Shown here piece by piece: positions 1 to 64,000 of a stretch of DNA of 64,000 nt. The translations under genes and the position numbers were made by a program. The notes beneath the pieces were generated by a model. It did not search any database and was not told where the DNA came from. It worked only from the letters and a program-made list of their open reading frames with translations. Source of the stretch: Anaerolineaceae bacterium (GTDB taxonomy: Bacteria; Chloroflexota; Anaerolineae; Anaerolineales; Anaerolineaceae); NCBI GenBank assembly GCA_029975475.1, contig JARKPB010000008.1:496001-560000 (forward strand). The letters are read 5' to 3'. Within the stretch, counting starts at the first letter, position 1, and each line of letters opens with the position of its first letter.

Positions 1-17
1 CAGCAGGAGATATCTGA

Positions 18-980
18 ATGATTCCTCGCACAAAATTTGCCCTTCTGCCAACGGCGATCGAATCCATGCCGCGGTTAACAGCCGCTCTGAATGGTCCCAG
101 ATTATGGGTGAAACGCGATGATCAAACCGGGCTAGCGATGGGCGGCAATAAGACCCGCAAACTGGAATTTGTCCTGGCGGAAGCGCAGGCTCACGGCGCG
201 CGCACCCTGATCACCGTGGGGGCCGCGCAATCCAACCACGCCCGCCAGACAGCCGCTCTGGCAAAAAAATTTGGGCTGGATTGTATCCTGGTACTTTCAG
301 GCAAAGAGCCAGAGCTTTACACGGGCAATTTATTGCTGGATAAACTCCTTGGGGCTGAGATTATCTGGTCTCGATATGAAGACAGGGAAGACGTCTTGAA
401 GCGTACCTTTGAGGATGCCTGGGCAGCGGGACGCCGGCCTCATTTAATCCCGCTTGGCGCTTCGGACGCGGTGGGGACGATGGGGTATTACTTCGCCTTT
501 CAGGAGATGCTGGAGCAGCAGAAAGATTTCGACTGGATTGTGGTGGCATCTTCATCTGGCGGAACACAGGCGGGCCTCGCCCTCGGTGCGTCAACAGCGG
601 ACTGGCCGGGCAAGGTGCTTGGCATCAGCATTGATCTTCCGCAGCGCGAGCTGCAGGAGAAAGTTGCCAGCCTTGTGAATCAGGCGGCGGATAAATACCT
701 GCTGGATACCGCTTTAAAGCCTGAACAGATTTTGGTGAATGACGATTACCTCGGGGCAGGCTACGGCGTGCTTGGCGAGCGTGAAGTCGAGGCGATTCAG
801 TTATTTGCCCGTTTTGAGGGCATCTTTCTTGATCCGGTTTACACCGGCCGGGCAGCCGCAGGTTTGATTGATCTGATCCGAAAAGGTTTCTTCACGCGGG
901 ACGATCGGGTCCTCTTCTGGCATACGGGCGGGCAGCCAGCATTATTTGGCGACCGCTATACCCTTGAACTGAACCGCTGA
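18..980 (+). CDS. D-cysteine desulfhydrase / ACC deaminase-family PLP enzyme
   Basis: 320-aa fold-type II PLP enzyme of the ACC deaminase / D-cysteine desulfhydrase family. The motif GGNKTRKLEF near residues 42-51 holds the expected Schiff-base lysine (K48), and AAQSNHARQTA near 70 is the family's substrate/phosphate loop. The probable reaction is breakdown of D-cysteine to pyruvate, H2S and ammonia, but ACC deaminase or another D-amino-acid lyase activity cannot be excluded from sequence alone. Length matches the family. An AGGAGA ribosome-binding site lies about 6 nt before the ATG. It ends only 7 nt from the convergent kinase gene. Confidence 0.85.
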   Translation: MIPRTKFALLPTAIESMPRLTAALNGPRLWVKRDDQTGLAMGGNKTRKLEFVLAEAQAHGARTLITVGAAQSNHARQTAALAKKFGLDCILVLSGKEPELYTGNLLLDKLLGAEIIWSRYEDREDVLKRTFEDAWAAGRRPHLIPLGASDAVGTMGYYFAFQEMLEQQKDFDWIVVASSSGGTQAGLALGASTADWPGKVLGISIDLPQRELQEKVASLVNQAADKYLLDTALKPEQILVNDDYLGAGYGVLGEREVEAIQLFARFEGIFLDPVYTGRAAAGLIDLIRKGFFTRDDRVLFWHTGGQPALFGDRYTLELNR

Positions 981-987
981 TTACAAA

Positions 988-2961
988 TCACGGCCGCCAG
1001 GATGGCTGAAAGTCCAGCTCGCTGCCGGTTGTCAGGCGGGTAATCTCGCGGCTGTTGACATTGACTCGATAAAGATCGCCGTCCATCTCATAGACGACAA
1101 AACTGCAGTCTGGAGAGACATCCGGATCATAGAGAAATCCTTTGCCTTCGATCAACCGCTCCGGCAAACCGCTGGTTAAGCCCTGCCGCGTCAGCCAGCG
1201 CTCAGCGGGCGTTTCGACAAAATAAACATACTGACCGTCCGGTGAAATATCCGGCATCAGCGACGGAGACACATTATTGAGGTATCGCTCCCCGGCATTT
1301 GGATTTTCCGCCTTTTCTTTGGGGTTGCGCACATTGATGAAATACACCCCGTTCGCGTTCTGGGCTTCAACCGCATATAAATTTCCATCCGGTGCCAGCG
1401 AGGGATGCCGGTCATAGCGGGCAGACGCGGGCATGCGGCTGGTGGTGTTGGCGGTTAAGTCGCGAAAATAAATAAAGGGTACGATTTTTTGGCCTTCCCT
1501 CAGCGAGGTAAAGGCGAGTTTTTGCCCGTCGGCAGACCAGGCCGGGTTAAAATCGCCGCCTGGAACGGTTTCCACCAGCCGCACCACGGGATTGGTCAGG
1601 GAATCTCCCGAGAACGTGGCGATGTAAATGGATGTGTTTTTATAGATTTCTGCTTTTCCCTGGCAGGGTGAAATAAACGCCAGCCGCGTGCCGTCCGGCG
1701 ACCAGGCCGGCTGACAGGCGCCGTCAACATTGCTGATTAAGAGCGAGATATCTCCGCTGCGGGTATCGAGCAGATAGATCTGAGGCAGGCCGTTTCGGTC
1801 GGAGGCGAAGGCGATCTGCCCCTCGCCGCGGGAATAGCCTGCCGGAAGAGCTGCGGTGGGTTGCTCGGTCGGCTGATCTGTCGGGGTGACCGCTGGAGTG
1901 TCCGTGACCTTTGCGGCAACCGGGCTGCTGGCTGGCAACGTGGGCGCCAGGCTGGCCGCGGGCTGTCCCTTTGGAGATGGAGAGACCAGGAAAAATAAAA
2001 TCACTGCTAGAAGTCCCAGTGCGGCCACGCCTGCTCCAATGAATAGGGCGGGAGATCGGCGCCTGCCAGAGGATGGGGCTGTGGTTGGCAGCGGTTGTTG
2101 AGGCACCGCTCCATACGGTTGCGGAATTGAAGCCGCGCTGGAAACCGGGACGAGAGAGCTGCGCGCAGATTTTAAGGCCGCTGCGAATTCCTGGGCATTC
2201 TGAAAGCGCGCGTTCGGGTCGATTTGCATGGCGCGTTCAATCACTGCTGCGGTATGCTCGCTCACGTTTGGATTGAACGCCCGGATCGGCACCAGCGGCC
2301 TTGCGCCTGTGGCGCGGTTCATCGCGTCTTCAGGTATTTTTCCGGTGAGGGCTGCGTAAAGGGTCGCCCCAAGCGCGTAGATATCCGAACGGGGTTCAGT
2401 TCCCTGTCCATACTGTTCCGGGGGAGCGTACCCGGGTGTCAAACCCTGAGCGCCAACGGTAGTCGCCTGGCCGCTCTGGTCTAATTTCGCCAGTCCAAAA
2501 TCTACCAGCAGGATTTGTCCGCCGGGAGTGATTTTAACATTCCCGGGTTTAATGTCGCGGTGAATAATCGCCGGATTGCGGGAATGGAGATATTCCAGGG
2601 CGCTGCAAACCGCAATCCCGACATCCAGCACCTGCAGCTCAGGCAATCGTTCTTGCTGGGCAATGAGCTGACGGATATCACTGCCCGGGATGAAATCCAT
2701 CACCAGGTACTGCCCTTCGCCTTCAATAATGAAATGATCCGTTACCCTTGGCAGGTTGGGATGGCGCAGACCGGCCAGCAGGGTGGCTTCACGCCGAAAC
2801 TGGCGGGCATGCTCGGCTGAAGTGAAAAAATTTTCTTTGATGGCCATATCAATGCCAAGGCTTTCATCTCTGGCACGATAAACAGCGCCCATCCCGCCTT
2901 TGGCAATCACTTCCGTAATCTGGTAGCGGTCTTTCAGGAATGTGCCGATCTGGAGTGGCAT
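988..2961 (-). CDS. Membrane Ser/Thr protein kinase with TolB-like PD40 sensor domain
   Basis: About 657 aa. The N-terminal Hanks-type kinase has a Gly-rich loop GGMGAV (residues 22-27), Lys42, HRDIKPGN (134-141), DFG (154-156) and an APPEQYG activation segment. A Pro/Ser-rich juxtamembrane region leads to one TM helix (about 304-326), then an extracytoplasmic TPTDQPTEQPT-like linker and PD40/WD40-like repeats (QIAFASDRNG, AWSPDGTRLAF, AWSADGQKLAF). The expected topology is cytoplasmic kinase, outside beta-propeller. The ATG at 2961 is preferred over an in-frame TTG at 2982 because AAGAGG lies just before it and the paralogous upstream kinase begins the same way. It follows that paralogue after 21 nt, so co-transcription is likely. 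Ligand and substrates are unknown. Confidence 0.9.
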   Translation of the reverse strand: MPLQIGTFLKDRYQITEVIAKGGMGAVYRARDESLGIDMAIKENFFTSAEHARQFRREATLLAGLRHPNLPRVTDHFIIEGEGQYLVMDFIPGSDIRQLIAQQERLPELQVLDVGIAVCSALEYLHSRNPAIIHRDIKPGNVKITPGGQILLVDFGLAKLDQSGQATTVGAQGLTPGYAPPEQYGQGTEPRSDIYALGATLYAALTGKIPEDAMNRATGARPLVPIRAFNPNVSEHTAAVIERAMQIDPNARFQNAQEFAAALKSARSSLVPVSSAASIPQPYGAVPQQPLPTTAPSSGRRRSPALFIGAGVAALGLLAVILFFLVSPSPKGQPAASLAPTLPASSPVAAKVTDTPAVTPTDQPTEQPTAALPAGYSRGEGQIAFASDRNGLPQIYLLDTRSGDISLLISNVDGACQPAWSPDGTRLAFISPCQGKAEIYKNTSIYIATFSGDSLTNPVVRLVETVPGGDFNPAWSADGQKLAFTSLREGQKIVPFIYFRDLTANTTSRMPASARYDRHPSLAPDGNLYAVEAQNANGVYFINVRNPKEKAENPNAGERYLNNVSPSLMPDISPDGQYVYFVETPAERWLTRQGLTSGLPERLIEGKGFLYDPDVSPDCSFVVYEMDGDLYRVNVNSREITRLTTGSELDFQPSWRP

Positions 2962-2982
2962 AGCGCCTCTTTCAAAAAACAA

Positions 2983-5076
2983 TTATGGGGTTTGACTTCC
3001 GCCGGGCCGCCAGACGGGTGAAAACTCAAAGCCCGGGTCTTTGGTCAGGCGTACCTGATTTTTACCTTCATGATCCATTACGAAAATATCATGATTTTTG
3101 CCATCCGGCCAGGATTCGTACACATACCATTGGCCGTCAGGCGACAGGTTCACGTCTCGAACCGGGAACGCGATCAAGCCGGGTCCTGGCAGCGGGACGC
3201 GGTATTCTTTTGATCCTTCGCGGTCTTCATAGAACCGTTTTACCAGATACGGCAGACCGCCGCCGGCTTTAGTTTGGGTATAGTAAATGAAGAGCCCATC
3301 CGCAGACCACTGTGGGTCGTAATTATCAAAGTTGCCGCTGCGGCTGTACTGCCAGGCTGGTTGCCCGTTGGTTGGTAAAATCCAAACCTGCAAACTGGTG
3401 CTGACTCGTGAGACGGCGATATTTTTCCCGCTCGGGTCCCAGGCAGGGTTTTTCTCTGACTGGGGAGTATTGGAGAGTTCTTCAATTTTACCGCTGGTGA
3501 GGTCGATGACAAAAACGTGTTCTTTGCCAGTGCGCAGAGAGGTGAATGCCAGGGCTTTGCCGTCTGGCGACCAATCGGGGTCGTAATCCCCTGCGGTAGA
3601 ACTTCCCGGCATCTGCTGTAAACCGCTGCCGTCAGCGTTGATGATATAAATGCTGGCTTCCGGATATTTATCACTGCGCTGCAGGCAGGGTGAAATAAAC
3701 GCCAGTTTGCTGCCGTCAGGCGACCAGTCTGGCTGGCAGGCGCCTTTTTCCATGTTCGTGATCTGACGCAGGTTGTTCCCGGAGGAATCCATCAGCCAGA
3801 TCTGGAAAATCCCGCTGCGGTTGGTTGCGAATGCGATCTCGCCGTAACTACCTCCCAGAGGGGTGGGGGAAGGGGTCCGGGTGATTGTTGGGGTCGCGCT
3901 GCTTTGAATCGTCGGATCAGGGGTCGCGGTCGCGGCAGCCGCCATGAGGGTCGCGGTGGGCGCCGGCACGGTCGCGGTTGGCGCTTGCGTCGGGGTGGGC
4001 TGGGGCGCGAAACGACTCATCAAAGCCAGCGGCAATTCTGGCTGCAGAAAGATCAGGCTGGCTGTAACCGCCAGCAGGGAAACAATGATCGCGAAAGCAG
4101 TCAATCGGCGGCGGCGAATCCGGCGGGATCGGGAACTGCGGTTGCGGCTGGCCGGCAGGTTGGAAACCATGGGTTTGCTGGGCGGTTTTTCACCGCTGGC
4201 GCCGTCTGAAGAAACCTCTTCGGGCGGCGGCGAGACAAAGATTTCTTCGGTTAATAGATGCGTCAGTTCACCCGCGTCCAACAGCGCTCTTCGGAACTCT
4301 CGGGCAGTCTGGTAGCGGTCATCTGGCTCGACCTGCAGAGCCTTTTCGATGACAGCTGCCAGTTTTTTATTGACTTTTGGCGCGAGTTTCCGAACCGGAG
4401 TCAGGTCAACTTTTCCAGTGGCGCGGTCAAGACCATCTTCTGGAATGGTTCCGGTTAAAGCTGCGTACAAGGTGGCGCCAAGTGAATAAATATCCGAGCG
4501 TTCGTCTGTGTGGGCGGTGCCGTATTGCTCGGGCGGTGAATATCCCGGAGTCATCGCGCGCGCGCCGGTTGTGGTATTTTGAGAGTTTTCCTCAATGACT
4601 TTTACCAGTCCAAAATCGACCAGGACCACGGTGCCCTGCGGGGTAATTTTGATATTACCCGGTTTGATGTCGCGGTGCAGTACCTGGGGATTGCGGGAAT
4701 GGAGATAATCAAGCGCGTCGCAGATGGCTGAGCCAATCAGAATCACATCCCGGTCAGAGACTGAGCCAGCGCGTTCAATCCTCTGGCGCAGGTCTTCCCC
4801 TTCGATGTAATCCATGACCATGTACTGGCCCTGGGAGTCTACGGAATAGAAATCAATCACCCGGGGAAGGCTGGGGTGTTTGAGGAGAGCCATGGTCTTG
4901 GCTTCGCGCTCAAACTGGCGGGCGTACTCAACCGTTAAAAACAGATTTTCTTTGACCGCCACCTGTATCCCGAGGCGCTCATCCTGGGCGCGGTAGACAG
5001 CGCCCATTCCACCCTGCCCTAAGATTGACAGGATCCGGTAGCGGTTTTCGAAGAGAGTGCCAATGTTGAGTGCCAT
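2983..5076 (-). CDS. Membrane Ser/Thr protein kinase with TolB-like PD40 sensor domain (paralogue)
   Basis: About 697 aa with the same architecture as its downstream neighbour: kinase domain with GQGGMGAVYRA, Lys42, HRDIKPGN near 134 and DFG near 154; a basic stretch (SRSRRIRRRR); one TM helix (about 325-344); a Thr/Pro linker; then PD40 repeats (EIAFATNRSG, DWSPDGSKLAF, DWSPDGKALAF, QWSADGLFIYY). The ATG at 5076 is chosen over a TTG at 5127 because that TTG lies inside the -35 hexamer of a good promoter whose -10 sits 19 nt before the ATG. The pair looks like a tandem duplication that has diverged, possibly to sense different external signals. Confidence 0.9.
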   Translation of the reverse strand: MALNIGTLFENRYRILSILGQGGMGAVYRAQDERLGIQVAVKENLFLTVEYARQFEREAKTMALLKHPSLPRVIDFYSVDSQGQYMVMDYIEGEDLRQRIERAGSVSDRDVILIGSAICDALDYLHSRNPQVLHRDIKPGNIKITPQGTVVLVDFGLVKVIEENSQNTTTGARAMTPGYSPPEQYGTAHTDERSDIYSLGATLYAALTGTIPEDGLDRATGKVDLTPVRKLAPKVNKKLAAVIEKALQVEPDDRYQTAREFRRALLDAGELTHLLTEEIFVSPPPEEVSSDGASGEKPPSKPMVSNLPASRNRSSRSRRIRRRRLTAFAIIVSLLAVTASLIFLQPELPLALMSRFAPQPTPTQAPTATVPAPTATLMAAAATATPDPTIQSSATPTITRTPSPTPLGGSYGEIAFATNRSGIFQIWLMDSSGNNLRQITNMEKGACQPDWSPDGSKLAFISPCLQRSDKYPEASIYIINADGSGLQQMPGSSTAGDYDPDWSPDGKALAFTSLRTGKEHVFVIDLTSGKIEELSNTPQSEKNPAWDPSGKNIAVSRVSTSLQVWILPTNGQPAWQYSRSGNFDNYDPQWSADGLFIYYTQTKAGGGLPYLVKRFYEDREGSKEYRVPLPGPGLIAFPVRDVNLSPDGQWYVYESWPDGKNHDIFVMDHEGKNQVRLTKDPGFEFSPVWRPGGSQTP

Positions 5077-5095
5077 AGACAGGAAAACTGTTTTG

Positions 5096-5124
5096 ATTGT
5101 ACTCAAGAAGAAAGGTTCATGCAA
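5096..5124 (-). promoter_or_regulatory. Sigma70-type promoter of the tandem kinase operon
   Basis: On the minus strand TTGCAT, a 17-nt spacer, then TACAAT. The -10 ends 19 nt before the ATG at 5076. Its position settles the start choice of the first kinase. Confidence 0.6.
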
Positions 5125-5189
5125 CAAAACCGGACAGAGAGAATGAATCTGTAATTGCTTTGTAATCTTTCTACAGAGAAGCGAATTTT

Positions 5190-5217
5190 TTGTCAGCCCA
5201 CCTGGACGTGCTATAAT
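5190..5217 (+). promoter_or_regulatory. Sigma70-type promoter with extended -10
   Basis: TTGTCA, 16-nt spacer, TATAAT, with TGC directly before the -10 (extended -10). It lies 24 nt before the ATG of the membrane protein at 5242 and diverges from the kinase promoter. Confidence 0.65.
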
Positions 5218-5241
5218 TCCAGCATTGGTCAGGGTTTCCCT

Positions 5242-6069
5242 ATGAATTTAGATATCCGTACCGGTGTTCAGGCTGCTTTTTATTTATCCTTGCTGGGTGT
5301 GGTTCTGGCCGTTTGGCTGGCGGTTCGGCGGTTTAAGGCGGCTCAAAAATTGCTGTATTTTAGAAAACGCCAGGAAATGACCGGGCGCGGCTGGCGAACC
5401 GTCCTTTTCGCGATCCTTCTTGCCGGGGCGGCTGTTTTCTTTAACCGCTTCGCGGAACCAATTGCGTACCAGTATTTTCCACCCTCTCCAACGGTGACCC
5501 AAACACCGACAATCACTCTGACTCCTTCGATGACCGTAACCCCGTCCATTACTCTCACTCCGACCATCACCAATACACCGTCGGTTACCAATACCCCCTC
5601 CATTCCCGAGGAGATCCTTTCAGGGTTTTTGACCACTGTGTCCCCGGATCAGAACGCCGTCTTCAGTCCGCTGGTGTTTGGACGCCAGCTGAATAAGTCC
5701 AATCAACCTCTGCAACCGGCGAGCGAGTTCAAGCTGCCGATTAAAATCCTGTACGGCTCGTTTAGTTTTGACAAAATGACCAACGGCTCCCAGTGGACAG
5801 CCCTTTGGTACCGGGGAGCGGAACTCGTCTGCGTCGAATCACTGATCTGGGACGGCGGGTCGGGCGGTTACGGCTATACCGAATGCAGCCCGGAGAGCGG
5901 TCAGTGGCAGCCGGGTGAGTATGTGGTTCAAATATTTGTCGGGACCACCTTCAAGACTTCGGGTAATTTTGTCGTCCTGGGAGACGGCCCGACCCCCACT
6001 GTATCTTTGACACCGACACTGGCAGCGACGCCCGGTCTGACGCCGGCCGTCAGCCCCTCATCTCCCTGA
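5242..6069 (+). CDS. Membrane-anchored protein with Thr/Pro-rich linker, function unknown
   Basis: 275 aa. Two N-terminal TM helices (residues about 10-28 and 54-70) are followed by a long linker of repeated TPT/TPS units, a compact beta-rich domain (about 125-245) and a second short Thr/Pro tail. The start at 5242 has AGGG 7 nt upstream and matches the promoter at 5190-5217; an upstream in-frame start at 5155 would precede that promoter. The folded part is not recognised. Its position, divergent from two kinases that also use Thr/Pro linkers, suggests a cell-surface role. It abuts psuG tail to tail. Confidence 0.7.
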   Translation: MNLDIRTGVQAAFYLSLLGVVLAVWLAVRRFKAAQKLLYFRKRQEMTGRGWRTVLFAILLAGAAVFFNRFAEPIAYQYFPPSPTVTQTPTITLTPSMTVTPSITLTPTITNTPSVTNTPSIPEEILSGFLTTVSPDQNAVFSPLVFGRQLNKSNQPLQPASEFKLPIKILYGSFSFDKMTNGSQWTALWYRGAELVCVESLIWDGGSGGYGYTECSPESGQWQPGEYVVQIFVGTTFKTSGNFVVLGDGPTPTVSLTPTLAATPGLTPAVSPSSP

Positions 6070-6993
6070 TTAGATATCCTTCTGTGCCAGTTTGAAGGCG
6101 GCTGCCCTGGCGATCTGCGCGCCCAGGCGGGCGTTGTTTTCCAGAAGGGCAAGATTGGCGCGCAGACTATCGCCGCCAGTCAAAATTTTCATTTGCTCCA
6201 GCAGATACGGGGTCATATCGGATCCTTCGATTCCCTTTTCAGCCGCCTGACGGATCGCCTGCTCAATGATTGGATTGATTTTCTCAAACGGCAGCGCTGC
6301 CTTTTCGGGCGGCGGGTTGGCGATCAGGATGGCATTCTCCAGCCCGAGCTGCCATTGCGCCTGAGCCAGACGGGCAATTTCCTCCGGGCTGTTCAACCGC
6401 AGATGGGCAGGAATGCTGCTTTCGCGTGAGTAGAAAGCCGGCAATTCGTCCGACTGGTAGGCCGCGACGGGCACTCCCAGTGTTTCCAGCAGCTCAAAGG
6501 TCGCTTTGAGATCGAGGATCGCTTTTGCGCCGGCGCAGACGACAATCAGCGGATTGCGGCTCAATTCCAGCAGGTCAGCGGAGATATCGTACGCTGCGTG
6601 GCGGTGAACCCCGCCAATTCCGCCGGTTGCGAATACTTTGATTCCCGCCCTGCGGGCGATGATCAGCGTCCCGGCGACGGTCGTGCCTCCGGATAATTTT
6701 TGAGCGCAGACAAATGCCAGATCGCGCCGGCTGATTTTTCGCGCATCTTCGGCGGCTGCCAGCGCTTCTCGTTCCTGAGCGTTCATGCCGACAATAATTT
6801 GCCCATTCAGAACACCAATTGTGGCCGGTATGGCTCCTTCTGCGCGGATGGCTGTTTCAATCGAATCAGCCATTTGCAGGTTTTCAGGCCAGGGCAGGCC
6901 GTGGGTGATGACCGTTGTTTCCAGCGCCACCAGGGGTTGATGGCTGTGTAGCGCTTCTTGAATTTCCGGGTGGATCCGCATGGAAAGATCCAT
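6070..6993 (-). CDS. psuG: Pseudouridine-5'-phosphate glycosidase
   Basis: 307 aa, full length for PsuG (IndA family), which reversibly cleaves pseudouridine 5'-phosphate to uracil and ribose 5-phosphate. Recognisable family features are ALETTVITHGLPWPEN near the N-terminus, GVLNGQIIVG, KLSGGTTVAGT and VFATGGIGGVHR (metal/sugar-phosphate region), and NPLIVVCAGAKAILD with a conserved lysine. AGGAGG lies about 6 nt before the ATG. No psuK kinase is adjacent. It diverges from the proline dehydrogenase gene with an 87-nt gap. Confidence 0.93.
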   Translation of the reverse strand: MDLSMRIHPEIQEALHSHQPLVALETTVITHGLPWPENLQMADSIETAIRAEGAIPATIGVLNGQIIVGMNAQEREALAAAEDARKISRRDLAFVCAQKLSGGTTVAGTLIIARRAGIKVFATGGIGGVHRHAAYDISADLLELSRNPLIVVCAGAKAILDLKATFELLETLGVPVAAYQSDELPAFYSRESSIPAHLRLNSPEEIARLAQAQWQLGLENAILIANPPPEKAALPFEKINPIIEQAIRQAAEKGIEGSDMTPYLLEQMKILTGGDSLRANLALLENNARLGAQIARAAAFKLAQKDI

Positions 6994-7080
6994 CTTGAGC
7001 CTCCTGCCTGTAAGATGTCGGCTTATTGGATGAATTATGTTAGAATTTATTTTACTTTTGCTTCCAAAAAAGGTGGAAAA

Positions 7081-8034
7081 ATGCTGCGCGCATTTTTTAT
7101 TTCCCTCTCAAAAGCCAGCTGGGCGCAACGTTCAATCTCGCGCCTCGGCTTTGCCCGCCGGGCCTCCCGGCGATTTGTCGCCGGCGAAACCCTGGAGGAA
7201 GCGATCCGGGCGGTCGAGGACCTTAATCGGGAAGGATTGGTCGCCACTCTGGATCATCTGGGGGAAAACACTGCCAAAGCGGAAGATGCCGTTGGCGCTG
7301 CCCAGGAAGTGCTGGAATTGATCGAAGCCATCCATCTTTCCGGGGTAAAGGCGAATGTTTCCATAAAATTGAGCCAGCTGGGGATTAACCTGAATGAGGA
7401 TCTGTGCCGCGATTTGTATCTGAAAATCCTTGAATCAGCCCGCAACAGCGGCAATTTTATTCGCGTGGACATGGAAGACAGCTCCCTGACGCAAAAAACC
7501 ATCAATATGGTGCTGTCTGCCGTCCGCAGCGGGTACACGAACACCGGGATTGTGATTCAAGCCTACCTGCGGCGCAGCTGCGAGGACATTCAAACTCTGA
7601 TCGCCAGTAATATTCCGGTGCGCCTGTGTAAAGGCGCGTACAAAGAACCTGCGAATATCGCTTTTGCGACAATGGATGAGGTCAACCGCAGCTACGATGA
7701 CCTGGCGGAAACGCTGATGACGGCGGGCGCGCGCTGGATATATGCCAGCGCGGATCCGCGCTGGCCTGCGTTCGCTGCTTTCGCGACCCATGATGAGCGC
7801 CGTATTGACCATATTCGCCGCCTCGAGCCGGCTTTAAGCGCCAGACGCGAATGGTTTGAATTCCAGATGTTGTACGGTATTCGCCGGGATTTACAAAAGG
7901 CATTAACGGCTTCTGGCTACACTGTGCGGGTCTATGTTCCCTACGGCACCCACTGGTACCCGTATTTCATGCGCCGTCTGGCTGAACGTCCGGCGAATGT
8001 CTGGTTTTTTATAAAGAACCTTTTCCGGAGTTAG
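7081..8034 (+). CDS. Proline dehydrogenase
   Basis: 317-aa monofunctional PRODH (FAD-dependent TIM barrel), oxidising proline to delta-1-pyrroline-5-carboxylate. Typical segments are NVSIKLSQLG, FIRVDMEDSS, IVIQAYLRRS, RLCKGAYKEP and a C-terminal YVPYGTHWYPYFMRRLAERP motif that binds substrate and FAD. The start at 7081 follows AGGTGG at about 5 nt; a longer upstream reading would enter the divergent psuG leader. A possible extended -10 (TGTTAGAAT) lies at 7038-7046. The next gene starts 2 nt after the stop, so an operon is likely. Confidence 0.93.
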   Translation: MLRAFFISLSKASWAQRSISRLGFARRASRRFVAGETLEEAIRAVEDLNREGLVATLDHLGENTAKAEDAVGAAQEVLELIEAIHLSGVKANVSIKLSQLGINLNEDLCRDLYLKILESARNSGNFIRVDMEDSSLTQKTINMVLSAVRSGYTNTGIVIQAYLRRSCEDIQTLIASNIPVRLCKGAYKEPANIAFATMDEVNRSYDDLAETLMTAGARWIYASADPRWPAFAAFATHDERRIDHIRRLEPALSARREWFEFQMLYGIRRDLQKALTASGYTVRVYVPYGTHWYPYFMRRLAERPANVWFFIKNLFRS

Positions 8035-8036
8035 TC

Positions 8037-8774
8037 ATGGCGGGTTACCTCCAGCCCGAAGAAAAAATCGCTCTGGTGACCGGTTCGGCGCGAAGAATTG
8101 GCCGGGCAATCGCGCTGAGGCTGGCTGACCGCGGGTACGCGTTGTATCTGCATTACAATACCTCTGAGACACAGGTTCGGGAATTACAACACCAAATTGA
8201 TGAAGCCGGCGGTAAATCCTGGATGGTTCAGGCGGATTTAACCGACCCGGTGCAAATTGAGGCTTTGTTTCATCAAATCGAATCCAGCAGCAGCTACCTG
8301 GATGTTTTGGTTAATTGTGCGGCGGTGATGACAAGAGGAGATTGGGCTTCGCAAAGCGTGGAGGCCTGGGATTCGGTGATGAACCTGAATTTACGCGCGC
8401 CTTGGCTTTGCGCCCGGCGGGCGGCAGCGCTGATGCGGTCCGACGGGGTTATCATTAATATTAGCGATGCGGGGGTTGGCAATCTCTGGCCGAATTATCT
8501 GGCGTATTCGATCAGTAAAAATGGTCTGGAAATGCTAACTCGCCTGCTCGCCAAATCGCTGGCTCCCAGAATCCGGGTCAACGCGGTTGCGCCGGGTTTG
8601 TCGCTGCCCGTGGAAAATTTTCCGTCAGATAAGTGGCAGCGGCTCGTTCGCCGGTTGCCGCTTCAGCGCGAAAGTCCGCCGGAAGATATCGCCGCCGCCG
8701 TCCTGGCGCTGGTTGACAATCCTTCCATCACCGGGCAGATCCTGGCTGTCGATAGTGGTTATACGTTGATATAA
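8037..8774 (+). CDS. SDR-family oxidoreductase, pteridine-reductase-like
   Basis: 245-aa short-chain dehydrogenase. The cofactor motif is TGSARRIGRAIA rather than the usual TGxxxGIG; the Arg-Arg form is typical of FolM/pteridine-reductase-like SDRs using NADPH. The catalytic Tyr/Lys are in YLAYSISKNGLEML and the Asn-containing VNCAAV segment is present. The C-terminal GQILAVDSGYTL is typical. It may supply reduced pterin, which would fit the two MoeA genes downstream only loosely. It starts 2 nt after the PRODH stop. Confidence 0.8.
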   Translation: MAGYLQPEEKIALVTGSARRIGRAIALRLADRGYALYLHYNTSETQVRELQHQIDEAGGKSWMVQADLTDPVQIEALFHQIESSSSYLDVLVNCAAVMTRGDWASQSVEAWDSVMNLNLRAPWLCARRAAALMRSDGVIINISDAGVGNLWPNYLAYSISKNGLEMLTRLLAKSLAPRIRVNAVAPGLSLPVENFPSDKWQRLVRRLPLQRESPPEDIAAAVLALVDNPSITGQILAVDSGYTLI

Positions 8775-8775
8775 T
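8770..8775 (+). promoter_or_regulatory. Candidate -10 box for a leaderless downstream transcript
   Basis: TATAAT overlaps the stop codon of the SDR gene and ends 8 nt before the ATG at 8784. That ATG has no Shine-Dalgarno sequence. The -35 is weak, so this is tentative. Confidence 0.35.
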
Positions 8776-8783
8776 GGTGCCAT

Positions 8784-9689
8784 ATGCTTACCTCCCAGCG
8801 ATTAACCCTTTCTGAATTGCTCAAATTGTCCCGTCCCTGGACCTTGCTCGCGTCGCTGCTTTACTATATTCTGGGCAGCGGCGTTGGAGATTACCTGGGT
8901 GTGCGTCTCGCCTGGGAGCCGTTTCTGATTGGTCTCGGGCTGTCGCTCCTGCTGCTGCTTAGCAGTTATTACCTGGATTCTTTTTTCCGCTATAACCTGC
9001 TGGCTGCCGAAGCCCGCAAGCCGGCGGTTAAGGATGCTGCTTCCGCGAACAGCCTGATCACGCTGCTGGTAGCTCTCACCACCCTGTCTGCGGGCGCTAT
9101 CCTGTCCGTGATCGCGGTCAATCAACACCTTTTGAGCGCCGGCGGATTGGTAATCCTTGGAATCGGACTTGGGTTGGTTCTCATTTATGCGGTTCCGCCG
9201 TTCAGGGTGGCTCAGCGCGGTTTTGGCGACTTGGTTTTGTCCTTCTTAATCGTCCCGGGTCCAATCTTTTTCGCCCAATATTTTCAAAACGGGAATTTGC
9301 ACCCCCTGGGGGTGTTTCTGAGTTTTCCCTTATTGCTGTTGTACCTTGCCATGGCGCTGGCATCCGGTTTTTCCGCCTATGCCGCGGACCTGAAAAAGCA
9401 GCGCCTAACCCTGGTGATCAATCTGGGCTGGCAGAGGGCGATGAATCTGCATAACCTCTTCCTCCTGCTGGGCTATTTATCGCTGCTCGGGTTTTCTTTC
9501 TTTGGAGATATTCCCTGGTCCATCGCCTGGCGCGGAATGCTGACTTTCCCTGTGGCCGGGTATCAAATCTGGCTGATGACGCGTTTGGCGGCGGGGGAAA
9601 AACCACGCTGGAAAGCGCTCTCTCTCGCCTCGCTTGCCAGCGCGATCTTAACTGCCTACCTGGTGACCGCCGCGCTGTGGTTCATATAG
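8784..9689 (+). CDS. UbiA-like polytopic membrane protein with degenerate motifs
   Basis: 301 aa with about eight to nine hydrophobic segments. YAVPPFRVAQRGFGD near residue 135 is the typical UbiA prenyltransferase cytoplasmic loop. However, the first Asp-rich motif (NxxxDxxxD in the family) reads SYYLDSFFR, and the second reads AYAADLKKQRLTL, so most Mg-diphosphate-binding Asp residues are missing. It may bind rather than transfer a prenyl group, or be a diverged paralogue. No Shine-Dalgarno is visible. The next gene starts 3 nt after the stop. Confidence 0.7.
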   Translation: MLTSQRLTLSELLKLSRPWTLLASLLYYILGSGVGDYLGVRLAWEPFLIGLGLSLLLLLSSYYLDSFFRYNLLAAEARKPAVKDAASANSLITLLVALTTLSAGAILSVIAVNQHLLSAGGLVILGIGLGLVLIYAVPPFRVAQRGFGDLVLSFLIVPGPIFFAQYFQNGNLHPLGVFLSFPLLLLYLAMALASGFSAYAADLKKQRLTLVINLGWQRAMNLHNLFLLLGYLSLLGFSFFGDIPWSIAWRGMLTFPVAGYQIWLMTRLAAGEKPRWKALSLASLASAILTAYLVTAALWFI

Positions 9690-9692
9690 AAT

Positions 9693-10934
9693 ATGCCTGA
9701 GTTTCTCAACCTTTTACCGCCCGATCAGGCAAGAGAAAAATGGTTCTCGGCGATTCCGGGGTTTCAGCCCGGGATTGAGACTGTGGGACTGTCTGATTCA
9801 TTCGGAAGAATCCTGGCTGAAGACATTTTTGCCGCGCAACCGCTGCCGGCTTTTCCGCGCGCGACCGTTGACGGCTACGCCGTCCGTGCCGCGGATACTT
9901 TTGGGGCAAGCGATGTGGTCCCCGCCTATTTTCGCCTGGTCGGAGAAATTCCGATGGGCGTTCCTGCGAACCTGAAATTAGAAATCGGTGAAGCGGCCGC
10001 GATTCACACCGGGGGGATGCTGCCTGAGGGTGCTGACGGGGTGGTGATGCTCGAATTTACCCAGCGGGTAAGCGAGGACGAAATTGAAGTTACCAGAGCG
10101 ATCGCTCCAAATGAAAACGTGTTGTTAACAGGCGAAGATGTTCAACCTGGCGATAAAATTCTGGAGGCTGGCACCAACCTGGGGGCAGCGGAAATGGGCG
10201 GGCTGGCTGCGCTTGGTTTTACCCGCGTAAAGGTGTGCCGCAAACTGCGCGTAGGCATAATCTCAAGCGGTGATGAGATTATTCCCGCTGACGCGAATCC
10301 GCTCCCGGGTCAGGTACGCGATGTCAACACATATTCCTTATCCGGGTTAATTAAGCGCTGGAACGCGGAACCAATTTCCTATGGGATTGTCAAAGATCAG
10401 CCCGAAGATCTTAAAGAACGATTGCTTTTGAGTCTGAGCGAATGCGACCTGGTCATCATCACCGCCGGTTCTTCCGCTTCAACCCGGGATCACACCGCTG
10501 CGGTGATTGATCAAATGGGCAGTCCCGGGGTCCTGGTCCACGGGGTGAATGTCAGGCCCGGAAAGCCCACCATTCTTGCGGTCTGCGGGAAGAAACCGGT
10601 GGTGGGTTTGCCGGGCAATCCAGTCAGCGCGTTGGTAATCGCCCGGCTCTTTATTCATCCTTTGCTGGAAAGATTGTCCGGGGAAAAAGCAAACTGTCGA
10701 CTGCCCGTTGGTAAGGCTCGTCTGACGGTCAACCTGATTTCGCAGGCAGGAAGGGAAGACTGGACTCCGGTAAAAATAATCAAGGGATCGGATGGATTTC
10801 ACGCCGATCCGGTATTTTACAAAAGTAACCTTATCTTTTCGCTGGTTCAGGCGGATGGATTGGTTCGTATCGCCCCTGAGGTTACCGGTTTGGAACCAGG
10901 AACTGAAGTAGAAGTGTGGCCCATTGAAGGATAA
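9693..10934 (+). CDS. moeA: Molybdopterin molybdenumtransferase MoeA
   Basis: 413 aa, full length for MoeA, which inserts molybdate into adenylylated molybdopterin. The domain order is typical: N-terminal domain with FPRATVDGYAVRA, AAAIHTGGMLPEGADGVVMLE and GEDVQPGD; the MoCF-binding domain with VGIISSGDEII, DVNTY, TAGSSAS and VVGLPGNPVSALV; and a C-terminal beta domain. It is the first of two MoeA-type genes within 2 kb. It lies 3 nt after the UbiA-like gene and 3 nt before the deacetylase gene, so it is probably part of a long operon. Confidence 0.93.
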   Translation: MPEFLNLLPPDQAREKWFSAIPGFQPGIETVGLSDSFGRILAEDIFAAQPLPAFPRATVDGYAVRAADTFGASDVVPAYFRLVGEIPMGVPANLKLEIGEAAAIHTGGMLPEGADGVVMLEFTQRVSEDEIEVTRAIAPNENVLLTGEDVQPGDKILEAGTNLGAAEMGGLAALGFTRVKVCRKLRVGIISSGDEIIPADANPLPGQVRDVNTYSLSGLIKRWNAEPISYGIVKDQPEDLKERLLLSLSECDLVIITAGSSASTRDHTAAVIDQMGSPGVLVHGVNVRPGKPTILAVCGKKPVVGLPGNPVSALVIARLFIHPLLERLSGEKANCRLPVGKARLTVNLISQAGREDWTPVKIIKGSDGFHADPVFYKSNLIFSLVQADGLVRIAPEVTGLEPGTEVEVWPIEG

Positions 10935-10937
10935 ACC

Positions 10938-11846
10938 ATGAAGCGTAGTTGGATTGTAATCTTACTGGTAGCGGCATTCGGCATGATATTAACCGCCTGC
11001 GCGTCTGGCACCGCCGGTGCTCAGGCGGTGGATGAGGTACCCACTCTGGTTGCGCAGACTTTAACCGCCGTTTCGATTGAAGCCCTGCAGCATCCAAGCC
11101 CGACTCCGACGCTGACCGCGACTCCGGCCCCTACGGCGACGCCTACCCCTGAGCCTACCCCTACCTGGGCATATAACCCGTCCGGGAAGGTGGTCGCGCC
11201 GATATTGCTTTATCACCACATTGCCGAAACCGAGGTGCCGAACCGTTATTACGTCTCGCCCGCGCAATTTGAAGCCCAAATGCAGTGGCTGTTCGATCAC
11301 GGCTACACGGCCATCCCGATCTCTTTACTGGTGGAAGCCCTTACCAAAGGCGCGGAATTGCCGGCCCGGCCGGTCGTGATCACGTTTGATGACGGCGATC
11401 TGGATGTGTACACCAACGCGTTTCCAATCATGCAGCGTTTTGGCCAGGTCGGGGTTTTTTATCTGGTCGCAGCCTGGAAAGATGCCAAAACGGTGGTGCC
11501 TGTCGAGAACATCCAGGAGATGGTGGCGGCAGGATGGGAAATTGGCAGCCACAGCATGACGCACCTGGATCTGACAAAAAACCATTCTGAACTTTCCCGT
11601 GAAATCGCGGATTCGCGCAAACTTCTAAAAGATACCTTTCAAGTGCCGGTGAACACGTTTGCCTACCCCTTTGGGATGATTGACCCGCCTTCGGCCAGTA
11701 AAGTGATCCAGGCGGGCTATCTGGCCGGGATGGGGCTGGGGGTGTCTTATACCCACACCCTCTATGACCTGTATTACCTAAACCGCCTGGAAGTGCGCAG
11801 TGATTACACCCTGGAGCAGTTTATCGCCTTACTGCCCTGGAAATAG
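10938..11846 (+). CDS. Lipoprotein polysaccharide deacetylase (NodB domain)
   Basis: 302 aa. A signal peptide with lipobox LTAC (Cys21) predicts a lipid-anchored exported protein. A PTPTLTATPAPTATPTPEPTPT linker-type stretch (about 53-75) precedes a NodB homology domain with VITFDDGDLD (catalytic and metal Asp), GSHSMTHLDL (metal His pair) and FAYPFGMID. The probable role is deacetylation of a cell-wall or exopolysaccharide N-acetyl sugar. It lies between two moeA-type genes with no obvious functional link to them. Confidence 0.87.
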   Translation: MKRSWIVILLVAAFGMILTACASGTAGAQAVDEVPTLVAQTLTAVSIEALQHPSPTPTLTATPAPTATPTPEPTPTWAYNPSGKVVAPILLYHHIAETEVPNRYYVSPAQFEAQMQWLFDHGYTAIPISLLVEALTKGAELPARPVVITFDDGDLDVYTNAFPIMQRFGQVGVFYLVAAWKDAKTVVPVENIQEMVAAGWEIGSHSMTHLDLTKNHSELSREIADSRKLLKDTFQVPVNTFAYPFGMIDPPSASKVIQAGYLAGMGLGVSYTHTLYDLYYLNRLEVRSDYTLEQFIALLPWK

Positions 11847-11854
11847 AGGCAAGA

Positions 11855-13825
11855 ATGGGCGTCTACCTGCATGATATCCCTCTCGATCAAGCGTTAACCG
11901 TACTGCGGGAAAATCTCGCGCGCCTGGGGCTCCCCGGCCGGCTGGGAGAAGAAATTCTCCCGCTGGGGCCAGAGCTTGCCGGAAGGGTGACCGCGCGCCC
12001 GATTTTCGCGCGCATTTCAGCGCCGCATTATCATGCTTCCGCGATGGATGGTTTCGCGGTGAATGCGAAAGATACAGAAGGCGCGCTGCCCTCCCGGCCG
12101 GTGATCCTAAAAGTTGGCGATGGTGTCAGGTATGTAGATACCGGGGATCCGCTCCCAGACGAGGCGAACGCCGTTATCCCGATCGAAATGGTGGAGAGCC
12201 TGGACAGCAGCCATCAGGCGGCTCAAAATCCCCGCGCGCCAGACTGGATCCGCATACGATCGGCGGCCGTTCCCTGGCAGCATGTTCGACCGATGGGTGA
12301 GGACATGGTCGCCACACAGCTGGTATTGCCGGCGGGCCATCCATTACGGCCGGTTGATCTTGGCGCGCTGGCAGCGGCTGGCTGTTTTGAAATCCCGGTG
12401 GCTCGGAAACCTGTTGTGTTTGTGATCCCGACTGGCAGCGAATTAATTCCTGTTGGACAGGTGCCGCGAAGAGGGGATATCATCGAGTTTAATTCTATCG
12501 TCCTGGCTGCACAGCTGGAACAATGGGGCGCTGTCGCGCACCGCTCTAAAATCATCCCGGATGATTTTCACAAAATCCAGGCGGCTGTCAGGGAAGCTGC
12601 AGCTCAGGCTGACCTGATCCTCGTTAATGCCGGCTCTTCAGCGGGGTCTGAGGATTTTACCGCCGGAGTTGTCGCTTCGCTCGGGGAGCTATGGGTGCAC
12701 GGGGTTGCCTGCCGGCCCGGGCACCCGGTGATACTTGGCGCGGTAAAAAAAGACGGCGCAGACCATTTAACCACTCCGGTGATTGGAGTCCCCGGGTATC
12801 CGGTGTCTGCGGTCCTTACCGCTGAAATTTTTATTCAACCATTGCTGCGGCGCTGGATTGGATTGCCAGCCTCGCGCGGGGAAGAAGTCGAAGCCAGCAT
12901 TACCAGGAAAATTGTGTCGCCCGGCGGCGACGATGATTACATGCGGGTGGTTGTGGGGAAGGTTGGCGGGAAAACCCTGGCTGCCCCGATTGCCCGCGGG
13001 GCCGGGGTGATCTCCTCGCTGGTAAAAGCTGATGGGATTGTGATCATTCCCTCTGGCTGTCAGGGGCTGGAAGCTGGCGCTTCGGTGAGGGTCAGGTTAT
13101 ACACGCCGCTGCGCGAGCTGGAAAACACGCTCCTGGCGATTGGCTCCCATGATATGACTCTCGATCTCCTCGCAGCCAGATTGAATGAAAAAGGCGTGCG
13201 GTTTACCTCGGCGAACGCTGGCAGCCAGGGCGGCTTGATCGCCCTCCGCCGGGGCGAAGCTCACCTGGCCGGCACCCATCTGCTCGATCCGGAAAGCGGC
13301 GTATACAATCTCGCGGCCGTCGGCCGATATATCCCGGATCGAAAAATCAGCCTGATCCACTGGGCTGACCGCACGCAGGGATTAATCGTTCCGAAAGGAA
13401 ATCCGAAAAAATTGACTTCGTTAGCCAATCTGGCTGACGAAGGAATCCGATTTATAAACCGCCAGCGCGGTTCTGGGACGAGGATTTTGCTGGATTACCA
13501 CCTGTCCCGCCTTGGTATAGCGCCTGACTTAATATTGGGCTACGACCAGGAGGAATACACACACCTGGCGGTGGCAGCGGCGGTCTCCTCTGGGCGGGCT
13601 GACTGCGGGCTTGGGGTCGCTGCGGCGGCTTATGCTTTAGGCCTGGATTTTGTCCCGCTGTTTCAGGAGGAATATGATCTTGCGATTCCGAATGATTTTC
13701 TTACCCTCCCGTTGCTGCAACCGCTGCTGGATCTTATGAATGATGCTGGTTTTCAAGACGAAGTGCGAAATCAACCGGGGTATGATCCTACAAGGATGGG
13801 AACACTCATCGCGGAATTGGGGTAA
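11855..13825 (+). CDS. MoeA fused to a PBP-like (LysR substrate-binding-type) domain
   Basis: 656 aa. Residues 1 to about 410 are a complete MoeA (HASAMDGFAV, DTGDPLPDEANAVIP, VFVIPTGSELIPVG, EFNS, NAGSSAGSEDF, VIGVPGYPVSA). Residues about 425-650 are a periplasmic-binding-protein-like domain (IGSHDMTLDLLA, GSQGGLIALRRGEAHLAGTHLLD, FINRQRGSGTRILLD, GRADCGLGVAAAA). This fusion is known in archaea and some bacteria, and the binding domain is thought to sense or deliver molybdate/tungstate or a related ligand. Having both this and a plain MoeA suggests separate Mo and W insertion, which is inferred. Starts with ATG after GAGGCAAG. Confidence 0.9.
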   Translation: MGVYLHDIPLDQALTVLRENLARLGLPGRLGEEILPLGPELAGRVTARPIFARISAPHYHASAMDGFAVNAKDTEGALPSRPVILKVGDGVRYVDTGDPLPDEANAVIPIEMVESLDSSHQAAQNPRAPDWIRIRSAAVPWQHVRPMGEDMVATQLVLPAGHPLRPVDLGALAAAGCFEIPVARKPVVFVIPTGSELIPVGQVPRRGDIIEFNSIVLAAQLEQWGAVAHRSKIIPDDFHKIQAAVREAAAQADLILVNAGSSAGSEDFTAGVVASLGELWVHGVACRPGHPVILGAVKKDGADHLTTPVIGVPGYPVSAVLTAEIFIQPLLRRWIGLPASRGEEVEASITRKIVSPGGDDDYMRVVVGKVGGKTLAAPIARGAGVISSLVKADGIVIIPSGCQGLEAGASVRVRLYTPLRELENTLLAIGSHDMTLDLLAARLNEKGVRFTSANAGSQGGLIALRRGEAHLAGTHLLDPESGVYNLAAVGRYIPDRKISLIHWADRTQGLIVPKGNPKKLTSLANLADEGIRFINRQRGSGTRILLDYHLSRLGIAPDLILGYDQEEYTHLAVAAAVSSGRADCGLGVAAAAYALGLDFVPLFQEEYDLAIPNDFLTLPLLQPLLDLMNDAGFQDEVRNQPGYDPTRMGTLIAELG

Positions 13826-13828
13826 TTT

Positions 13829-14194
13829 ATGCCCCTGGCGTTATCCGTTGGGGATAACCGCGCGATGTCTGACAGCCTGATGAGGATGCTGCGGCGGCTT
13901 GATCTTTAAGGCAACCGAACGTTGACAACTCGGGCTGCTCTTGCTTCCCTTAAAGGGGGCATCCCGGATGTTGACTTCGCGGATATTCTATTGCCCAGCT
14001 TGGACGTATTCACAGCCCATGGATCTATCCGCCGCGATCCGGGGTTGGAAGCTGCCCCGGTCATCCCTGTGACCTCACCGGAACAGGTAAAGATTGCTCA
14101 GGGCACAAAAGGCGGCGGAACAGCTGCCGTGGTGATGAAACCTGCTACACTGAAAGCCATCGGGCTTGCAATTCGCAGCGTCGGGCTACTATAA
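13829..14194 (+). pseudogene. Decayed stand-alone response-regulator receiver domain
   Basis: Read in one frame from the ATG at 13829, a TAA at 13907-13909 interrupts what otherwise looks like a roughly 120-residue CheY-like receiver. Before the stop: LSVGDNRAMSDSLMRMLRRL (helix 1 after a degraded acidic pair). After it: RAALASLKGGIPDVDFADILLP (phospho-acceptor Asp in ADILLP), then SIRRDPGLEAAPVIPVTSPE with the conserved Thr, EQVKIAQG, and VVMKPATLKAIG with the conserved Lys-Pro. The order and spacing match a receiver. This explains the otherwise geneless 388-nt stretch between the MoeA fusion and bcp. Confidence 0.7.
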
Positions 14195-14195
14195 T
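14166..14195 (+). promoter_or_regulatory. Sigma70-type promoter of bcp
   Basis: TTGCAA, 18-nt spacer, TATAAT. It lies 18 nt before the ATG at 14214, with GGAGGT in between, and overlaps the end of the decayed receiver gene. Confidence 0.6.
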
Positions 14196-14213
14196 CAGAT
14201 CTGGAGGTGCAAT

Positions 14214-14672
14214 ATGCCAATCGAAAGTGGAAAAAAGGCTCCTGAATTTGAGCTGCAGGATGAAAACGGGGAAGTCCGCAGGTTGTCCGATTATCTTGGC
14301 AAACCGGTGGTTTTATATTTTTATCCAAAAGATGACACACCTGGTTGCACGACCGAGGCCTGTTCTTTCCGGGACGGCTACGGGGAGTATCAGCGAAACG
14401 GCATGGTCATCCTCGGGATCAGCCCGGATTCACCAAAATCCCATAAAAAATTTAAAGAAAAGTATGCCCTGCCGTTTACCCTGCTGGCTGATACAGATCA
14501 TCAGGTTTGTGAAGCCTATCAGGTCTGGGGAAGGAAGAAGTTTATGGGGCGCGAGTATGACGGGGTTTTTCGGACGACATTTGTGATTGATAAAGAAGGG
14601 ATGATTCGGAAAGTTTTCGAGAATGTAAAACCCGAAGGGCACGCGCAAGAAGTATTATCAGCGCTGGCATAA
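14214..14672 (+). CDS. bcp: Thioredoxin-dependent thiol peroxidase (peroxiredoxin Bcp/PrxQ)
   Basis: 152-aa PrxQ/Bcp peroxiredoxin reducing hydrogen and organic peroxides with thioredoxin. YFYPKDDTPGCTTEACSFRD holds the peroxidatic Cys45 and the resolving Cys50 five residues later, typical of PrxQ. The start at 14214 has GGAGGT upstream; an earlier in-frame ATG at 14166 would lie in the promoter. It has its own promoter and terminator, so it is probably monocistronic. Confidence 0.95.
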   Translation: MPIESGKKAPEFELQDENGEVRRLSDYLGKPVVLYFYPKDDTPGCTTEACSFRDGYGEYQRNGMVILGISPDSPKSHKKFKEKYALPFTLLADTDHQVCEAYQVWGRKKFMGREYDGVFRTTFVIDKEGMIRKVFENVKPEGHAQEVLSALA

Positions 14673-14690
14673 AAGAGAGCAGCGCATGAA

Positions 14691-14727
14691 AAACACCAGC
14701 AGCGTCTGTGGCTGCTGGTGTTTTTTT
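14691..14727 (+). terminator. Rho-independent terminator after bcp
   Basis: A 13-bp stem (arms 14691-14703 and 14711-14723) with a 7-nt loop and a run of seven T. It could also serve the convergent permease gene. Confidence 0.85.
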
Positions 14728-14744
14728 CCTTGGGGACCTCGCGG

Positions 14745-16319
14745 TCACTCTACCGGCGCTTCCAGTTGATAGGGGTCAACATCCGGGACACCTTTTTTCA
14801 CCCACCTGCGAATCGGGAAGTACAGCGCGGCCCCGACTGCCATGGCTGCCAGCGCGTAGGTGATTGAGGTCATCCCTTCTTCTGCCACCTGACTGACGAT
14901 AGCGAGGGTAATGATCGAGGCGGGCAGGATGGTGATCACCACCAGACCGATCCAACCGCCAGGAACTTTCTTGCGCGGCAGATCTGGCCGTTTAAAGCGC
15001 AGAACCCAGAGTGCCAGAAATTCCGCCATCAATACCAGCATGTTCAGAAAAACATCCACAACGACGAGGAACTGGAAGGCTTGCAGGGAGAAAATCGAGA
15101 AGATCACCCCGCAAAAGAGAATCGCCACCCAGGGGGTCCCGTACTTGGGATGAACCTTTACCAAAAAACGCGGCATCATGCCGTCTTCCGCCATGGCAAA
15201 CGGAACCCGGGTACCGCCTAACCCGTTGCCGATAAACAGGCCGATCATGGAAAGGATGGCCGCCAGCGAGACCGATATGCCCAGGAATTTCGCCAGCGGG
15301 CTTCCCTCTCCGGTAGCCCTTGAGCCGACAGCGTAGGCTATATCCGGGAACTGCCATCCATAAGGAGAAGCGGGGTTTAATCCCCAGGCGGTCAACTGTT
15401 CTTCGGATATGCCGTATTCCGCCATAGTCGCGCCAATGCCCAGGCCTTCTTCTGGTTCTTCCTGGCCCCACAGGAGGTAGCGGCCGTCATCACCAGCGCC
15501 CCCGTACATCCCGGAAATCATAGGCAGGCCGTAGGTCAGAATGGCGGCAATTAAAACCAGCGCCATTGCCAGCGGGTAGGTTCGCTTTGGATTGACGATC
15601 TCATCGCCGGCCGCGGTCGGCAGTTCCCATCCCATAAAATTCCACATCACCACAAACAGGCCGGTGCTGAAGGCGGCGAACAGCGAATTGGCGCTCACGG
15701 GCTCGGCGTTGGGCAGCAGCGGGAGGGCGGCGGTGGTCCCAGAAGCGATCCAGTTGTAAATACCCACGCCAGAAAGGATCACCATCGGTATGATCATGAC
15801 GACTCCCAGCCAGTTGGCGGTTAAACCGGCCAGACGGGCGCCGCGCACATTCAATGCAGATATACTCCAAATTAATACGAGCGCTACCAGCCACTGCACC
15901 ATCCAGACCGGAATTTCGAGGCCGCCAATCACAGCGCCTTCCCTCAGGGCGGGGATAAAAAATCCGAGGTAATAAGCCGCCAGGACTGGATAAATCGAGA
16001 CGTCCACCCAGGCAACGACCCAGTTCATCCATCCAGCCATAAATCCGGCAAAAGGACCGAAAGCCTGTTTGACCCAGTGATAGTAGCCGCCTTCGACTGG
16101 CATCATCGAGGTCATTTCACGAACCATGAGCATATTGGGAATGCTGAAAACCAGAGGTGTTACCACCAGTAGGATGATGGCCATGCCGGGACCGGAATAT
16201 CCAACCAGCGGCTCAATGCCAAATGACCCGCCGCATACCGTGAAGTAAATCAGGCCGAAAAGCGGCAGCAAGGTTAACTCTCGCTTCAGTTTCCCGGTCT
16301 CACTCTTAATATCTGCCAT
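14745..16319 (-). CDS. APC-superfamily amino-acid permease
   Basis: 524 aa with about 12-14 predicted TM helices. GGSFGIEPLVGYSGPG in helix 1 and MVREMTSMMPVEGGYYHWVKQAFGPFAGF are typical of APC transporters. An inserted loop of about 80 residues (GDDGRYLLWGQ to GEGSPLAKF) interrupts the middle, which is longer than usual. The start at 16319 follows AGGAGGCAGGA; the in-frame start 13 codons earlier lacks a site. It lies 51 nt downstream of the saccharopine-dehydrogenase-like gene, so it may import the substrate of that enzyme. The substrate is unknown. Confidence 0.85.
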   Translation of the reverse strand: MADIKSETGKLKRELTLLPLFGLIYFTVCGGSFGIEPLVGYSGPGMAIILLVVTPLVFSIPNMLMVREMTSMMPVEGGYYHWVKQAFGPFAGFMAGWMNWVVAWVDVSIYPVLAAYYLGFFIPALREGAVIGGLEIPVWMVQWLVALVLIWSISALNVRGARLAGLTANWLGVVMIIPMVILSGVGIYNWIASGTTAALPLLPNAEPVSANSLFAAFSTGLFVVMWNFMGWELPTAAGDEIVNPKRTYPLAMALVLIAAILTYGLPMISGMYGGAGDDGRYLLWGQEEPEEGLGIGATMAEYGISEEQLTAWGLNPASPYGWQFPDIAYAVGSRATGEGSPLAKFLGISVSLAAILSMIGLFIGNGLGGTRVPFAMAEDGMMPRFLVKVHPKYGTPWVAILFCGVIFSIFSLQAFQFLVVVDVFLNMLVLMAEFLALWVLRFKRPDLPRKKVPGGWIGLVVITILPASIITLAIVSQVAEEGMTSITYALAAMAVGAALYFPIRRWVKKGVPDVDPYQLEAPVE

Positions 16320-16370
16320 TCCTGCCTCCTGAGTTTTACGAACATGCGAAGACGGCATTTTACCAGAAAA

Positions 16371-17579
16371 TCAAACGATTTCTTTCATTCCCCAGGGAAA
16401 TCCATAATCAGCCATCCGGTCCATGAATGGGATCGGATCAAACGCCTCTGGGCCCAAGACCCCGGCGCCTTTCCATTTTCCGGTTGCCAGCAATTCAAAG
16501 CCGATGACGGGATTAAACCCGGTCTGGGCTACGACTGCCTGGACGCCGAATTTTTGCATGCATTCAGCGTTATCAGCGACCTGATACAGATATACCTGCC
16601 TCTGCTTGCCGTCCTTCAGCCCTTTTACCCAGGTACCGGCGGATGTTTTTCCGGACATCAGGGGACCCAGGTGAGCAGGATCCGGCAGGCAGGCGGCGAC
16701 GACATCGCGCGGAGCCACCTGAACGCCTTTTACCTGAATGGGTTCTTTGTTATCCAGCCCGAGTATCTTTAATGTTTTCAGCACATTGATGAACTGGTCA
16801 CCCAGGCCGTATTTGAAGGTGACCCGCTTGCATTTTACCCAGCGCGGAATGAGCAGCACCTCTTCGTGTTCAACATTGACGCATTCCACCGGCCCAATCC
16901 CTTCCGGGAATTCAAACACTTCAGGCTCGGAAAATGGCGCGGTTGTGTACCAGCCTTTATCCTTTTCCCAGATAACCGGGGGATTGAGGCATTCTTCGAT
17001 GGTCGTCCAGATGCTGAAGTTCGGGGCGAATTCATACCCTTTCACTTCCAGATTGGCGCCGTCCCGGATCCCAATTTCTTCGATTTCATCAAATAGATGA
17101 TCCTGCGCGTAACGGGCAAACACATCCGCCATACCGGGTTCGACACCCAGACCAACCAGCGCCAGGATGCCTTTTTTCACCCAGTCATCGTGACGCGCGA
17201 ATTGTTCATCACCCAGTTTGACCCCCGGCTGATGAAACGGGTCTGTGGGATGAGGGGTGGAAAGCGACATGGCCATATCCATGTAATTGACCCCGACCGA
17301 ATATGCCGCATTAAAAATTGGCATGTTGTAAACCGGGTCGCAGGAATTCATGATCAAATCAACCTTGTGCTTTCTGGCCAGTTCTTCAATCAGTTCCTGC
17401 TTGCCGGCGTCAACCCATTCCACAGGAAATTTTTCCCTGTCTTTCAGTCGGGCTTGAACTTCCTCTGCCCGACTTTTGTTGTAATCTGCCAGCACCATTT
17501 TTTCCAGCCAGGGACGATTTGCGGACAGGACAGCGATTGCCTCCCCTACGCCTCCAACGCCGACTAATAGAATTTTCAT
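16371..17579 (-). CDS. Saccharopine dehydrogenase-family protein
   Basis: 402 aa. An N-terminal Rossmann fold (MKILLVGVGGVGEAIA) is followed by LIMNSCDPVYNMPIFNAA and GVNYMDMAMS, and by a C-terminal saccharopine dehydrogenase domain (GVEPGMADVFARYA, DGANLEVKGYEFAPNFS). It resembles Lys9/carboxynorspermidine-dehydrogenase-like enzymes that make or split secondary amines between an amino acid and an oxo-acid. The exact substrate is not decidable here. GAGGAG lies 5 nt before the ATG. It is first in a two-gene operon with the permease. Confidence 0.82.
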   Translation of the reverse strand: MKILLVGVGGVGEAIAVLSANRPWLEKMVLADYNKSRAEEVQARLKDREKFPVEWVDAGKQELIEELARKHKVDLIMNSCDPVYNMPIFNAAYSVGVNYMDMAMSLSTPHPTDPFHQPGVKLGDEQFARHDDWVKKGILALVGLGVEPGMADVFARYAQDHLFDEIEEIGIRDGANLEVKGYEFAPNFSIWTTIEECLNPPVIWEKDKGWYTTAPFSEPEVFEFPEGIGPVECVNVEHEEVLLIPRWVKCKRVTFKYGLGDQFINVLKTLKILGLDNKEPIQVKGVQVAPRDVVAACLPDPAHLGPLMSGKTSAGTWVKGLKDGKQRQVYLYQVADNAECMQKFGVQAVVAQTGFNPVIGFELLATGKWKGAGVLGPEAFDPIPFMDRMADYGFPWGMKEIV

Positions 17580-17707
17580 AAGCTCCTCGTTTGGTAGATG
17601 GATTATCTGGTTCTTCGCCAGCCTCGACCGATTGAGAATTATCCCGCGATCCGTTTTTACACATCCTACCAGTAATCAACGAAGGATTTTCCGCTGGAGT
17701 TAGTAAA

Positions 17708-17735
17708 ATTATAGAAAAATTAATATATCGGGCAA
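17708..17735 (-). promoter_or_regulatory. Candidate promoter of the saccharopine dehydrogenase/permease operon
   Basis: On the minus strand TTGCCC, 16-nt spacer, TATAAT in an AT-rich stretch, giving a leader of about 120 nt before the ATG at 17579. No clear structure was seen in the leader. Confidence 0.5.
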
Positions 17736-17767
17736 GTAAAACAGCGGGTGAATTATTGGAGATTCCG

Positions 17768-18448
17768 ATGGACCCTTGGGAAAAATTGAACCAAAAACTG
17801 CTTCAGTGCCGGGAGTGTCCGCGCCTTGTGGATTGGCGCGAAGCTGTTTCGCGCCAGAAGCGCAGAGCATTTGTCAATGAAATCTACTGGGGTAAGCCCG
17901 TCCCGGGATTTGGCGATCCGCAGGCGAAAGTGCTGGTCGTCGGGCTGGCTCCGGGCGCGCACGGCAGCAACCGAACTGGTCGGATGTTTACCGGGGACGC
18001 GTCTGGTAATTTCCTGTACCCGGCGTTATACCGGGCTGGTTTCGCCAATCAACCCGTTTCAAACAGCAGCCAGGATGGGTTGAAACTGAACGACCTGTAT
18101 ATCACCGCGGTGTGCCGCTGCGTACCGCCGGAGAACAAACCGACACCGCTGGAAATCAAAACCTGCGGGGTGTATCTTCGGAAGGAACTGGACCTGCTAG
18201 GTCACCTGCAGGGGGTGATAGCGCTTGGCGCGATCGCTTATCAGGTTATGGCTCAGATTTTTACAGAAAGGGGATGGCTGGAAAGGGTAAAACCATTTTC
18301 CCATCTGGTAGTCAACAACTGTGGCGGACATCCCTGGTTAATGGCTTCGTATCATCCCTCCAGGCAAAATACGCAGACCGGCCGCCTGACCGAAGCCATG
18401 TTTGATCAGGTCTGGAAAACCGCTCGTGGTTACCTCCGCCGCGTCTAA
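17768..18448 (+). CDS. Family 5 uracil-DNA glycosylase (UDGb type)
   Basis: 226 aa. GLAPGAHGSNRTGRMFTGD near residue 62 is the family-5 active-site motif A (no catalytic Asn/Asp of the classic Ung type). ASYHPSRQNTQTGRL near the C-terminus is motif B. Cys residues in CRECPRLVDWREAV, VCRCVPPENKPTP and EIKTCGVYL are placed to bind the 4Fe-4S cluster. It excises uracil and other deaminated bases from DNA. The ATG at 17768 has GGAG upstream; an in-frame TTG four codons earlier is less likely. Confidence 0.9.
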   Translation: MDPWEKLNQKLLQCRECPRLVDWREAVSRQKRRAFVNEIYWGKPVPGFGDPQAKVLVVGLAPGAHGSNRTGRMFTGDASGNFLYPALYRAGFANQPVSNSSQDGLKLNDLYITAVCRCVPPENKPTPLEIKTCGVYLRKELDLLGHLQGVIALGAIAYQVMAQIFTERGWLERVKPFSHLVVNNCGGHPWLMASYHPSRQNTQTGRLTEAMFDQVWKTARGYLRRV

Positions 18449-18478
18449 ACATTGTATAAGGTTTTGGTTGCGAAAGAA

Positions 18479-18507
18479 TTGCTCCAAGTGACCCGGAGCG
18501 ATAGAAT
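18479..18507 (+). promoter_or_regulatory. Promoter of the hydrolase / Sec-peroxiredoxin / SDR operon
   Basis: TTGCTC, 17-nt spacer, TAGAAT, 17 nt before the ATG at 18525. It opens a four-gene run that closes with the terminator at 21345. Confidence 0.55.
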
Positions 18508-18524
18508 AAATTTGAGGTGCATTC

Positions 18525-19259
18525 ATGAAAAATTGGAAAAAAGTCCTGGGAATTGTTTTCATAATTCTGCTGGTTGGAATCGCCGGTTTTCTTGTCTGGG
18601 CTGGCACGCCGGCAAAACCCGACCCGCAGGCGCTGGCTGCCGCCAGCCAGGCGGAGGAGTTATCCGACGGCACCCTGGTTTTTCTTCCCGCAGATTCATC
18701 CCGGGCAACAGGGGTCATTTTTTATCCGGGCGGGCGGGTGGATTACCGCGCTTATGCCCCCCTGGCGCTGGCGCTTTCAAAAGCAGGTTTTCCGGTCTAT
18801 CTGTTGAAAATGCCGCTAAATCTGGCTGTCTTTGACCCCAATGCCGCTTTGCGCATTGTGGAGTCTCATCCTGAAATTCGCCGGTGGGCCATTGGCGGTC
18901 ATTCTCTGGGCGGTTCAATGGCCGCGTTCACAATCTTCGAGCATCCTGACCTGGCCGCCGACCTGTTTTTACTGGCTTCATATCCGGCGCAGAACAACAA
19001 TCTATCGGACCGCTCCGATTTGCGTGTTCTCTCCATTTCAGCCTCAATGGACGGTCTTGCCACTCCGCAGAAGATCGCTCAAAGCCGGGCATTATTACCA
19101 CCGGATGCGCAGTATTTAGAAATCGTTGGCGGCAACCATGCCTATTTTGGTTATTACGGCGAGCAGCCCGGTGACGGGCAGGCGGTGATCAGCCGCGAAG
19201 CGCAGCAGGCCCAGGTGCTCGAAGCCTTGATCTTTTTCTTAAATGCGAATAGTGAATAA
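18525..19259 (+). CDS. Membrane-anchored alpha/beta hydrolase
   Basis: 244 aa. An N-terminal TM segment (about 7-26) probably anchors it with the enzyme outside. The alpha/beta-hydrolase domain has GVIFYPGGRVDYRAYAPLA (oxyanion region), the nucleophile elbow GGHSLGGSMA, an acid region SASMDGLATP and the catalytic His in GGNHAYFGYYG. It belongs to the dienelactone-hydrolase-like set (Abhydrolase_5). Substrate unknown. The next gene starts 2 nt after the stop and is also an alpha/beta hydrolase. Confidence 0.85.
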   Translation: MKNWKKVLGIVFIILLVGIAGFLVWAGTPAKPDPQALAAASQAEELSDGTLVFLPADSSRATGVIFYPGGRVDYRAYAPLALALSKAGFPVYLLKMPLNLAVFDPNAALRIVESHPEIRRWAIGGHSLGGSMAAFTIFEHPDLAADLFLLASYPAQNNNLSDRSDLRVLSISASMDGLATPQKIAQSRALLPPDAQYLEIVGGNHAYFGYYGEQPGDGQAVISREAQQAQVLEALIFFLNANSE

Positions 19260-19261
19260 AA

Positions 19262-20242
19262 ATGAAAAAAATTATCCGTGTAATCCTTGGTGTCCTGGCC
19301 GGTCTTATCTTGATTTTGGCGATCGTTCCTCTGTTGATTCCACTTCAGCCTTTGAACGACACCCGACCTGCTGAAACTTATGCGGATCCGGACTCCAGAT
19401 TCCTGGAAATTAACGGACTGAAGGTGCATTATAAGGTTTACGGCAGCGGCGAGCCGTTAATCATCTTGCTGCACGGGTTTGGCGCAAGCACATATTCCTG
19501 GCGCGAGGTTGCCGCTTCACTGGCCAGATATGGGACTGTGCTGGTGTATGATCGGCCGGCTTTCGGTTTGACCGCACGCCCGATGCCCGGCGAATGGCAG
19601 GGAGAAAACCCGTACAGCATTTTAGCCCAGCCAGACATCATCAACAGTTTTATCCAGCACCTGGGATTTGAAAAAGCAGTGCTGGCGGGAAATTCTGCTG
19701 GCGGCACGGTCGCGGTCTACACCGCCCTGGAAAAACCAGAAATTGTTTCAGCGCTGATCCTGGTTGACGCCGCGATTTACAACGGCGGAGGCTCACCTGC
19801 CTGGATACGACCGTTCCTCAGGCTTCCGCAGGCGGAACGCATCGGTGTTCTGGTTAGCCGGCAGATTAAGGACTGGGGTCCTCGATTTTTAGAAACCGCC
19901 TGGCACGACCCCGCAAAAATAACCAGTGCGATTCGTGAAAATTACCAGATCCCGCTCAATATTCAAAACTGGGACCGGGCCCTGTGGGAATTAACCCGCG
20001 CGCCTGGCCCGGCTGCGCCGCTTGCAGGGCGAATTGATGAATTGGATCTACCCGTACTGGTAGTTACCGGGGATGACGACCGCATTGTCCCCACCGATTT
20101 AAGCATTCGCCTTTCAGAAGAAATTCGGGGGGCGAGTCTGGTTATCTTTAAAAACTGCGGACACGTTCCTCAGGAAGAGTGTCCTGACCAGTTCCTTGAT
20201 GCGGTTATACCGTTTATCCAATCTTTAAAAGGAGGGCAGTGA
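19262..20242 (+). CDS. Membrane-anchored alpha/beta hydrolase (epoxide hydrolase/haloperoxidase-like)
   Basis: 326 aa. One N-terminal TM helix (about 7-27), then a classic alpha/beta-hydrolase fold: LLHGFGASTYSW (oxyanion hole), nucleophile elbow GNSAGG, VVTGDDDRIVP (acid) and NCGHVPQEECP (catalytic His). The nucleophile is Ser, which argues against a true epoxide hydrolase. Its stop overlaps the next start (TGATG), so it is translationally coupled to the peroxiredoxin-like selenoprotein candidate. Confidence 0.87.
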   Translation: MKKIIRVILGVLAGLILILAIVPLLIPLQPLNDTRPAETYADPDSRFLEINGLKVHYKVYGSGEPLIILLHGFGASTYSWREVAASLARYGTVLVYDRPAFGLTARPMPGEWQGENPYSILAQPDIINSFIQHLGFEKAVLAGNSAGGTVAVYTALEKPEIVSALILVDAAIYNGGGSPAWIRPFLRLPQAERIGVLVSRQIKDWGPRFLETAWHDPAKITSAIRENYQIPLNIQNWDRALWELTRAPGPAAPLAGRIDELDLPVLVVTGDDDRIVPTDLSIRLSEEIRGASLVIFKNCGHVPQEECPDQFLDAVIPFIQSLKGGQ

Positions 20243-20712
20243 TGTTAAAAACGGGAACAACGGCCGCTGATTTCATATTGGGTGATACTCAGGGCCGTGA
20301 GATTCGTTTGTCCGATTTTTTCGGCAAAAAAAATGTGGTTCTGGTTTTAATGCGCGGCTTTGCCTGACCATTCTGCCGCCGGCATCTGGCGCAGTTGCGC
20401 CGTGACTATCAGGAATTTGTAAGCCGGGATGCGGAGATCATCGCTCTGGGTCCGGACGGCCCGAATGCATTTCGCCGGTTTTGGGAAAAAGAATCCATGC
20501 CGTTTGTGGGATGTGCGGACATCGGCTCGAAAATTGCCGCGCAATATCACCAGGAAGTTAACTGGTTAAAGTTGGGGCGGATGCCAGCGGTGCTGGTGAT
20601 TGACAAAACGGGCCGGCTCCGCTTCGTTGAGTACGGTGAATCGATGAGCGACATACCGCCCAACGATCGTTTGTTAAACGTGTTAGATCAAATTAATGGT
20701 GAGAGTCAATGA
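20242..20712 (+). CDS. Candidate selenoprotein: AhpC/TSA peroxiredoxin-like with UxxC motif
   Basis: 156 aa if the in-frame TGA at 20365-20367 is read as selenocysteine (Sec42). The ATG at 20242 overlaps the previous stop and has GGAGGG 5 nt before it. The frame runs through a thioredoxin-fold N-terminus (TTAADFILGDTQGREIRLSD), VVLVLMRGFA-Sec-PFCRRHLAQL, then FRRFWEKESMPFVG, VLVIDKTGRLRFVEYG. Cys homologues of this family carry a CPFC/CPYC motif, so TGA falls exactly on the first redox residue and Cys45 remains. A GGCGC/GCGCC hairpin with an AGTT loop begins 20 nt after the TGA. Sequence on both sides is intact, unlike a pseudogene. Automatic annotation would start it after the stop. A nonsense mutation is the alternative. 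Confidence 0.8.
20388..20401 (+). promoter_or_regulatory. Candidate bacterial SECIS hairpin
   Basis: A perfect 5-bp GC stem (20388-20392 with 20397-20401) capped by AGTT, with the G in the second loop position. The loop begins 25 nt after the UGA, inside the range usual for bacterial SECIS elements. A weaker lower stem with a bulge may extend it (20383-20387 with 20402-20404). Confidence 0.55.
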
Positions 20713-21344
20713 AAACTTGTGTGATTTGGGGAATGGGTGATATTGGTGAGGCGCTGGCTGAAAAAGCCAGGGCGGAAGGATTTTCAGTAATCGCGGTTGT
20801 CCATAAGGAGAATCGTCTGGATAGGTCAAAACAATTAGCAGACCTGGTACTGGAATGCGATCTCGGAGATCCGCGTCAGGTGCAGGCGGCGGTGGTGGCG
20901 ATCAGCCAGCAGGTTGAAACCGTGGACTGGTGGATTTATTCTGCCGGTGATATTGTGGCTGCGCCAATGAATAAAATGGATCCATCCCAGTGGAAAAAGG
21001 TCCTGGATGCCAATCTGAACGGTTTTGCCTATACCCTAATGCTGGGGGAAGCCGTCCTGGCTACAGACAGTGTGATTACAGTCATCGGTGCGGTTTCAGA
21101 AAAAATGCGGCTGCCAGGTTTGTCGGCTTATGCTGCCGCGAAGGCCGGACTGGAGGCTGCGGCTGAGGTGGCTGCCAGAGATTTGCGGAAACCGGTTCAG
21201 GTGCTGCGGCCCGGGGCAGTGAAGACTTCTTTTTGGAATCGAGTTCCGTTTCGGATTCCTCCCGGCGCCCTGAGTCCATCCGAGGTCGCCAGTAAAGCAT
21301 ACGATTTTTATCAGGAAAAGAAGAGCGGGAAATTCGATTTATAA
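20709..21344 (+). CDS. SDR-family NAD(P)-dependent oxidoreductase
   Basis: 211-aa short-chain dehydrogenase. Compact Rossmann N-terminus CVIWGMGDIGEALAEKA, WIYSAGDI (NAG-like motif), VITVIGAVSEK (Ser position replaced by Ala-Val), and catalytic YAAAKAGLEAA. It starts inside the stop of the selenoprotein candidate (ATGA overlap), so the two are translationally coupled. Substrate unknown. It is the last gene of the operon and is followed by a strong terminator. Confidence 0.83.
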   Translation: MKTCVIWGMGDIGEALAEKARAEGFSVIAVVHKENRLDRSKQLADLVLECDLGDPRQVQAAVVAISQQVETVDWWIYSAGDIVAAPMNKMDPSQWKKVLDANLNGFAYTLMLGEAVLATDSVITVIGAVSEKMRLPGLSAYAAAKAGLEAAAEVAARDLRKPVQVLRPGAVKTSFWNRVPFRIPPGALSPSEVASKAYDFYQEKKSGKFDL

Positions 21345-21382
21345 AAGACAGGGCGCGTTTACAGCGCCCTGTCTTGATTTTG
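21345..21382 (+). terminator. Terminator between the SDR gene and eno (convergent)
   Basis: A 12-bp perfect stem (21345-21356 with 21364-21375) and 7-nt loop, followed by a modest T run. It ends the four-gene plus-strand operon and may also serve eno from the other side. Confidence 0.75.
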
Positions 21383-21394
21383 GTTTCGCGCAGG

Positions 21395-22690
<1,296 letters not shown>

Positions 22691-22753
22691 TCATTCCTCG
22701 TAGTTTTTATCTTTTTTTTAGTCATAAGGGCACCCGCGAATTCCAGGGTAAAT

Positions 22754-24376
22754 TTATGGGTTCGGTTTAATACCTGCGTGTTCGCAGGCAGCCTGGATAA
22801 AGGCGGAAAACAGCGGGTGCGGTCGGTTTGGGCGGGACAGGAATTCCGGGTGGAACTGGGTCCCCAGCATGAAGGGATGATCGGCCAGTTCGGCAATTTC
22901 TACCAGTTTGCCGTCCGGGGATAAACCGCTCAGCACCATTCCGGCTGATTGTAAATCCTTGCGGTAAGCGTTATTAAATTCAAACCGGTGGCGGTGGCGC
23001 TCTTCAACATAGTCCAACCCGTATGCCGCGCGGGCTTTCGTACCTGGCTGCAAATGGCAAGGGTACAGGCCGAGCCTCATGGTCCCGCCCATGTCGGTGA
23101 TGGACTGCTGCTCGAGCATTAAATCAATCACCGGGAAGGGGGTAGCGCGGTCAAATTCCGTTGAATTGGCGTTTTCTGTCTTGAACACGTGTCTGGCAAA
23201 TTCGACCACCATTAACTGCATCCCCAGACATAATCCAAAGTAAGGGATTTTATTTTCTCTGGCAAAGGTTGCTGCCTGGATTTTCCCCTCAATGCCGCGG
23301 CTGCCAAAACCGCCCGGTACCAGGATTCCGTGGCATTGCTTTAAAGTATCCCAACCGCGGCCTTTCTCCAGTTCGGCGGAATGCACCCATTCCAGGTCCA
23401 GTTCCACTCCCTGGTTAATGGCGGCATGCCTTAACGCTTCTCGAACGCTCAGGTAAGCGTCGTGAAGTTCAACATACTTGCCGACCAGAGCGATCTTCAC
23501 GGATGGTTTCTCTTCTTTAACTCTGGCGACCATTTTCTTCCAGTCATTCCAGTCCGGTTTTTGCCGCTGGGTTAATTTAAACCGCTCCAGGAGCAAGTCG
23601 CCAACCCCGGCAGATTCCATCAGCAGCGGTACTTCGTACAATACCGGCGTGGTAATCATCGGTATCACCGCGCGTTTGTCAACATCACAAAACAGGGCGA
23701 TTTTTTCACACAAAGAGCTGTCAACCGGGTGGTCCGAGCGGGCGACAATAATATCCGGGGCAATCCCGATCGATCGAAGTTCGCGCACAGAATGCTGGGT
23801 GGGTTTTGTTTTTAATTCCTCTGTCGCTCCAATAAACGGCAGCCAGGTAACATGGATATAAAGGGTGTTTTCTCTGCCCAGATCCGTGCGCAGCTGGCGG
23901 ATGGCTTCAAGAAACGGCAGCCCTTCGATATCCCCGACCGTCCCGCCGACTTCAACCAGGATAAATTCAGCCCCGGTGGCTTTTGCCACCATAGTGACCC
24001 GGCGTTTAATTTCGTTGGTGATATGCGGAATCACCTGGATTGTCCCGCCTAAATAGTCGCCGTGCCGCTCTTTGGCGATGACTTCCGCGTACACCTGGCC
24101 GGTGGTGATGTTGCAGACTTTTGAAAGACGGATGTCGATGAAGCGCTCGTAATGGCCCAGGTCAAGATCCGTTTCGGCTCCATCGTCAAGGACGAACACT
24201 TCGCCGTGTTGATAGGGGCTCATGGTACCGGGGTCAACATTGATATATGGATCAAGTTTTTGCACGGCCACCTTGAATCCGCGCTCTTTCAGGAGGCGTC
24301 CCAGGGAAGCTGCGGTAACCCCTTTCCCTACCGAACTGACAACGCCTCCGGTAAAAAAGATGTATTTCGGTTCCAT
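22754..24376 (-). CDS. pyrG: CTP synthase
   Basis: 540 aa. An N-terminal amidoligase domain ([21 protein letters not shown]-loop, [17 protein letters not shown]) is joined to a C-terminal class-I glutamine amidotransferase ([16 protein letters not shown] with the catalytic Cys, and HPEF near the end). It makes CTP from UTP, ATP and glutamine. AGGAGG lies before the ATG. A terminator-like hairpin sits in the leader just upstream, which suggests attenuation. Confidence 0.97.
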
Positions 24377-24402
24377 GGCTAAACCTCCTGTATGGCGAAT
24401 AA

Positions 24403-24443
24403 AAAAGAAACAGGGAGAGCCGTTGCTACGGCGCCTCCCTGTT
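24403..24443 (-). terminator. Terminator-like hairpin in the pyrG leader (candidate attenuator)
   Basis: On the minus strand a 9-bp stem (arms 24435-24443 and 24409-24417) with a GC-rich internal part is followed by TTCTTTTTT, about 30 nt before the pyrG start. The preceding gene already has its own terminator at 24545-24578, so this one is placed to control pyrG itself. Confidence 0.6.
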
Positions 24444-24544
24444 GGCTGGCGTATTTTCTTTCGTTATGATGCCGTTTATCTCGATGTCGGATCAATCTCA
24501 CCTCGCCCAATAATAAATAAGTTTACCACAACCTGAAACTCGCA

Positions 24545-24578
24545 CCAAGAAAAAAGCCCTTCGCTGGGAAGGGCTTTT
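24545..24578 (-). terminator. Rho-independent terminator after the S1-domain gene
   Basis: An 11-bp stem with a 4-nt loop (24553-24563 with 24568-24578), followed on the minus strand by a T-rich tract. Confidence 0.8.
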
Positions 24579-24592
24579 GAAGCGTCGGGCTG

Positions 24593-25441
24593 TTAATTGG
24601 ATGGTTTATTAACCAGGGTGCGGCTGAGGATTTCTTCCTGTTCCTGAGAGCCAGCCTTGGCTTTCCGTTTCTCTTCCTGAACTTTTTTTCGGTCCTGCGC
24701 TTTTTCCATCGCTGCGCGCAGCGCGATTTCCATCGAAGTGGGTTCTTTTTCTGATTCCTCGCTGCTCGAGAAGGTCATTTCAGAAAAATCGCCAGAATAA
24801 TCACTGGATCCGCGGCGCGGCGCCTTTTTCTTATTCCCTTTGGGCCCGGCGGCGGTTTTTTCGCGGCGCGGTTCCTGGCGGGGGGCCGGTTCAACCTTTT
24901 CAGGTTCGGGCAGCAAGGCTTTCATGCTCAGTTTGATCTGCTTCTTCTTCCGATCAAAATCAATGATCTGGGCTTCGATCTCATCCCCTTCTTTTACGAC
25001 ATCCGAAGGTTGTTGAATATATCCGTAAGCCATCTCACTGATATGCACCAACCCGGGGCGTTCCGCACCAATTTCAACAAACGCACCAAATTTTTCCAGC
25101 CGAACAACATTGCCCTTGATGTTCATCCCTGCCTTGATGTCTTTCCATTCCAGAGCGAGCGGCTGCAGCATGGTTAATTCGATGCGTTCCTCTCCGTCTT
25201 TCTTGGAGACTTTCTTCACCCAAACATCAATCTCCTGTCCATCTTTGAGCACGTCTTCAACGCGCTTGATGGGGGCTTTATCGGGCGAAACGATCTGCGA
25301 GATGTGCAGCAGGGCGGGTTTCCCGACACCAATATCAACAAGTGCTCCAGCAAGGCCTATCTTAACCACTTTACCGGTAAATTTTGTTTTCGGCTTAATG
25401 GCGGTGGTTTCGGAACTTTCAACGACAACGCTTTGGTTCAT
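24593..25441 (-). CDS. S1 RNA-binding domain protein (ribosomal protein S1-like)
   Basis: 282 aa with two S1 (OB-fold) domains: residues about 20-92 (GKVVKIGLAGALVDIG, PALLHISQI) and about 103-170 (GNVVRLEKFGAFVEIG, PGLVHISEM). The C-terminal 110 residues are charged and low in complexity (Glu/Lys/Arg/Ser), probably disordered. It is shorter than E. coli S1 and close to the short S1-like proteins of many non-proteobacteria. It binds mRNA at the ribosome or in the cytosol. GGGAG lies before the ATG. It is driven by a perfect consensus promoter. Confidence 0.88.
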   Translation of the reverse strand: MNQSVVVESSETTAIKPKTKFTGKVVKIGLAGALVDIGVGKPALLHISQIVSPDKAPIKRVEDVLKDGQEIDVWVKKVSKKDGEERIELTMLQPLALEWKDIKAGMNIKGNVVRLEKFGAFVEIGAERPGLVHISEMAYGYIQQPSDVVKEGDEIEAQIIDFDRKKKQIKLSMKALLPEPEKVEPAPRQEPRREKTAAGPKGNKKKAPRRGSSDYSGDFSEMTFSSSEESEKEPTSMEIALRAAMEKAQDRKKVQEEKRKAKAGSQEQEEILSRTLVNKPSN

Positions 25442-25465
25442 AGCGTTACACTCCCAGGTAGAAAT

Positions 25466-25497
25466 ATCAGCGAAGGTCGATTATAACCTTCGCTGAT
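25466..25497. repeat. Perfect 12-bp inverted repeat around the -10 box
   Basis: Arms 25466-25477 and 25486-25497 (ATCAGCGAAGGT and its complement) flank an 8-nt centre that contains the -10 of the S1-gene promoter. It could be an operator, or the terminator hairpin of the upstream protease gene with a poor T run. Confidence 0.75.
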
Positions 25498-25508
25498 GAA
25501 ACTGTCAA
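25480..25508 (-). promoter_or_regulatory. Perfect consensus sigma70 promoter of the S1-domain gene
   Basis: On the minus strand TTGACA (25503-25508), exactly 17 nt, TATAAT (25480-25485). It gives a leader of about 32 nt before the ATG at 25441. The -10 lies in the centre of a 12-bp perfect inverted repeat. Confidence 0.8.
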
Positions 25509-25537
25509 TCATTGCGGTGTTCAGCGCGGCGAATGCG

Positions 25538-26761
25538 TTATTTAACTTGACCAAGCAAAACCTGAATGGCTTTGTCTAATTGCGGATCTCTTTCGAGCTT
25601 AATATCTTCGTCAGTGATTTCCACAACATAATCAGGCGTCAGGCCGATGCCGTTAATTTGGCGCTCTTTGGGGGTCAGCCAGCGGGCAACCGTGATCCGC
25701 ACAGCGCCTGCGCCGTTGTCCAGTTCAATCCAGTTTTGCACTGAACCTTTGCCGTAGGTGGTTGTGCCCACCAGGGGTCCGCGGCCGTAATCCTGGATGG
25801 CGCCCGCGGTGATTTCTGAGGCGGAAGCCGAGCCCTCGTTAACCAGCACCACCATCGGAATATCGGTAGCCAATCCTCCCGGGATGGATTTGTAATCGAC
25901 CCGCTTTCCATCACCGTAGACCTCATACATTACAACCCCGTCTTTGATGAACTGTGACATGACTTCGACAGCGGTCACCAGATATCCGCCGCCGTTTCCT
26001 CGCAGATCAAGGATCAAACCGGCAGGTTTCTTGGCGAGCAATTCTTTCAATGCGGCTTTCAATTCTTCGGTTGTTTTATCGCCAAAAGTCACCAGTTGAA
26101 CATAAGCGATGTTATGCTCAAGCATTTTGTATTCGACAGATTTGACAATGATTTTTTGGCGAATGATCGTGACATCAAACGGTTTTTCAAGTCCGTCCCG
26201 CAAGATGGTCAGGGTCACGGGGGTATTCGCCGGTCCTTTCACCGATTTCAGCACGATATCTGGCGGTGTTCCGGTGACATCTTCGCCATTGATCCCGATG
26301 ATCTTGTCTTTGGGTTTCAAACCTGCTTTTTCTGCAGGCGTGCCCGGCATGGTCGAGATGATGGTGAGATATTCAGCGGTTGTGTCAACCCAGGCGCCAA
26401 TACCTTCGTATTCACCGTTGAGCGGTTCATTGGCTGTTTTAAATTCGTCCGGGTCCATATAAGATGTGTGCTTGTCTCCAAGCGAAGCAAGCATTCCCTG
26501 AATGGCGCCGCGCATTAACAGCAAGTCGTTAACCGGTTGATCCACGTATTCCTGATGAACCAGGTCCCAGACCTGCCAGAAGGGCTCAAACAAGGTCTGC
26601 AGATCTTCCGGGGTGCTGGTTTGAGTCGCTGTTGAGGGGGTCTGCTGCTCGACTGCTCCTCCGGTCATCCAGCCCACGACCAGCCCGCCCATAAATGAGC
26701 CGGCCAGCAGGGTGATGGCGACGAAAACACCTACAACGATATATATGGCTTTATTGGACAT
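25538..26761 (-). CDS. C-terminal processing peptidase, S41 family (CtpA-like)
   Basis: 407 aa. An N-terminal TM anchor (about 5-30), a Thr/Ser-rich linker, an N-terminal helical part, a PDZ domain (about 115-195, GIGAWVDTT to GINGEDVTG) and the S41 catalytic domain with LRGNGGG, catalytic Ser in NEGSASASEI and Lys in TYGKGSVQ. It is expected to face outside and trim or degrade exported proteins. It is followed by a small membrane-protein gene 50 nt upstream on the same strand. Confidence 0.93.
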   Translation of the reverse strand: MSNKAIYIVVGVFVAITLLAGSFMGGLVVGWMTGGAVEQQTPSTATQTSTPEDLQTLFEPFWQVWDLVHQEYVDQPVNDLLLMRGAIQGMLASLGDKHTSYMDPDEFKTANEPLNGEYEGIGAWVDTTAEYLTIISTMPGTPAEKAGLKPKDKIIGINGEDVTGTPPDIVLKSVKGPANTPVTLTILRDGLEKPFDVTIIRQKIIVKSVEYKMLEHNIAYVQLVTFGDKTTEELKAALKELLAKKPAGLILDLRGNGGGYLVTAVEVMSQFIKDGVVMYEVYGDGKRVDYKSIPGGLATDIPMVVLVNEGSASASEITAGAIQDYGRGPLVGTTTYGKGSVQNWIELDNGAGAVRITVARWLTPKERQINGIGLTPDYVVEITDEDIKLERDPQLDKAIQVLLGQVK

Positions 26762-26811
26762 TTACAGCTCCTGCAGTTCTTCATTCTTCATAAAATAATG
26801 AAGCCGAATAA

Positions 26812-27075
26812 TTAATCCTGGGTGAGTTTTTGGTCTTTGTATAAGGTCTCATCTTGCTGTTGTATTTTCTTGACCGCGTCGGAGAGTTCGTGCAGGGCGC
26901 GGTCTTCTTCGCCAAACGGATTACGGAAAAACTCCATCATTTTGGATCGCCTTTCAACCGGCGGCGCCTTTTTTCTTTTTAGCGCTGCCGAGATCAACCC
27001 AAAATTGATCGCCAGGATAAATACGGCCAGTAAACCCATAGCGATCCATGCGGTTGGATTTATTTCATTTGCCAT
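26812..27075 (-). CDS. Small single-pass membrane protein, unknown
   Basis: 87 aa: one TM helix (about 9-31) followed by a basic stretch (KRKKAPPVERR) and a charged helical tail that could form a coiled coil. The basic residues suggest a cytoplasmic C-terminus. It overlaps the end of the HAD gene by 16 nt and lies between it and the protease gene, so all three are probably one operon. No known family was recognised. Confidence 0.65.
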   Translation of the reverse strand: MANEINPTAWIAMGLLAVFILAINFGLISAALKRKKAPPVERRSKMMEFFRNPFGEEDRALHELSDAVKKIQQQDETLYKDQKLTQD

Positions 27076-27719
27076 AATTTCTCCAGCTGTTGCATGGCTT
27101 CAGGCAGAGCGAGGATATGCGGAATGGACACATGCGCATCGCCGTGATTTAACGTCGGGCCGACATGGATGGTCGCGCAGCCCAGGGATTTGGCGGAAGC
27201 GAGATTGCGCATCGAGTCGTCGATTACAACCACCTCGCCGGGGTCATCTACCCCCGCGAGCTTCAGCGCGTTTTGATAGGCTTCCGGCTGCGGTTTGCAG
27301 TACGGAGAGATATCCAGGATATCAATAATTTCCTGGAACTGGTCGCTGATTCCTAGGGCTGTCAATACCCTGCGGGCGTGGTTCGCATCCGCATTGGTGA
27401 AGACCAGCCGTTTCTGCGGTAAATTATCCAACATTTCCGGCAAGCCTTCGATCGGCTGCAGGTACTGGTGAACGGGAACATCATGGACAAAGTCGAGATA
27501 ATCGCGTTCGTCAATCCCGCGGGTAATTTTTAAACCGCGCAGTGTCGTGCCGTACTGCCGGAACAGGGTTTCCCGCAGTTCGCCAATGCCTTCAGCCGGG
27601 AGACCCAGGCGCAGGATCATGTATTGATTGATCCTTTCGCCAATCAAATCCCACAAACCCGTCGAAGATGGGTACAGTGTGTCATCCAGGTCAAAGAAGA
27701 GCACTTTAAAAGCGGACAT
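27060..27719 (-). CDS. HAD-superfamily hydrolase (pyrimidine 5'-nucleotidase-like)
   Basis: 219 aa. HAD motifs in order: I FFDLDDTLYP, II VFTNADANHA, III the Lys of YCKPQPEAY, IV VVVIDDSMRNLASA. The DLDDTLYP plus PYCKPQPEAY pattern matches the Sdt1/Phm8-like pyrimidine 5'-nucleotidase subgroup. The ATG at 27719 sits 6 nt after a TATACT box with no Shine-Dalgarno, so the transcript may be leaderless; the longer in-frame start at 27758 lies upstream of that promoter. Confidence 0.85.
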   Translation of the reverse strand: MSAFKVLFFDLDDTLYPSSTGLWDLIGERINQYMILRLGLPAEGIGELRETLFRQYGTTLRGLKITRGIDERDYLDFVHDVPVHQYLQPIEGLPEMLDNLPQKRLVFTNADANHARRVLTALGISDQFQEIIDILDISPYCKPQPEAYQNALKLAGVDDPGEVVVIDDSMRNLASAKSLGCATIHVGPTLNHGDAHVSIPHILALPEAMQQLEKLWQMK

Positions 27720-27725
27720 TTGACA

Positions 27726-27755
27726 AGTATAACTGAATCTTTGGATCACAGGCAA
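27726..27755 (-). promoter_or_regulatory. Promoter of the HAD gene, leaderless spacing
   Basis: On the minus strand TTGCCT, 18-nt spacer, TATACT, then 6 nt to the ATG at 27719. Confidence 0.5.
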
Positions 27756-27785
27756 CAATCTTATCAGAACCGTGATAGCCTAGAC

Positions 27786-27791
27786 TATAAT
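27786..27791 (+). promoter_or_regulatory. -10 box of mutL
   Basis: TATAAT, 12 nt before the ATG at 27804, with no Shine-Dalgarno. The -35 is weak. An in-frame TTG at 27798 is closer still but less likely as a start. Confidence 0.45.
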
Positions 27792-27803
27792 TGATTCTTG
27801 ACC

Positions 27804-29537
27804 ATGAAAATCCATCAACTTCCCGATGAGGTCGCGTCTCAAATCGCTGCCGGAGAGGTGGTCGAGCGGCCGGTTTCTGTAGTCAAAGAGCTGGTTGAAA
27901 ACTCGATTGATTCCGGCGCGACCGATATCCGCATCCGGGTCGAAGGCGCTGGAAAAATCCGAATTGAAGTCGAAGATAACGGGCAGGGTATAGCGCCGGA
28001 TGAACTCACCCTGGCGGTCTCGCGCCACGCCACCAGCAAACTGGCGCGGGCAGAAGAGTTATTCCAGATCCAGACGCTTGGTTTTCGGGGCGAGGCTCTG
28101 GCGTCAATTGCGTCGGTATCGCATTTTCTGCTCGAATCGCGGGTTGCTGAACAACCTGTGGCTGCGCGGATTGAAGTCGAAGGCGGCAAACTTCTAAGGC
28201 AGTCTTCAACCGGCGCCATGACCGGCACCCTGGTTCGGGTGGACAGCCTGTTTTACAATGTCCCCGCGCGGTTAAATTTCCTCAAACAAGACAGCACCGA
28301 ACGGAGCCAGATTGACTCATTTGTCACCCGCTATGCCCTGGCGTATCCGCACATCCGTTTTTCTCTCTATCAGGACGGCAGACAGGTTTTACAGACATCC
28401 GGAAGCGGCGACCGCCGTGAGGTGCTCTCGCGACTGTTCGGCCTGGAAACAGCCCGCCAGATGCTGGGAGTATTATTTGAAGATCAGGATATTCGCATTG
28501 AAGGGTTTATCAGTCCGCTGGCGATAACCCGCTCAAACCGGCGCGAGATAGTCTTTTTTGTCAACGGACGCCTGATTCAAGATATCGCTCTGACTTCGGC
28601 CCTGGTACAGGCTTACGCTAACATGATTATGGTGGGCCGCTATCCGACAGCCTATCTGTTTATTCAGTTGCCCGCGGACCAGGTGGATGTGAATGTTCAC
28701 CCGGCTAAAGCCGAGGTGCGCTTCCGAAAACCGGACATCCTGTTCAGCGCGCTGCAGCGGGCCGCCCGGCGGGCTTTACTCGCCTACTCGCCGCTTGCCC
28801 CTGAAGTAAATTCGAGTGTGCTGATAAACCGCCAGAATGAACCGGCTGGATGGACGCCAGCAGCGCCTATTTTAGAGGTTGGTTCTCCGGATGAGTCCGG
28901 AGCGGAAAGCTTTGCATCAGATGCCGGGGCGTGGCAATCTCCGCGGCTGACGAATGACCTGCCGCTGCTGCGCTGCCTGGGCCAGCTTGGTGCGACTTAC
29001 CTGGTGGCGGAGGGTCCCGACGGGCTGTATCTGGTGGATCAACATGCAGCCCACGAGCGGATATTATTTGAGCAGTACCGGTCCAACCCAACGGTTGTGG
29101 CCTCTCAGCAGCTTTTATCACCGGTTGTCGTCCATTTGCAGCCCGGACAGGCCCGGTTATTGGAACCGGTTTTACCGGCAGTAAAGCAGTTTGGCTTTGA
29201 TATCGAACCGTTTGGGCAGAATAGTTATCGGATTCGAGCCGTTCCCATGTTTGCTTATTCCAGTGACCCGGCAACTTTGCTGCGGGTCCTGGTTGAAGAT
29301 TTCGAGGAAGATGAGACTCCTTTTGAGGGGTTAATCGTGGATAAGTTAATTGCGCGAATTTGCAAGCGCGTAGCAGTTAAGGGGGGACAGGTATTGTCGG
29401 TTGAAGAGCAGCGCCGCCTGATCAGCGACCTGGAAAAATGCGCCAATCCGCGCACCTGTCCTCACGGAAGGCCCACCATGATCCATTTATCTGTGGAACT
29501 CCTGGAACGTCAGTTTGGGCGCAGAGGGGCGCGTTAG
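27804..29537 (+). CDS. mutL: DNA mismatch repair protein MutL
   Basis: 577 aa. An N-terminal GHKL ATPase (IAAGEVVERPVSVVKELVENS, DNGQGI, SRHATSKL, TLGFRGEALASIASV), the transducer domain (DVNVHPAKAEVRF) and a C-terminal dimerisation/endonuclease domain with DQHAAHERILFE and CPHGRP. The DQHA(X)2E(X)4E motif implies that it nicks DNA, as in bacteria without MutH. It couples mismatch recognition by MutS to strand removal. It converges on the kinase half gene with a 4-nt overlap. Confidence 0.96.
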   Translation: MKIHQLPDEVASQIAAGEVVERPVSVVKELVENSIDSGATDIRIRVEGAGKIRIEVEDNGQGIAPDELTLAVSRHATSKLARAEELFQIQTLGFRGEALASIASVSHFLLESRVAEQPVAARIEVEGGKLLRQSSTGAMTGTLVRVDSLFYNVPARLNFLKQDSTERSQIDSFVTRYALAYPHIRFSLYQDGRQVLQTSGSGDRREVLSRLFGLETARQMLGVLFEDQDIRIEGFISPLAITRSNRREIVFFVNGRLIQDIALTSALVQAYANMIMVGRYPTAYLFIQLPADQVDVNVHPAKAEVRFRKPDILFSALQRAARRALLAYSPLAPEVNSSVLINRQNEPAGWTPAAPILEVGSPDESGAESFASDAGAWQSPRLTNDLPLLRCLGQLGATYLVAEGPDGLYLVDQHAAHERILFEQYRSNPTVVASQQLLSPVVVHLQPGQARLLEPVLPAVKQFGFDIEPFGQNSYRIRAVPMFAYSSDPATLLRVLVEDFEEDETPFEGLIVDKLIARICKRVAVKGGQVLSVEEQRRLISDLEKCANPRTCPHGRPTMIHLSVELLERQFGRRGAR

Positions 29538-30274
29538 TGCTTGGGCTGATGAATCGGTATGTTGATGGTAAAGGTTGTACCAACCCCCAGCTCAGAGGAA
29601 ATATTAATGCTGCCGTGATGGCTTTCAATAATCTGCTTGCAGATGGATAAGCCCAAACCGGTGCCGCTGGCGGCGGGTTCGCTGTTCGCGGTGCGGTAAA
29701 ACTTTTCAAACAGATGGGGAAGATCCTCTTTTGCGATACCGATGCCCGTGTCTGTGATCGCAAGATGGAAAAAGGTCTGGTCGCATTCCTGGGTAATAAA
29801 AATTTTTCCGCGGGCTGAATTGTATTTGATCGCGTTCGATAACAGGTTCAGAATGACCTGTTTAAATTTATCGCGGTCCAGTTCAACTTCGGGTAATTGA
29901 TCGCAGATTTGAAGATCGACCGCAATGCCGGCTTCATTGGCTTTTGGAATAATCACTTCCAGACATTCCGTCAGGATCTGAAACGGGTCGGTGGCTTCAA
30001 ACCGCATTTGTGCCCGGCCGGATTCAAGCCGGGCGAGATCCAGAAAGTTATTTGCCATGTCGTCCAGGCGTTGAATTTCGCGTTGAATTGTCCGCGCCAG
30101 GCTGATGCGCTGGTCGGTGGTAAGCTCGGGTCGTTGGAGCAAATAGGTGATCGTGCCAATGGAGGTCAGCGGCGTGCGGATTTCATGCACCAGATCAGCG
30201 ATTAAATCAGCCTGCAGAAACAGGTGCGCATTTTCGATCGCAAGGGCCGCCTGCGCGCTTAACACGGATAGCAC
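29534..30274 (-). CDS. Histidine kinase, C-terminal half of an amber-split GAF kinase
   Basis: 246 aa: end of a GAF domain (LSVLSAQAALAIENAHLF), HisKA with the phospho-accepting His in LVHEIRTPLTSIG, and HATPase with N box LLSNAIKYN, G1 DTGIGI, F box LFEKFYR and G2 GTGLGLSICKQ. All catalytic motifs are intact. In frame upstream, a TAG at 30305-30307 separates it from the GAF half. A GTG at 30274 has AGGAGG exactly 8 nt upstream, so the half could be translated by itself. No TM segment, so it is cytoplasmic. The cognate regulator is not evident. Confidence 0.75.
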   Translation of the reverse strand: MLSVLSAQAALAIENAHLFLQADLIADLVHEIRTPLTSIGTITYLLQRPELTTDQRISLARTIQREIQRLDDMANNFLDLARLESGRAQMRFEATDPFQILTECLEVIIPKANEAGIAVDLQICDQLPEVELDRDKFKQVILNLLSNAIKYNSARGKIFITQECDQTFFHLAITDTGIGIAKEDLPHLFEKFYRTANSEPAASGTGLGLSICKQIIESHHGSINISSELGVGTTFTINIPIHQPKH

Positions 30275-30304
30275 CCGCGCATCCTCCTGGTTAAATTCGC
30301 CTTG

Positions 30305-30733
30305 CTATTTATTCAACACTTCCAGCACTCCAACCGTCCGATTCTTGGCAATCAGAGGCACTGCAATCATTGTGCGGGTTGGGAAAGGGACTTTATCTTC
30401 AACAGGTTGATAATACCGTGGGTCCGCGTGGACATCCGGGATGATCGCCAGGGTTTTATTCACAACCACCCAGCCGGCAACACTTTCCAGAGGGATCTCG
30501 ATCTTTTTGAGCGGCTGAAGGTTTTTTTCATCGGTTGAACATTCAAACAGCAGGCGCTGTTTTTCCGCATCGTACAGGAGGATGGAAGCGGCTTCTGCGT
30601 TTGAAAGTTCAGCCGCCGCGGTGACGATGCGTTTGAGCAGCGGGTTAATTTCGAGCGTCGAGGCCAGATCGAGGGATATTTCGATCAAACGCTGGTAGGA
30701 TTCCAGCCTCAGAGATGCGCTTGGATGATTCAT
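30305..30733 (-). CDS. GAF domain protein, N-terminal half of an amber-split kinase
   Basis: 142 aa: a leading helix (SLRLESYQRLIEISLDLASTL) and nearly a whole GAF domain (LLYDAEKQRLLFECS, GWVVVNKTLAIIPDV, RTMIAVPLIAKNRTVGVLEVLNK). The stop falls just before the last strand and helix, which continue in the same frame as GEFNQEDARVLSVLSAQ. The codon before the amber is a Lys, and CAG/AAG to TAG is a single-base change. Its start overlaps the sirtuin stop (ATGA type), so it follows that gene in an operon. Confidence 0.7.
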   Translation of the reverse strand: MNHPSASLRLESYQRLIEISLDLASTLEINPLLKRIVTAAAELSNAEAASILLYDAEKQRLLFECSTDEKNLQPLKKIEIPLESVAGWVVVNKTLAIIPDVHADPRYYQPVEDKVPFPTRTMIAVPLIAKNRTVGVLEVLNK

Positions 30734-31482
30734 GTCTTTTCCTCCAACAGTTCAGGCAGCACTCCGGCCAGGTCGGCGTGGATCACCACAGCCGCGTCCT
30801 CATCCATTGGAGTGGCATCTCTGTTTATTACAATCAGTCTGGCGCCTTTGCTTGCGGCTCTTTCCGGCAGGGCCGCTGCCGGATAAACTTCCAATGATGA
30901 TCCGCAGACGACCACCAGATCTGTCTCATCTATCATGTGCTGTGCCTTGTTCCATGCTTTTTCAGGCAGCGCTTCTTCAAAAAACGTGATGTCGGGTTTT
31001 ATCACTCCACCGCAGACCGGGCATTTTGGCACTTCCTGACCTTTTTGCAGCATGGTGAACAAGTCCTGGAGCGTTATCTTTCGGCGGCAGCTCTGACAGG
31101 TGGAGCTTTCCAGGGAGCCGTGCAGTTCGACGACGGTCTGGCTTCCCGCGCGCTGATGCAGCCCGTCAATATTTTGGGTAACGACCCCAAGGGATTTTCC
31201 AGTCTTTTCGAAATGAGCAATACTGATGTGAGCCGGGTTGGGTATTGCGTTCAGGCTGCTCTGCAGCAGCGGAAAAAGCCATCGGTAGAACCGCTGCGGG
31301 TTGCGTCTGAAACCTGAAAGCGAAGCAATTTCCATAGGATCATCGCGGGACCATAATCCAACATCAGGAGAACGAAAATCCGGAATTCCCGAAGGCATTG
31401 AAATTCCCGCTCCCGTAAAAAATACAACCCTGCTGGCGGTTGACAGGTACTGTCTTGCGCGCGCGATCTCCCCCTTGACCAC
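30730..31482 (-). CDS. NAD-dependent protein deacylase (sirtuin)
   Basis: About 250 aa, Sir2/CobB family. Motifs: FFTGAGISMPSGIPDFRS (NAD binding), TQNIDGLHQRAG, catalytic His in VVELHGSL, a zinc ribbon with CQSC and CPVC, and VVCGSSLEVYPAA. It removes acyl groups from lysines using NAD. The GTG at 31482 avoids overlap with the upstream gene; an in-frame TTG at 31512 would overlap it by 26 nt, so the start is uncertain. The order receiver-ATPase, sirtuin, GAF-kinase is compact and probably one transcript. Confidence 0.9.
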   Translation of the reverse strand: MVKGEIARARQYLSTASRVVFFTGAGISMPSGIPDFRSPDVGLWSRDDPMEIASLSGFRRNPQRFYRWLFPLLQSSLNAIPNPAHISIAHFEKTGKSLGVVTQNIDGLHQRAGSQTVVELHGSLESSTCQSCRRKITLQDLFTMLQKGQEVPKCPVCGGVIKPDITFFEEALPEKAWNKAQHMIDETDLVVVCGSSLEVYPAAALPERAASKGARLIVINRDATPMDEDAAVVIHADLAGVLPELLEEKT

Positions 31483-31486
31483 GATG

Positions 31487-32641
31487 TTACTTGCGGATCC
31501 TTTCGGAGACAAAATCTACCAGCCTGGCAAATTGCTGCGCCACCAGCCCTTCAGGTTGGACGGTGATCAGGGGCGTAAAATGGGTCGCTGCCTGAAAAGC
31601 CTGCTCGGGCGCGGGCGGTATCATGGCGGGCACTTGCAAACCCAGCACATCTTGAACCTGGGTGACCGATAACTGCACATCGGACCGGACGCGGTTGACC
31701 AGCACCGGGGTCAGGAATTTCGATTTGCCAAACCCCATCTCATTTAACTCGTTGATAAATACCTTCGTCCGCTGCAGCGTGGTCGGCTGGGCTTCAGTAA
31801 CCACGATGACTTCATTACATTGCGCGATGATGTTACTAAAACCGGGCAGGTAATTGGTGCCAATATCCAGGACAACCAGGTTGGCCAGTTTGGGCAGTTG
31901 AATTGCGATCGCTTCTAACTGCGCGCCGCTGTTAATTTTTTCCGCGCTCCGAGTTAAGCTGGAAGCCAGCAGCAGGCGAATATTATAGGTGGTGCGAAAC
32001 AGTTCCTTTTCAACCCGCTGGGGTGTAATCTCGGCGGGCTGCAGCGCCAGGAGGTTATCCAGCCCATCGGAGGAGGATAACCCTAATTCGGTCGCCCAGC
32101 TGCCCTGACCGTTTTTAAGTTCAGCCGCGATGACTTCGCCTTTATTTCGCTGCTGATAAGCCAGCGCCAGATTCAATACCAGGGTCGAGACCCCCAGACC
32201 TCCCTTGGCAGCCAGCACACCGATCATGTACCCTTTTTCCGCGCTCGCCGCGGGGGCCGTGGGGCGGTTTTTACTGCGCGCGAGCAAGCCCTTTATTTTG
32301 GCGACCAGTTCCGCGGGGTGCACAGGTTTGGTTAAATAATCATCCACGCCGGCTTCATACCCGGCGACCTTGTCTTCCACCTGCGATTTTGCGGTAAACA
32401 TCAGGATCGGAGTAACAGCGCATTCTGGCTCCGCGCGAAGCTGGCGGGTGACTTCAAATCCATCCAGATCGGGCATCATGACATCCAGCACGATCAGATC
32501 TGGTTTTTCAGCCCTTGCCATGGCCAGCGCCTGGGTGCCGTTATTCGCTGCCAGAATCTGGTATCCCTGACGCTGCAGCATCAAGCCCACCAGGCGCAGT
32601 GTCTCAAGGTCATCATCAACGATCAAGATTTTTTCTGCCAT
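31487..32641 (-). CDS. Receiver domain-CpaE/TadZ-like ATPase
   Basis: 384 aa. Residues 1-125 form a CheY-like receiver (ILIVDDD, phospho-acceptor in VLDVMMPDLDGFE, Thr in MFTAKS, Lys in YLTKPV). After a short Ala/Pro linker comes a MinD/ParA-like ATPase with GVLAAKGGLGVST: the deviant Walker A has its signature Lys (AAKGG), but the P-loop Lys is replaced by Val, as in TadZ/CpaE proteins that localise Tad pilus machinery. Unlike CpaE, the receiver keeps its phospho-Asp. No tad genes are present here. It has its own promoter and AGGAGAGG site. Confidence 0.85.
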   Translation of the reverse strand: MAEKILIVDDDLETLRLVGLMLQRQGYQILAANNGTQALAMARAEKPDLIVLDVMMPDLDGFEVTRQLRAEPECAVTPILMFTAKSQVEDKVAGYEAGVDDYLTKPVHPAELVAKIKGLLARSKNRPTAPAASAEKGYMIGVLAAKGGLGVSTLVLNLALAYQQRNKGEVIAAELKNGQGSWATELGLSSSDGLDNLLALQPAEITPQRVEKELFRTTYNIRLLLASSLTRSAEKINSGAQLEAIAIQLPKLANLVVLDIGTNYLPGFSNIIAQCNEVIVVTEAQPTTLQRTKVFINELNEMGFGKSKFLTPVLVNRVRSDVQLSVTQVQDVLGLQVPAMIPPAPEQAFQAATHFTPLITVQPEGLVAQQFARLVDFVSERIRK

Positions 32642-32664
32642 GGTTACCCTCTCCTGCTAGTCAA

Positions 32665-32693
32665 AGTCTAGCATAAATGAAAAACGCAGGCAA
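32665..32693 (-). promoter_or_regulatory. Promoter of the receiver-ATPase/sirtuin/GAF-kinase operon
   Basis: On the minus strand TTGCCT, 17-nt spacer, TAGACT with TGC before it (extended -10), 23 nt before the ATG at 32641. Confidence 0.6.
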
Positions 32694-32718
32694 GGGGAAC
32701 TTCCCTTGAATTTCCGGA

Positions 32719-32727
32719 TGCTATAAT
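32719..32727 (+). promoter_or_regulatory. Extended -10 of tilS, leaderless spacing
   Basis: TGCTATAAT ends 6 nt before the ATG at 32734, and no Shine-Dalgarno is present. The predicted +1 falls on or next to the start codon. Confidence 0.55.
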
Positions 32728-32733
32728 CAGTAC

Positions 32734-34164
32734 ATGCCTGCGAAAAAACAGCGGGACATCTTGCCGGATTTCCAATTCATTCAGCATGAAACGCGAATGG
32801 TGGCCGCCGTTTCCGGGGGCGCTGATTCGATGGCCATGCTGCATTTGCTGGTGGAACGCGGCTTTCAGCCCGCGGTGGCTCACTTTGACCACCGCATCCG
32901 CGCGGAAAGCGGACAGGATGCGGAAATTGTGCATCAGACCGCGTCAAATTTGGGGCTGGATTTCTTTCTTGGCAGCGGGGATGTCCTCTCCGAGGCGGCG
33001 CGCCAAAAAACCGGGATAGAAGAAACCGCCCGTCAGATGCGCTATCGTTATCTGTTTTCTGTGTGCGCACAAATCAATGCCTCTGTTTTGCTGGTTGCCC
33101 ATACGCTGGATGACCAGGTGGAGACGGTGCTGATGCATCTGCTGCGCGGTTCGGGCTTGGACGGCCTTCGCGGAATGCGCCAGTGGTCGGCGGATGTGTT
33201 TCCCGATCAACCGGTCCCGATCTACCGCCCGTTATTGGATTGGCCGCGTAAAGAAGTGGAGCGTTACTGCCAATCCCGCGGCATCCGGTATTGCTCGGAT
33301 CAGAGCAACAACGACCTGAGCTTTTTCAGGAATAAGATGCGTTTAGAGCTGCTGCCCCTGTTGGATGCGCTCAACCCGGCCAGCCGCAGAAACATCGCCC
33401 GCCTTGCCAGAATCGCCGGCGAAGAGGTTGGCCTGCTGGAGCGCCTGACCGGCGCGTTGTGGGAAAAATCAGTAGTAAGCGCGTCCCCGCAAGCATTGTC
33501 CATTGATCTAAATGGTTTCAACGCCTCGGACCCTGTTCTGCGCCGCCGGCTGCTTCGCAAAGCTGCTCAAACTCTGCTGCGGGATGAAAGGGACATTGAC
33601 AGTCAACTGGTCAGCCGGCTTGAAACGTTTTGCGCCCACGGTACCCGCAGCGGACAGATCGAAGTCAATGACCGGCTTCTGGCTCGCATCCATCAACATC
33701 AGCTCAACGTGTTTTTAAGAGACTTTCCGCCAGAATCAGACTGGATTGCGATCGAATCGCGAGAACAGGTCAGCCTGCCCGTGCCGGGGGTTGTAAAACT
33801 GGCTAACGGCTGGTCTGTTAGCGCGGAATTTGCTGCTGTAGATCATCTTGTGGATACAGCACCTTCCAGCCGCTTGATTTGGCAGGCGGCGCTGGATGCG
33901 GATACGATTTCTGCCGGGCTGCTGATCCGTCCATGGCAGCGCGGTGAACGCTACCGGCCGCTCGGCCTGTCTGGCCACAGCAAAAAAATCTCTGATCTCT
34001 TTATTGATGCCAAAATTCCTTCAACCGCGCGGGGGATGTGGCCGGTTATCTCCTGCGGTGGTGAAATTGTCTGGGTGCCGGGCTTTCCGCCCGCCTATGC
34101 CAACCGGGTAACGCAGGCCACCGACCGTGTGGTTCTCCTCACCGCCGGCAGATTTGACAATTAA
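32734..34164 (+). CDS. tilS: tRNA(Ile)-lysidine synthase
   Basis: 476 aa. N-terminal PP-loop ATPase with VSGGADSMAMLHLL, HFDHRIR, VAHTLDDQVET and RPLLDWPRKEVERYC; then the TilS substrate-binding domain and a C-terminal domain (RPWQRGERYRPLGLSG, KKISDLFIDAKIP). It converts C34 of tRNA-Ile(CAU) to lysidine so that it reads AUA. It probably has a leaderless transcript. It overlaps the end of the convergent recombinase-like gene by 4 nt. Confidence 0.95.
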   Translation: MPAKKQRDILPDFQFIQHETRMVAAVSGGADSMAMLHLLVERGFQPAVAHFDHRIRAESGQDAEIVHQTASNLGLDFFLGSGDVLSEAARQKTGIEETARQMRYRYLFSVCAQINASVLLVAHTLDDQVETVLMHLLRGSGLDGLRGMRQWSADVFPDQPVPIYRPLLDWPRKEVERYCQSRGIRYCSDQSNNDLSFFRNKMRLELLPLLDALNPASRRNIARLARIAGEEVGLLERLTGALWEKSVVSASPQALSIDLNGFNASDPVLRRRLLRKAAQTLLRDERDIDSQLVSRLETFCAHGTRSGQIEVNDRLLARIHQHQLNVFLRDFPPESDWIAIESREQVSLPVPGVVKLANGWSVSAEFAAVDHLVDTAPSSRLIWQAALDADTISAGLLIRPWQRGERYRPLGLSGHSKKISDLFIDAKIPSTARGMWPVISCGGEIVWVPGFPPAYANRVTQATDRVVLLTAGRFDN

Positions 34165-35060
34165 GCGGTCTTTTCACCAACCAGCTGGCGAATCTTCATC
34201 TGGATTTCGCGCCACTGAATTTTTGAAATACCGAGTTTTTGCCTGAGGGCTTCCGGGTCCATGCCGGATTTCCAGTCATTCACCGCGCAGGACCAGCGGC
34301 ACATATCGAAGGAGACATGCTGCTGGAGGCCGGCGTCTTTCCCTAAGTCCTCCAGGATGTATTCTAACCGCCGGGGCGACCAGGGGAAAAGTGTATCCAC
34401 AGGTTTGTAACGTTGAAGATATTCCTGGTACGCCTGGACCCAGTCTGCGGTTAATCGAATCTTTCTTTCCTTGTAGCGGCTCGCGGCGTTGGCGTAGCGC
34501 ACAAACAGGAAGGGGGCGTCGGGTGATTCCAGGTCGATGTGATTTAGATGGATGGCGAGACACTCGCCTTTTTTGATGCCGGTAGAAATCAGCAGCGTGT
34601 AGAGCAGGTAAGGGCGGGGATCCGGTTTCACCGCCGTGCGCATCTCGCTGGCGGTATCCAGTAATTTTGCCTGTTCCTCTTCGGTAAGAATTTCAGGCAG
34701 CGGGCTGATAACGGATTGCTGCACAACCTTTTCAGCCGGGTCTACCAGAATACGCCCGCCGGAATGAAGCCAGCGGAAAAATGATTTGATGGATGTAATC
34801 CGACGCGATAAACTTTTCGGACTGCAGGGGATGCCTCGGCCGCCTGTCAACCAGGCCAGGAATTGATTTAAATCCGCGGTTGTGATTGATCCTATGGTGC
34901 GGTCGGGCGGCAGGTACCGGGTTAGCAGTTCAAGATCTCCTAAAAATGCCTTGACCGTGTAAACAGATTTTCCCTGATCGAGCAAATAGAATTCCCAGGC
35001 TTTTATCGCGGGGGTCAGGCTGGTCATCGGGTTAATATGAACTTCCGGATTATTGCTCAT
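34161..35060 (-). CDS. Tyrosine-recombinase-like protein lacking catalytic residues
   Basis: 299 aa. An N-terminal SAM-like core-binding domain (AWEFYLLDQGKSVYTVKAFL, LNQFLAWL, LSRRITSIKSFFRWL) and a C-terminal XerC/D-like domain. Catalytic positions are changed: TGIRxxE reads TGIKKGE (Arg to Lys near residue 163), the HxLRH box reads FDMCRW, and the C-terminal Tyr region reads GISKIQWREIQMKIRQL with no Tyr. It probably binds DNA without cutting it. The frame is intact and it has a strong promoter, so it looks functional rather than decayed. The ATG at 35060 follows AAGGTG; a GTG three codons earlier is possible. Confidence 0.78.
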   Translation of the reverse strand: MSNNPEVHINPMTSLTPAIKAWEFYLLDQGKSVYTVKAFLGDLELLTRYLPPDRTIGSITTADLNQFLAWLTGGRGIPCSPKSLSRRITSIKSFFRWLHSGGRILVDPAEKVVQQSVISPLPEILTEEEQAKLLDTASEMRTAVKPDPRPYLLYTLLISTGIKKGECLAIHLNHIDLESPDAPFLFVRYANAASRYKERKIRLTADWVQAYQEYLQRYKPVDTLFPWSPRRLEYILEDLGKDAGLQQHVSFDMCRWSCAVNDWKSGMDPEALRQKLGISKIQWREIQMKIRQLVGEKTA

Positions 35061-35090
35061 GTTCGGCACCTTTTTCGTATAGATATAAAT

Positions 35091-35119
35091 ACTATACTGA
35101 ATAGAACATTTTTTGTCAA
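35091..35119 (-). promoter_or_regulatory. Strong promoter of the recombinase-like gene
   Basis: On the minus strand TTGACA, exactly 17 nt, TATAGT; 30 nt before the ATG at 35060. The -35 is 3 nt past the stop of the LCP gene. Confidence 0.7.
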
Positions 35120-35122
35120 ACG

Positions 35123-36163
35123 CTAATCCGACAACGCCTGCCGAATAACCTGCATAGCGGCGTCCTGAATCGGGACAAGCACCATCGCGCCGTTTTCTGG
35201 AACGATGTAGTTGTAGACCTGGCCGGCGCCAATCGCGTAACGGCGGATGCGGGCTGGATCCGCCAGTATGTCCGGCGCGACGGACAGGAAAGAGAACAAT
35301 GTATCCAGACTCATGTCCGTTTCCACATTCTGGTACAAAATTTGGCCGTAGGTGTCAATCCGATTCAGCGCGTCAAGATCCATCAGGCGTTTGAAGAGCC
35401 CGATAAGGACTTCTTGAGCCCGTCTGGTGCGGTCCAAATCGGATGAGGAATAGCGGGAGCGCACATACCAGAGGGCGGTATCTCCGTCCATTTTTACTGT
35501 CCCGGGGGTCACCCGGCAGTATCCCCCGCTGCTCCAGCGTAAATCGCATTTGTCATACAGCTCTTTTTCAACATCCACATAAATATAATCAACCGCCTCG
35601 AAAATTTCTTTGAATCCATTGAAGTTGGTCAACATATAGTGATCCACATGGATGCCAAAGTTGTATTCAAAGGTCGCCTGTGTCAGCGCGAATCCGCCGT
35701 ATGCCTGAGCGACATTGATTCGCTGCATGCCTACCCCGGGGATAAACACATACAAATCGCGCGGAAATGAGAGCAGGCTGACGGTTCTGGAAGCCGGGTG
35801 TAAAGTCACCAGAACCATAACATCGGTGCGAAAGCCGCCTGATGGACGGCGGTCTGACCCCAGCAATAATACGTTGAGTTGATTGGGGGGCAGTTCCAGT
35901 TTGGGCCGCGGACCACGGGTCGGAGTGGGCTTCTGGGTTGGTTTGGGCGTTGGAATTATGATCGGGGTGGCGGTAGCGGTCGGGGCGAGCGTTGGCGGCA
36001 CTGGTTGATAGGGGGTTTTGGTTGGCGGGATGGAGGAATCTAAACCCAGGATAAAATTGGCAACCGGTAGGGGAGTAGGATCCGCTGACGGGGCTAACAG
36101 CGAGCAGGAAAGCATAAATATGGCGGTCAGCAGCAGTAAAAATAGCGGTTTAAGGTAACGCAT
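35123..36163 (-). CDS. LytR-CpsA-Psr (LCP) family protein, probable lipoprotein
   Basis: 346 aa. An N-terminal signal with LSC at Cys20 looks like a lipobox, unlike the usual TM anchor of LCP proteins. A TPTRGPRP-type linker with several Thr/Pro repeats is followed by the LCP domain: LLLGSDRR, LLSFPRDLYV, INVAQAYGG, LWYVRSRYSSSDLDRTRRAQEVL. LCP enzymes transfer undecaprenyl-linked glycopolymers to peptidoglycan outside the membrane. No Shine-Dalgarno is clear. The 182 nt upstream, to the sensor kinase, show only weak small reading frames. Confidence 0.87.
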   Translation of the reverse strand: MRYLKPLFLLLLTAIFMLSCSLLAPSADPTPLPVANFILGLDSSIPPTKTPYQPVPPTLAPTATATPIIIPTPKPTQKPTPTRGPRPKLELPPNQLNVLLLGSDRRPSGGFRTDVMVLVTLHPASRTVSLLSFPRDLYVFIPGVGMQRINVAQAYGGFALTQATFEYNFGIHVDHYMLTNFNGFKEIFEAVDYIYVDVEKELYDKCDLRWSSGGYCRVTPGTVKMDGDTALWYVRSRYSSSDLDRTRRAQEVLIGLFKRLMDLDALNRIDTYGQILYQNVETDMSLDTLFSFLSVAPDILADPARIRRYAIGAGQVYNYIVPENGAMVLVPIQDAAMQVIRQALSD

Positions 36164-36345
36164 GGGGCGAAGATGAACTGTCCTGGCGGATTAGATTGGA
36201 CGCCTGGCGAACCCTGATGGAGGCTGGATGCTCCGATTCAATATGCCGGAAGTCTTCCGCATGGAAAATAGTGGTGAATCGTACTCGCGGCTGGGCTTGA
36301 TGATCCGCAATCAAGGTTGGAAATCGCCAAAAAACACCTGTCGGG

Positions 36346-38730
36346 TTAATCTGTTCCTTTTGCGTCCCCATGGTTTCCTGTTGAAGCCGAATCTGGATTG
36401 GGATTTAGAGGTAGCAAAACCGAGAAGGTAGCTCCTTTATCAATGACCGAATCAACCCAGATCCGCCCGCCGTGCGCTTCTACGAGCGCCTTGGCAATCG
36501 ACAATCCCACGCCTGAATCGCCTACCCCGGGGATGAGAGCGTTATCAGCGCGGTAGCGGCGGGCGAAAACTTTGGGAAGATCATCGGCCGCGATGCCGCA
36601 GCCGCTGTCCATTACTTCAACCAGCAGGAATTTTTCGTTCTGAGCTTGCTCTTCGGTTCTAACGTGAAGCCGCACCGTGCCTTCAGTGGGGCTGGCCGCG
36701 CCGGCATTTCTCAGCAGGTGGATCAAAATCTGTTGAATGGCGTCCCGGTCGGCATGGATTTGCGGGAGCTCATCCGGTAAATCCACCTGCAGGGCGATAT
36801 TCTTTTCTCTTAATTGTGCGGAAGTATCCGCGATCGCCTGGTCAATCACCGCGGCCAGATCGACCGGTTGGGGTAGGATTTCAAGCTGCTCATCCTGGAT
36901 CGCTGTAATTTGCAAAAGATCGTCCATCAAAGCGCGCATACGTTCTCCGGAGGCTTTAATGCGTTCCAGAAATTTGCGCTGCAGCGCGCCAAGGATACCA
37001 ACAGACTCGCCCAGCAGTAAATCAGTGTAACCGGTTATAGAGGACATTGGCTGGCGCAGTTCCTGAACGATGGATGCGACCACTTCGCGCTCTTCGGAGT
37101 TCTCTTTGCCAGGTGTCTGCCGCTGTTGTTCCAGGCTGAGAATCTTACTATTTGCTTCTGCCAGTTGGTTCTGCAAACGCGCGACTTCTTCCAGGGTCAA
37201 CCGCAATTCCACTTCGAGTTGACCTTCAGGGTCCTGACCCGTTTCTGATGGATTTTTCAAACGGTTTTGCAAAGCAGCCACCTCGTTTTTCAGTTGTTGG
37301 ATGGTTTCCAGGGCTTTTCGATGTTCGCTGCGCAAGGCTGACAGTTCAGCCGCCTGTGATGCCCCATCTGAGGATTGCGACAACGCCGTCAGCTCAACCG
37401 CCAGCCGTTCGTTTTCGGACTTTAAGCGGTTTAGCTCATCGTTCAGCTGCGTGATCGCGTCCTGCGCGTTCACAAGCTGACTCTTTATTTCGGACAGGTT
37501 TTTTACCCGATTCAAGAAGCGAACCAGAATTTCATTGTAGGATGCCAGGCCATCCAGCTCATCTTCTGTCCACGTCCGGGCGGAATATGGGGAAAGGAAC
37601 AGGAATCCGCCGTGGTTCGTTTCTTGCGCGGCGACCGGCAGGAAAAGCAGCGAACCCGATTCGCGCAGCCCAATCGCGGCAGCGATTGATTTTGAATCCG
37701 GCAGACTGGTTGGGTCATTCTGGCGTATCGGACGGCTCTTAGTTACGGCGGATGCCAGGTTGGGAACCGCTGCAGTGTGCAGCGTTGCCGGCGAGATTTG
37801 CTCGTCGCGGATCATGTCGTAGCCGCTGACCAAATGGAGTTGATTAAAAGCATCCGGCGGCTGGACATGGAAGCACAGATCAGAAAAAGTGGCCTGCGCC
37901 AGTGCGCGGGTCAGGCGGGTTGTTAAACGCCCGGAGTCATCTTCTGCTGCCAGTTCTAAAAACGCGGTTACCAGCCGCGGATACGCCGCCTGCTTTTTTC
38001 TTTCTTCTGGCGCGAGTTGAACCGCTGGAGCGTCAGCAGGCTGCGGGGGCTGAGCCTGGTGTGCGACCGACGACCCTGCTGCCAGAAACGGGAGGATCGG
38101 GAAAGCGCTCAGGCATGCCAGTCGCAGAAAGACAGGAAAATGACCCGCAACCTGGAAAGAATAATCAAGGACCGCACCCAGCCCGTGCAGTAAAAGGAAA
38201 GCGGCCAGCGCTCCCCAGTACCGCGGGCGGAAAATGAACGTCAAACCCAATCCAAAAGCGGCCAGAAGAATGATCGCGAATTGCCAAACGATCCCGGCAA
38301 AACTTAGATTGAAACCGGTGAACGCCGCGTTCCCGGCCCACTCAATGGTCGAGTAGATAAAGAACCCAATCCCTGCAAATGCCAGCGCAAACGCCACTGC
38401 GTCTCCAACCTTGCTGCGCTGGGGAAAGAGAAATGCCCAGGATAACAACAAAAGGGGAAGAAAGGTCGACAGACGGTCAAACGGAGGGAGAAATGGCTGC
38501 GGGTTCAGTAAACTCTGCCAGGCGAGCGCGTTGAGGATCAGCAGTGCGAGCTGGATCAACAGGACGAGTAAAAGCGTAGTAGAGACTCTCTTATTGGATA
38601 AACCCGCCCGCTGGCCGAGTTGATTGACCTGCATGGCAGCCATCAAAGCCACCAGCAAACCCAGATGATAGATTAATGCTCCAGGCGCTGTCGTCAGCAG
38701 GGTAGTCAGATCTTTAAGCGTTGTTTCCAT
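36346..38730 (-). CDS. Membrane sensor histidine-kinase-like protein lacking the phospho-accepting His
   Basis: 794 aa. Six to seven N-terminal TM helices (to about residue 222), a GAF-like domain (about 245-405), a long coiled coil (about 410-545), then HisKA and HATPase. The H-box reads ASIVQELRQPMSSI, with Gln at about 556 where His is expected, so normal autophosphorylation is not possible. The HATPase keeps N-box HLLRNAG, G1 DSGCGI and GVGLSIAKAL. It may act as an ATP-binding scaffold, partner of another kinase, or phosphatase. The ATG at 38730 is preferred over a start 29 codons earlier. Confidence 0.85.
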   Translation of the reverse strand: METTLKDLTTLLTTAPGALIYHLGLLVALMAAMQVNQLGQRAGLSNKRVSTTLLLVLLIQLALLILNALAWQSLLNPQPFLPPFDRLSTFLPLLLLSWAFLFPQRSKVGDAVAFALAFAGIGFFIYSTIEWAGNAAFTGFNLSFAGIVWQFAIILLAAFGLGLTFIFRPRYWGALAAFLLLHGLGAVLDYSFQVAGHFPVFLRLACLSAFPILPFLAAGSSVAHQAQPPQPADAPAVQLAPEERKKQAAYPRLVTAFLELAAEDDSGRLTTRLTRALAQATFSDLCFHVQPPDAFNQLHLVSGYDMIRDEQISPATLHTAAVPNLASAVTKSRPIRQNDPTSLPDSKSIAAAIGLRESGSLLFLPVAAQETNHGGFLFLSPYSARTWTEDELDGLASYNEILVRFLNRVKNLSEIKSQLVNAQDAITQLNDELNRLKSENERLAVELTALSQSSDGASQAAELSALRSEHRKALETIQQLKNEVAALQNRLKNPSETGQDPEGQLEVELRLTLEEVARLQNQLAEANSKILSLEQQRQTPGKENSEEREVVASIVQELRQPMSSITGYTDLLLGESVGILGALQRKFLERIKASGERMRALMDDLLQITAIQDEQLEILPQPVDLAAVIDQAIADTSAQLREKNIALQVDLPDELPQIHADRDAIQQILIHLLRNAGAASPTEGTVRLHVRTEEQAQNEKFLLVEVMDSGCGIAADDLPKVFARRYRADNALIPGVGDSGVGLSIAKALVEAHGGRIWVDSVIDKGATFSVLLPLNPNPDSASTGNHGDAKGTD

Positions 38731-38778
38731 AAGTGTCCGGCCCTCAAAAATTATAGCACGTAGTTCTTTACGAAAAGG

Positions 38779-38806
38779 TTGACAATCTTCTGAATTTTGA
38801 TACAAT
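38779..38806 (+). promoter_or_regulatory. Promoter of tRNA-Leu
   Basis: TTGACA, 16-nt spacer, TACAAT with TGA before it (extended -10); the tRNA begins 13 nt after the -10. Confidence 0.75.
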
Positions 38807-38818
38807 ACAGACCGCAAT

Positions 38819-38902
<84 letters not shown>

Positions 38903-38909
38903 CTGGAAA

Positions 38910-38934
38910 AAGACCCCGGTAACCCCGGGGTCTT
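38910..38934 (+). terminator. Terminator after tRNA-Leu
   Basis: A 10-bp GC-rich stem (38910-38919 with 38925-38934), 5-nt loop and a short T-rich tail. Confidence 0.65.
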
Positions 38935-38943
38935 CGCTTTGGC

Positions 38944-38972
38944 TTGAAGCCAACCTGAAAGTGCGGTAAGAT
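38944..38972 (+). promoter_or_regulatory. Promoter of the FtsB-like gene, leaderless spacing
   Basis: TTGAAG, 17-nt spacer, TAAGAT, then 6 nt to the ATG at 38979. No Shine-Dalgarno. Confidence 0.5.
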
Positions 38973-38978
38973 AATTCT

Positions 38979-39380
38979 ATGCTTAAGAAGCTTCTTGTCG
39001 AACTGAAAAAGCATCTCCCTGAGGCAAAAAAAATCCTTCTGGGTATTCTGTTTGTCGCTTTGTTCTTTTTATTGATGGATCTCAATAACCGCCTTGGTGA
39101 AATGAACCGCCTGTCTCAACAGAGAGAGACCTTGCGGTATGAAAATACCCGGCTGGCTCAAACCCAATCTGTGTTGGAAACCCGCATCGCCGAGGTCAAC
39201 AGCGACAGCGCGATTGAGCGCTGGGCGCGTGAAGAAGCCAAGCTGGTGAAGCCCGGGGATAAACTGATAGTCCCGATCCCGCCTCCGGGTGAGACTCCCC
39301 AGCCCACTCCGATCGTGCTGCCCGTTCCGGAAACGGTACCCAACTGGAAGGTCTGGTGGACTTTATTTTTTGGTGAATAA
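38979..39380 (+). CDS. FtsB/DivIC-like septum formation initiator
   Basis: 133 aa: one TM helix (about 17-34), then a coiled coil with Leu/Arg heptads (LNNRLGEMNRLSQQRETLRYE, about 35-70), then AIERWAREEAKLVKPGDKLIVPIP, which is the typical end of the DivIC/FtsB family, and a Pro-rich tail ending in NWKVWWTLFFGE. It is expected to join FtsL/FtsQ-type partners at the divisome outside the membrane. Single gene between its own promoter and terminator. Confidence 0.85.
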   Translation: MLKKLLVELKKHLPEAKKILLGILFVALFFLLMDLNNRLGEMNRLSQQRETLRYENTRLAQTQSVLETRIAEVNSDSAIERWAREEAKLVKPGDKLIVPIPPPGETPQPTPIVLPVPETVPNWKVWWTLFFGE

Positions 39381-39385
39381 CCATT

Positions 39386-39417
39386 AGCGGCAGCCAACTG
39401 GCTGCCGCTGATTTTTT
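39386..39417 (+). terminator. Terminator after the FtsB-like gene
   Basis: A 10-bp perfect stem (39386-39395 with 39400-39409), 4-nt loop and a six-T run that overlaps the glnA stop codon on the other strand. Confidence 0.85.
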
Positions 39418-40834
39418 ATAAATCGTAATACATTTCGATTTCGTAGGGGTGCGGCCGGTTGCGGACCTGCAAATCCTCCGCTTTTTTCGAACGAATCCAG
39501 TTATCAATTAATTCACGGTCGAAAACCTTGCCGCGCTGTAAAAATTCGTTATCCTCTATCAATGCCTGGATGGCATCCGTTAATGATGTGGGCAGGCTCT
39601 TGATTTTTGCGCGTTCCTCTGCCGACCAGGTAAAGATATCTTCATCAATCGGTCCGAACCCTTCCTCGGTCGGGTCAATTTTATTCAAAATGCCGTCCAG
39701 ACCGGCCATTAACATGGCTGCCATCGCCAGATAGGGATTGCAGGTCGCGTCAGGCGGGCGGAATTCAAAGCGAACTTTATCCGGCTGGGTCGCGTATTTT
39801 GGAACCCGGATGGCTGCGGAACGGTTGCCGCTGGAGAAAAAGCAGTTGATCGGGGCTTCAAAACCCGGGATAAGTCGGCGGTAAGAGTTGGTGCTTGGAT
39901 TGGTGAATGCCAGAACGGCGGGGGCGTGTTTTAGAAGACCGCCGATGTAATACAGCGCTTCCTTGCTGAGCAGGTTGGGGCCTTTGGGATCGTAAAACAG
40001 ATTTTTTTGGTTTTTTGACAGCCGCTGGTGAAAGTGCATTCCGTTTCCGGCTTCGCCGTACAGCGGCTTGGGGAGAAACGTCGCGCTGTGGCCCGCCTCG
40101 TGAGCGGTCATGCGGGTCACATATTTGATAATCATACAGGCATCGGCCGCCTGCAGACCTTCCAGAAGAGGGGTTTCGATTTCACACTGCCCCGGGCCGC
40201 CGACTTCATGGTGGTGGTATTTTACTGGCACGCCCGCGTTTTCCAGGTTAGAAACCATGCGGGTTCGCAGCTGGTAGAGTTGATCGCGCGGCGGGATGGC
40301 GTGATAACCGCCGTGAAGGGGAATGTGGTATCCCAGGCCTGCCTCGCCGCTGTTCCAGTTTGCTTCGACAGAATCGACCCGGTACGCGGCGACATTCATA
40401 CTGTTTTCAACCGACACCTGGTTGAAGATATAAAACTCAAATTCAGGACCCCAGATGCTGGTATCCGCTATTCGCTGCTCGCGCATAAAGCGCTCCGCCC
40501 GCCGAAGAATCTCGCGGGGATCCTGGGCAAATAATTCTTTCGAGTCCGCTTCCAGCGTGTTGCATATAAAACTCAACGTTGGCACTTCCCAGAATGGATC
40601 AACGAAGCCGGTGGAAAGATCAGGCACCAGGACCATATCGCCAGATTTCACCGATTTTAACCCGACCGATGATCCATCAAAACCGACTCCGGCGCTCATC
40701 AAACCTGGGGTGAATTCTGAAATCGGTATGGTAACGTGGTGCCAGCGTCCCCAGAGATCGCTGAATTTCAGGTCCACCATTTTGATTTGATGTTCGCGCG
40801 CAAAAGCGGCTGCAGCTTCAAAGTCTTTAAACAT
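39416..40834 (-). CDS. glnA: Glutamine synthetase type I
   Basis: 472 aa. GS-I signatures: GFDGSSVGL (beta-grasp end), WGPEFEFYIF, HHEVGGPGQCEIE, KPLYGEAGNGMHFHQ (ATP/glutamate), NRSAAIRVP and EFRPPDATCNPYLAMAAML. It makes glutamine from glutamate, ammonia and ATP. The usual adenylylation Tyr region near residue 395 reads DIFTWSAEER, without Tyr, so GlnE-type control is unlikely. No glnB or glnR gene lies next to it. Confidence 0.96.
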   Translation of the reverse strand: MFKDFEAAAAFAREHQIKMVDLKFSDLWGRWHHVTIPISEFTPGLMSAGVGFDGSSVGLKSVKSGDMVLVPDLSTGFVDPFWEVPTLSFICNTLEADSKELFAQDPREILRRAERFMREQRIADTSIWGPEFEFYIFNQVSVENSMNVAAYRVDSVEANWNSGEAGLGYHIPLHGGYHAIPPRDQLYQLRTRMVSNLENAGVPVKYHHHEVGGPGQCEIETPLLEGLQAADACMIIKYVTRMTAHEAGHSATFLPKPLYGEAGNGMHFHQRLSKNQKNLFYDPKGPNLLSKEALYYIGGLLKHAPAVLAFTNPSTNSYRRLIPGFEAPINCFFSSGNRSAAIRVPKYATQPDKVRFEFRPPDATCNPYLAMAAMLMAGLDGILNKIDPTEEGFGPIDEDIFTWSAEERAKIKSLPTSLTDAIQALIEDNEFLQRGKVFDRELIDNWIRSKKAEDLQVRNRPHPYEIEMYYDL

Positions 40835-40937
40835 AGATTGCTCCCGTCAAAGAATGTGGGATAAAAAGCCCGCTATTGAAATTGTAGGTTTCCAGCGGTA
40901 TCTGTATAGTAATGGATATCTATGAAATAACTGCTAC

Positions 40938-42332
40938 TTATCCTGTCTGAGCCTCGATCTGGCTGGCTAGATGAAGGGCAGCGCTTTTCCCGATCCCGAT
41001 ATAAGCCGCGATATCAAAGCAGTCCATGATCTGAGCTGTGCTTAACTTCGAAACAATCAATGCGTCTTGAAGGCAGATATCCTGAAGTGGGTTGGGCTTT
41101 CCCTGACGGAGGAGATCCCAGGCCTGCATGGATAGCTGGCGTAAATGTTCATGCGCGGAATTTCGATCCATCCCCGCATGGGTTAAAGCCAGGAGGATTT
41201 TTTCAACCGCTGCGAACGGCGCGTACCTTTCCAGGTTTGTCTGCAGGTCGTTGAGGTTGACCTGTAAGTCTTCCACCAGCCGAATGCTGGAAGTTAGCAG
41301 TTCGTCCAGGAGTAAACACGCTTCCGGGAGGATCGCCCGGCGGTTGGCTGAGTCGTCCAGGGTGCGTTCCAGAAAAGAGTTGGCAGCATTCTCCCAGGCG
41401 ACCGCCGGTAGGGCAGCCAGCCAGCGCGCCAGCGAATTGATTTTTTCTGCGGTAATCGGGTTTCGCTTAAACGGCATCGCGCTCGAGCCGACCTGGTGAG
41501 CAGCAAACGGTTCCTGCCATTCCGCGATCGAAGGATTTTGCAGGATTCTCAGGTCGTGGGCGAATTTGGCTAGGGGAATGGCCGCGGCAGCCAGCAGGCT
41601 GATCAGGCGGTAATCCTGGCCGCGGGGATAGGTTTGATGGGTAATCTGGAAAAAAGGAAGACCTAAAACCTGAGACAAGCGCGCCTCAAACTTTGGAAAA
41701 CGCTCGGCGCCAAGCAGTTCGCAATACGAAGCCCCTGTGCCGACTGCTCCTTTGAAACCTTTGCCTTTTAATTCCTGCTGGAAGCGGGAAATTTCGTTGT
41801 AGCGGATAAGTAAATCCTGGGCATAAAAAGCCAGCCGGTAGCCGAGGGTTGTGGGCTCGGCTGGCTGAAGATGCGTATAGCCAATTACGGGTGTCCCGGC
41901 ATACAGCTGAATTTGTTTGCTAAACGCTCTCAGCAGGTGGCTCATGCGATTGAGCAGGATGCCCAGCGCCTCGCGCTGGCGCAGGGCTTCCGCGTTATCT
42001 TCAATATCCATCGAGGTCGCCCCCAGGTGGATGACCCCGCCGCCGATGGGGCACTGTGCAGCGAAGACAACCAGTTCAGCCATCAGGTCGTGGCGTAATT
42101 CTTTTTCTAACGCTAGGGCTTTTGGTAGATCGATTTCTTCGGCGTGGGCTTGAATATCCTCCGCCTGATCAGGATGGATCAGCGAAAATTCCGCCGAGAC
42201 CCGCGCCAGTGCTGCCCAGACCTTTCGCCAGTAAATTCTTTTTGTTTTTTCGCTCCAAAGGGCGCGCATATCCTGGCTTCCGTAGCGCCAGGATAGTGGT
42301 GACTGGTAACCATCCGAATTTTCGATCATCAT
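40938..42332 (-). CDS. purB: Adenylosuccinate lyase
   Basis: 464 aa, fumarase/aspartase superfamily. The signature SSAMPFKRNPITAEKI is present, with catalytic region HLGATSMDIEDNA and GYTHLQPAEPTTLG. It acts twice in purine synthesis (SAICAR to AICAR and adenylosuccinate to AMP). The ATG at 42332 sits 7 nt after TATACT (42340-42345) and lacks a Shine-Dalgarno, another probable leaderless start. Confidence 0.94.
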   Translation of the reverse strand: MMIENSDGYQSPLSWRYGSQDMRALWSEKTKRIYWRKVWAALARVSAEFSLIHPDQAEDIQAHAEEIDLPKALALEKELRHDLMAELVVFAAQCPIGGGVIHLGATSMDIEDNAEALRQREALGILLNRMSHLLRAFSKQIQLYAGTPVIGYTHLQPAEPTTLGYRLAFYAQDLLIRYNEISRFQQELKGKGFKGAVGTGASYCELLGAERFPKFEARLSQVLGLPFFQITHQTYPRGQDYRLISLLAAAAIPLAKFAHDLRILQNPSIAEWQEPFAAHQVGSSAMPFKRNPITAEKINSLARWLAALPAVAWENAANSFLERTLDDSANRRAILPEACLLLDELLTSSIRLVEDLQVNLNDLQTNLERYAPFAAVEKILLALTHAGMDRNSAHEHLRQLSMQAWDLLRQGKPNPLQDICLQDALIVSKLSTAQIMDCFDIAAYIGIGKSAALHLASQIEAQTG

Positions 42333-42339
42333 AAAATTA

Positions 42340-42345
42340 AGTATA
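42340..42345 (-). promoter_or_regulatory. -10 box of purB, leaderless spacing
   Basis: TATACT on the minus strand, 7 nt before the purB ATG. The -35 is weak. It directly follows the sortase-gene terminator. Confidence 0.45.
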
Positions 42346-42355
42346 GCGCGAATAG

Positions 42356-42383
42356 AAAAAAAATCAGCCGCCGCGCGGCTGAT
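42356..42383 (-). terminator. Rho-independent terminator after the sortase-like gene
   Basis: An 8-bp stem (42363-42370 with 42376-42383), 5-nt loop and eight T on the minus strand. Confidence 0.85.
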
Positions 42384-42405
42384 CGGTTGATGCGTAATGG
42401 TTGAC

Positions 42406-43065
42406 TTATGGGAGGGCAGCCACTGTTTCTATCGGGCTGGCGATGATGAAAAGGCGGCCCCACGAGGGTTCTTTGTCCTTCTGGATGCAGGTCTGCAAGA
42501 TCAGGTTGCCCGGTTTGGCGTATATTTGCATGAATAAGTCTGTTGAGTTTAATTTTTCTTTCGGGTTCGAGAGATTCACAAAGGACGAATACGGATTGTT
42601 CGGCTGAAGCGCCTGGTAAGAAACGATTTCTGTGACCTGATAATACAGGAGGCTGCCGTCTCCTTTGACCAGGTAAATGACATCCCCTTCGGCAATATCG
42701 GTAAAGTGGGATCCACCCAGATAGTTATGTGCCAGCAGCCCTGTGGTTCCGTAGGACGCAGCTGTGCGGAACTGAGTCAGGGTGTCATCTTTTTCGGAGA
42801 TATAGCCGGGATTTGATTTTGGCTGCTGGACAATCGGGAACGCAAATTTGTCCGGGACATATAAACCAACCAGCGATGCCGCGTCGCCGTTATTGATCCC
42901 CGCGGAGAATTCCGATAACGTCGGCAGGCTGCTGCGCGGGTCAGGGGCGGGTTGAGGCAGGTCAGAACCAGTCGTTGGGATCGCCGCAAAACCAGAAAGG
43001 CTGGTGAACAGGACCAGGGTGAATAAAATGAAGGAGAGGCGGCGCAAAAGGTTAGTTAATAGCAT
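42406..43065 (-). CDS. Sortase-like transpeptidase, exported
   Basis: 219 aa with an N-terminal signal/anchor (about 9-28). The sortase catalytic triad can be placed: His113 in GLLAHNYLGG, Cys193 in LILQTCI (TLxTC-like) and Arg204 in SWGRLFIIA. The strands between (GDVIYLVKGDGSLLYYQVTEI) fit the beta-barrel. It would attach exported proteins to the cell surface, or act as a housekeeping sortase of uncertain class. No substrate with an LPxTG-type tail is encoded nearby. It stands alone, with its own terminator. Confidence 0.75.
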   Translation of the reverse strand: MLLTNLLRRLSFILFTLVLFTSLSGFAAIPTTGSDLPQPAPDPRSSLPTLSEFSAGINNGDAASLVGLYVPDKFAFPIVQQPKSNPGYISEKDDTLTQFRTAASYGTTGLLAHNYLGGSHFTDIAEGDVIYLVKGDGSLLYYQVTEIVSYQALQPNNPYSSFVNLSNPKEKLNSTDLFMQIYAKPGNLILQTCIQKDKEPSWGRLFIIASPIETVAALP

Positions 43066-43111
43066 AATAATTGGTAATAAATTAGTTATTTGATAATCTT
43101 ATTTTAGTCAA

Positions 43112-43167
43112 TTAGGTGGTGGATTTACCTAACGATCCCGTAAACCGGGCTTACAGTTTTGTTAGGT
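43112..43167. repeat. Three-copy TTAGGT/ACCTAA inverted repeat cluster
   Basis: TTAGGT (43112-43117), ACCTAAC (43127-43133) and GTTAGGT (43161-43167). The central copy can pair with either neighbour, and the second option encloses a CCCG/CGGG stem. It lies between the divergent sortase-like and yebC genes, next to a TTGACT (43106-43111, minus strand). Confidence 0.45.
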
Positions 43168-43229
43168 TGAGCTTGGGGTTTGATGAATCCTGTGCGCTAA
43201 CCGGCGGGCAGCAGGGGGAAAAAATTGCA

Positions 43230-43238
43230 TGGTATAAT
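43230..43238 (+). promoter_or_regulatory. Extended -10 of the yebC-ruvC operon
   Basis: TGGTATAAT, 46 nt before the yebC ATG. The -35 is poor, as expected with an extended -10. Confidence 0.5.
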
Positions 43239-43284
43239 TTTTCCAAGTCAATTTCATCCTGGTGATAGATAAAGGAGATGGCCT

Positions 43285-44040
43285 ATGTCTGGTCATTCAA
43301 AATGGGCAACGATTAAACGCAAGAAAGGCGCGGCAGATGCCAAACGCGGGCAGGTCTTTACCCGCCTGACGCGCGAACTGGTGATGGCCGCGCGGGAAGG
43401 CGGCGGGGACGTGGAATCAAATTTCCGGCTTCGGCTGGCGGTTGAAAAAGCCCGTAAAGAAAACATGCCGAAAGAGAATATTGAGCGGGCGATCAAGCGC
43501 GGAACCGGCGAAAGCAAAGAAGGAAACGCGTTCGAGCAGGTAACCTATGAAGGCTATGCACCCAAGGGTGTCGCGTTAATCGTGGAATGTGTGACAGAAA
43601 ACCGCAACCGCACGGTTGCCGAATTACGCCACGCCCTTTCCAGATCCGGCGGCAGCCTGGGTGAAAGCGGGTCGGTGGCCTGGCAGTTCAAACGCGCCGC
43701 GGTTTTTTCAGTTCCGCTGGGCAATCACTCTTTTGATGAGATCTTTGAACTGGCGCTGGAAGGTGGGGCTGATGATGTTACCCAGGATGACGAAAATGTT
43801 GAAATTATTGCGCCGGTTGAATCCTTTAAAGCCATTAGCGATCTTCTGCGCGCCAAAGGGCTGACACCGGAAGAGGCCGGTTTACGCATGCTGCCCAATC
43901 AGGAGATGGAATTACCTGTTGAGGACACCCTGCAAGTTCTTCGCGCGATTGAAGCGGTCGAAGACCTGGATGACGTTCAAAACGTTTACTCCAATTTGAA
44001 GATCACCGAAGAAGCAATGGCGGCGATGGAGTCGGAATAA
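43285..44040 (+). CDS. yebC: YebC/PmpR-family protein
   Basis: 251 aa, full length. The N-terminus MSGHSKWATIKRKKGAADAKRGQVFTRL-type sequence is diagnostic (SGHSKWATIKRKK, residues 2-14), as are NMPKENIERAIKRGTGE and YEGYAPKGVALIVE. The family acts as DNA-binding regulators and, more recently, has been linked to translation of proline-rich stretches. AAAGGAG precedes the ATG. It heads the gene run yebC, ruvC, methyltransferase, ruvA, a common grouping. Confidence 0.96.
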   Translation: MSGHSKWATIKRKKGAADAKRGQVFTRLTRELVMAAREGGGDVESNFRLRLAVEKARKENMPKENIERAIKRGTGESKEGNAFEQVTYEGYAPKGVALIVECVTENRNRTVAELRHALSRSGGSLGESGSVAWQFKRAAVFSVPLGNHSFDEIFELALEGGADDVTQDDENVEIIAPVESFKAISDLLRAKGLTPEEAGLRMLPNQEMELPVEDTLQVLRAIEAVEDLDDVQNVYSNLKITEEAMAAMESE

Positions 44041-44045
44041 GCAGT

Positions 44046-44549
44046 ATGCTTGTTCTGGGGGTAGATCCAGGTACTGCGACGACCGGGTACGGGCTGGTAG
44101 AAGAAACCCCAGACGGCACGCTGGTGGCCCGGGCCTATGGGGTGATTACAACCCCTGCGGAGCTATCTCAAGGCGAGCGCCTTCTGCAGTTATTTACACA
44201 ACTTGAAACCCTGATTCAACTCCACCGCCCCGATGAAGGTGCGGTGGAGAAACTTTTTTTTGAAAAGAACGTTACCACCGGAATGGCGGTCAGTCAGGCG
44301 CGCGGCGTGATTTTACTCGCCATGGCAAAAATGGGTATATCCGGTTATGAGTATGCTCCCGTGGAGATAAAACGCTCGGTGGCCGGTTACGGCGGTGCGA
44401 AAAAGGCACAGATGCAGGAAATGGTGCGCCTGTTGCTGCAGCTGCCAGCGGTTCCGCGACCCGATGACGCGGCGGATGCTCTGGCAATTGCGATCTGCCA
44501 TCATCAAAATAGAAACCTGCGCGTTATTCTGGAGGCTGGCAGCGCATGA
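44046..44549 (+). CDS. ruvC: Holliday junction resolvase RuvC
   Basis: 167 aa. RNase-H-like endonuclease with acidic residues in LGVDPGTATTGYG, AVEKLFFEKN and RPDDAADALAIAI. It resolves four-way junctions with RuvAB. It starts 5 nt after the yebC stop and overlaps the next start by 4 nt. ruvA follows one gene later; ruvB is not in the window. Confidence 0.95.
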   Translation: MLVLGVDPGTATTGYGLVEETPDGTLVARAYGVITTPAELSQGERLLQLFTQLETLIQLHRPDEGAVEKLFFEKNVTTGMAVSQARGVILLAMAKMGISGYEYAPVEIKRSVAGYGGAKKAQMQEMVRLLLQLPAVPRPDDAADALAIAICHHQNRNLRVILEAGSA

Positions 44550-45376
44550 ACACCGGTGTGATCATTACCAGTCCGGCGAATCCTCGCATTAAAGAAATCC
44601 GCAAGCTGCGTGAAAAAAAATTCCGAAAATATAGCGGCCTGTATCTTGTTGAAGGGCTGCGCATCGTTGGCGAGGCGGTTAAATTTCCAGATCTGCTCCA
44701 CACCGTGATTGTCGCCCCTGAGCTGCTTACCAGCGCCTACGGGCAAGAACTGGTCAAAAAGCTTCAGCGCCAGCCCGTGGAGTTGTTATGGGTTAGCGCG
44801 GAGGTGTTTTCTTCTATCTCCGAGAAAGACGGGCCTCAGGGTCTGGCCGCAGTCATGCGGCAGCGAACAATCAGCCTTCCGGAACGAGAAATTGATTCTT
44901 CGGCACTGTATATCGCACTGGAGAGCGTTCAGGATCCGGGGAATCTTGGCAGCATCATCCGAACGGCTGACGCGGTTTCCGCCCAGGGGGTTGTGCTGGT
45001 TGGAAATTGCGTGGATTTGTACGATCCCGCCGTGATTCGCGGCAGTATGGGCGCGTTCTTTTCAATCCCGGTTATCAAAACTGAACTTTCAGACCTGTTC
45101 GCCTGGTGCAGCCGTATGGATCTTCAGGTAATCGGCACGTCGGATTCCGCCAGCACGCACTACGCGGCGGTGAGGTATCCGTGGAGGGTGCTGGTCTGGA
45201 TGGGCAGCGAGCAAAAGGGCCTGTCGGAGGATATCCAGACCAGGGTGAATCAGATGGTGCGAATTCCCATGGCGGGCTGCAGTGATTCGCTTAATTTGGC
45301 GGTGGCTACAGGGATTGTTTTATATGAAATTGTCAATCAGCGCAGCGGGCGGAACCCAATGGAGGTCGGAACATGA
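44546..45376 (+). CDS. TrmH/SpoU-family RNA 2'-O-methyltransferase
   Basis: 276 aa. The N-terminal substrate-binding domain (SPANPRIKEIRKLREKKFRKYSG, YLVEGLRIVGEAV) is typical of the RlmB/TsnR group, followed by the SPOUT knot: ALESVQDPGNLGSIIRTADAV (motif 1), MGSEQKGLSED (motif 2) and IPMAGCSDSLNLAVATGIVLYE (motif 3). It probably methylates a ribose in 23S rRNA; the site is not known. It overlaps ruvC and ruvA by 4 nt each. Confidence 0.9.
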   Translation: MNTGVIITSPANPRIKEIRKLREKKFRKYSGLYLVEGLRIVGEAVKFPDLLHTVIVAPELLTSAYGQELVKKLQRQPVELLWVSAEVFSSISEKDGPQGLAAVMRQRTISLPEREIDSSALYIALESVQDPGNLGSIIRTADAVSAQGVVLVGNCVDLYDPAVIRGSMGAFFSIPVIKTELSDLFAWCSRMDLQVIGTSDSASTHYAAVRYPWRVLVWMGSEQKGLSEDIQTRVNQMVRIPMAGCSDSLNLAVATGIVLYEIVNQRSGRNPMEVGT

Positions 45377-45948
45377 TCGCATCCATTCGTGGAAAAATCC
45401 TGGCGAAAGAGGAAGATGCGCTTGTGATTGAAATTGGCGGTTTGGGTTTGCGGGTGTTTTGCCCGACCTCGACGCTTGGCAGAAACGCGAGCGGAGACCT
45501 GGCGACATTATTCACACACCTGGTGGTTCGCGAGGATCTGCTCGCTCTGTATGGGTTTGAGACGCAAACCGAACTCGAGTTATTTACGTTGCTGATCGGC
45601 GCAAACGGCATCGGACCGCGCAGCGCGTTGACGATCCTCTCCGTACTTTCACCAGACGTGATCCGCCGCGCTGTTCTGGCGGAGCAACCTGATGTCTTTA
45701 CCCGCGTTCCCGGGATTGGCCGCAAGACCGCCCAGAAATTAATCCTGCATCTTCAGGGTAAAGTTGGATCTGCGGATGAAATCCTGGGACAGGAACATCT
45801 TGATGTCGACACGGATGTGTTGAACGCCCTGACCGCCCTCGGTTACAGTGTGATCGAAGCCCAGGCAGCGGTGCAATCCATCCCCCGGGACGCTCCGCAG
45901 GAAGTGGAGGTCAGGCTGCGGATCGCGCTCCAATTTTTTTCAACCTGA
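45373..45948 (+). CDS. ruvA: Holliday junction branch-migration protein RuvA
   Basis: 191 aa. OB-fold N-terminus (MIASIRGKILAKEEDALVIEI), helix-hairpin-helix motifs LLIGANGIGPRSAL and FTRVPGIGRKTAQKLIL, and the C-terminal RuvB-binding three-helix domain (VLNALTALGYSVIEAQAAVQSI). It overlaps the methyltransferase stop by 4 nt and ends the operon. Confidence 0.95.
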   Translation: MIASIRGKILAKEEDALVIEIGGLGLRVFCPTSTLGRNASGDLATLFTHLVVREDLLALYGFETQTELELFTLLIGANGIGPRSALTILSVLSPDVIRRAVLAEQPDVFTRVPGIGRKTAQKLILHLQGKVGSADEILGQEHLDVDTDVLNALTALGYSVIEAQAAVQSIPRDAPQEVEVRLRIALQFFST

Positions 45949-45972
45949 ACGGCAACGGGCATGTGCTTCAAC

Positions 45973-46001
45973 TGGACAATCCTCCGGCTTTCAGGTATGA
46001 T
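45973..46001 (+). promoter_or_regulatory. Promoter of the atpAGDC operon
   Basis: TGGACA, 17-nt spacer, TATGAT, about 100 nt before the atpA ATG. No terminator was seen between ruvA and this site. Confidence 0.55.
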
Positions 46002-46102
46002 TCGAATTGTATAAATTTACTCCAGTAATGAAATTGGGTTGGCTGGCAAGACGGGCTGACGCAATTTAGCATGAATCTATCGAAAACTACCTTGGAGGCT
46101 CA

Positions 46103-47767
46103 ATGACCGATTTGATCAAGCAGCTAACCAGCGATTTACAGCAGAAGATCGAAACCTTTACGCCGAGTCTCGGCGTTTCTGATGTCGGTATGGTGCTGGA
46201 AGCTGGCGACGGGATCGCCAGAGCCTCGGGTCTTTCCAATGTTCGCGCGCAAGAGCTGGTCGAATTCGATAACGGGGTTAAGGGCATCGCTTTTAACCTC
46301 GAAAAAGATTCCGTTGGCATCATTATCCTCGGCGATTACGCCGGTATCACCGAAGGTATGCAGGTTCGTTCTACCGGCCGGATCGCCTCTGTTCCGGTCG
46401 GTAACGCTATGATCGGCAGGGTGGTTAACGCGCTTGGCGAACCAATTGACGGAAAAGGTCCAATTCAAACCCAGCAGTACCGGCCGATTGAAAGAATCGC
46501 TGCGGGCGTGATTGATCGACAGGACGTGGATACACCGGTCCAGACCGGTTTAAAAGCGATTGATGCGATGATCCCGATTGGCCGCGGTCAGCGAGAATTA
46601 ATCATCGGTGATCGCCAGACCGGAAAAACAGCCATCGCGATAGACACCATCATCAACCAGAAAGGCAAGGATCTGATTTGTATTTACGTGGCGATCGGTC
46701 AGAAAAAATCTTCGGTCGCCAGAACGATTGCCACCCTGGAAAAACACGGCGCCATGGCTCATACCATTGTGGTTGTAGCTTCGGCAGATGAGGCGGCGGC
46801 CATCCAATATATCGCCCCCTATGCAGGCTGCGCCATCGGGGAAGAATTCATGGAAACTGGCCGGGACGCGCTGGTCGTTTATGACGATTTATCCAAGCAT
46901 GCCTGGGCTTACCGTCAGATATCGCTGCTGCTGCGCCGGCCGCCAGGACGTGAAGCCTATCCAGGCGATGTTTTTTATTTGCATTCCCGCTTGTTGGAGC
47001 GCGCCGCCAGGCTGGCAAAGGCTTATGTGATTGTGCCCGCCGATTTTCCCGAAGCGGCCGCCGCCGCTGCCGAGGCTGTTAACGGGGTGGTTTATACCGG
47101 GCCGGTTTCTCAGCATCGCGCCGAAGAAGCGTTAAAAACGCTGGATCAACCCGATCGATACAAAATTATCCCTGTCGAAGGCACTGGCGGTTCGTTAACC
47201 GCTTTGCCCATCATCGAGACCCTTCTGGGCGATGTTTCTGCCTATATTCCCACCAACGTTATCTCGATTACCGACGGCCAGATTTACCTTGAAGGCAATT
47301 TGTTTAACGCCGGGATCCGGCCAGCCATCAATGTTGGCATCTCTGTTTCGCGGGTCGGCGGCTCGGCGCAGACCAAAGCCATGAAGCAGGTTGCCGGACG
47401 CTTGCGGCTGGATATGGCAGCCTTCCGGGACCTGGCCGCCTTTGCGCAATTTGGCTCGGATCTGGATAAAGCCACTCTGGCGCAATTAAACCGCGGCTTA
47501 CGCCTTCAGGAAATCCTGAAGCAGGCGCAATATGAACCAATGGAGCTGGAACATCAGGTGATGGTGTTGTTTGCCGCGACCAATGGTTACTGCGATCAAA
47601 TTCCGGTTGAGAAAATGAAGCAGTGGGAGAGCGATTTCTTGAAATTCATTGAAGCCTCGTACCCTGAAATCGGCCGTGAGATTTCAAGTAAAAAGCGGAT
47701 CACGCCTGAAAATGAAGAGCGTTTGAGAGCCGCAATCGCGCAGTATAACAGCAGCTGGGTCGTTTAA
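46103..47767 (+). CDS. atpA: F1 ATP synthase subunit alpha
   Basis: 554 aa, somewhat longer than the usual 500-515. Walker [65 protein letters not shown] and [17 protein letters not shown]. It forms the non-catalytic nucleotide-binding subunit of the F1 hexamer. It opens the cluster without any atpB, atpE, atpF or atpH gene upstream. GGAGG lies before the ATG. Confidence 0.97.
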
Positions 47768-47790
47768 CCTTTACAGATCAGGAAACGCAA

Positions 47791-50105
<2,315 letters not shown>

Positions 50106-50116
50106 GGAGCCGGTAG

Positions 50117-50545
50117 ATGCCAATCCGCTGCGAAATTGTCTCACAAGATCGGGTCGTTTTTTCTGGCGACGTGGATATGGTGATCCTGCCGGGCGCTGAC
50201 GGCGTGATGGGAATATTACCTAACCATTCTCCTGTCCTGACCACTTTGAATTATGGTATCATCACGGTTCGGAAGAAATCAACTGATCAGGTTTTCACGG
50301 TCGCCGGCGGGATCGCCGAGGTACAGCCCGATCAGGTGACTGTCCTGGCGGACGCGGCAGAAAACGTGCTTGAAATTGACGTTCAGCGGGCGGAGGCAGC
50401 CCGAAAAAGGGCGGAAGAAGCTCTGAAGGCGGAAGTCAGTCTTGATTCGGATCGCTATCTGCGCTTGCAGGCAGCCCTCAAGCGATCCCATTTGCGTCTG
50501 GAAGCGGCCAGAAAATACCGCGGGGGCCCGAAGTTCGGTTCATAA
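50117..50545 (+). CDS. atpC: F1 ATP synthase subunit epsilon
   Basis: 142 aa: beta-sandwich N-terminus (VVFSGDVDMVILPGADGVMGILPNHSPVL) and a two-helix C-terminus (EAARKRAEEALKAE). It links rotor to c-ring and inhibits ATP hydrolysis. It follows atpD by 11 nt. The C-terminal helix is ordinary. Confidence 0.94.
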   Translation: MPIRCEIVSQDRVVFSGDVDMVILPGADGVMGILPNHSPVLTTLNYGIITVRKKSTDQVFTVAGGIAEVQPDQVTVLADAAENVLEIDVQRAEAARKRAEEALKAEVSLDSDRYLRLQAALKRSHLRLEAARKYRGGPKFGS

Positions 50546-50568
50546 ATTAAGCCCCGAATGGAAAAGGA

Positions 50569-51576
50569 ATGCCAGGTTTATCCAAAGAGTTCGGCATTGA
50601 TCTTGGTACGATGAATACCGTCATCGCTGAAGCCGGTCAAATCCTGCTTCAGGAACCGACGGTGGTAGCCATCCTGACCGATGAATTAAAAATGGTGGAA
50701 TGGGGACAGGCCGCCAAGGACATGGTCGGCCGGGTACCCGAATCGATCGAAGTTGTCCGTCCGCTTGTGCACGGGGTGATCGCGGATTTTGAGGTTACTG
50801 AAAAGCTGCTGCAATACTTGATCCGTAAGGTGTCTGGTTCGATGCTGCTGTTTCGGCCAAAGCTGATGATCAGTATTCCTTATGGAATTACCAGCGTGGA
50901 GCAGCGGGCTGTGCACGAGGCTGGTTTGGGCTCCGGCGCGCGCGAGGTTTACCTGATCCATCAACCGCTGGCTGCCGCGCTGGGCGTCGATTTGCCGATT
51001 TCCACCCCATCGGGCAATATGCTCATCTGTCTGGGAGGCGGGACGAATCAGGTGGCTGTCCTGGCGATGAACGGGATTGTTTCTGCCGATAGTTCCCGCA
51101 CCGGCGGGCTGGCGATGGACGAAGCCATTATTGCTTACGTGCGGAAGAAATTTGGTGTCATTATCGGGCAGCCCACAGCTGAACAATTAAAAATTCGAAT
51201 TGGCGCGGCTGTCCCGCAGGATCAGCAGTACTCGATGGAAATTCAGGGTCAGGATCAGGTTACCGGCCTCCCGCGCGCGATAACCCTGACGACGGATGAC
51301 ATCATCGAAGCTTTGCAGGAACCGCTGGCAGAGATTGTTGCCCTCAACAAGCGCGTTCTTGAAAAAACGCCGCCAGAATTGATCTCGGATATTATTGACC
51401 GCGGGGTGGCGATGTGCGGCGGCGGAGCGTTGCTGAGGGGTATGGATAAGTTCCTGACGAAATCTCTGGGGATTCCTGCCTATCTGGTGGATAACCCGAC
51501 CACCTGCACCGCTGAAGGTGTCATAAAAGGCCTGGCATTGCGCGAAGCCTTGCGGCGCAGCCTTCCGGCGATCTAA
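50569..51576 (+). CDS. MreB/Mbl-family actin-like protein
   Basis: 335 aa. Phosphate 1 FGIDLGTMNTVI, connect 1 LPISTPSGNMLICLGGGTNQVAVL, adenosine motif VAMCGGGALLRGMDKFL. It forms membrane-bound filaments guiding wall synthesis. Differences from typical MreB are the replaced DIGGGTT motif (CLGGGTN, Asp to Leu in phosphate 2) and a short N-terminus, so it may be a diverged paralogue. mreC and mreD are absent. It is 23 nt after atpC and ends in a strong terminator. Confidence 0.87.
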   Translation: MPGLSKEFGIDLGTMNTVIAEAGQILLQEPTVVAILTDELKMVEWGQAAKDMVGRVPESIEVVRPLVHGVIADFEVTEKLLQYLIRKVSGSMLLFRPKLMISIPYGITSVEQRAVHEAGLGSGAREVYLIHQPLAAALGVDLPISTPSGNMLICLGGGTNQVAVLAMNGIVSADSSRTGGLAMDEAIIAYVRKKFGVIIGQPTAEQLKIRIGAAVPQDQQYSMEIQGQDQVTGLPRAITLTTDDIIEALQEPLAEIVALNKRVLEKTPPELISDIIDRGVAMCGGGALLRGMDKFLTKSLGIPAYLVDNPTTCTAEGVIKGLALREALRRSLPAI

Positions 51577-51577
51577 T

Positions 51578-51604
51578 AAAAAAACCCCGTCAGGGTTTTT
51601 TTTA
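51578..51604. terminator. Bidirectional terminator between the mreB-like gene and rex
   Basis: A-rich then T-rich arms around a CCC/GGG core (51578-51587 with 51593-51602) and a T tract on each strand. Confidence 0.85.
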
Positions 51605-52216
51605 TTTTCCAACATAATAGGTCATGTGCTGAAGACTGTTAATCGGGTCGATATCTTTGACCAGAACCCCGGTGGGAACTTTTAAGACCACGGGGGCGTA
51701 ATTCAGGATTGCCTGAATACCGGCTACGACAAGATCATTCGTCACAGCCTGGGCTTCAGCCGCCGGAACGGTTAACATGGCGATCCGAATGCCCTCTTCG
51801 CGAATTCTGGGAGCTAAAGTCTTGATATCTTCGATCCTTAATGTTCCGATTGAACGCCCGATTTTTTCTGGGTCTTTATCAAAGACGGCCGCGATGTAGA
51901 ATCCGCGATTTTCAAAGCCCTGATACCGCGCAATCGCGTGACCCAGATCGCCAGCGCCAACCAGGGCAATTTTCCAGGTCTGATTTACCTTAAGAATATT
52001 CCGAAGTTGTTGAATGAGAAAAGGAATTTCATATCCCGTTCCCTGTTTGCCAAATTCCCCAAACTGGGATAGATCTTTGCGGATCTGGGCTGAGGAAAGA
52101 CCCAGAAGGACCCCCATTTCCTGTGACGACGTGGTCTGGATCCCCTGACGGCTCAGGTATTCAAGAATGTGAAGATAACGCGGCAGCCGGGAGATGATAA
52201 TATCGGGTATATCCAT
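51602..52216 (-). CDS. rex: Redox-sensing transcriptional repressor Rex
   Basis: 204 aa. An N-terminal winged helix (SRLPRYLHILEYL, SSAQIRKDLSQFGEFGKQGTGY) and a Rossmann domain (IALVGAGDLGHAIARYQGF) bind DNA and NADH. It represses fermentative and respiratory genes when the NADH/NAD ratio is low. No clear full Rex operator (TTGTGAA palindrome) was found in the nearby intergenic regions. It is a short gene for the family but complete. Confidence 0.95.
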   Translation of the reverse strand: MDIPDIIISRLPRYLHILEYLSRQGIQTTSSQEMGVLLGLSSAQIRKDLSQFGEFGKQGTGYEIPFLIQQLRNILKVNQTWKIALVGAGDLGHAIARYQGFENRGFYIAAVFDKDPEKIGRSIGTLRIEDIKTLAPRIREEGIRIAMLTVPAAEAQAVTNDLVVAGIQAILNYAPVVLKVPTGVLVKDIDPINSLQHMTYYVGK

Positions 52217-52278
52217 CTTTTTACCTCAGATAACGCCCAAATCTTCATCAAATTTATCATAATCAAGAATATTGTGCA

Positions 52279-52307
52279 ATAAAAGCGCCAGGGGTTTTCC
52301 CTGGCGC
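52279..52307 (-). terminator. Terminator after the zinc peptidase gene
   Basis: A 9-bp GC-rich perfect stem (52285-52293 with 52299-52307) and a TTTTATTG tail on the minus strand. Confidence 0.75.
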
Positions 52308-52324
52308 GGCACGGATGGATAGTT

Positions 52325-53026
52325 TCAGTCTCTGGATCGGCCCATTAATAAGAATAGGTAATACAAAACGGTCGAAACTGCCTGCGCGGCTGCCGCGACA
52401 TACGTCAGGGCTGCAGCGTCCAACACCTTGTAAATCCCGGTCATTTCTGAATTGTACAGCACCCCCGAAGTGGACAGATACGCCTTGGCGCGCGCGGAGG
52501 CGTCAATTTCCACCGGCAAGGTGATCAGGGCGAAGACAGCGGTGGCTGAGAATAATCCCAGACCAACCCAGGCCAGGGTTGTTCCGGTGGATGAAGCCAT
52601 AAAGAGACCGATCATGAAGATAATTGGACCGAGCCAGGATCCAATTTGAACGGTTGGCACCAGGGCGGAGCGCAGTTTCAACATGCCATAAGCGCTGGCA
52701 TCCTGAACGGCATGGCCGGCTTCGTGCGCGGCCACTCCTGCGGCTGCAATGCTGTTGGACCGGTAAACATTTGGGCTTAAACGCAAAGTTTTGCTGCGCG
52801 GATCATAATGGTCGGAAAGAAAACCCTGCGTTTCTTCAACCCGAACTGCGTTTAGACCGTTGGAATCCAGCATACGGCGGGCAATTTCGGCGCCGGTTAA
52901 GCCGACGTTGCTGCGTACCCGGGAAAATTTTTCAAAAGCAGATTTAACTTTTGCCTGCGCCCACAGCCCCAGCAGCAATGCCGGGAGGCTGAACAGCAGA
53001 TAGAGTCCGTAACCGCCTAAAAACAT
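52325..53026 (-). CDS. Membrane zinc metallopeptidase (YugP family)
   Basis: 233 aa. An N-terminal TM helix, soluble part, catalytic zinc motif in AAGVAAHEAGHAVQDA (HExxH near residue 100), and two or three C-terminal TM helices with ITLPVEIDASARAKAYL providing the third ligand region. Matches the YugP / DUF2307 family, whose substrates are mostly unknown. AGGAGG lies before the ATG. Confidence 0.88.
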   Translation of the reverse strand: MFLGGYGLYLLFSLPALLLGLWAQAKVKSAFEKFSRVRSNVGLTGAEIARRMLDSNGLNAVRVEETQGFLSDHYDPRSKTLRLSPNVYRSNSIAAAGVAAHEAGHAVQDASAYGMLKLRSALVPTVQIGSWLGPIIFMIGLFMASSTGTTLAWVGLGLFSATAVFALITLPVEIDASARAKAYLSTSGVLYNSEMTGIYKVLDAAALTYVAAAAQAVSTVLYYLFLLMGRSRD

Positions 53027-53111
53027 TGATTCCTCCTTTCACTATCAACTATATACTGGATGTTAATTATAAGAGACTTAATCCAATATCAGAATGATAT
53101 TAACAAGGTAT

Positions 53112-53134
53112 AAAAAAAACCGGCAGAAGCCGGT
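53112..53134 (-). terminator. Terminator after tRNA-Arg
   Basis: A 6-bp stem ACCGGC/GCCGGT (53119-53124 with 53129-53134), AGAA loop and eight T on the minus strand. Confidence 0.8.
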
Positions 53135-53141
53135 CGTCAGG

Positions 53142-53213
53142 CGTCCCTGCGGAGACTCGAACTCCGGCTTCCAGCTCCGGAGGCTGGCGCTCTATCCACT
53201 GAGCTACAGGGAC
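53142..53213 (-). tRNA. tRNA-Arg (anticodon CCG)
   Basis: 72 nt. Acceptor arms GTCCCTG/CAGGGAC, D-arm GCTC/GAGC, anticodon stem CCAGC/GCTGG with loop CTCCGGA (anticodon CCG, reads CGG), T-arm CGGAG/CTCCG with TTCGAGT loop, discriminator G. CCA is not encoded. It starts 10 nt after the end of the AIR-synthase-like gene on the same strand. Confidence 0.95.
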
Positions 53214-53223
53214 GTGATTAGCA

Positions 53224-54270
53224 TCATTTTACCATGAATGGCGGTCGTTCTTCCAGGATTCTGGCAATTTCATCCCGCTCGGGTGTGGGCAGCAACCGGC
53301 CAGTGTCTCCATCAATCACTTCAACACCGCTGCCAGCGCTGACCGAACCGATGCGGGCTGCGGTGATGCTGGCCGCTGATAGGCCGGTGATTATTTTTTC
53401 CGTTTCCTCCGGCGGGCAGGCAAGCAGCAGCGCGCCAGAGGAGATCGTCGCCCATGGGTCAAGGTCAAAGAATTCGCAGATCCGTTTGGAGATGGAGGCG
53501 ATCGGGACTGCTCTGGCTTCTACGCGCAACTTAACTTGACCGGCATATGCCATCTCATTCAGCGCAGCAGCCAGCCCTCCTTCAGTGGGGTCGTGCATGG
53601 CATGCACGCGGCCGTTTGCGAGCGCGGTCCGGGCATCCAGGCTGACACCGATTCCCGGAGTGTATATAAAATTCGCCGCCTGGTCAAGCTCAGCGGGAGA
53701 AAACGTCCCGCTTAAAGTTTTGCGGAACTCCCTCGCCAGAATCGCGGTCCCTTCCAGCGCGATGGTTTTGGTGAGGATCAGGTCGTCACCGACCTGAATT
53801 CCAGTCGGGAGCACCAGGCGGTTTTTATCGCAGGTGCCGAGCAGGGTTAGACTCAAAATAGGCCGGTCCAGTCCGCTGGTGATTTCTGTGTGGCCGCCAG
53901 CGACATGAATACCAAGGGGTTCGCAGGCTGAACGGATTTGGTCAGCGATTTGATAGGCAAGATTTGGGGTGCTTTGCCCTTCTGGCAGCAGTGCGGTCAC
54001 CAGCAGCCAGCGCGGTGTTGCCCCGGTCGTGGCCAGATCGTTGGCAGTGATTTGAACCGCGTACCATCCGATTTCATCCGCGGCAAATGTGATCGGATCG
54101 GTCTTCGCGACAAGCAGTTGCTGCCCCAGTTCAATCACCGCGCAATCCATGCCAACGGCAGGGCCGGCGAGGATGGAGGGATCGTCCACCGGCAGTCGGC
54201 TGATCAGGGTATTTAATGCTTCAGGGGGGAGTTTTCCGGTTTTCAGGATTGATTGCGGTTCATTCTTCAT
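53224..54270 (-). CDS. AIR synthase-related (HypE/PurM-fold) protein
   Basis: 348 aa. PurM-like fold: Asp-rich GMDCAVIELG, DPITFAADEIGWYAVQITANDLATTGATP, a middle VAGGHTEITSGLDRPILSLTLLG, and MHDPTEGGLAAALNEMA. The pattern is closest to HypE-like AIR synthase-related proteins. The C-terminus (LEERPPFMVK) lacks the Cys that true HypE uses to carry the cyano group, and no hyp genes are present, so hydrogenase maturation is unlikely. ATP-binding role probable; reaction unknown. The ATG at 54270 fits the -10 at 54290-54295. Confidence 0.8.
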   Translation of the reverse strand: MKNEPQSILKTGKLPPEALNTLISRLPVDDPSILAGPAVGMDCAVIELGQQLLVAKTDPITFAADEIGWYAVQITANDLATTGATPRWLLVTALLPEGQSTPNLAYQIADQIRSACEPLGIHVAGGHTEITSGLDRPILSLTLLGTCDKNRLVLPTGIQVGDDLILTKTIALEGTAILAREFRKTLSGTFSPAELDQAANFIYTPGIGVSLDARTALANGRVHAMHDPTEGGLAAALNEMAYAGQVKLRVEARAVPIASISKRICEFFDLDPWATISSGALLLACPPEETEKIITGLSAASITAARIGSVSAGSGVEVIDGDTGRLLPTPERDEIARILEERPPFMVK

Positions 54271-54289
54271 AATTTTGCCCGATAACGCC

Positions 54290-54297
54290 ATTATAAT
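54290..54297. promoter_or_regulatory. Shared palindromic -10 of two divergent genes
   Basis: ATTATAAT reads as TATAAT on the minus strand (54290-54295) and on the plus strand (54292-54297), serving the AIR-synthase-like gene and the phosphatase gene. Transcription from the two could exclude each other. Confidence 0.45.
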
Positions 54298-54326
54298 TGC
54301 TCCATCAACTTCCGGGAAATAATAAC

Positions 54327-55031
54327 ATGGAGATTTATTTTATTCGCCACGCGCAATCAACGAACAACCATCTGTTCGAGACAACTGGTTCAACCCTGGG
54401 GCGCAGCGCTGATCCTGATCTTTCCAGGGTTGGTCACGATCAGTTAAGCAGGCTTCACCGATATTTCCGCGCGGAGAAGGAATGGTTGGAACGGCAGGGT
54501 TTCGAGCGGATCGAAATCTGGAGCAGCCCGATGATTCGCGCGATTCGCACCGCGCAATCCATTTCCGAAGCAGTTCAAATCCCGATTCAGCTGCACCCTG
54601 AGATCTATGAGGTCGGGGGGATTTATCTGGAGGACGCTGAAACCGGGGCGAAAGTCGGTCATACCGGACTAAAAAGCGGTGATGCCAGGGCAATTTTCCC
54701 TTCCCTTCAGCTGCCAGACTGGGTCTCTTCGCAAGGTTGGTGGAATCGTCCGCATGAAAGCTGGGAGGAAGCGGTGATGAGAGGAAACCGGGTCGCGGAT
54801 CAGCTGCGCGGCGAATGGTTTAACTTTCAATCCGCTCTTGTTCTGGTCTCTCATAACGCTTTTTTTCAATGTTTTCTGAGGGGGTTGCTCCAGCAAAACT
54901 GGTCGCGCGAAATCTGGTTTCAGTTAAATAACGCTTCGGTAAGCAGATGTTCGATTTTTGAGAATGGGCGGGTGGATGTCACGGCGATAAACTTCATCTC
55001 CCATTTGCCGATCAGTTTACGAACGTTGTAA
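54327..55031 (+). CDS. Histidine phosphatase family protein
   Basis: 234 aa. Phosphoglycerate-mutase-like fold with FIRHAQSTNN (catalytic His, RHG-like), SSPMIRAIRTAQ (second Arg), the acidic ESWEEAVMR region and LVSHNAFFQCFL (second His). It hydrolyses a phosphomonoester of unknown identity. The longer in-frame start at 54297 would lie in the promoter. Confidence 0.87.
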   Translation: MEIYFIRHAQSTNNHLFETTGSTLGRSADPDLSRVGHDQLSRLHRYFRAEKEWLERQGFERIEIWSSPMIRAIRTAQSISEAVQIPIQLHPEIYEVGGIYLEDAETGAKVGHTGLKSGDARAIFPSLQLPDWVSSQGWWNRPHESWEEAVMRGNRVADQLRGEWFNFQSALVLVSHNAFFQCFLRGLLQQNWSREIWFQLNNASVSRCSIFENGRVDVTAINFISHLPISLRTL

Positions 55032-55053
55032 TCAATTGCCAGCTGTTTGTAAA

Positions 55054-55082
55054 TTGCGCGATAGAACGGGTTTGCTTATAAT
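55054..55082 (+). promoter_or_regulatory. Promoter of the kinase/PP2C/VWA/FHA cassette
   Basis: TTGCGC, 17-nt spacer, TATAAT, 19 nt before the first possible ATG at 55102. Genes downstream to 60202 are closely packed. Confidence 0.6.
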
Positions 55083-55101
55083 GGTTTAATCGTTCCAAAT
55101 A

Positions 55102-57021
55102 ATGACCGCTGGATGCTTTTGTCCATTCTGGGAGGGCACTCTGGATACGCAAAACATCACCCATAATTTCGATACCGGTCAGCCGTCCATTAAGCAGCTG
55201 CCGTCTGGCACGGTTTTGATGGATCGTTACCTGATCCAGGAAGTCATCGGGGTTGGCGGCATGGGATCGGTGTATCGAGCCCGGGATCAACATTTCAAGA
55301 ACGTTGTAAAACTGGTAGCGGTTAAAGAGATGATCAATCAGGCACCTGATCCGCTGGTGCGCAAGACGATTGTTCAGAATTTTGAACGTGAAGCCAATAT
55401 TTTAGTTACGCTCAGCCATCCAAGCATTCCAAAAATCTTCGATTTCTTTTCGTATGATGAACGTTCTTACCTGGTATTAGAGTATGTCCACGGCAAGGAT
55501 ATCGAAGCAATGCTGGCTGAAACCCAGGGGTTTTTCCCGGAAGACCGCGTGATTGGTTGGGCAATTGAGTTATGCGATGTGCTTTCTTATTTGCACAATC
55601 ATAAGCCTGAACCAATTATCTTTCGCGATATGAAGCCGTCCAATGTTATGGTAAACCTTCAGAACCAGATTGTGCTGGTAGATTTCGGGATCGCGAAGGT
55701 GTTCAAAACTGGCCAGAAGGGTACCATGATTGGCACAGAAGGTTACTCTCCGCCAGAACAATACCGGGGTGAGGCAACCCCTCAGGCGGATATTTACGCC
55801 CTCGGCGCTACGCTTCATCACATTCTTACCCGCAAAGACCCGCGGCTGGAGGCGCCGTTCTCGTTTTCTGAACGGCCGATCCGGTCCATCAACCCTTCGG
55901 TAACACCGGAACTGGAGGCGGTCATTATGACATCCCTCCAGTACAATCCTCAGGACCGTTTCCCAACCATTGAGGCTTTCAAAGAAGCATTAATCTCGGC
56001 GGCAAAAAAGACCGGTGCGCTGTCGCGTCTGGTCTTAAATTCTGCTCCGCTGGCGACCGATCAATCCATCAAACCTGTGTGGACGTTCGACTGTGAAGAT
56101 GAAATCCGCGGTACCCCGGCGGCGGACGGCGGAATGGTGTTTGTCGGTTCCTATGATAATAATCTTTACGCTGTGAATGCGGTGGATGGTACATTCCAGT
56201 GGAAATATCCAACCGAAGGCGGAGTGGTTACCCGTCCGGTGATTGCGGATGGGGTCGCGATTTTTGGATCGGAAGACAAGCGCCTCCACGCGATCTCTAC
56301 CCGAACGGGCAAAATGCTCTGGTCATTCCAAACAGATGGACCGGTGCGTTCCTCACCGGTGGTCGCAGACGGCCATGTTTTCTTTGGTTCAGATGACGGT
56401 TATCTCTATGCCGTAAATCTTATCTCAAACCGCCTGGTATGGCGCTTCGACGCCGCAGCTCCAATTCGATCCACGCCGGCGGTGCAGGATGGTTTCATTT
56501 ATTTTGGCACCGACAGCGGTGAATTTATTTGTTCGGATTTCCGCGGACAGGCCAAATGGCGCTTTAAAGCCAAACGCAACATTGTTTCTTCTCCGGTCGT
56601 CAGTCAAGGCGCGGTGTTTTTTACATCCCTGGATTCCACTTTTTATGCTCTGGATGCCAAAAGCGGTTGGGTCATCTGGCGATTCAGACTCGGAAAAGGC
56701 TCGGTTAGCTCTCCCTGCCGGGTTGAAAACCTGGTCATCGCCGGAGCAGCGGATGGATATATTTACGCTCTGGACGCAGCGAATAGCAAAGAAATCTGGC
56801 GTTTTAAGACCGACCATCAGGTGATCTCATCTCCTGCTGTTTTCAGGGATTGCATCTATTGCGGTTCTGCGGATGGTGCTATATACTGTATAGAGTATAA
56901 AACAGGCCGGATGCGGTGGAAATTTGTAACCGGGGGGGCAATAACGGGAAGCGCACTTGTTCATAATGAAATGATTTATTTTGGCTCAACGGACCACGTT
57001 TTTTATGCGCTCCTGCCGTGA
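55102..57021 (+). CDS. Soluble Ser/Thr protein kinase with C-terminal PQQ-like propeller
   Basis: 639 aa from the ATG. The kinase domain (about 43-310) has GVGGMGSV, Lys75, IFRDMKPSN (HRD His replaced by Phe174, catalytic Asp176 kept), DFG 194-196 and SPPEQY. Residues about 335-639 form eight PQQ/WD-type repeats ending mostly in WRF or WKF (MVFVGSYDNNLYAV, VFFGSDDGYLYAVN, IYFGTDSGEF, VIAGAADGYIYALD, IYCGSADGAIYCIE). No TM segment, unlike the kinases at 988-5076, so a cytoplasmic propeller is likely. GGGAGGG at 55131 before an in-frame CTG at 55141 makes that a rival start. First gene of the cassette. Confidence 0.88.
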   Translation: MTAGCFCPFWEGTLDTQNITHNFDTGQPSIKQLPSGTVLMDRYLIQEVIGVGGMGSVYRARDQHFKNVVKLVAVKEMINQAPDPLVRKTIVQNFEREANILVTLSHPSIPKIFDFFSYDERSYLVLEYVHGKDIEAMLAETQGFFPEDRVIGWAIELCDVLSYLHNHKPEPIIFRDMKPSNVMVNLQNQIVLVDFGIAKVFKTGQKGTMIGTEGYSPPEQYRGEATPQADIYALGATLHHILTRKDPRLEAPFSFSERPIRSINPSVTPELEAVIMTSLQYNPQDRFPTIEAFKEALISAAKKTGALSRLVLNSAPLATDQSIKPVWTFDCEDEIRGTPAADGGMVFVGSYDNNLYAVNAVDGTFQWKYPTEGGVVTRPVIADGVAIFGSEDKRLHAISTRTGKMLWSFQTDGPVRSSPVVADGHVFFGSDDGYLYAVNLISNRLVWRFDAAAPIRSTPAVQDGFIYFGTDSGEFICSDFRGQAKWRFKAKRNIVSSPVVSQGAVFFTSLDSTFYALDAKSGWVIWRFRLGKGSVSSPCRVENLVIAGAADGYIYALDAANSKEIWRFKTDHQVISSPAVFRDCIYCGSADGAIYCIEYKTGRMRWKFVTGGAITGSALVHNEMIYFGSTDHVFYALLP

Positions 57022-57039
57022 GCCTCTGCGGAGGGATAC

Positions 57040-57936
57040 GTGACGATTTTTCAGAAATTATTTGGAAAGAAAAAAACAGGCAAATCAGCGGCCGCAGATG
57101 TGCAGACCGCGCCGCTATCCGATGAACAATTAAAAAATGTCAGCCTGCAATCCATTTCAATGAGTCCGCCGCAAATCCTGGTTGGAACTGGGCAGTCGGT
57201 TGGGCAGCAGCGAGAGCATAATGAAGATACCCTGTTCGCGTTTCACGCCATTCTCGCTGATGGGGTGAATGACCTACCTTTCGGGGTTTTTGTGGTTGCT
57301 GACGGTATGGGCGGTCATCAAAGCGGTGAAATCGCCAGCAACGCGGCTGTGCGAGCGATCAGCGGGCATCTCTTAAAATCTTTGTACCTTCCCTATCTGG
57401 TCAACCAGGATAATGGTGGGGTCAGCCTTCTGGAGCTGATGGAAGAAGGAGTTAAATCGGCGCAAGCGGCAGTAACCAGAAAAGCGCCGGGCGGCGGCAC
57501 GACACTGTCCGCTGCTTTACTGTATGGCGACCAGATTACCATTGCCCACGTTGGAGACAGCCGGGTTTACTTTATCTATCCAGATGGCCGAATGCAAATC
57601 CTGACACAGGATCATTCTCTGGTGCACCGGCTGGTTGAACTGGGGCAGATCACCGAGCAGGAAGCTATGATTCACCCGCAGAAGAATGTTTTATACCGCG
57701 CGGTCGGCCAGGCAGAACCCTATCGTCCGGATATCAATACCTATCAGCTGCCTCGGCCTGGTTTTGTGTTAATGTGCAGCGATGGTTTATGGGGCGTCGT
57801 TCCCGAGCAGGAAATCTTTCGTATCATCAAGACGGCGGCCAATCCGTCCGCCGCCTGTCATCAACTAGTTCAGGCGGCCAATAATGCCGGCGGGCCGGAT
57901 AATATCAGCGCAATCCTAATCCAGTATTTACCCTGA
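57040..57936 (+). CDS. PP2C-family protein phosphatase
   Basis: 298 aa. After a short basic/Ala-rich N-terminus: QQREHNEDTLF (motif with metal Asp), VVADGMGGHQSGEIAS, GGTTLSAALL, AHVGDSRVYFI, LTQDHSL, LCSDGLWGV-like MCSDGLWGVV and GGPDNISAILI. All metal-binding Asp are present. It would reverse phosphorylation by the kinase just upstream. The GTG start at 57040 has GGAGGG 5 nt before it. It lies 18 nt after the kinase. Confidence 0.93.
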   Translation: MTIFQKLFGKKKTGKSAAADVQTAPLSDEQLKNVSLQSISMSPPQILVGTGQSVGQQREHNEDTLFAFHAILADGVNDLPFGVFVVADGMGGHQSGEIASNAAVRAISGHLLKSLYLPYLVNQDNGGVSLLELMEEGVKSAQAAVTRKAPGGGTTLSAALLYGDQITIAHVGDSRVYFIYPDGRMQILTQDHSLVHRLVELGQITEQEAMIHPQKNVLYRAVGQAEPYRPDINTYQLPRPGFVLMCSDGLWGVVPEQEIFRIIKTAANPSAACHQLVQAANNAGGPDNISAILIQYLP

Positions 57937-57945
57937 GGGCAGCCA

Positions 57946-59427
57946 GTGGGCGTATTAAAATCGCATTACGAAATTTTGGGGGTACCCGTAGATGCCACTG
58001 CCGATGAAATCAAATCGGCGTATTTTGATATCGCCCGGCGTCTACATCCGGATGTCAATCCTTCTCCAGGAGCTCATGATCAGTTCCTGGAGATTCAGAA
58101 TGCTTATGATGTGCTGGCGGACGCTGCCCGAAAAAAAATGTATGATCAGGAATTTTTTGGCGGTAAAAAGCCCAACATTAATCTCTCCAGCCATATTCGT
58201 TACAGCCGATCTTCTCTGATTAAACTTGACGAGCCTCAGCTTATTTATGTCTTAATCGACGTGGTCAGCACCGCTGAACCTGATTTAGACTCAATTCCAC
58301 CGGCGCATCTGTGTCTGGTGATTGACCGCAGCACATCCATGCAAGGCTCGCGCATGGAAATGGTCCGGGCCAATATTGCTCACCTGCTCGGCCATCTACG
58401 AAAAAAGGATTTAATTTCAATCGTTTTATTTAGCGACCGCGCCGAGGTGATGGTTCCGCCAACTGAAATGTCAGATATCGGGCGGGTCGAAATGCAATTA
58501 AGACAAATCCAGACCGGCGGCGCAACGGAGATTTATCAGGGGCTTGAAGCTGGCATCTCTTTGCTCCGCACTGGCTCCGGGATCAATACAACCAAGATGT
58601 TGGTTCTGCTAACGGACGGGCATACCTATGGCGATGAAGAGCCATGCCTGCGTCTGGCAGAAGAGGTTGCTGCTGAAAACATTTCAATCAACACGATGGG
58701 TATCGGGCATGAGTGGAATGATACCTTCCTGGACCGTCTTTCATCCCTTAGCGGCGGCAGTTCAATTTTTGTTACCGGCACCAAGGATTTATATAACTAC
58801 CTGGATCAGAAAATCCGCTCTATGGGATATATCTACGGACGGGGGGTGCGCCTCGAATATGAGCTCGACCCGAATGTCGAACTGAATTATGCGTTTCGGT
58901 TAAAACCAGAAATCAGCCCGCTTGTATTCGGTTCGCCCATGCAGTTGGGAGATTTGTACCACAACCAGCCCGTGTCTCTGCTGATGGAATTCTTAGTGAA
59001 ACCCATCACCACGGACGTTGAAAGCATGGAACTGTTAAAAGGGCGGCTTTTAATGGAAATCCCTTCCATCCGCCCTCCGCTGGGTCCTATCCACGTCAGG
59101 CTGCGCCGGCCGATTCGCGCAGATATGACGCGCGAACTGCCGCCTTCCGCGATCGTGGACGCACTGGCGAAGTTAACCCTTTACCGCATGCAAGACAAAG
59201 CAAGAAAAGAAGTCGAAGCCGGCGAGATCAGCAAAGCCACCCGCCATCTTCAGTATCTGGCCACCCATTTGCTGGCTCAGGGAAATCGCGAACTGGCACA
59301 CTCAGTTCTGATAGAAGCGGAAAATATTCAACAAAGTCGGAACTATTCCAAAGATGGGGACAAACGAATTAAATATGGGACGCGGGCGCTATTATCCTTG
59401 CCCGCCCCGGAACAGGACCGAATATGA
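57946..59427 (+). CDS. J-domain/VWA fusion protein
   Basis: 493 aa. Residues 1-67 are a DnaJ J-domain with HPD at 34-36 (ARRLHPDVNPS). Residues about 98-290 are a von Willebrand A domain: MIDAS DRSTS at 126-130, GGATEIYQGLEAGISLL, LVLLTDGHTYGD and GIGHEWND. The C-terminal part (about 290-490) is beta-rich then helical (tetratricopeptide-like). The J-domain implies recruitment of an Hsp70; the VWA domain metal-dependent binding of a partner. In TerY-P triads a VWA protein, PP2C and a Ser/Thr kinase go together, and here a J-domain is added. GTG start; it overlaps the next gene by 4 nt. Confidence 0.88.
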   Translation: MGVLKSHYEILGVPVDATADEIKSAYFDIARRLHPDVNPSPGAHDQFLEIQNAYDVLADAARKKMYDQEFFGGKKPNINLSSHIRYSRSSLIKLDEPQLIYVLIDVVSTAEPDLDSIPPAHLCLVIDRSTSMQGSRMEMVRANIAHLLGHLRKKDLISIVLFSDRAEVMVPPTEMSDIGRVEMQLRQIQTGGATEIYQGLEAGISLLRTGSGINTTKMLVLLTDGHTYGDEEPCLRLAEEVAAENISINTMGIGHEWNDTFLDRLSSLSGGSSIFVTGTKDLYNYLDQKIRSMGYIYGRGVRLEYELDPNVELNYAFRLKPEISPLVFGSPMQLGDLYHNQPVSLLMEFLVKPITTDVESMELLKGRLLMEIPSIRPPLGPIHVRLRRPIRADMTRELPPSAIVDALAKLTLYRMQDKARKEVEAGEISKATRHLQYLATHLLAQGNRELAHSVLIEAENIQQSRNYSKDGDKRIKYGTRALLSLPAPEQDRI

Positions 59428-59942
59428 TCTTATGCCCAAACTGCCAACACCAGGAAATTCCAGGAGCGCTCTTTTGCAGCGAATGCGGGGCTCAATTGTT
59501 AACTATGGATCGCGGAATCACACAGTCTATTCAAAAAACGCCGTCTGACAATCTGGACACGGGCAATATTGCCGTAGAATCCCAGATCTATCCATCACCT
59601 GTGGCTGAGGCTGAAGCGGTGATTTCATTACATGTGGTTGAAACCGGAGAGGTGTTAAATTTGGCCGGCAGGACAGAATTCACCCTGGGAAGGGTGGCAG
59701 AAGGGCAGCCGATTTTACCGGATGTTGACCTGTCGCCGTTTGATGCGTATACCGCGGGCGTTTCCCGGCTTCATTCTGCCTTGAAAATTATTAATCAGCG
59801 GGTGGTCATCACGGATCTGGGTTCATCGAATGGTACCCGGGTAAACGGACAAAAAATTGTGCCGCATGTTGATTATCCCCTCAATCATGGTGATATCCTT
59901 GCTTTTGGGAAATTAAAATTACAAATATTAATTAATAAATAG
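59424..59942 (+). CDS. Zinc-ribbon and FHA domain protein
   Basis: 172 aa. An N-terminal zinc ribbon (Cys 4, 7, 18, 21: CPNC and CSEC), a flexible region (about 25-70), and an FHA domain with TLGRVAEGQP, VSRLHSALKI (phospho-Thr-binding Ser-Arg-x-x-His) and LGSSNGTRVNGQKI. It should read phospho-Thr made by the nearby kinase. It overlaps the VWA gene by 4 nt (ATGA type). Confidence 0.92.
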   Translation: MILCPNCQHQEIPGALFCSECGAQLLTMDRGITQSIQKTPSDNLDTGNIAVESQIYPSPVAEAEAVISLHVVETGEVLNLAGRTEFTLGRVAEGQPILPDVDLSPFDAYTAGVSRLHSALKIINQRVVITDLGSSNGTRVNGQKIVPHVDYPLNHGDILAFGKLKLQILINK

Positions 59943-59962
59943 TCTGTTTTAAGGAAGGAAAA

Positions 59963-60202
59963 ATGCCAACCGTCTTAATCCACATTGCCAATGAAGATCC
60001 GGTTGTGGGGGAAATCGAAACTTTACCCGGTCCAACTGACATGCTGATCACAGTGAAGCACCCCAGGCGTAAGGATGGAAAGGATATCCACTATCTTGAT
60101 GCGAATGTGAACACGGTGATCTGGCCATTAAGTCGCATAACCTTTATTGAGGTTATGCCCGGCGTGGAAGAAGAAGAGATTATCTCTTTTGTGCGAGAGT
60201 AA
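59963..60202 (+). CDS. Small beta-rich protein of unknown function
   Basis: 79 aa: [18 protein letters not shown], then alternating hydrophobic strands ([35 protein letters not shown]) and an acidic end (EEEEIISFV). The strand pattern hints at a small beta-barrel (Sm-like), which is only a guess. AAGGAAGG lies before the ATG. It sits 20 nt after the FHA gene and 1 nt before the response regulator, so it may join the cassette. No family recognised. Confidence 0.7.
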
Positions 60203-60203
60203 T

Positions 60204-60929
60204 ATGCCTGAAGAGCGGATCAACAGCACGATCTTGGTTGTAGATGATGAAGAGCGCATGGCCAGGTTCATTCGGCTCAACTTGGAACATGATGGTTTTC
60301 AGGTTTTTGAAGCTTACCGCGGATTGAAGGCGATCCAGGCGATCCGCGATCATTTACCGGATTTGGTGTTGTTAGATGTCATGCTGCCGGATGTGGATGG
60401 CTTTGAGGTCCTGCGCATGATTCGTGAATTTAGCAATATCCCGGTCATTATGCTGACTGCCCGCGGAGAAGAAGACGACCGCGTCCGAGGGCTTGAATTG
60501 GGCGCGGATGATTACATCACCAAGCCGTTCAGCCCGCGAGAGCTGGTTAGCCGGGTGCGGGCAGTGCTGCGCCGGTCGGATTCTTCCGGGGTTGTATCCC
60601 GCGAGATAATTGAGGTTGATTCGCGCTTAAAGATTGACTTTGGAAGGCGCGAAGTGTGGGTCGACGGCGCGCTGGTGAAACTTCGGCCGACAGAATACCG
60701 CCTGTTGTATCATCTGGTTCAGAACGCTGGCTGGGTCCTGACCTATGATCAGATCCTTGCGAAAGTCTGGGGTTACGAATACCGGGATGAATCCCACTAC
60801 GTGCGCCTGTATATCAACTATCTACGTCAAAAAATTGAAAAAGACCCCGCGAACCCCGTCTATATCCTAACGGAAAGAGGAGTTGGCTACCGGTTTGTAG
60901 ATTTCCGAAGAAATCAGCCTGCTGCATAA
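60204..60929 (+). CDS. OmpR/PhoB-family response regulator
   Basis: 241 aa. Receiver ([14 protein letters not shown], phospho-acceptor [13 protein letters not shown], Thr in [10 protein letters not shown], Lys in [11 protein letters not shown]) and a C-terminal winged helix ([45 protein letters not shown]). It starts 1 nt after the small unknown gene. No kinase gene follows; a partner may be elsewhere. Confidence 0.95.
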
Positions 60930-60987
60930 TGTAACTTTTCGGGTTGGCCGACATCCAATAAGGTGAATTTAACCAGGAGAAATAATT

Positions 60988-61332
60988 ATGATCAACGAAC
61001 CGATCCATGTCACGGACGCCGCTTTTGAAAAAACGGTTTTGCAATCCACGCTCCCAGTCATTGTTGACTTTTGGGCACCCTGGTGCGGACCTTGCCGCAT
61101 GGTTGCCCCGATTTTGGACAAAATTGCCGGTGAGTATGCCGGAAAATTAATCGTTGCCAAAGTCAACACAGATGAGAATCCTGAATGGGCTCAACGCTAC
61201 GGGGTGCAGGGCATTCCGACCATGCTCTTTATCCATAACGGGAAGATCGCCCACCGTCAGGTGGGTGCGCTGCCCGAACCCTTATTGCGGGATGCGATCA
61301 GCGAGTTTGTCAGCCTGACGGCTGAGAAATAA
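60988..61332 (+). CDS. trxA: Thioredoxin
   Basis: 114 aa, standard thioredoxin with WAPWCGPCRM (Cys33 and Cys36), a cis-Pro in GVQGIPTML. It is an electron donor, including for peroxiredoxins such as Bcp at 14214. CAGGAGA is close to the ATG. It lies 58 nt after the regulator and before a bidirectional terminator. Confidence 0.97.
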   Translation: MINEPIHVTDAAFEKTVLQSTLPVIVDFWAPWCGPCRMVAPILDKIAGEYAGKLIVAKVNTDENPEWAQRYGVQGIPTMLFIHNGKIAHRQVGALPEPLLRDAISEFVSLTAEK

Positions 61333-61373
61333 GACCAACAAAAAAGCGCCGGAAAGGCGCTTTTTTGTTGGTC
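61333..61373. terminator. Bidirectional terminator between trxA and murA
   Basis: A perfect 18-bp stem (61333-61350 with 61356-61373) and 5-nt loop, containing A and T tracts usable in both directions. Confidence 0.92.
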
Positions 61374-61381
61374 ATAGGAAT

Positions 61382-62665
61382 TTATTGTTCTTTTTCCCGC
61401 GAAATGCTGGCGCCGAGGGTTTTCAATTTCTCATCCACACGCTCATACCCGCGGTCAATCTGGCCGATATTACGAATAATAGACTTTCCCTGCGCTGAGA
61501 GGGCTGCGGTGACCAGGGCCATACCCGCGCGGATATCCGGGCTTTCCATTTTTTCGCCAAACAATTGAGAGGCTCCCTGAACAATACATCGATGAGGGTC
61601 GCATAAGACAATATGAGCCCCCATCCCAACCAGCTTATCGGTAAAAAACATCCGGCTCGGATACATCCAGTCGTGAAACAGGGTCGTTCCGCGCGACTGG
61701 GTGGCAAGCACGATGGCGATCGACATCAGATCGGTAGGAAAAGCCGGCCATGGCATGACTGTGATTTCAGGGATCGCCCCGCCCAGATCTGGCTCAACTT
61801 CGAGTTTCTGTTCCGAAGGAACCAGGATATCGTCTCCTTCAGTTTCCCAGTGGACGCCCAGCCTTCCGAGCACCAGGCGAATCATTCCAAGATATTGATT
61901 GCCTGCGTTACGAATTCGGATGGTTCCGCGGGTGACAACAGCCGCTCCGATGAACGAGACAACCTCGAGATAATCTGGGCCGATGGTAAATTCAGCACCG
62001 TGCAGTCGGTTAACCCCTTCAATGACCAGGGTGTTGGAACCAATATTTTCAATTTTCGCGCCCATCCAGTTTAGCAGCTGGCACAATTCCTGGACGTGCG
62101 GCTCAGAAGCCGCGTTTCGGATGACGCTGGTGCCTTTCGCGAGGACCGCAGCCATGATCGCGTTTTCAGTCCCGGTTACCGATGCTTCATCCAGTAAAAT
62201 GTCCGCTCCGGTGAGGCCCCTTGCGGAAAAGCTGAAGGTTCTTCCGTAGTTAACCTCAGCGCCTAAAGCGCGCAGGGCAAGCATGTGGGTATCCACCCTG
62301 CGGCGACCAATTACATCACCGCCAGGCGGGGGTAACACCAGGCCCCCCGAGCGGGCGGTCATCGGGCCGGCGAGTAGAATGGACGCGCGAATTTTTTTGC
62401 ACAGGTCCGGGTCCAGCGAAGCGGGACGGACGTCTTTGGCTTCAAATTTCCACGAATTTCCGCTTAAATGGGTTACGTTAACCCCAAGGCTGACCAGCAG
62501 GTCCCGCATTGTTTTCACATCCAGAATCTCCGGGACGTTGTGCAGGATAACGGGCTCTTCTGTTAACAGGCTGGCTGCGATTAATGGTAAAGCGGCGTTT
62601 TTGTTTCCTCCGGGTGTGATTTCACCGCGCAGCGGGTGTCCGCCTTCTATAATGAATTTTTCCAT
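61382..62665 (-). CDS. murA: UDP-N-acetylglucosamine 1-carboxyvinyltransferase
   Basis: 427 aa. EPSP-synthase-fold enzyme of peptidoglycan synthesis. Motifs: GGNKNAALPLIAASLLTEEP, KIRASILLAGP, PPPGGDVIGRRRVDTHMLALRALG, VTGTENAIMAAVLAKG, ITVMPWPAFPTDLMSIAIVLAT. The active-site loop carries Asp117 where most bacteria have the Cys alkylated by fosfomycin; a Cys-to-Asp change keeps activity and gives fosfomycin resistance in other lineages. Confidence 0.96.
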   Translation of the reverse strand: MEKFIIEGGHPLRGEITPGGNKNAALPLIAASLLTEEPVILHNVPEILDVKTMRDLLVSLGVNVTHLSGNSWKFEAKDVRPASLDPDLCKKIRASILLAGPMTARSGGLVLPPPGGDVIGRRRVDTHMLALRALGAEVNYGRTFSFSARGLTGADILLDEASVTGTENAIMAAVLAKGTSVIRNAASEPHVQELCQLLNWMGAKIENIGSNTLVIEGVNRLHGAEFTIGPDYLEVVSFIGAAVVTRGTIRIRNAGNQYLGMIRLVLGRLGVHWETEGDDILVPSEQKLEVEPDLGGAIPEITVMPWPAFPTDLMSIAIVLATQSRGTTLFHDWMYPSRMFFTDKLVGMGAHIVLCDPHRCIVQGASQLFGEKMESPDIRAGMALVTAALSAQGKSIIRNIGQIDRGYERVDEKLKTLGASISREKEQ

Positions 62666-62708
62666 GAATTACTCCCGAGTTGTGAGATACCCCTTGGAAA
62701 TATATTTT

Positions 62709-62714
62709 ATTATA
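62709..62714 (-). promoter_or_regulatory. -10 box of murA
   Basis: TATAAT on the minus strand, 43 nt before the ATG at 62665. The -35 (TTCCGA at 18 nt) is weak. Confidence 0.4.
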
Positions 62715-62741
62715 CCCGCTCTCCTCACGCCTTCGGAAAGT

Positions 62742-64000
62742 TTACGTAATCTGGTCTATATCAACAGTCGGCACCTTGCAAACAAAATTTTCGCAAAAAT
62801 AATACGTGGTCAGGTGATTCTGGCTGGGTTTGTTCTTCGCAATTTCAGGTATCGCGTCCCGGGTCTGGTCTGTGACCTGAATGATCCAGCGGAAAGGACG
62901 GTAAGTCTTTGGTAATATCGTTCTGTTTCTCCCTTGGGAGTCACCGCCGGTAGGAATGGATATCACCAGCGTTTCTGGCGCGTGGTTTGCAATTAGCGCT
63001 GTCTTCAGCCAGGCGGCGAAGGAGGTTGGATACTTGCTAACCAGATCGGCAGCGGCGCCAAGCATGTCTTGGGCAATGGCTCGATATTCATCCCTGGCGT
63101 CAATTGTGAAAAAGGCGAGGAGGACTTGGGCCGCCAGCGCGTTTCCAGAAGGCAGGGCATTATCCTGTATGTCTCGCCCTCTGAAAATCAGGGTTGGGTC
63201 TTTCTGGCTGTCATAGAAGCCGGACTGGGGGTGCTGAAACCGCGCCATCATTTCGTCCATGAGTCGGCTGACAAACGGGTATATGCTTTCATCCGCTCGC
63301 AGCTGGTTGAAAGCCAGCAGTCCCAGAATTACCGCGGCGTAATCTTCCAGCAGGGCAGGTTTTCCCGGAACTCCTTCCCGCCATGTGCGGTATAGCCCGC
63401 TGTCAGCTGAATACATTTGTTTCATCAAAAATTTCGACAGCTGCCCGGCCGCCAGATCGTACCGTTCGTTTTCAAGATAACGAGCGGCTTCAGACAGTGC
63501 CGACAGCAGTAATCCATTCCAGCTGGCGATTACTTTGTCGTCCGCATGGGGTTTTACCCGCTGGTCGCGAATTTCCAGAAGTTTCTGGCGAAATTCCCGA
63601 AAAGTATCTGTGCGGTAATCTGCAGAAGGATTAAATGCCTGGTCCTTAAACCTCAGGATGATTTTTCCATCAAAATTACCTTGTTGAGGTAAATCGAATA
63701 GCTGCGAAAATGCTTGGCGAGCGCTGGTTTCTGAAAAAGCCCGGTCAATTTCATCCAGGCGCCAGAGGTAATATTTTCCTTCCTCACCTTCGGAATCTGC
63801 ATCCAGCGAAGCCATGTATCCGCCCTGCGGTAATTTCATCTCGCGGATAACAAAATCAAGCGTATCTTCACACACCGCGCGGTAAAAAGGATTGCCCGTC
63901 TGGAGATATGCCATGAGGTAAACCCTGGCGAGCTGTGCGTTATCGTACAGCATTTTCTCAAAGTGCGGCACGAGCCAGCGAGCATCGGTAGAATAGCGGT
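62742..64000 (-). CDS. YyaL/SSP411-like thioredoxin-domain protein (5' partial)
   Basis: At least 419 aa; the 5' end lies beyond the window. The visible part is the (alpha/alpha)6-barrel region of the DUF255 / YyaL family: RYSTDARWLVPHFEKMLYDN, GGYMASLDADSEGEEGKYYLW, ADDKVIASWNGLLLSAL and ALPSGNALAAQVLL. The N-terminal thioredoxin-like domain of the family would be off the edge. Function is not established; related to N-acyl-glucosamine 2-epimerase folds. It lies upstream of murA on the same strand. Confidence 0.9.
   Translation of the reverse strand, partial: RYSTDARWLVPHFEKMLYDNAQLARVYLMAYLQTGNPFYRAVCEDTLDFVIREMKLPQGGYMASLDADSEGEEGKYYLWRLDEIDRAFSETSARQAFSQLFDLPQQGNFDGKIILRFKDQAFNPSADYRTDTFREFRQKLLEIRDQRVKPHADDKVIASWNGLLLSALSEAARYLENERYDLAAGQLSKFLMKQMYSADSGLYRTWREGVPGKPALLEDYAAVILGLLAFNQLRADESIYPFVSRLMDEMMARFQHPQSGFYDSQKDPTLIFRGRDIQDNALPSGNALAAQVLLAFFTIDARDEYRAIAQDMLGAAADLVSKYPTSFAAWLKTALIANHAPETLVISIPTGGDSQGRNRTILPKTYRPFRWIIQVTDQTRDAIPEIAKNKPSQNHLTTYYFCENFVCKVPTVDIDQIT

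Follow-up and report, generated by a model that had tools for sequence, protein, structure and literature searches.

The peroxiredoxin-like gene at this locus raises the question of whether its in-frame TGA is a stop or a codon for selenocysteine (Sec). The gene lies in a 64,000-nt window (G000:C18:496001-560000), the whole stretch of DNA that we analyzed, taken from a draft assembly of 3.15 Mb in 20 contigs that is 98.9% complete; all feature positions are those of the window (Table 1). Translation of the frame from 20242 to 20712 gave only one internal stop, the TGA within RGFA*PFCRRH, and the Pfam AhpC-TSA domain (PF00578) covers residues 5 to 128 of the read-through protein, on both sides of that TGA, at 79.2 bits (cut-off, 26). 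Redoxin also scored over its cut-off. The original prediction, which described a single in-frame TGA at 20365-20367 in RGFA-U-PFC with both sides intact, was borne out by the translation and by the domain that spans the stop. Under the standard code, the list of open reading frames holds only a 105-residue piece of the gene with a TTG start, the truncated fragment that had been expected if the TGA is read as a stop. Tight coupling to the neighboring genes was likewise confirmed: the hydrolase stop TGA at 20240-20242 gives its last base to the ATG at 20242, and the ATG of the short-chain dehydrogenase/reductase (SDR) gene at 20709 overlaps the selenogene stop TGA at 20710-20712. No leader or anchor was seen by eye in the protein.

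Table 1. Features of the selenoprotein locus, in window positions
Feature	Positions	Strand	Remarks
Prx-like UxxC selenoprotein gene, 156 residues, Sec at 42	20242..20712	+	Own stop TGA 20710-20712
In-frame TGA, probable selenocysteine codon 42	20365..20367	+	TGA in 80/80 kept loci
Cys45, predicted second member of the UxxC redox pair	20374..20376	+	Cys at U+3 in 127/127 distinct UGA genes
Putative SECIS hairpin TGGCGC-AGTT-GCGCCG	20387..20402	+	Stems 20387-20392 and 20397-20402, loop 20393-20396
Arg113-Met-Pro115	20578..20586	+	Arg113 and Pro115 invariant in alignment A2; one at the peroxiredoxin Arg column
Alpha/beta hydrolase (Abhydrolase_1), hydrophobic N terminus	19262..20242	+	Pfam; stop shares one base with selenogene start
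Alpha/beta hydrolase (Abhydrolase_5), hydrophobic N terminus	18525..19259	+	Pfam
Short-chain dehydrogenase/reductase (SDR)	20709..21344	+	Start overlaps selenogene stop
Uracil-DNA glycosylase (UDG) superfamily gene, upstream neighbor	17756..18448	+	Pfam UDG, 113.9 bits; no functional partnership claimed

A frame split in this way could be a decaying pseudogene or a sequencing error, in which a Cys codon turned into TGA once and left a truncated fragment, and both the 105-residue piece in the standard-code list and the draft state of the assembly (20 contigs) would fit such an origin. We therefore weighed it against the distribution of the codon in the source genome and 100 relatives. Some match to the read-through protein was present in 97 of these 101 genomes; in 45, the source genome included, a match that contains the TGA scored 127 bits or more, and in three (G061, G075, and G088) only a Cys form reached 127 bits. 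In a genome_contigs scan, the TGA stood at codon 42 in every one of the 80 loci kept, the best 80 of 310 relatives, and the scan was not biased toward UGA, because one of its two patterns demands Cys codons at that site. Most of these best 80 of 310 loci belong to Chloroflexota, and the titles of the kept loci name Chloroflexota, Thermomicrobiaceae, Syntrophaceae, other deltaproteobacteria, Myxococcales, KSB1, Spirochaetes, Coriobacteriia, and Ignavibacteriae. The viral contigs that were scanned yielded no relatives. Column 42 of alignment A1 (33 rows) contains U or C only, so that in the proposed comparison with Cys homologs the Cys does align at residue 42.

The coding sequence behind the TGA was also constrained. 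Median dN/dS was 0.166 before the UGA and 0.132 after it in the 123 of 379 UGA-gene pairs that had usable synonymous distances (68 to 93% protein identity), and selection after the UGA is as strong as before it. Decay in relatives, which the original prediction had named among the outcomes that would count against it, was not seen at a median of 0.13 behind the UGA. Given a TGA at the same codon in all kept loci, close TGA-containing matches in 45 genomes, this low dN/dS, and the conserved hairpin described below, an origin by decay or error is extremely improbable; the shared TGA, together with the constraint on the sequence that follows, has already refuted it. For the family comparisons that follow, 147 rows were reduced to 134 distinct genes (127 UGA and 7 Cys) by merging identical proteins; L098 (Bcp-like, with no matching motif) and L065 (the same gene as L042) were dropped from the family set. 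The relatives in the family group of the source genome include a Bellilinea caldifistulae genome (G003/G102), and the source is therefore probably a Chloroflexota bacterium of the Anaerolineaceae type.

This genome encodes each of the four components known to serve Sec insertion in bacteria. The search for sel genes proposed with the original prediction found tRNA-Sec at C3:273198-273290 (69.5 bits; cut-off, 47), which ARAGORN calls tRNA-SeC with anticodon tca; SelA at C18:1198271-1199338 (428 bits, over the family cut-off); SelB at C19:77350-79230 (329.8 bits; cut-off, 242); and SelD at C10:43190-44125 (358.8 bits; cut-off, 125), which has one in-frame TGA of its own. Since tRNA-Sec, SelB, and SelD gave weaker matches in all 14 control genomes, only over-cut-off matches were counted, and these occurred in 5, 2, and 2 of the 14 controls, respectively. 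A UGA with sense might still specify another residue, either by genome-wide reassignment or by insertion of Cys through a tRNA-Sec/SelB-like route, and Cys would be tolerated at column 42, where non-UGA relatives carry it. There is, however, no general reassignment of UGA, because TGA ends both the selenogene and the upstream hydrolase gene. Moreover, SelA and SelD, which are needed for Sec, are present, SelD itself carries a UGA, and the hairpin is located where SelB-dependent insertion needs one. We regard another residue at this codon as very improbable and, from these sequence comparisons, put the probability that the gene encodes a selenoprotein with UGA codon 42 read as Sec at roughly 97%.

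We also compared the occurrence of the Sec machinery with that of the gene among relatives. SelA was matched in every one of the 45 genomes that carry a close UGA gene, at 385 bits or more in 43 and as fragments in two (G009, 164 bits; G027, 53.7 bits), although the 45 co-occurrences are not independent because the genomes are related. Across the 101 genomes, SelA was matched at E ≤ 0.001 in 85, a few of them weakly (G038, G070, and G072), and had no match in 16. Two of the genomes with only a Cys form, G075 and G088, are among the 16 of 101 without a SelA match and also lack a SelB over the cut-off, and their best tRNA-Sec scores are 47.7 and 46.5 (cut-off, 47), versus 66.9 to 76.4 in G018, G044, and G100. 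The third, G061, has SelB over the cut-off, a best tRNA-Sec score of 47.9, and a SelA broken by a run of N. Decay of SelA in this genome was considered and rejected, since the two SelA pieces flank the assembly gap and SelB is present. Among the genomes of the kept loci, SelA was found in 13 of the 14 tested; the exception is an Ignavibacteriae metagenome-assembled genome (MAG) carrying locus L105, whose contig may be mis-binned, because the tree places the gene with those of Anaerolineaceae and its neighbors are UDG and enolase genes. A more distant UGA relative (L097, in G013) comes from a genome with no SelA, SelB, or tRNA-Sec over the cut-off, and the SelA match in the host of another (L101, in G038) reaches only 45 bits. 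The absence of sel genes in draft genomes is weak evidence, as G100 shows: SelA and tRNA-Sec are present there, but no SelB exceeds the cut-off.

The original prediction further described a GC hairpin with a G in its AGTT loop beginning 20 nt downstream of the TGA. A 6-bp stem does start at that distance from the TGA, at position 20387, and closes a 4-nt AGUU loop with a TGA-to-loop spacing of 25 nt; the folding energy is -14.3 kcal/mol both for 20365-20415 and for 20368-20408. In the available text of PMC13188914, bacterial SECIS (bSECIS) elements are given a loop of 3 to 9 nt, a stem of 4 to 16 bp, a distance of 16 to 37 nt from the UGA, a G at one of the first two positions of the loop, and a minimum free energy of -7.5 kcal/mol or lower, and the window hairpin lies within every one of the constraints published there. 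Compared with dinucleotide shuffles, the window hairpin was not unusual (z, -0.85 to 0.48 in four foldings). The significance of the hairpin comes from comparison across the family. Per-gene energy z-scores against synonymous shuffles were not informative for this purpose (mean, -1.28 for 60 UGA rows and -0.71 for 8 Cys rows, which include one gene twice).

Of the 127 distinct UGA genes, 124 have a hairpin whose stem is 4 bp or longer and whose loop contains GTT; none of the 7 Cys genes has one. Such a pattern might arise without a SECIS element, as a by-product of the peptide MAQLRQ and of codon bias; the peptide is strongly conserved, and one Cys gene (L070) retains a 4-bp stem in the same place, with loop AGCT. 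Synonymous resampling, with the protein and the family codon usage held fixed, argues otherwise: the mean contiguous stem was 6.04 bp in 112 genes and 1.21 bp after resampling (sd, 0.16; maximum, 1.88; n = 500), in a procedure that, like the shuffles below, treats the sequences as unrelated. The Leu codon in the loop is TTG in 110 of the 112 genes, compared with 19% elsewhere, whereas the seven Cys genes use ATG, CTG, CTT, or CTC in its place. Paired changes across the family point the same way. In the 112 aligned segments, with identical 45-base segments counted once and the second register (see below) omitted, 97.0% of stem cells pair, and 13 cells, distributed over 4 of the 6 pairs, differ in both partners, versus 1.5 in shuffles; 13 such cells were reached in 0 of 500 shuffles and 4 pairs in 4 of 500. 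Versions of the hairpin slid along the alignment had 0 to 9 double-changed cells, the version slid by 2 having 9 in 3 pairs compared with the true 13 in 4. In addition, the same loop recurs in genes of the second register, where the peptide differs. There is thus only a minute chance that the hairpin is a by-product, and these comparisons show it to be under selection of its own beyond the constraint on the protein. The SECIS check that accompanied the original prediction accordingly came out in its favor.

When the family SECIS model was run against the rest of the genome, the best other match had an E value of 0.09. The idea that the model marks further genes of the genome was therefore rejected, within the reach of a model that is family specific and would miss other SECIS types. 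By eye, the folded segment of selD contains a GCGC-AGAA-GCGC hairpin, and the AGUU loop is therefore not common to all selenogenes of this genome. The AGUU loop also differs from the one in E. coli fdhF.

Among the 127 UGA genes, the loop is 25 nt from the UGA in 111 and 16 nt in 14, and two genes fit neither register. In one of the latter, L036, a stem of 6 bp closes the loop GGCT, and in one gene of the 16-nt register, L131, the perfect stem is only 3 bp. The peptide in the 16-nt register is mostly RAQLAR, or REQLAH, as opposed to MAQLRQ at 25 nt. The second-register set used for resampling (16 genes) included the first-register genes L034 and L040, and L158 was in both sets. On the tree, 13 of the 14 genes with the 16-nt register form one group (support, 99/92). 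The remaining one, L048, falls in a separate five-gene group (support, 100/90), where its companions are L037, L059, and L105, all with the 25-nt spacing, and L051, which matches neither register; the source genome of L048 has 10% contamination. Unless the tree is wrong at L048, the hairpin would have moved at least twice. We lean slightly toward the view that the position of the SECIS element within the coding region can shift, with the peptide remodeled to fit.

The seven Cys genes imply a minimum of three changes on the tree, which was midpoint rooted, has a bootstrap that is not settled, and represents a chosen sample of rows. With the change from Sec to Cys, the GTT-loop hairpin is gone in every case (7/7). 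In the clearest one, the Cys gene L042 of Leptolinea sp. HRD-7 (G044) groups (100/95) with three UGA genes, of which one belongs to L. tardivitalis (G011/G103) and the other two to Leptolinea MAGs, and its neighbors are those of the L. tardivitalis gene: UDG, Abhydrolase_5, and enolase. Leptolinea sp. HRD-7 has kept SelA and tRNA-Sec, and its second copy of the gene contains a UGA. The Cys copy in G018 reads CPFA, the second Cys having been lost as well.

We next considered what chemistry the protein is likely to perform. The AlphaFold model (pLDDT, 94.9) is closest to Bcp1 (3drn; TM, 0.90) and AhpE (1xxu; TM, 0.88), with ResA at a TM of 0.73 to 0.76. The label "peroxiredoxin-like" in the original prediction holds for the fold but perhaps not for the chemistry. 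The peroxiredoxin active-site motif is PxxxT/SxxC, and this motif, with C or U, is absent from the 127 distinct UGA genes: Pro occurs at U-7 in 0/127 and Thr or Ser at U-3 in 7/127, whereas UxxC is found in 127/127. NCBIfam peroxiredoxin models also score far below their cut-offs for the window protein (for example, 40.7 of 140 bits). The alternative is a true Sec-peroxiredoxin, in which Sec42 would be the peroxidatic residue and the enzyme would be a Bcp/PrxQ-type or AhpE-type hydroperoxidase. Besides the Bcp1 and AhpE folds and the over-cut-off AhpC-TSA and Redoxin domains, the PrxU model (NF040737), which matches 24 of the 33 A1 members at E ≤ 0.001, is consistent with such an enzyme, as is the invariant Arg113, which aligns with an Arg of Bcp1. 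In the structure alignments, Arg113 lies opposite the Arg of 3drn and Pro115 opposite the Arg of 2ywn, residues that we take to be the peroxiredoxin catalytic Arg, which precedes the last strands, and a peroxiredoxin-type Arg may therefore be present in the modeled selenoprotein. Gly39 is invariant in alignment A2. Because the PxxxT/SxxC motif is missing despite the Bcp/AhpE-like fold, we favor thiol-disulfide-type over classical peroxiredoxin chemistry as the somewhat more probable of the two, and a true Sec-peroxiredoxin is a tenable but less likely assignment.

Under the thiol-disulfide reading, SelA would make Sec on tRNA-Sec with selenophosphate supplied by SelD, and SelB-GTP-Sec-tRNA would bind the hairpin and deliver Sec at the UGA, as is established for bacteria. 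Sec42 and Cys45 would then act as a redox pair, the selenolate attacking first and an Se-S bond to Cys45 forming next, so that the protein would be a thiol:disulfide-type oxidoreductase, perhaps with some reduction of peroxide or organic hydroperoxides. The explanation as a whole, a peroxiredoxin-fold selenoprotein with a UxxC pair, is highly probable, only a little less so than Sec decoding itself.

The original prediction placed the gene in an operon with two anchored hydrolases and an SDR. That arrangement is real here, and in this lineage the selenoprotein would be produced alongside an SDR and two hydrolases located near the membrane; the term "anchored" is based on hydrophobic N termini judged by eye. 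The arrangement does not extend to most relatives. The counts exclude the window gene and relatives of less than 44% identity. Among the 106 relatives whose upstream flank is long enough, 21 have a similar Abhydrolase_1-type hydrolase no more than 250 nt upstream, and in 8 Abhydrolase_5 directly precedes the gene while the other hydrolase is missing. An SDR lies no more than 250 nt downstream in 6 of 109, and only four distinct relatives have the hydrolase, the selenogene, and the SDR side by side. In 21 relatives, a UDG gene is found somewhere upstream on the same strand. Because the hydrolase and the SDR adjoin the gene in so few relatives, the operon is a weak guide to function, and a functional link of the selenogene to the hydrolases or the SDR seems doubtful.

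Several known families resemble the protein. The best NCBIfam model is the SelL-related redox protein NF040769, which scores 56.2 bits (below its cut-off of 120) over residues 8 to 93 only and is matched by all 33 A1 members at E ≤ 0.001. The SelL motif is UxxU, whereas the window protein has UxxC. PrxU and related Prx (TxxU) proteins have the Prx fold in common with it, but the PxxxT/SxxU motif is lacking here and the window protein itself has no NF040737 match at E ≤ 0.001. ResA/TlpA proteins have a similar CxxC-type pair; however, the ResA model (NF002854) gives 48.2 bits (below its cut-off of 170), the protein has no leader or anchor of the kind sought by eye, and overall it is nearer to Bcp1 and AhpE, with which it shares 24 to 28% identity as well as the fold.

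Peroxiredoxin-like thiol:disulfide oxidoreductase selenoproteins with a pfam00578 domain and UxxC or UxxU are a known class, according to the available portions of PMC1794560, PMC9312934, and PMC13188914. The window protein has both class features, the PF00578 domain and UxxC (UPFC), and resembles the members described in those portions in having Sec first in the pair and the SECIS element directly behind it. Since both features are present and the SelL and ResA cut-offs are missed, this is a widespread branch of the known class of Prx-like UxxC selenoproteins. The published pfam00578 family (representative, WP_010940744.1) may include this branch, and the Prx-like UxxC subfamilies from metagenomes may contain it, as far as the accessible parts of PMC1088965 and PMC2398784 indicate. 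The portion of PMC1794560 available to us reports Prx-like pfam00578 selenoproteins in Syntrophus, Desulfotalea, and Geobacter; in contrast to those published there, the loci found here are mostly from Chloroflexota and have a nearly fixed AGUU loop. The use of Sec in the phylum is not new, because the same portion already counts three selenoproteins of three families in Chloroflexi. Within the titles, abstracts, and passages covered, we found no mention of a Prx-like selenoprotein from Anaerolineaceae.

Less expected in this branch are the replacement of Sec by Cys and a hairpin 9 nt nearer the UGA in at least two places of the tree. Here, Cys genes are nested among UGA genes, whereas the table in the available part of PMC1794560 gives no Sec-to-Cys event for the Prx-like family. 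If the SECIS element does move within the coding region, SelB in these bacteria would read a nearly fixed loop and the RNA element would shape the sequence of an enzyme helix; the register shifts and the Sec-to-Cys reversions would then form a natural experiment on the mutual constraint between SECIS and protein. The near-fixed loop and movable stem would make SelB-SECIS recognition outside Enterobacteria directly testable. Because the standard code shows only a truncated piece of the gene and many relatives share the UGA, in Chloroflexota, Thermodesulfobacteriota/Myxococcota, and some other bacteria, many genomes may carry a wrong annotation for what is a common redox selenoprotein.

Two additional groups of peroxiredoxin (Prx)-like genes with an in-frame UGA were found within the same bacterial order, distinguished by their motifs (see table). 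Their products share 28 to 42% identity with the window's predicted selenoprotein, and an AGTT-loop hairpin is present in every gene read from either group. Two members of these groups were scanned against NCBIfam, and no model scored over its cut-off. One of these more distant genes, L097, carries the hairpin CGCCC-AGTTG-GGGCG, and a search of its 95% complete genome (G013) for SelA, SelB, and tRNA-Sec returned nothing over cut-off. L097 is either an orphan selenogene or a sign of gaps in the assembly. The genome of L101 (G038), another such gene, gave only a weak SelA match (45 bits).

Features by locus or position

Feature	Location	Strand	Detail
UPHC/ULHC group	L064, L085-L092		9 genes read
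UMQC/ULQC group	L094, L095, L097, L099-L101		6 genes read
L097, Prx-like UGA gene	G013:C11:9015-9404		UMQC motif
SelD (L029), predicted selenoprotein	G000:C10:43190-44125		UGA in NCAG-U-ASK
Second Prx, Cys-type Bcp/PrxQ	window 14166-14672	+	NF006960, 185 bits (cut-off 140)
Gene weakly resembling SelD model	window 53494-54237	-	84.6 bits (cut-off 125)

A selenogene resembling that of the window, L105, lies on a contig labelled Ignavibacteriae. Considering that it is flanked by UDG and enolase genes and clusters with Anaerolineaceae genes in the tree, and that a search of its genome for SelA gave no match, this contig is possibly mis-binned.

SelD of the window's genome is itself a predicted selenoprotein, and the hairpin behind its UGA has, as read by eye, an AGAA rather than an AGUU loop. 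The weakly SelD-like gene within the window, which scored below cut-off, presumably encodes another AIRS-family protein. The Cys-type Bcp/PrxQ gene lies 6 kb upstream of the selenogene on the same strand.

In the Cys relative L067 (G018:C25), the motif is CPFA, in which other residues have taken the place of both Sec and the pair's second Cys. Its genome still holds two UGA paralogues (L068 and L088).
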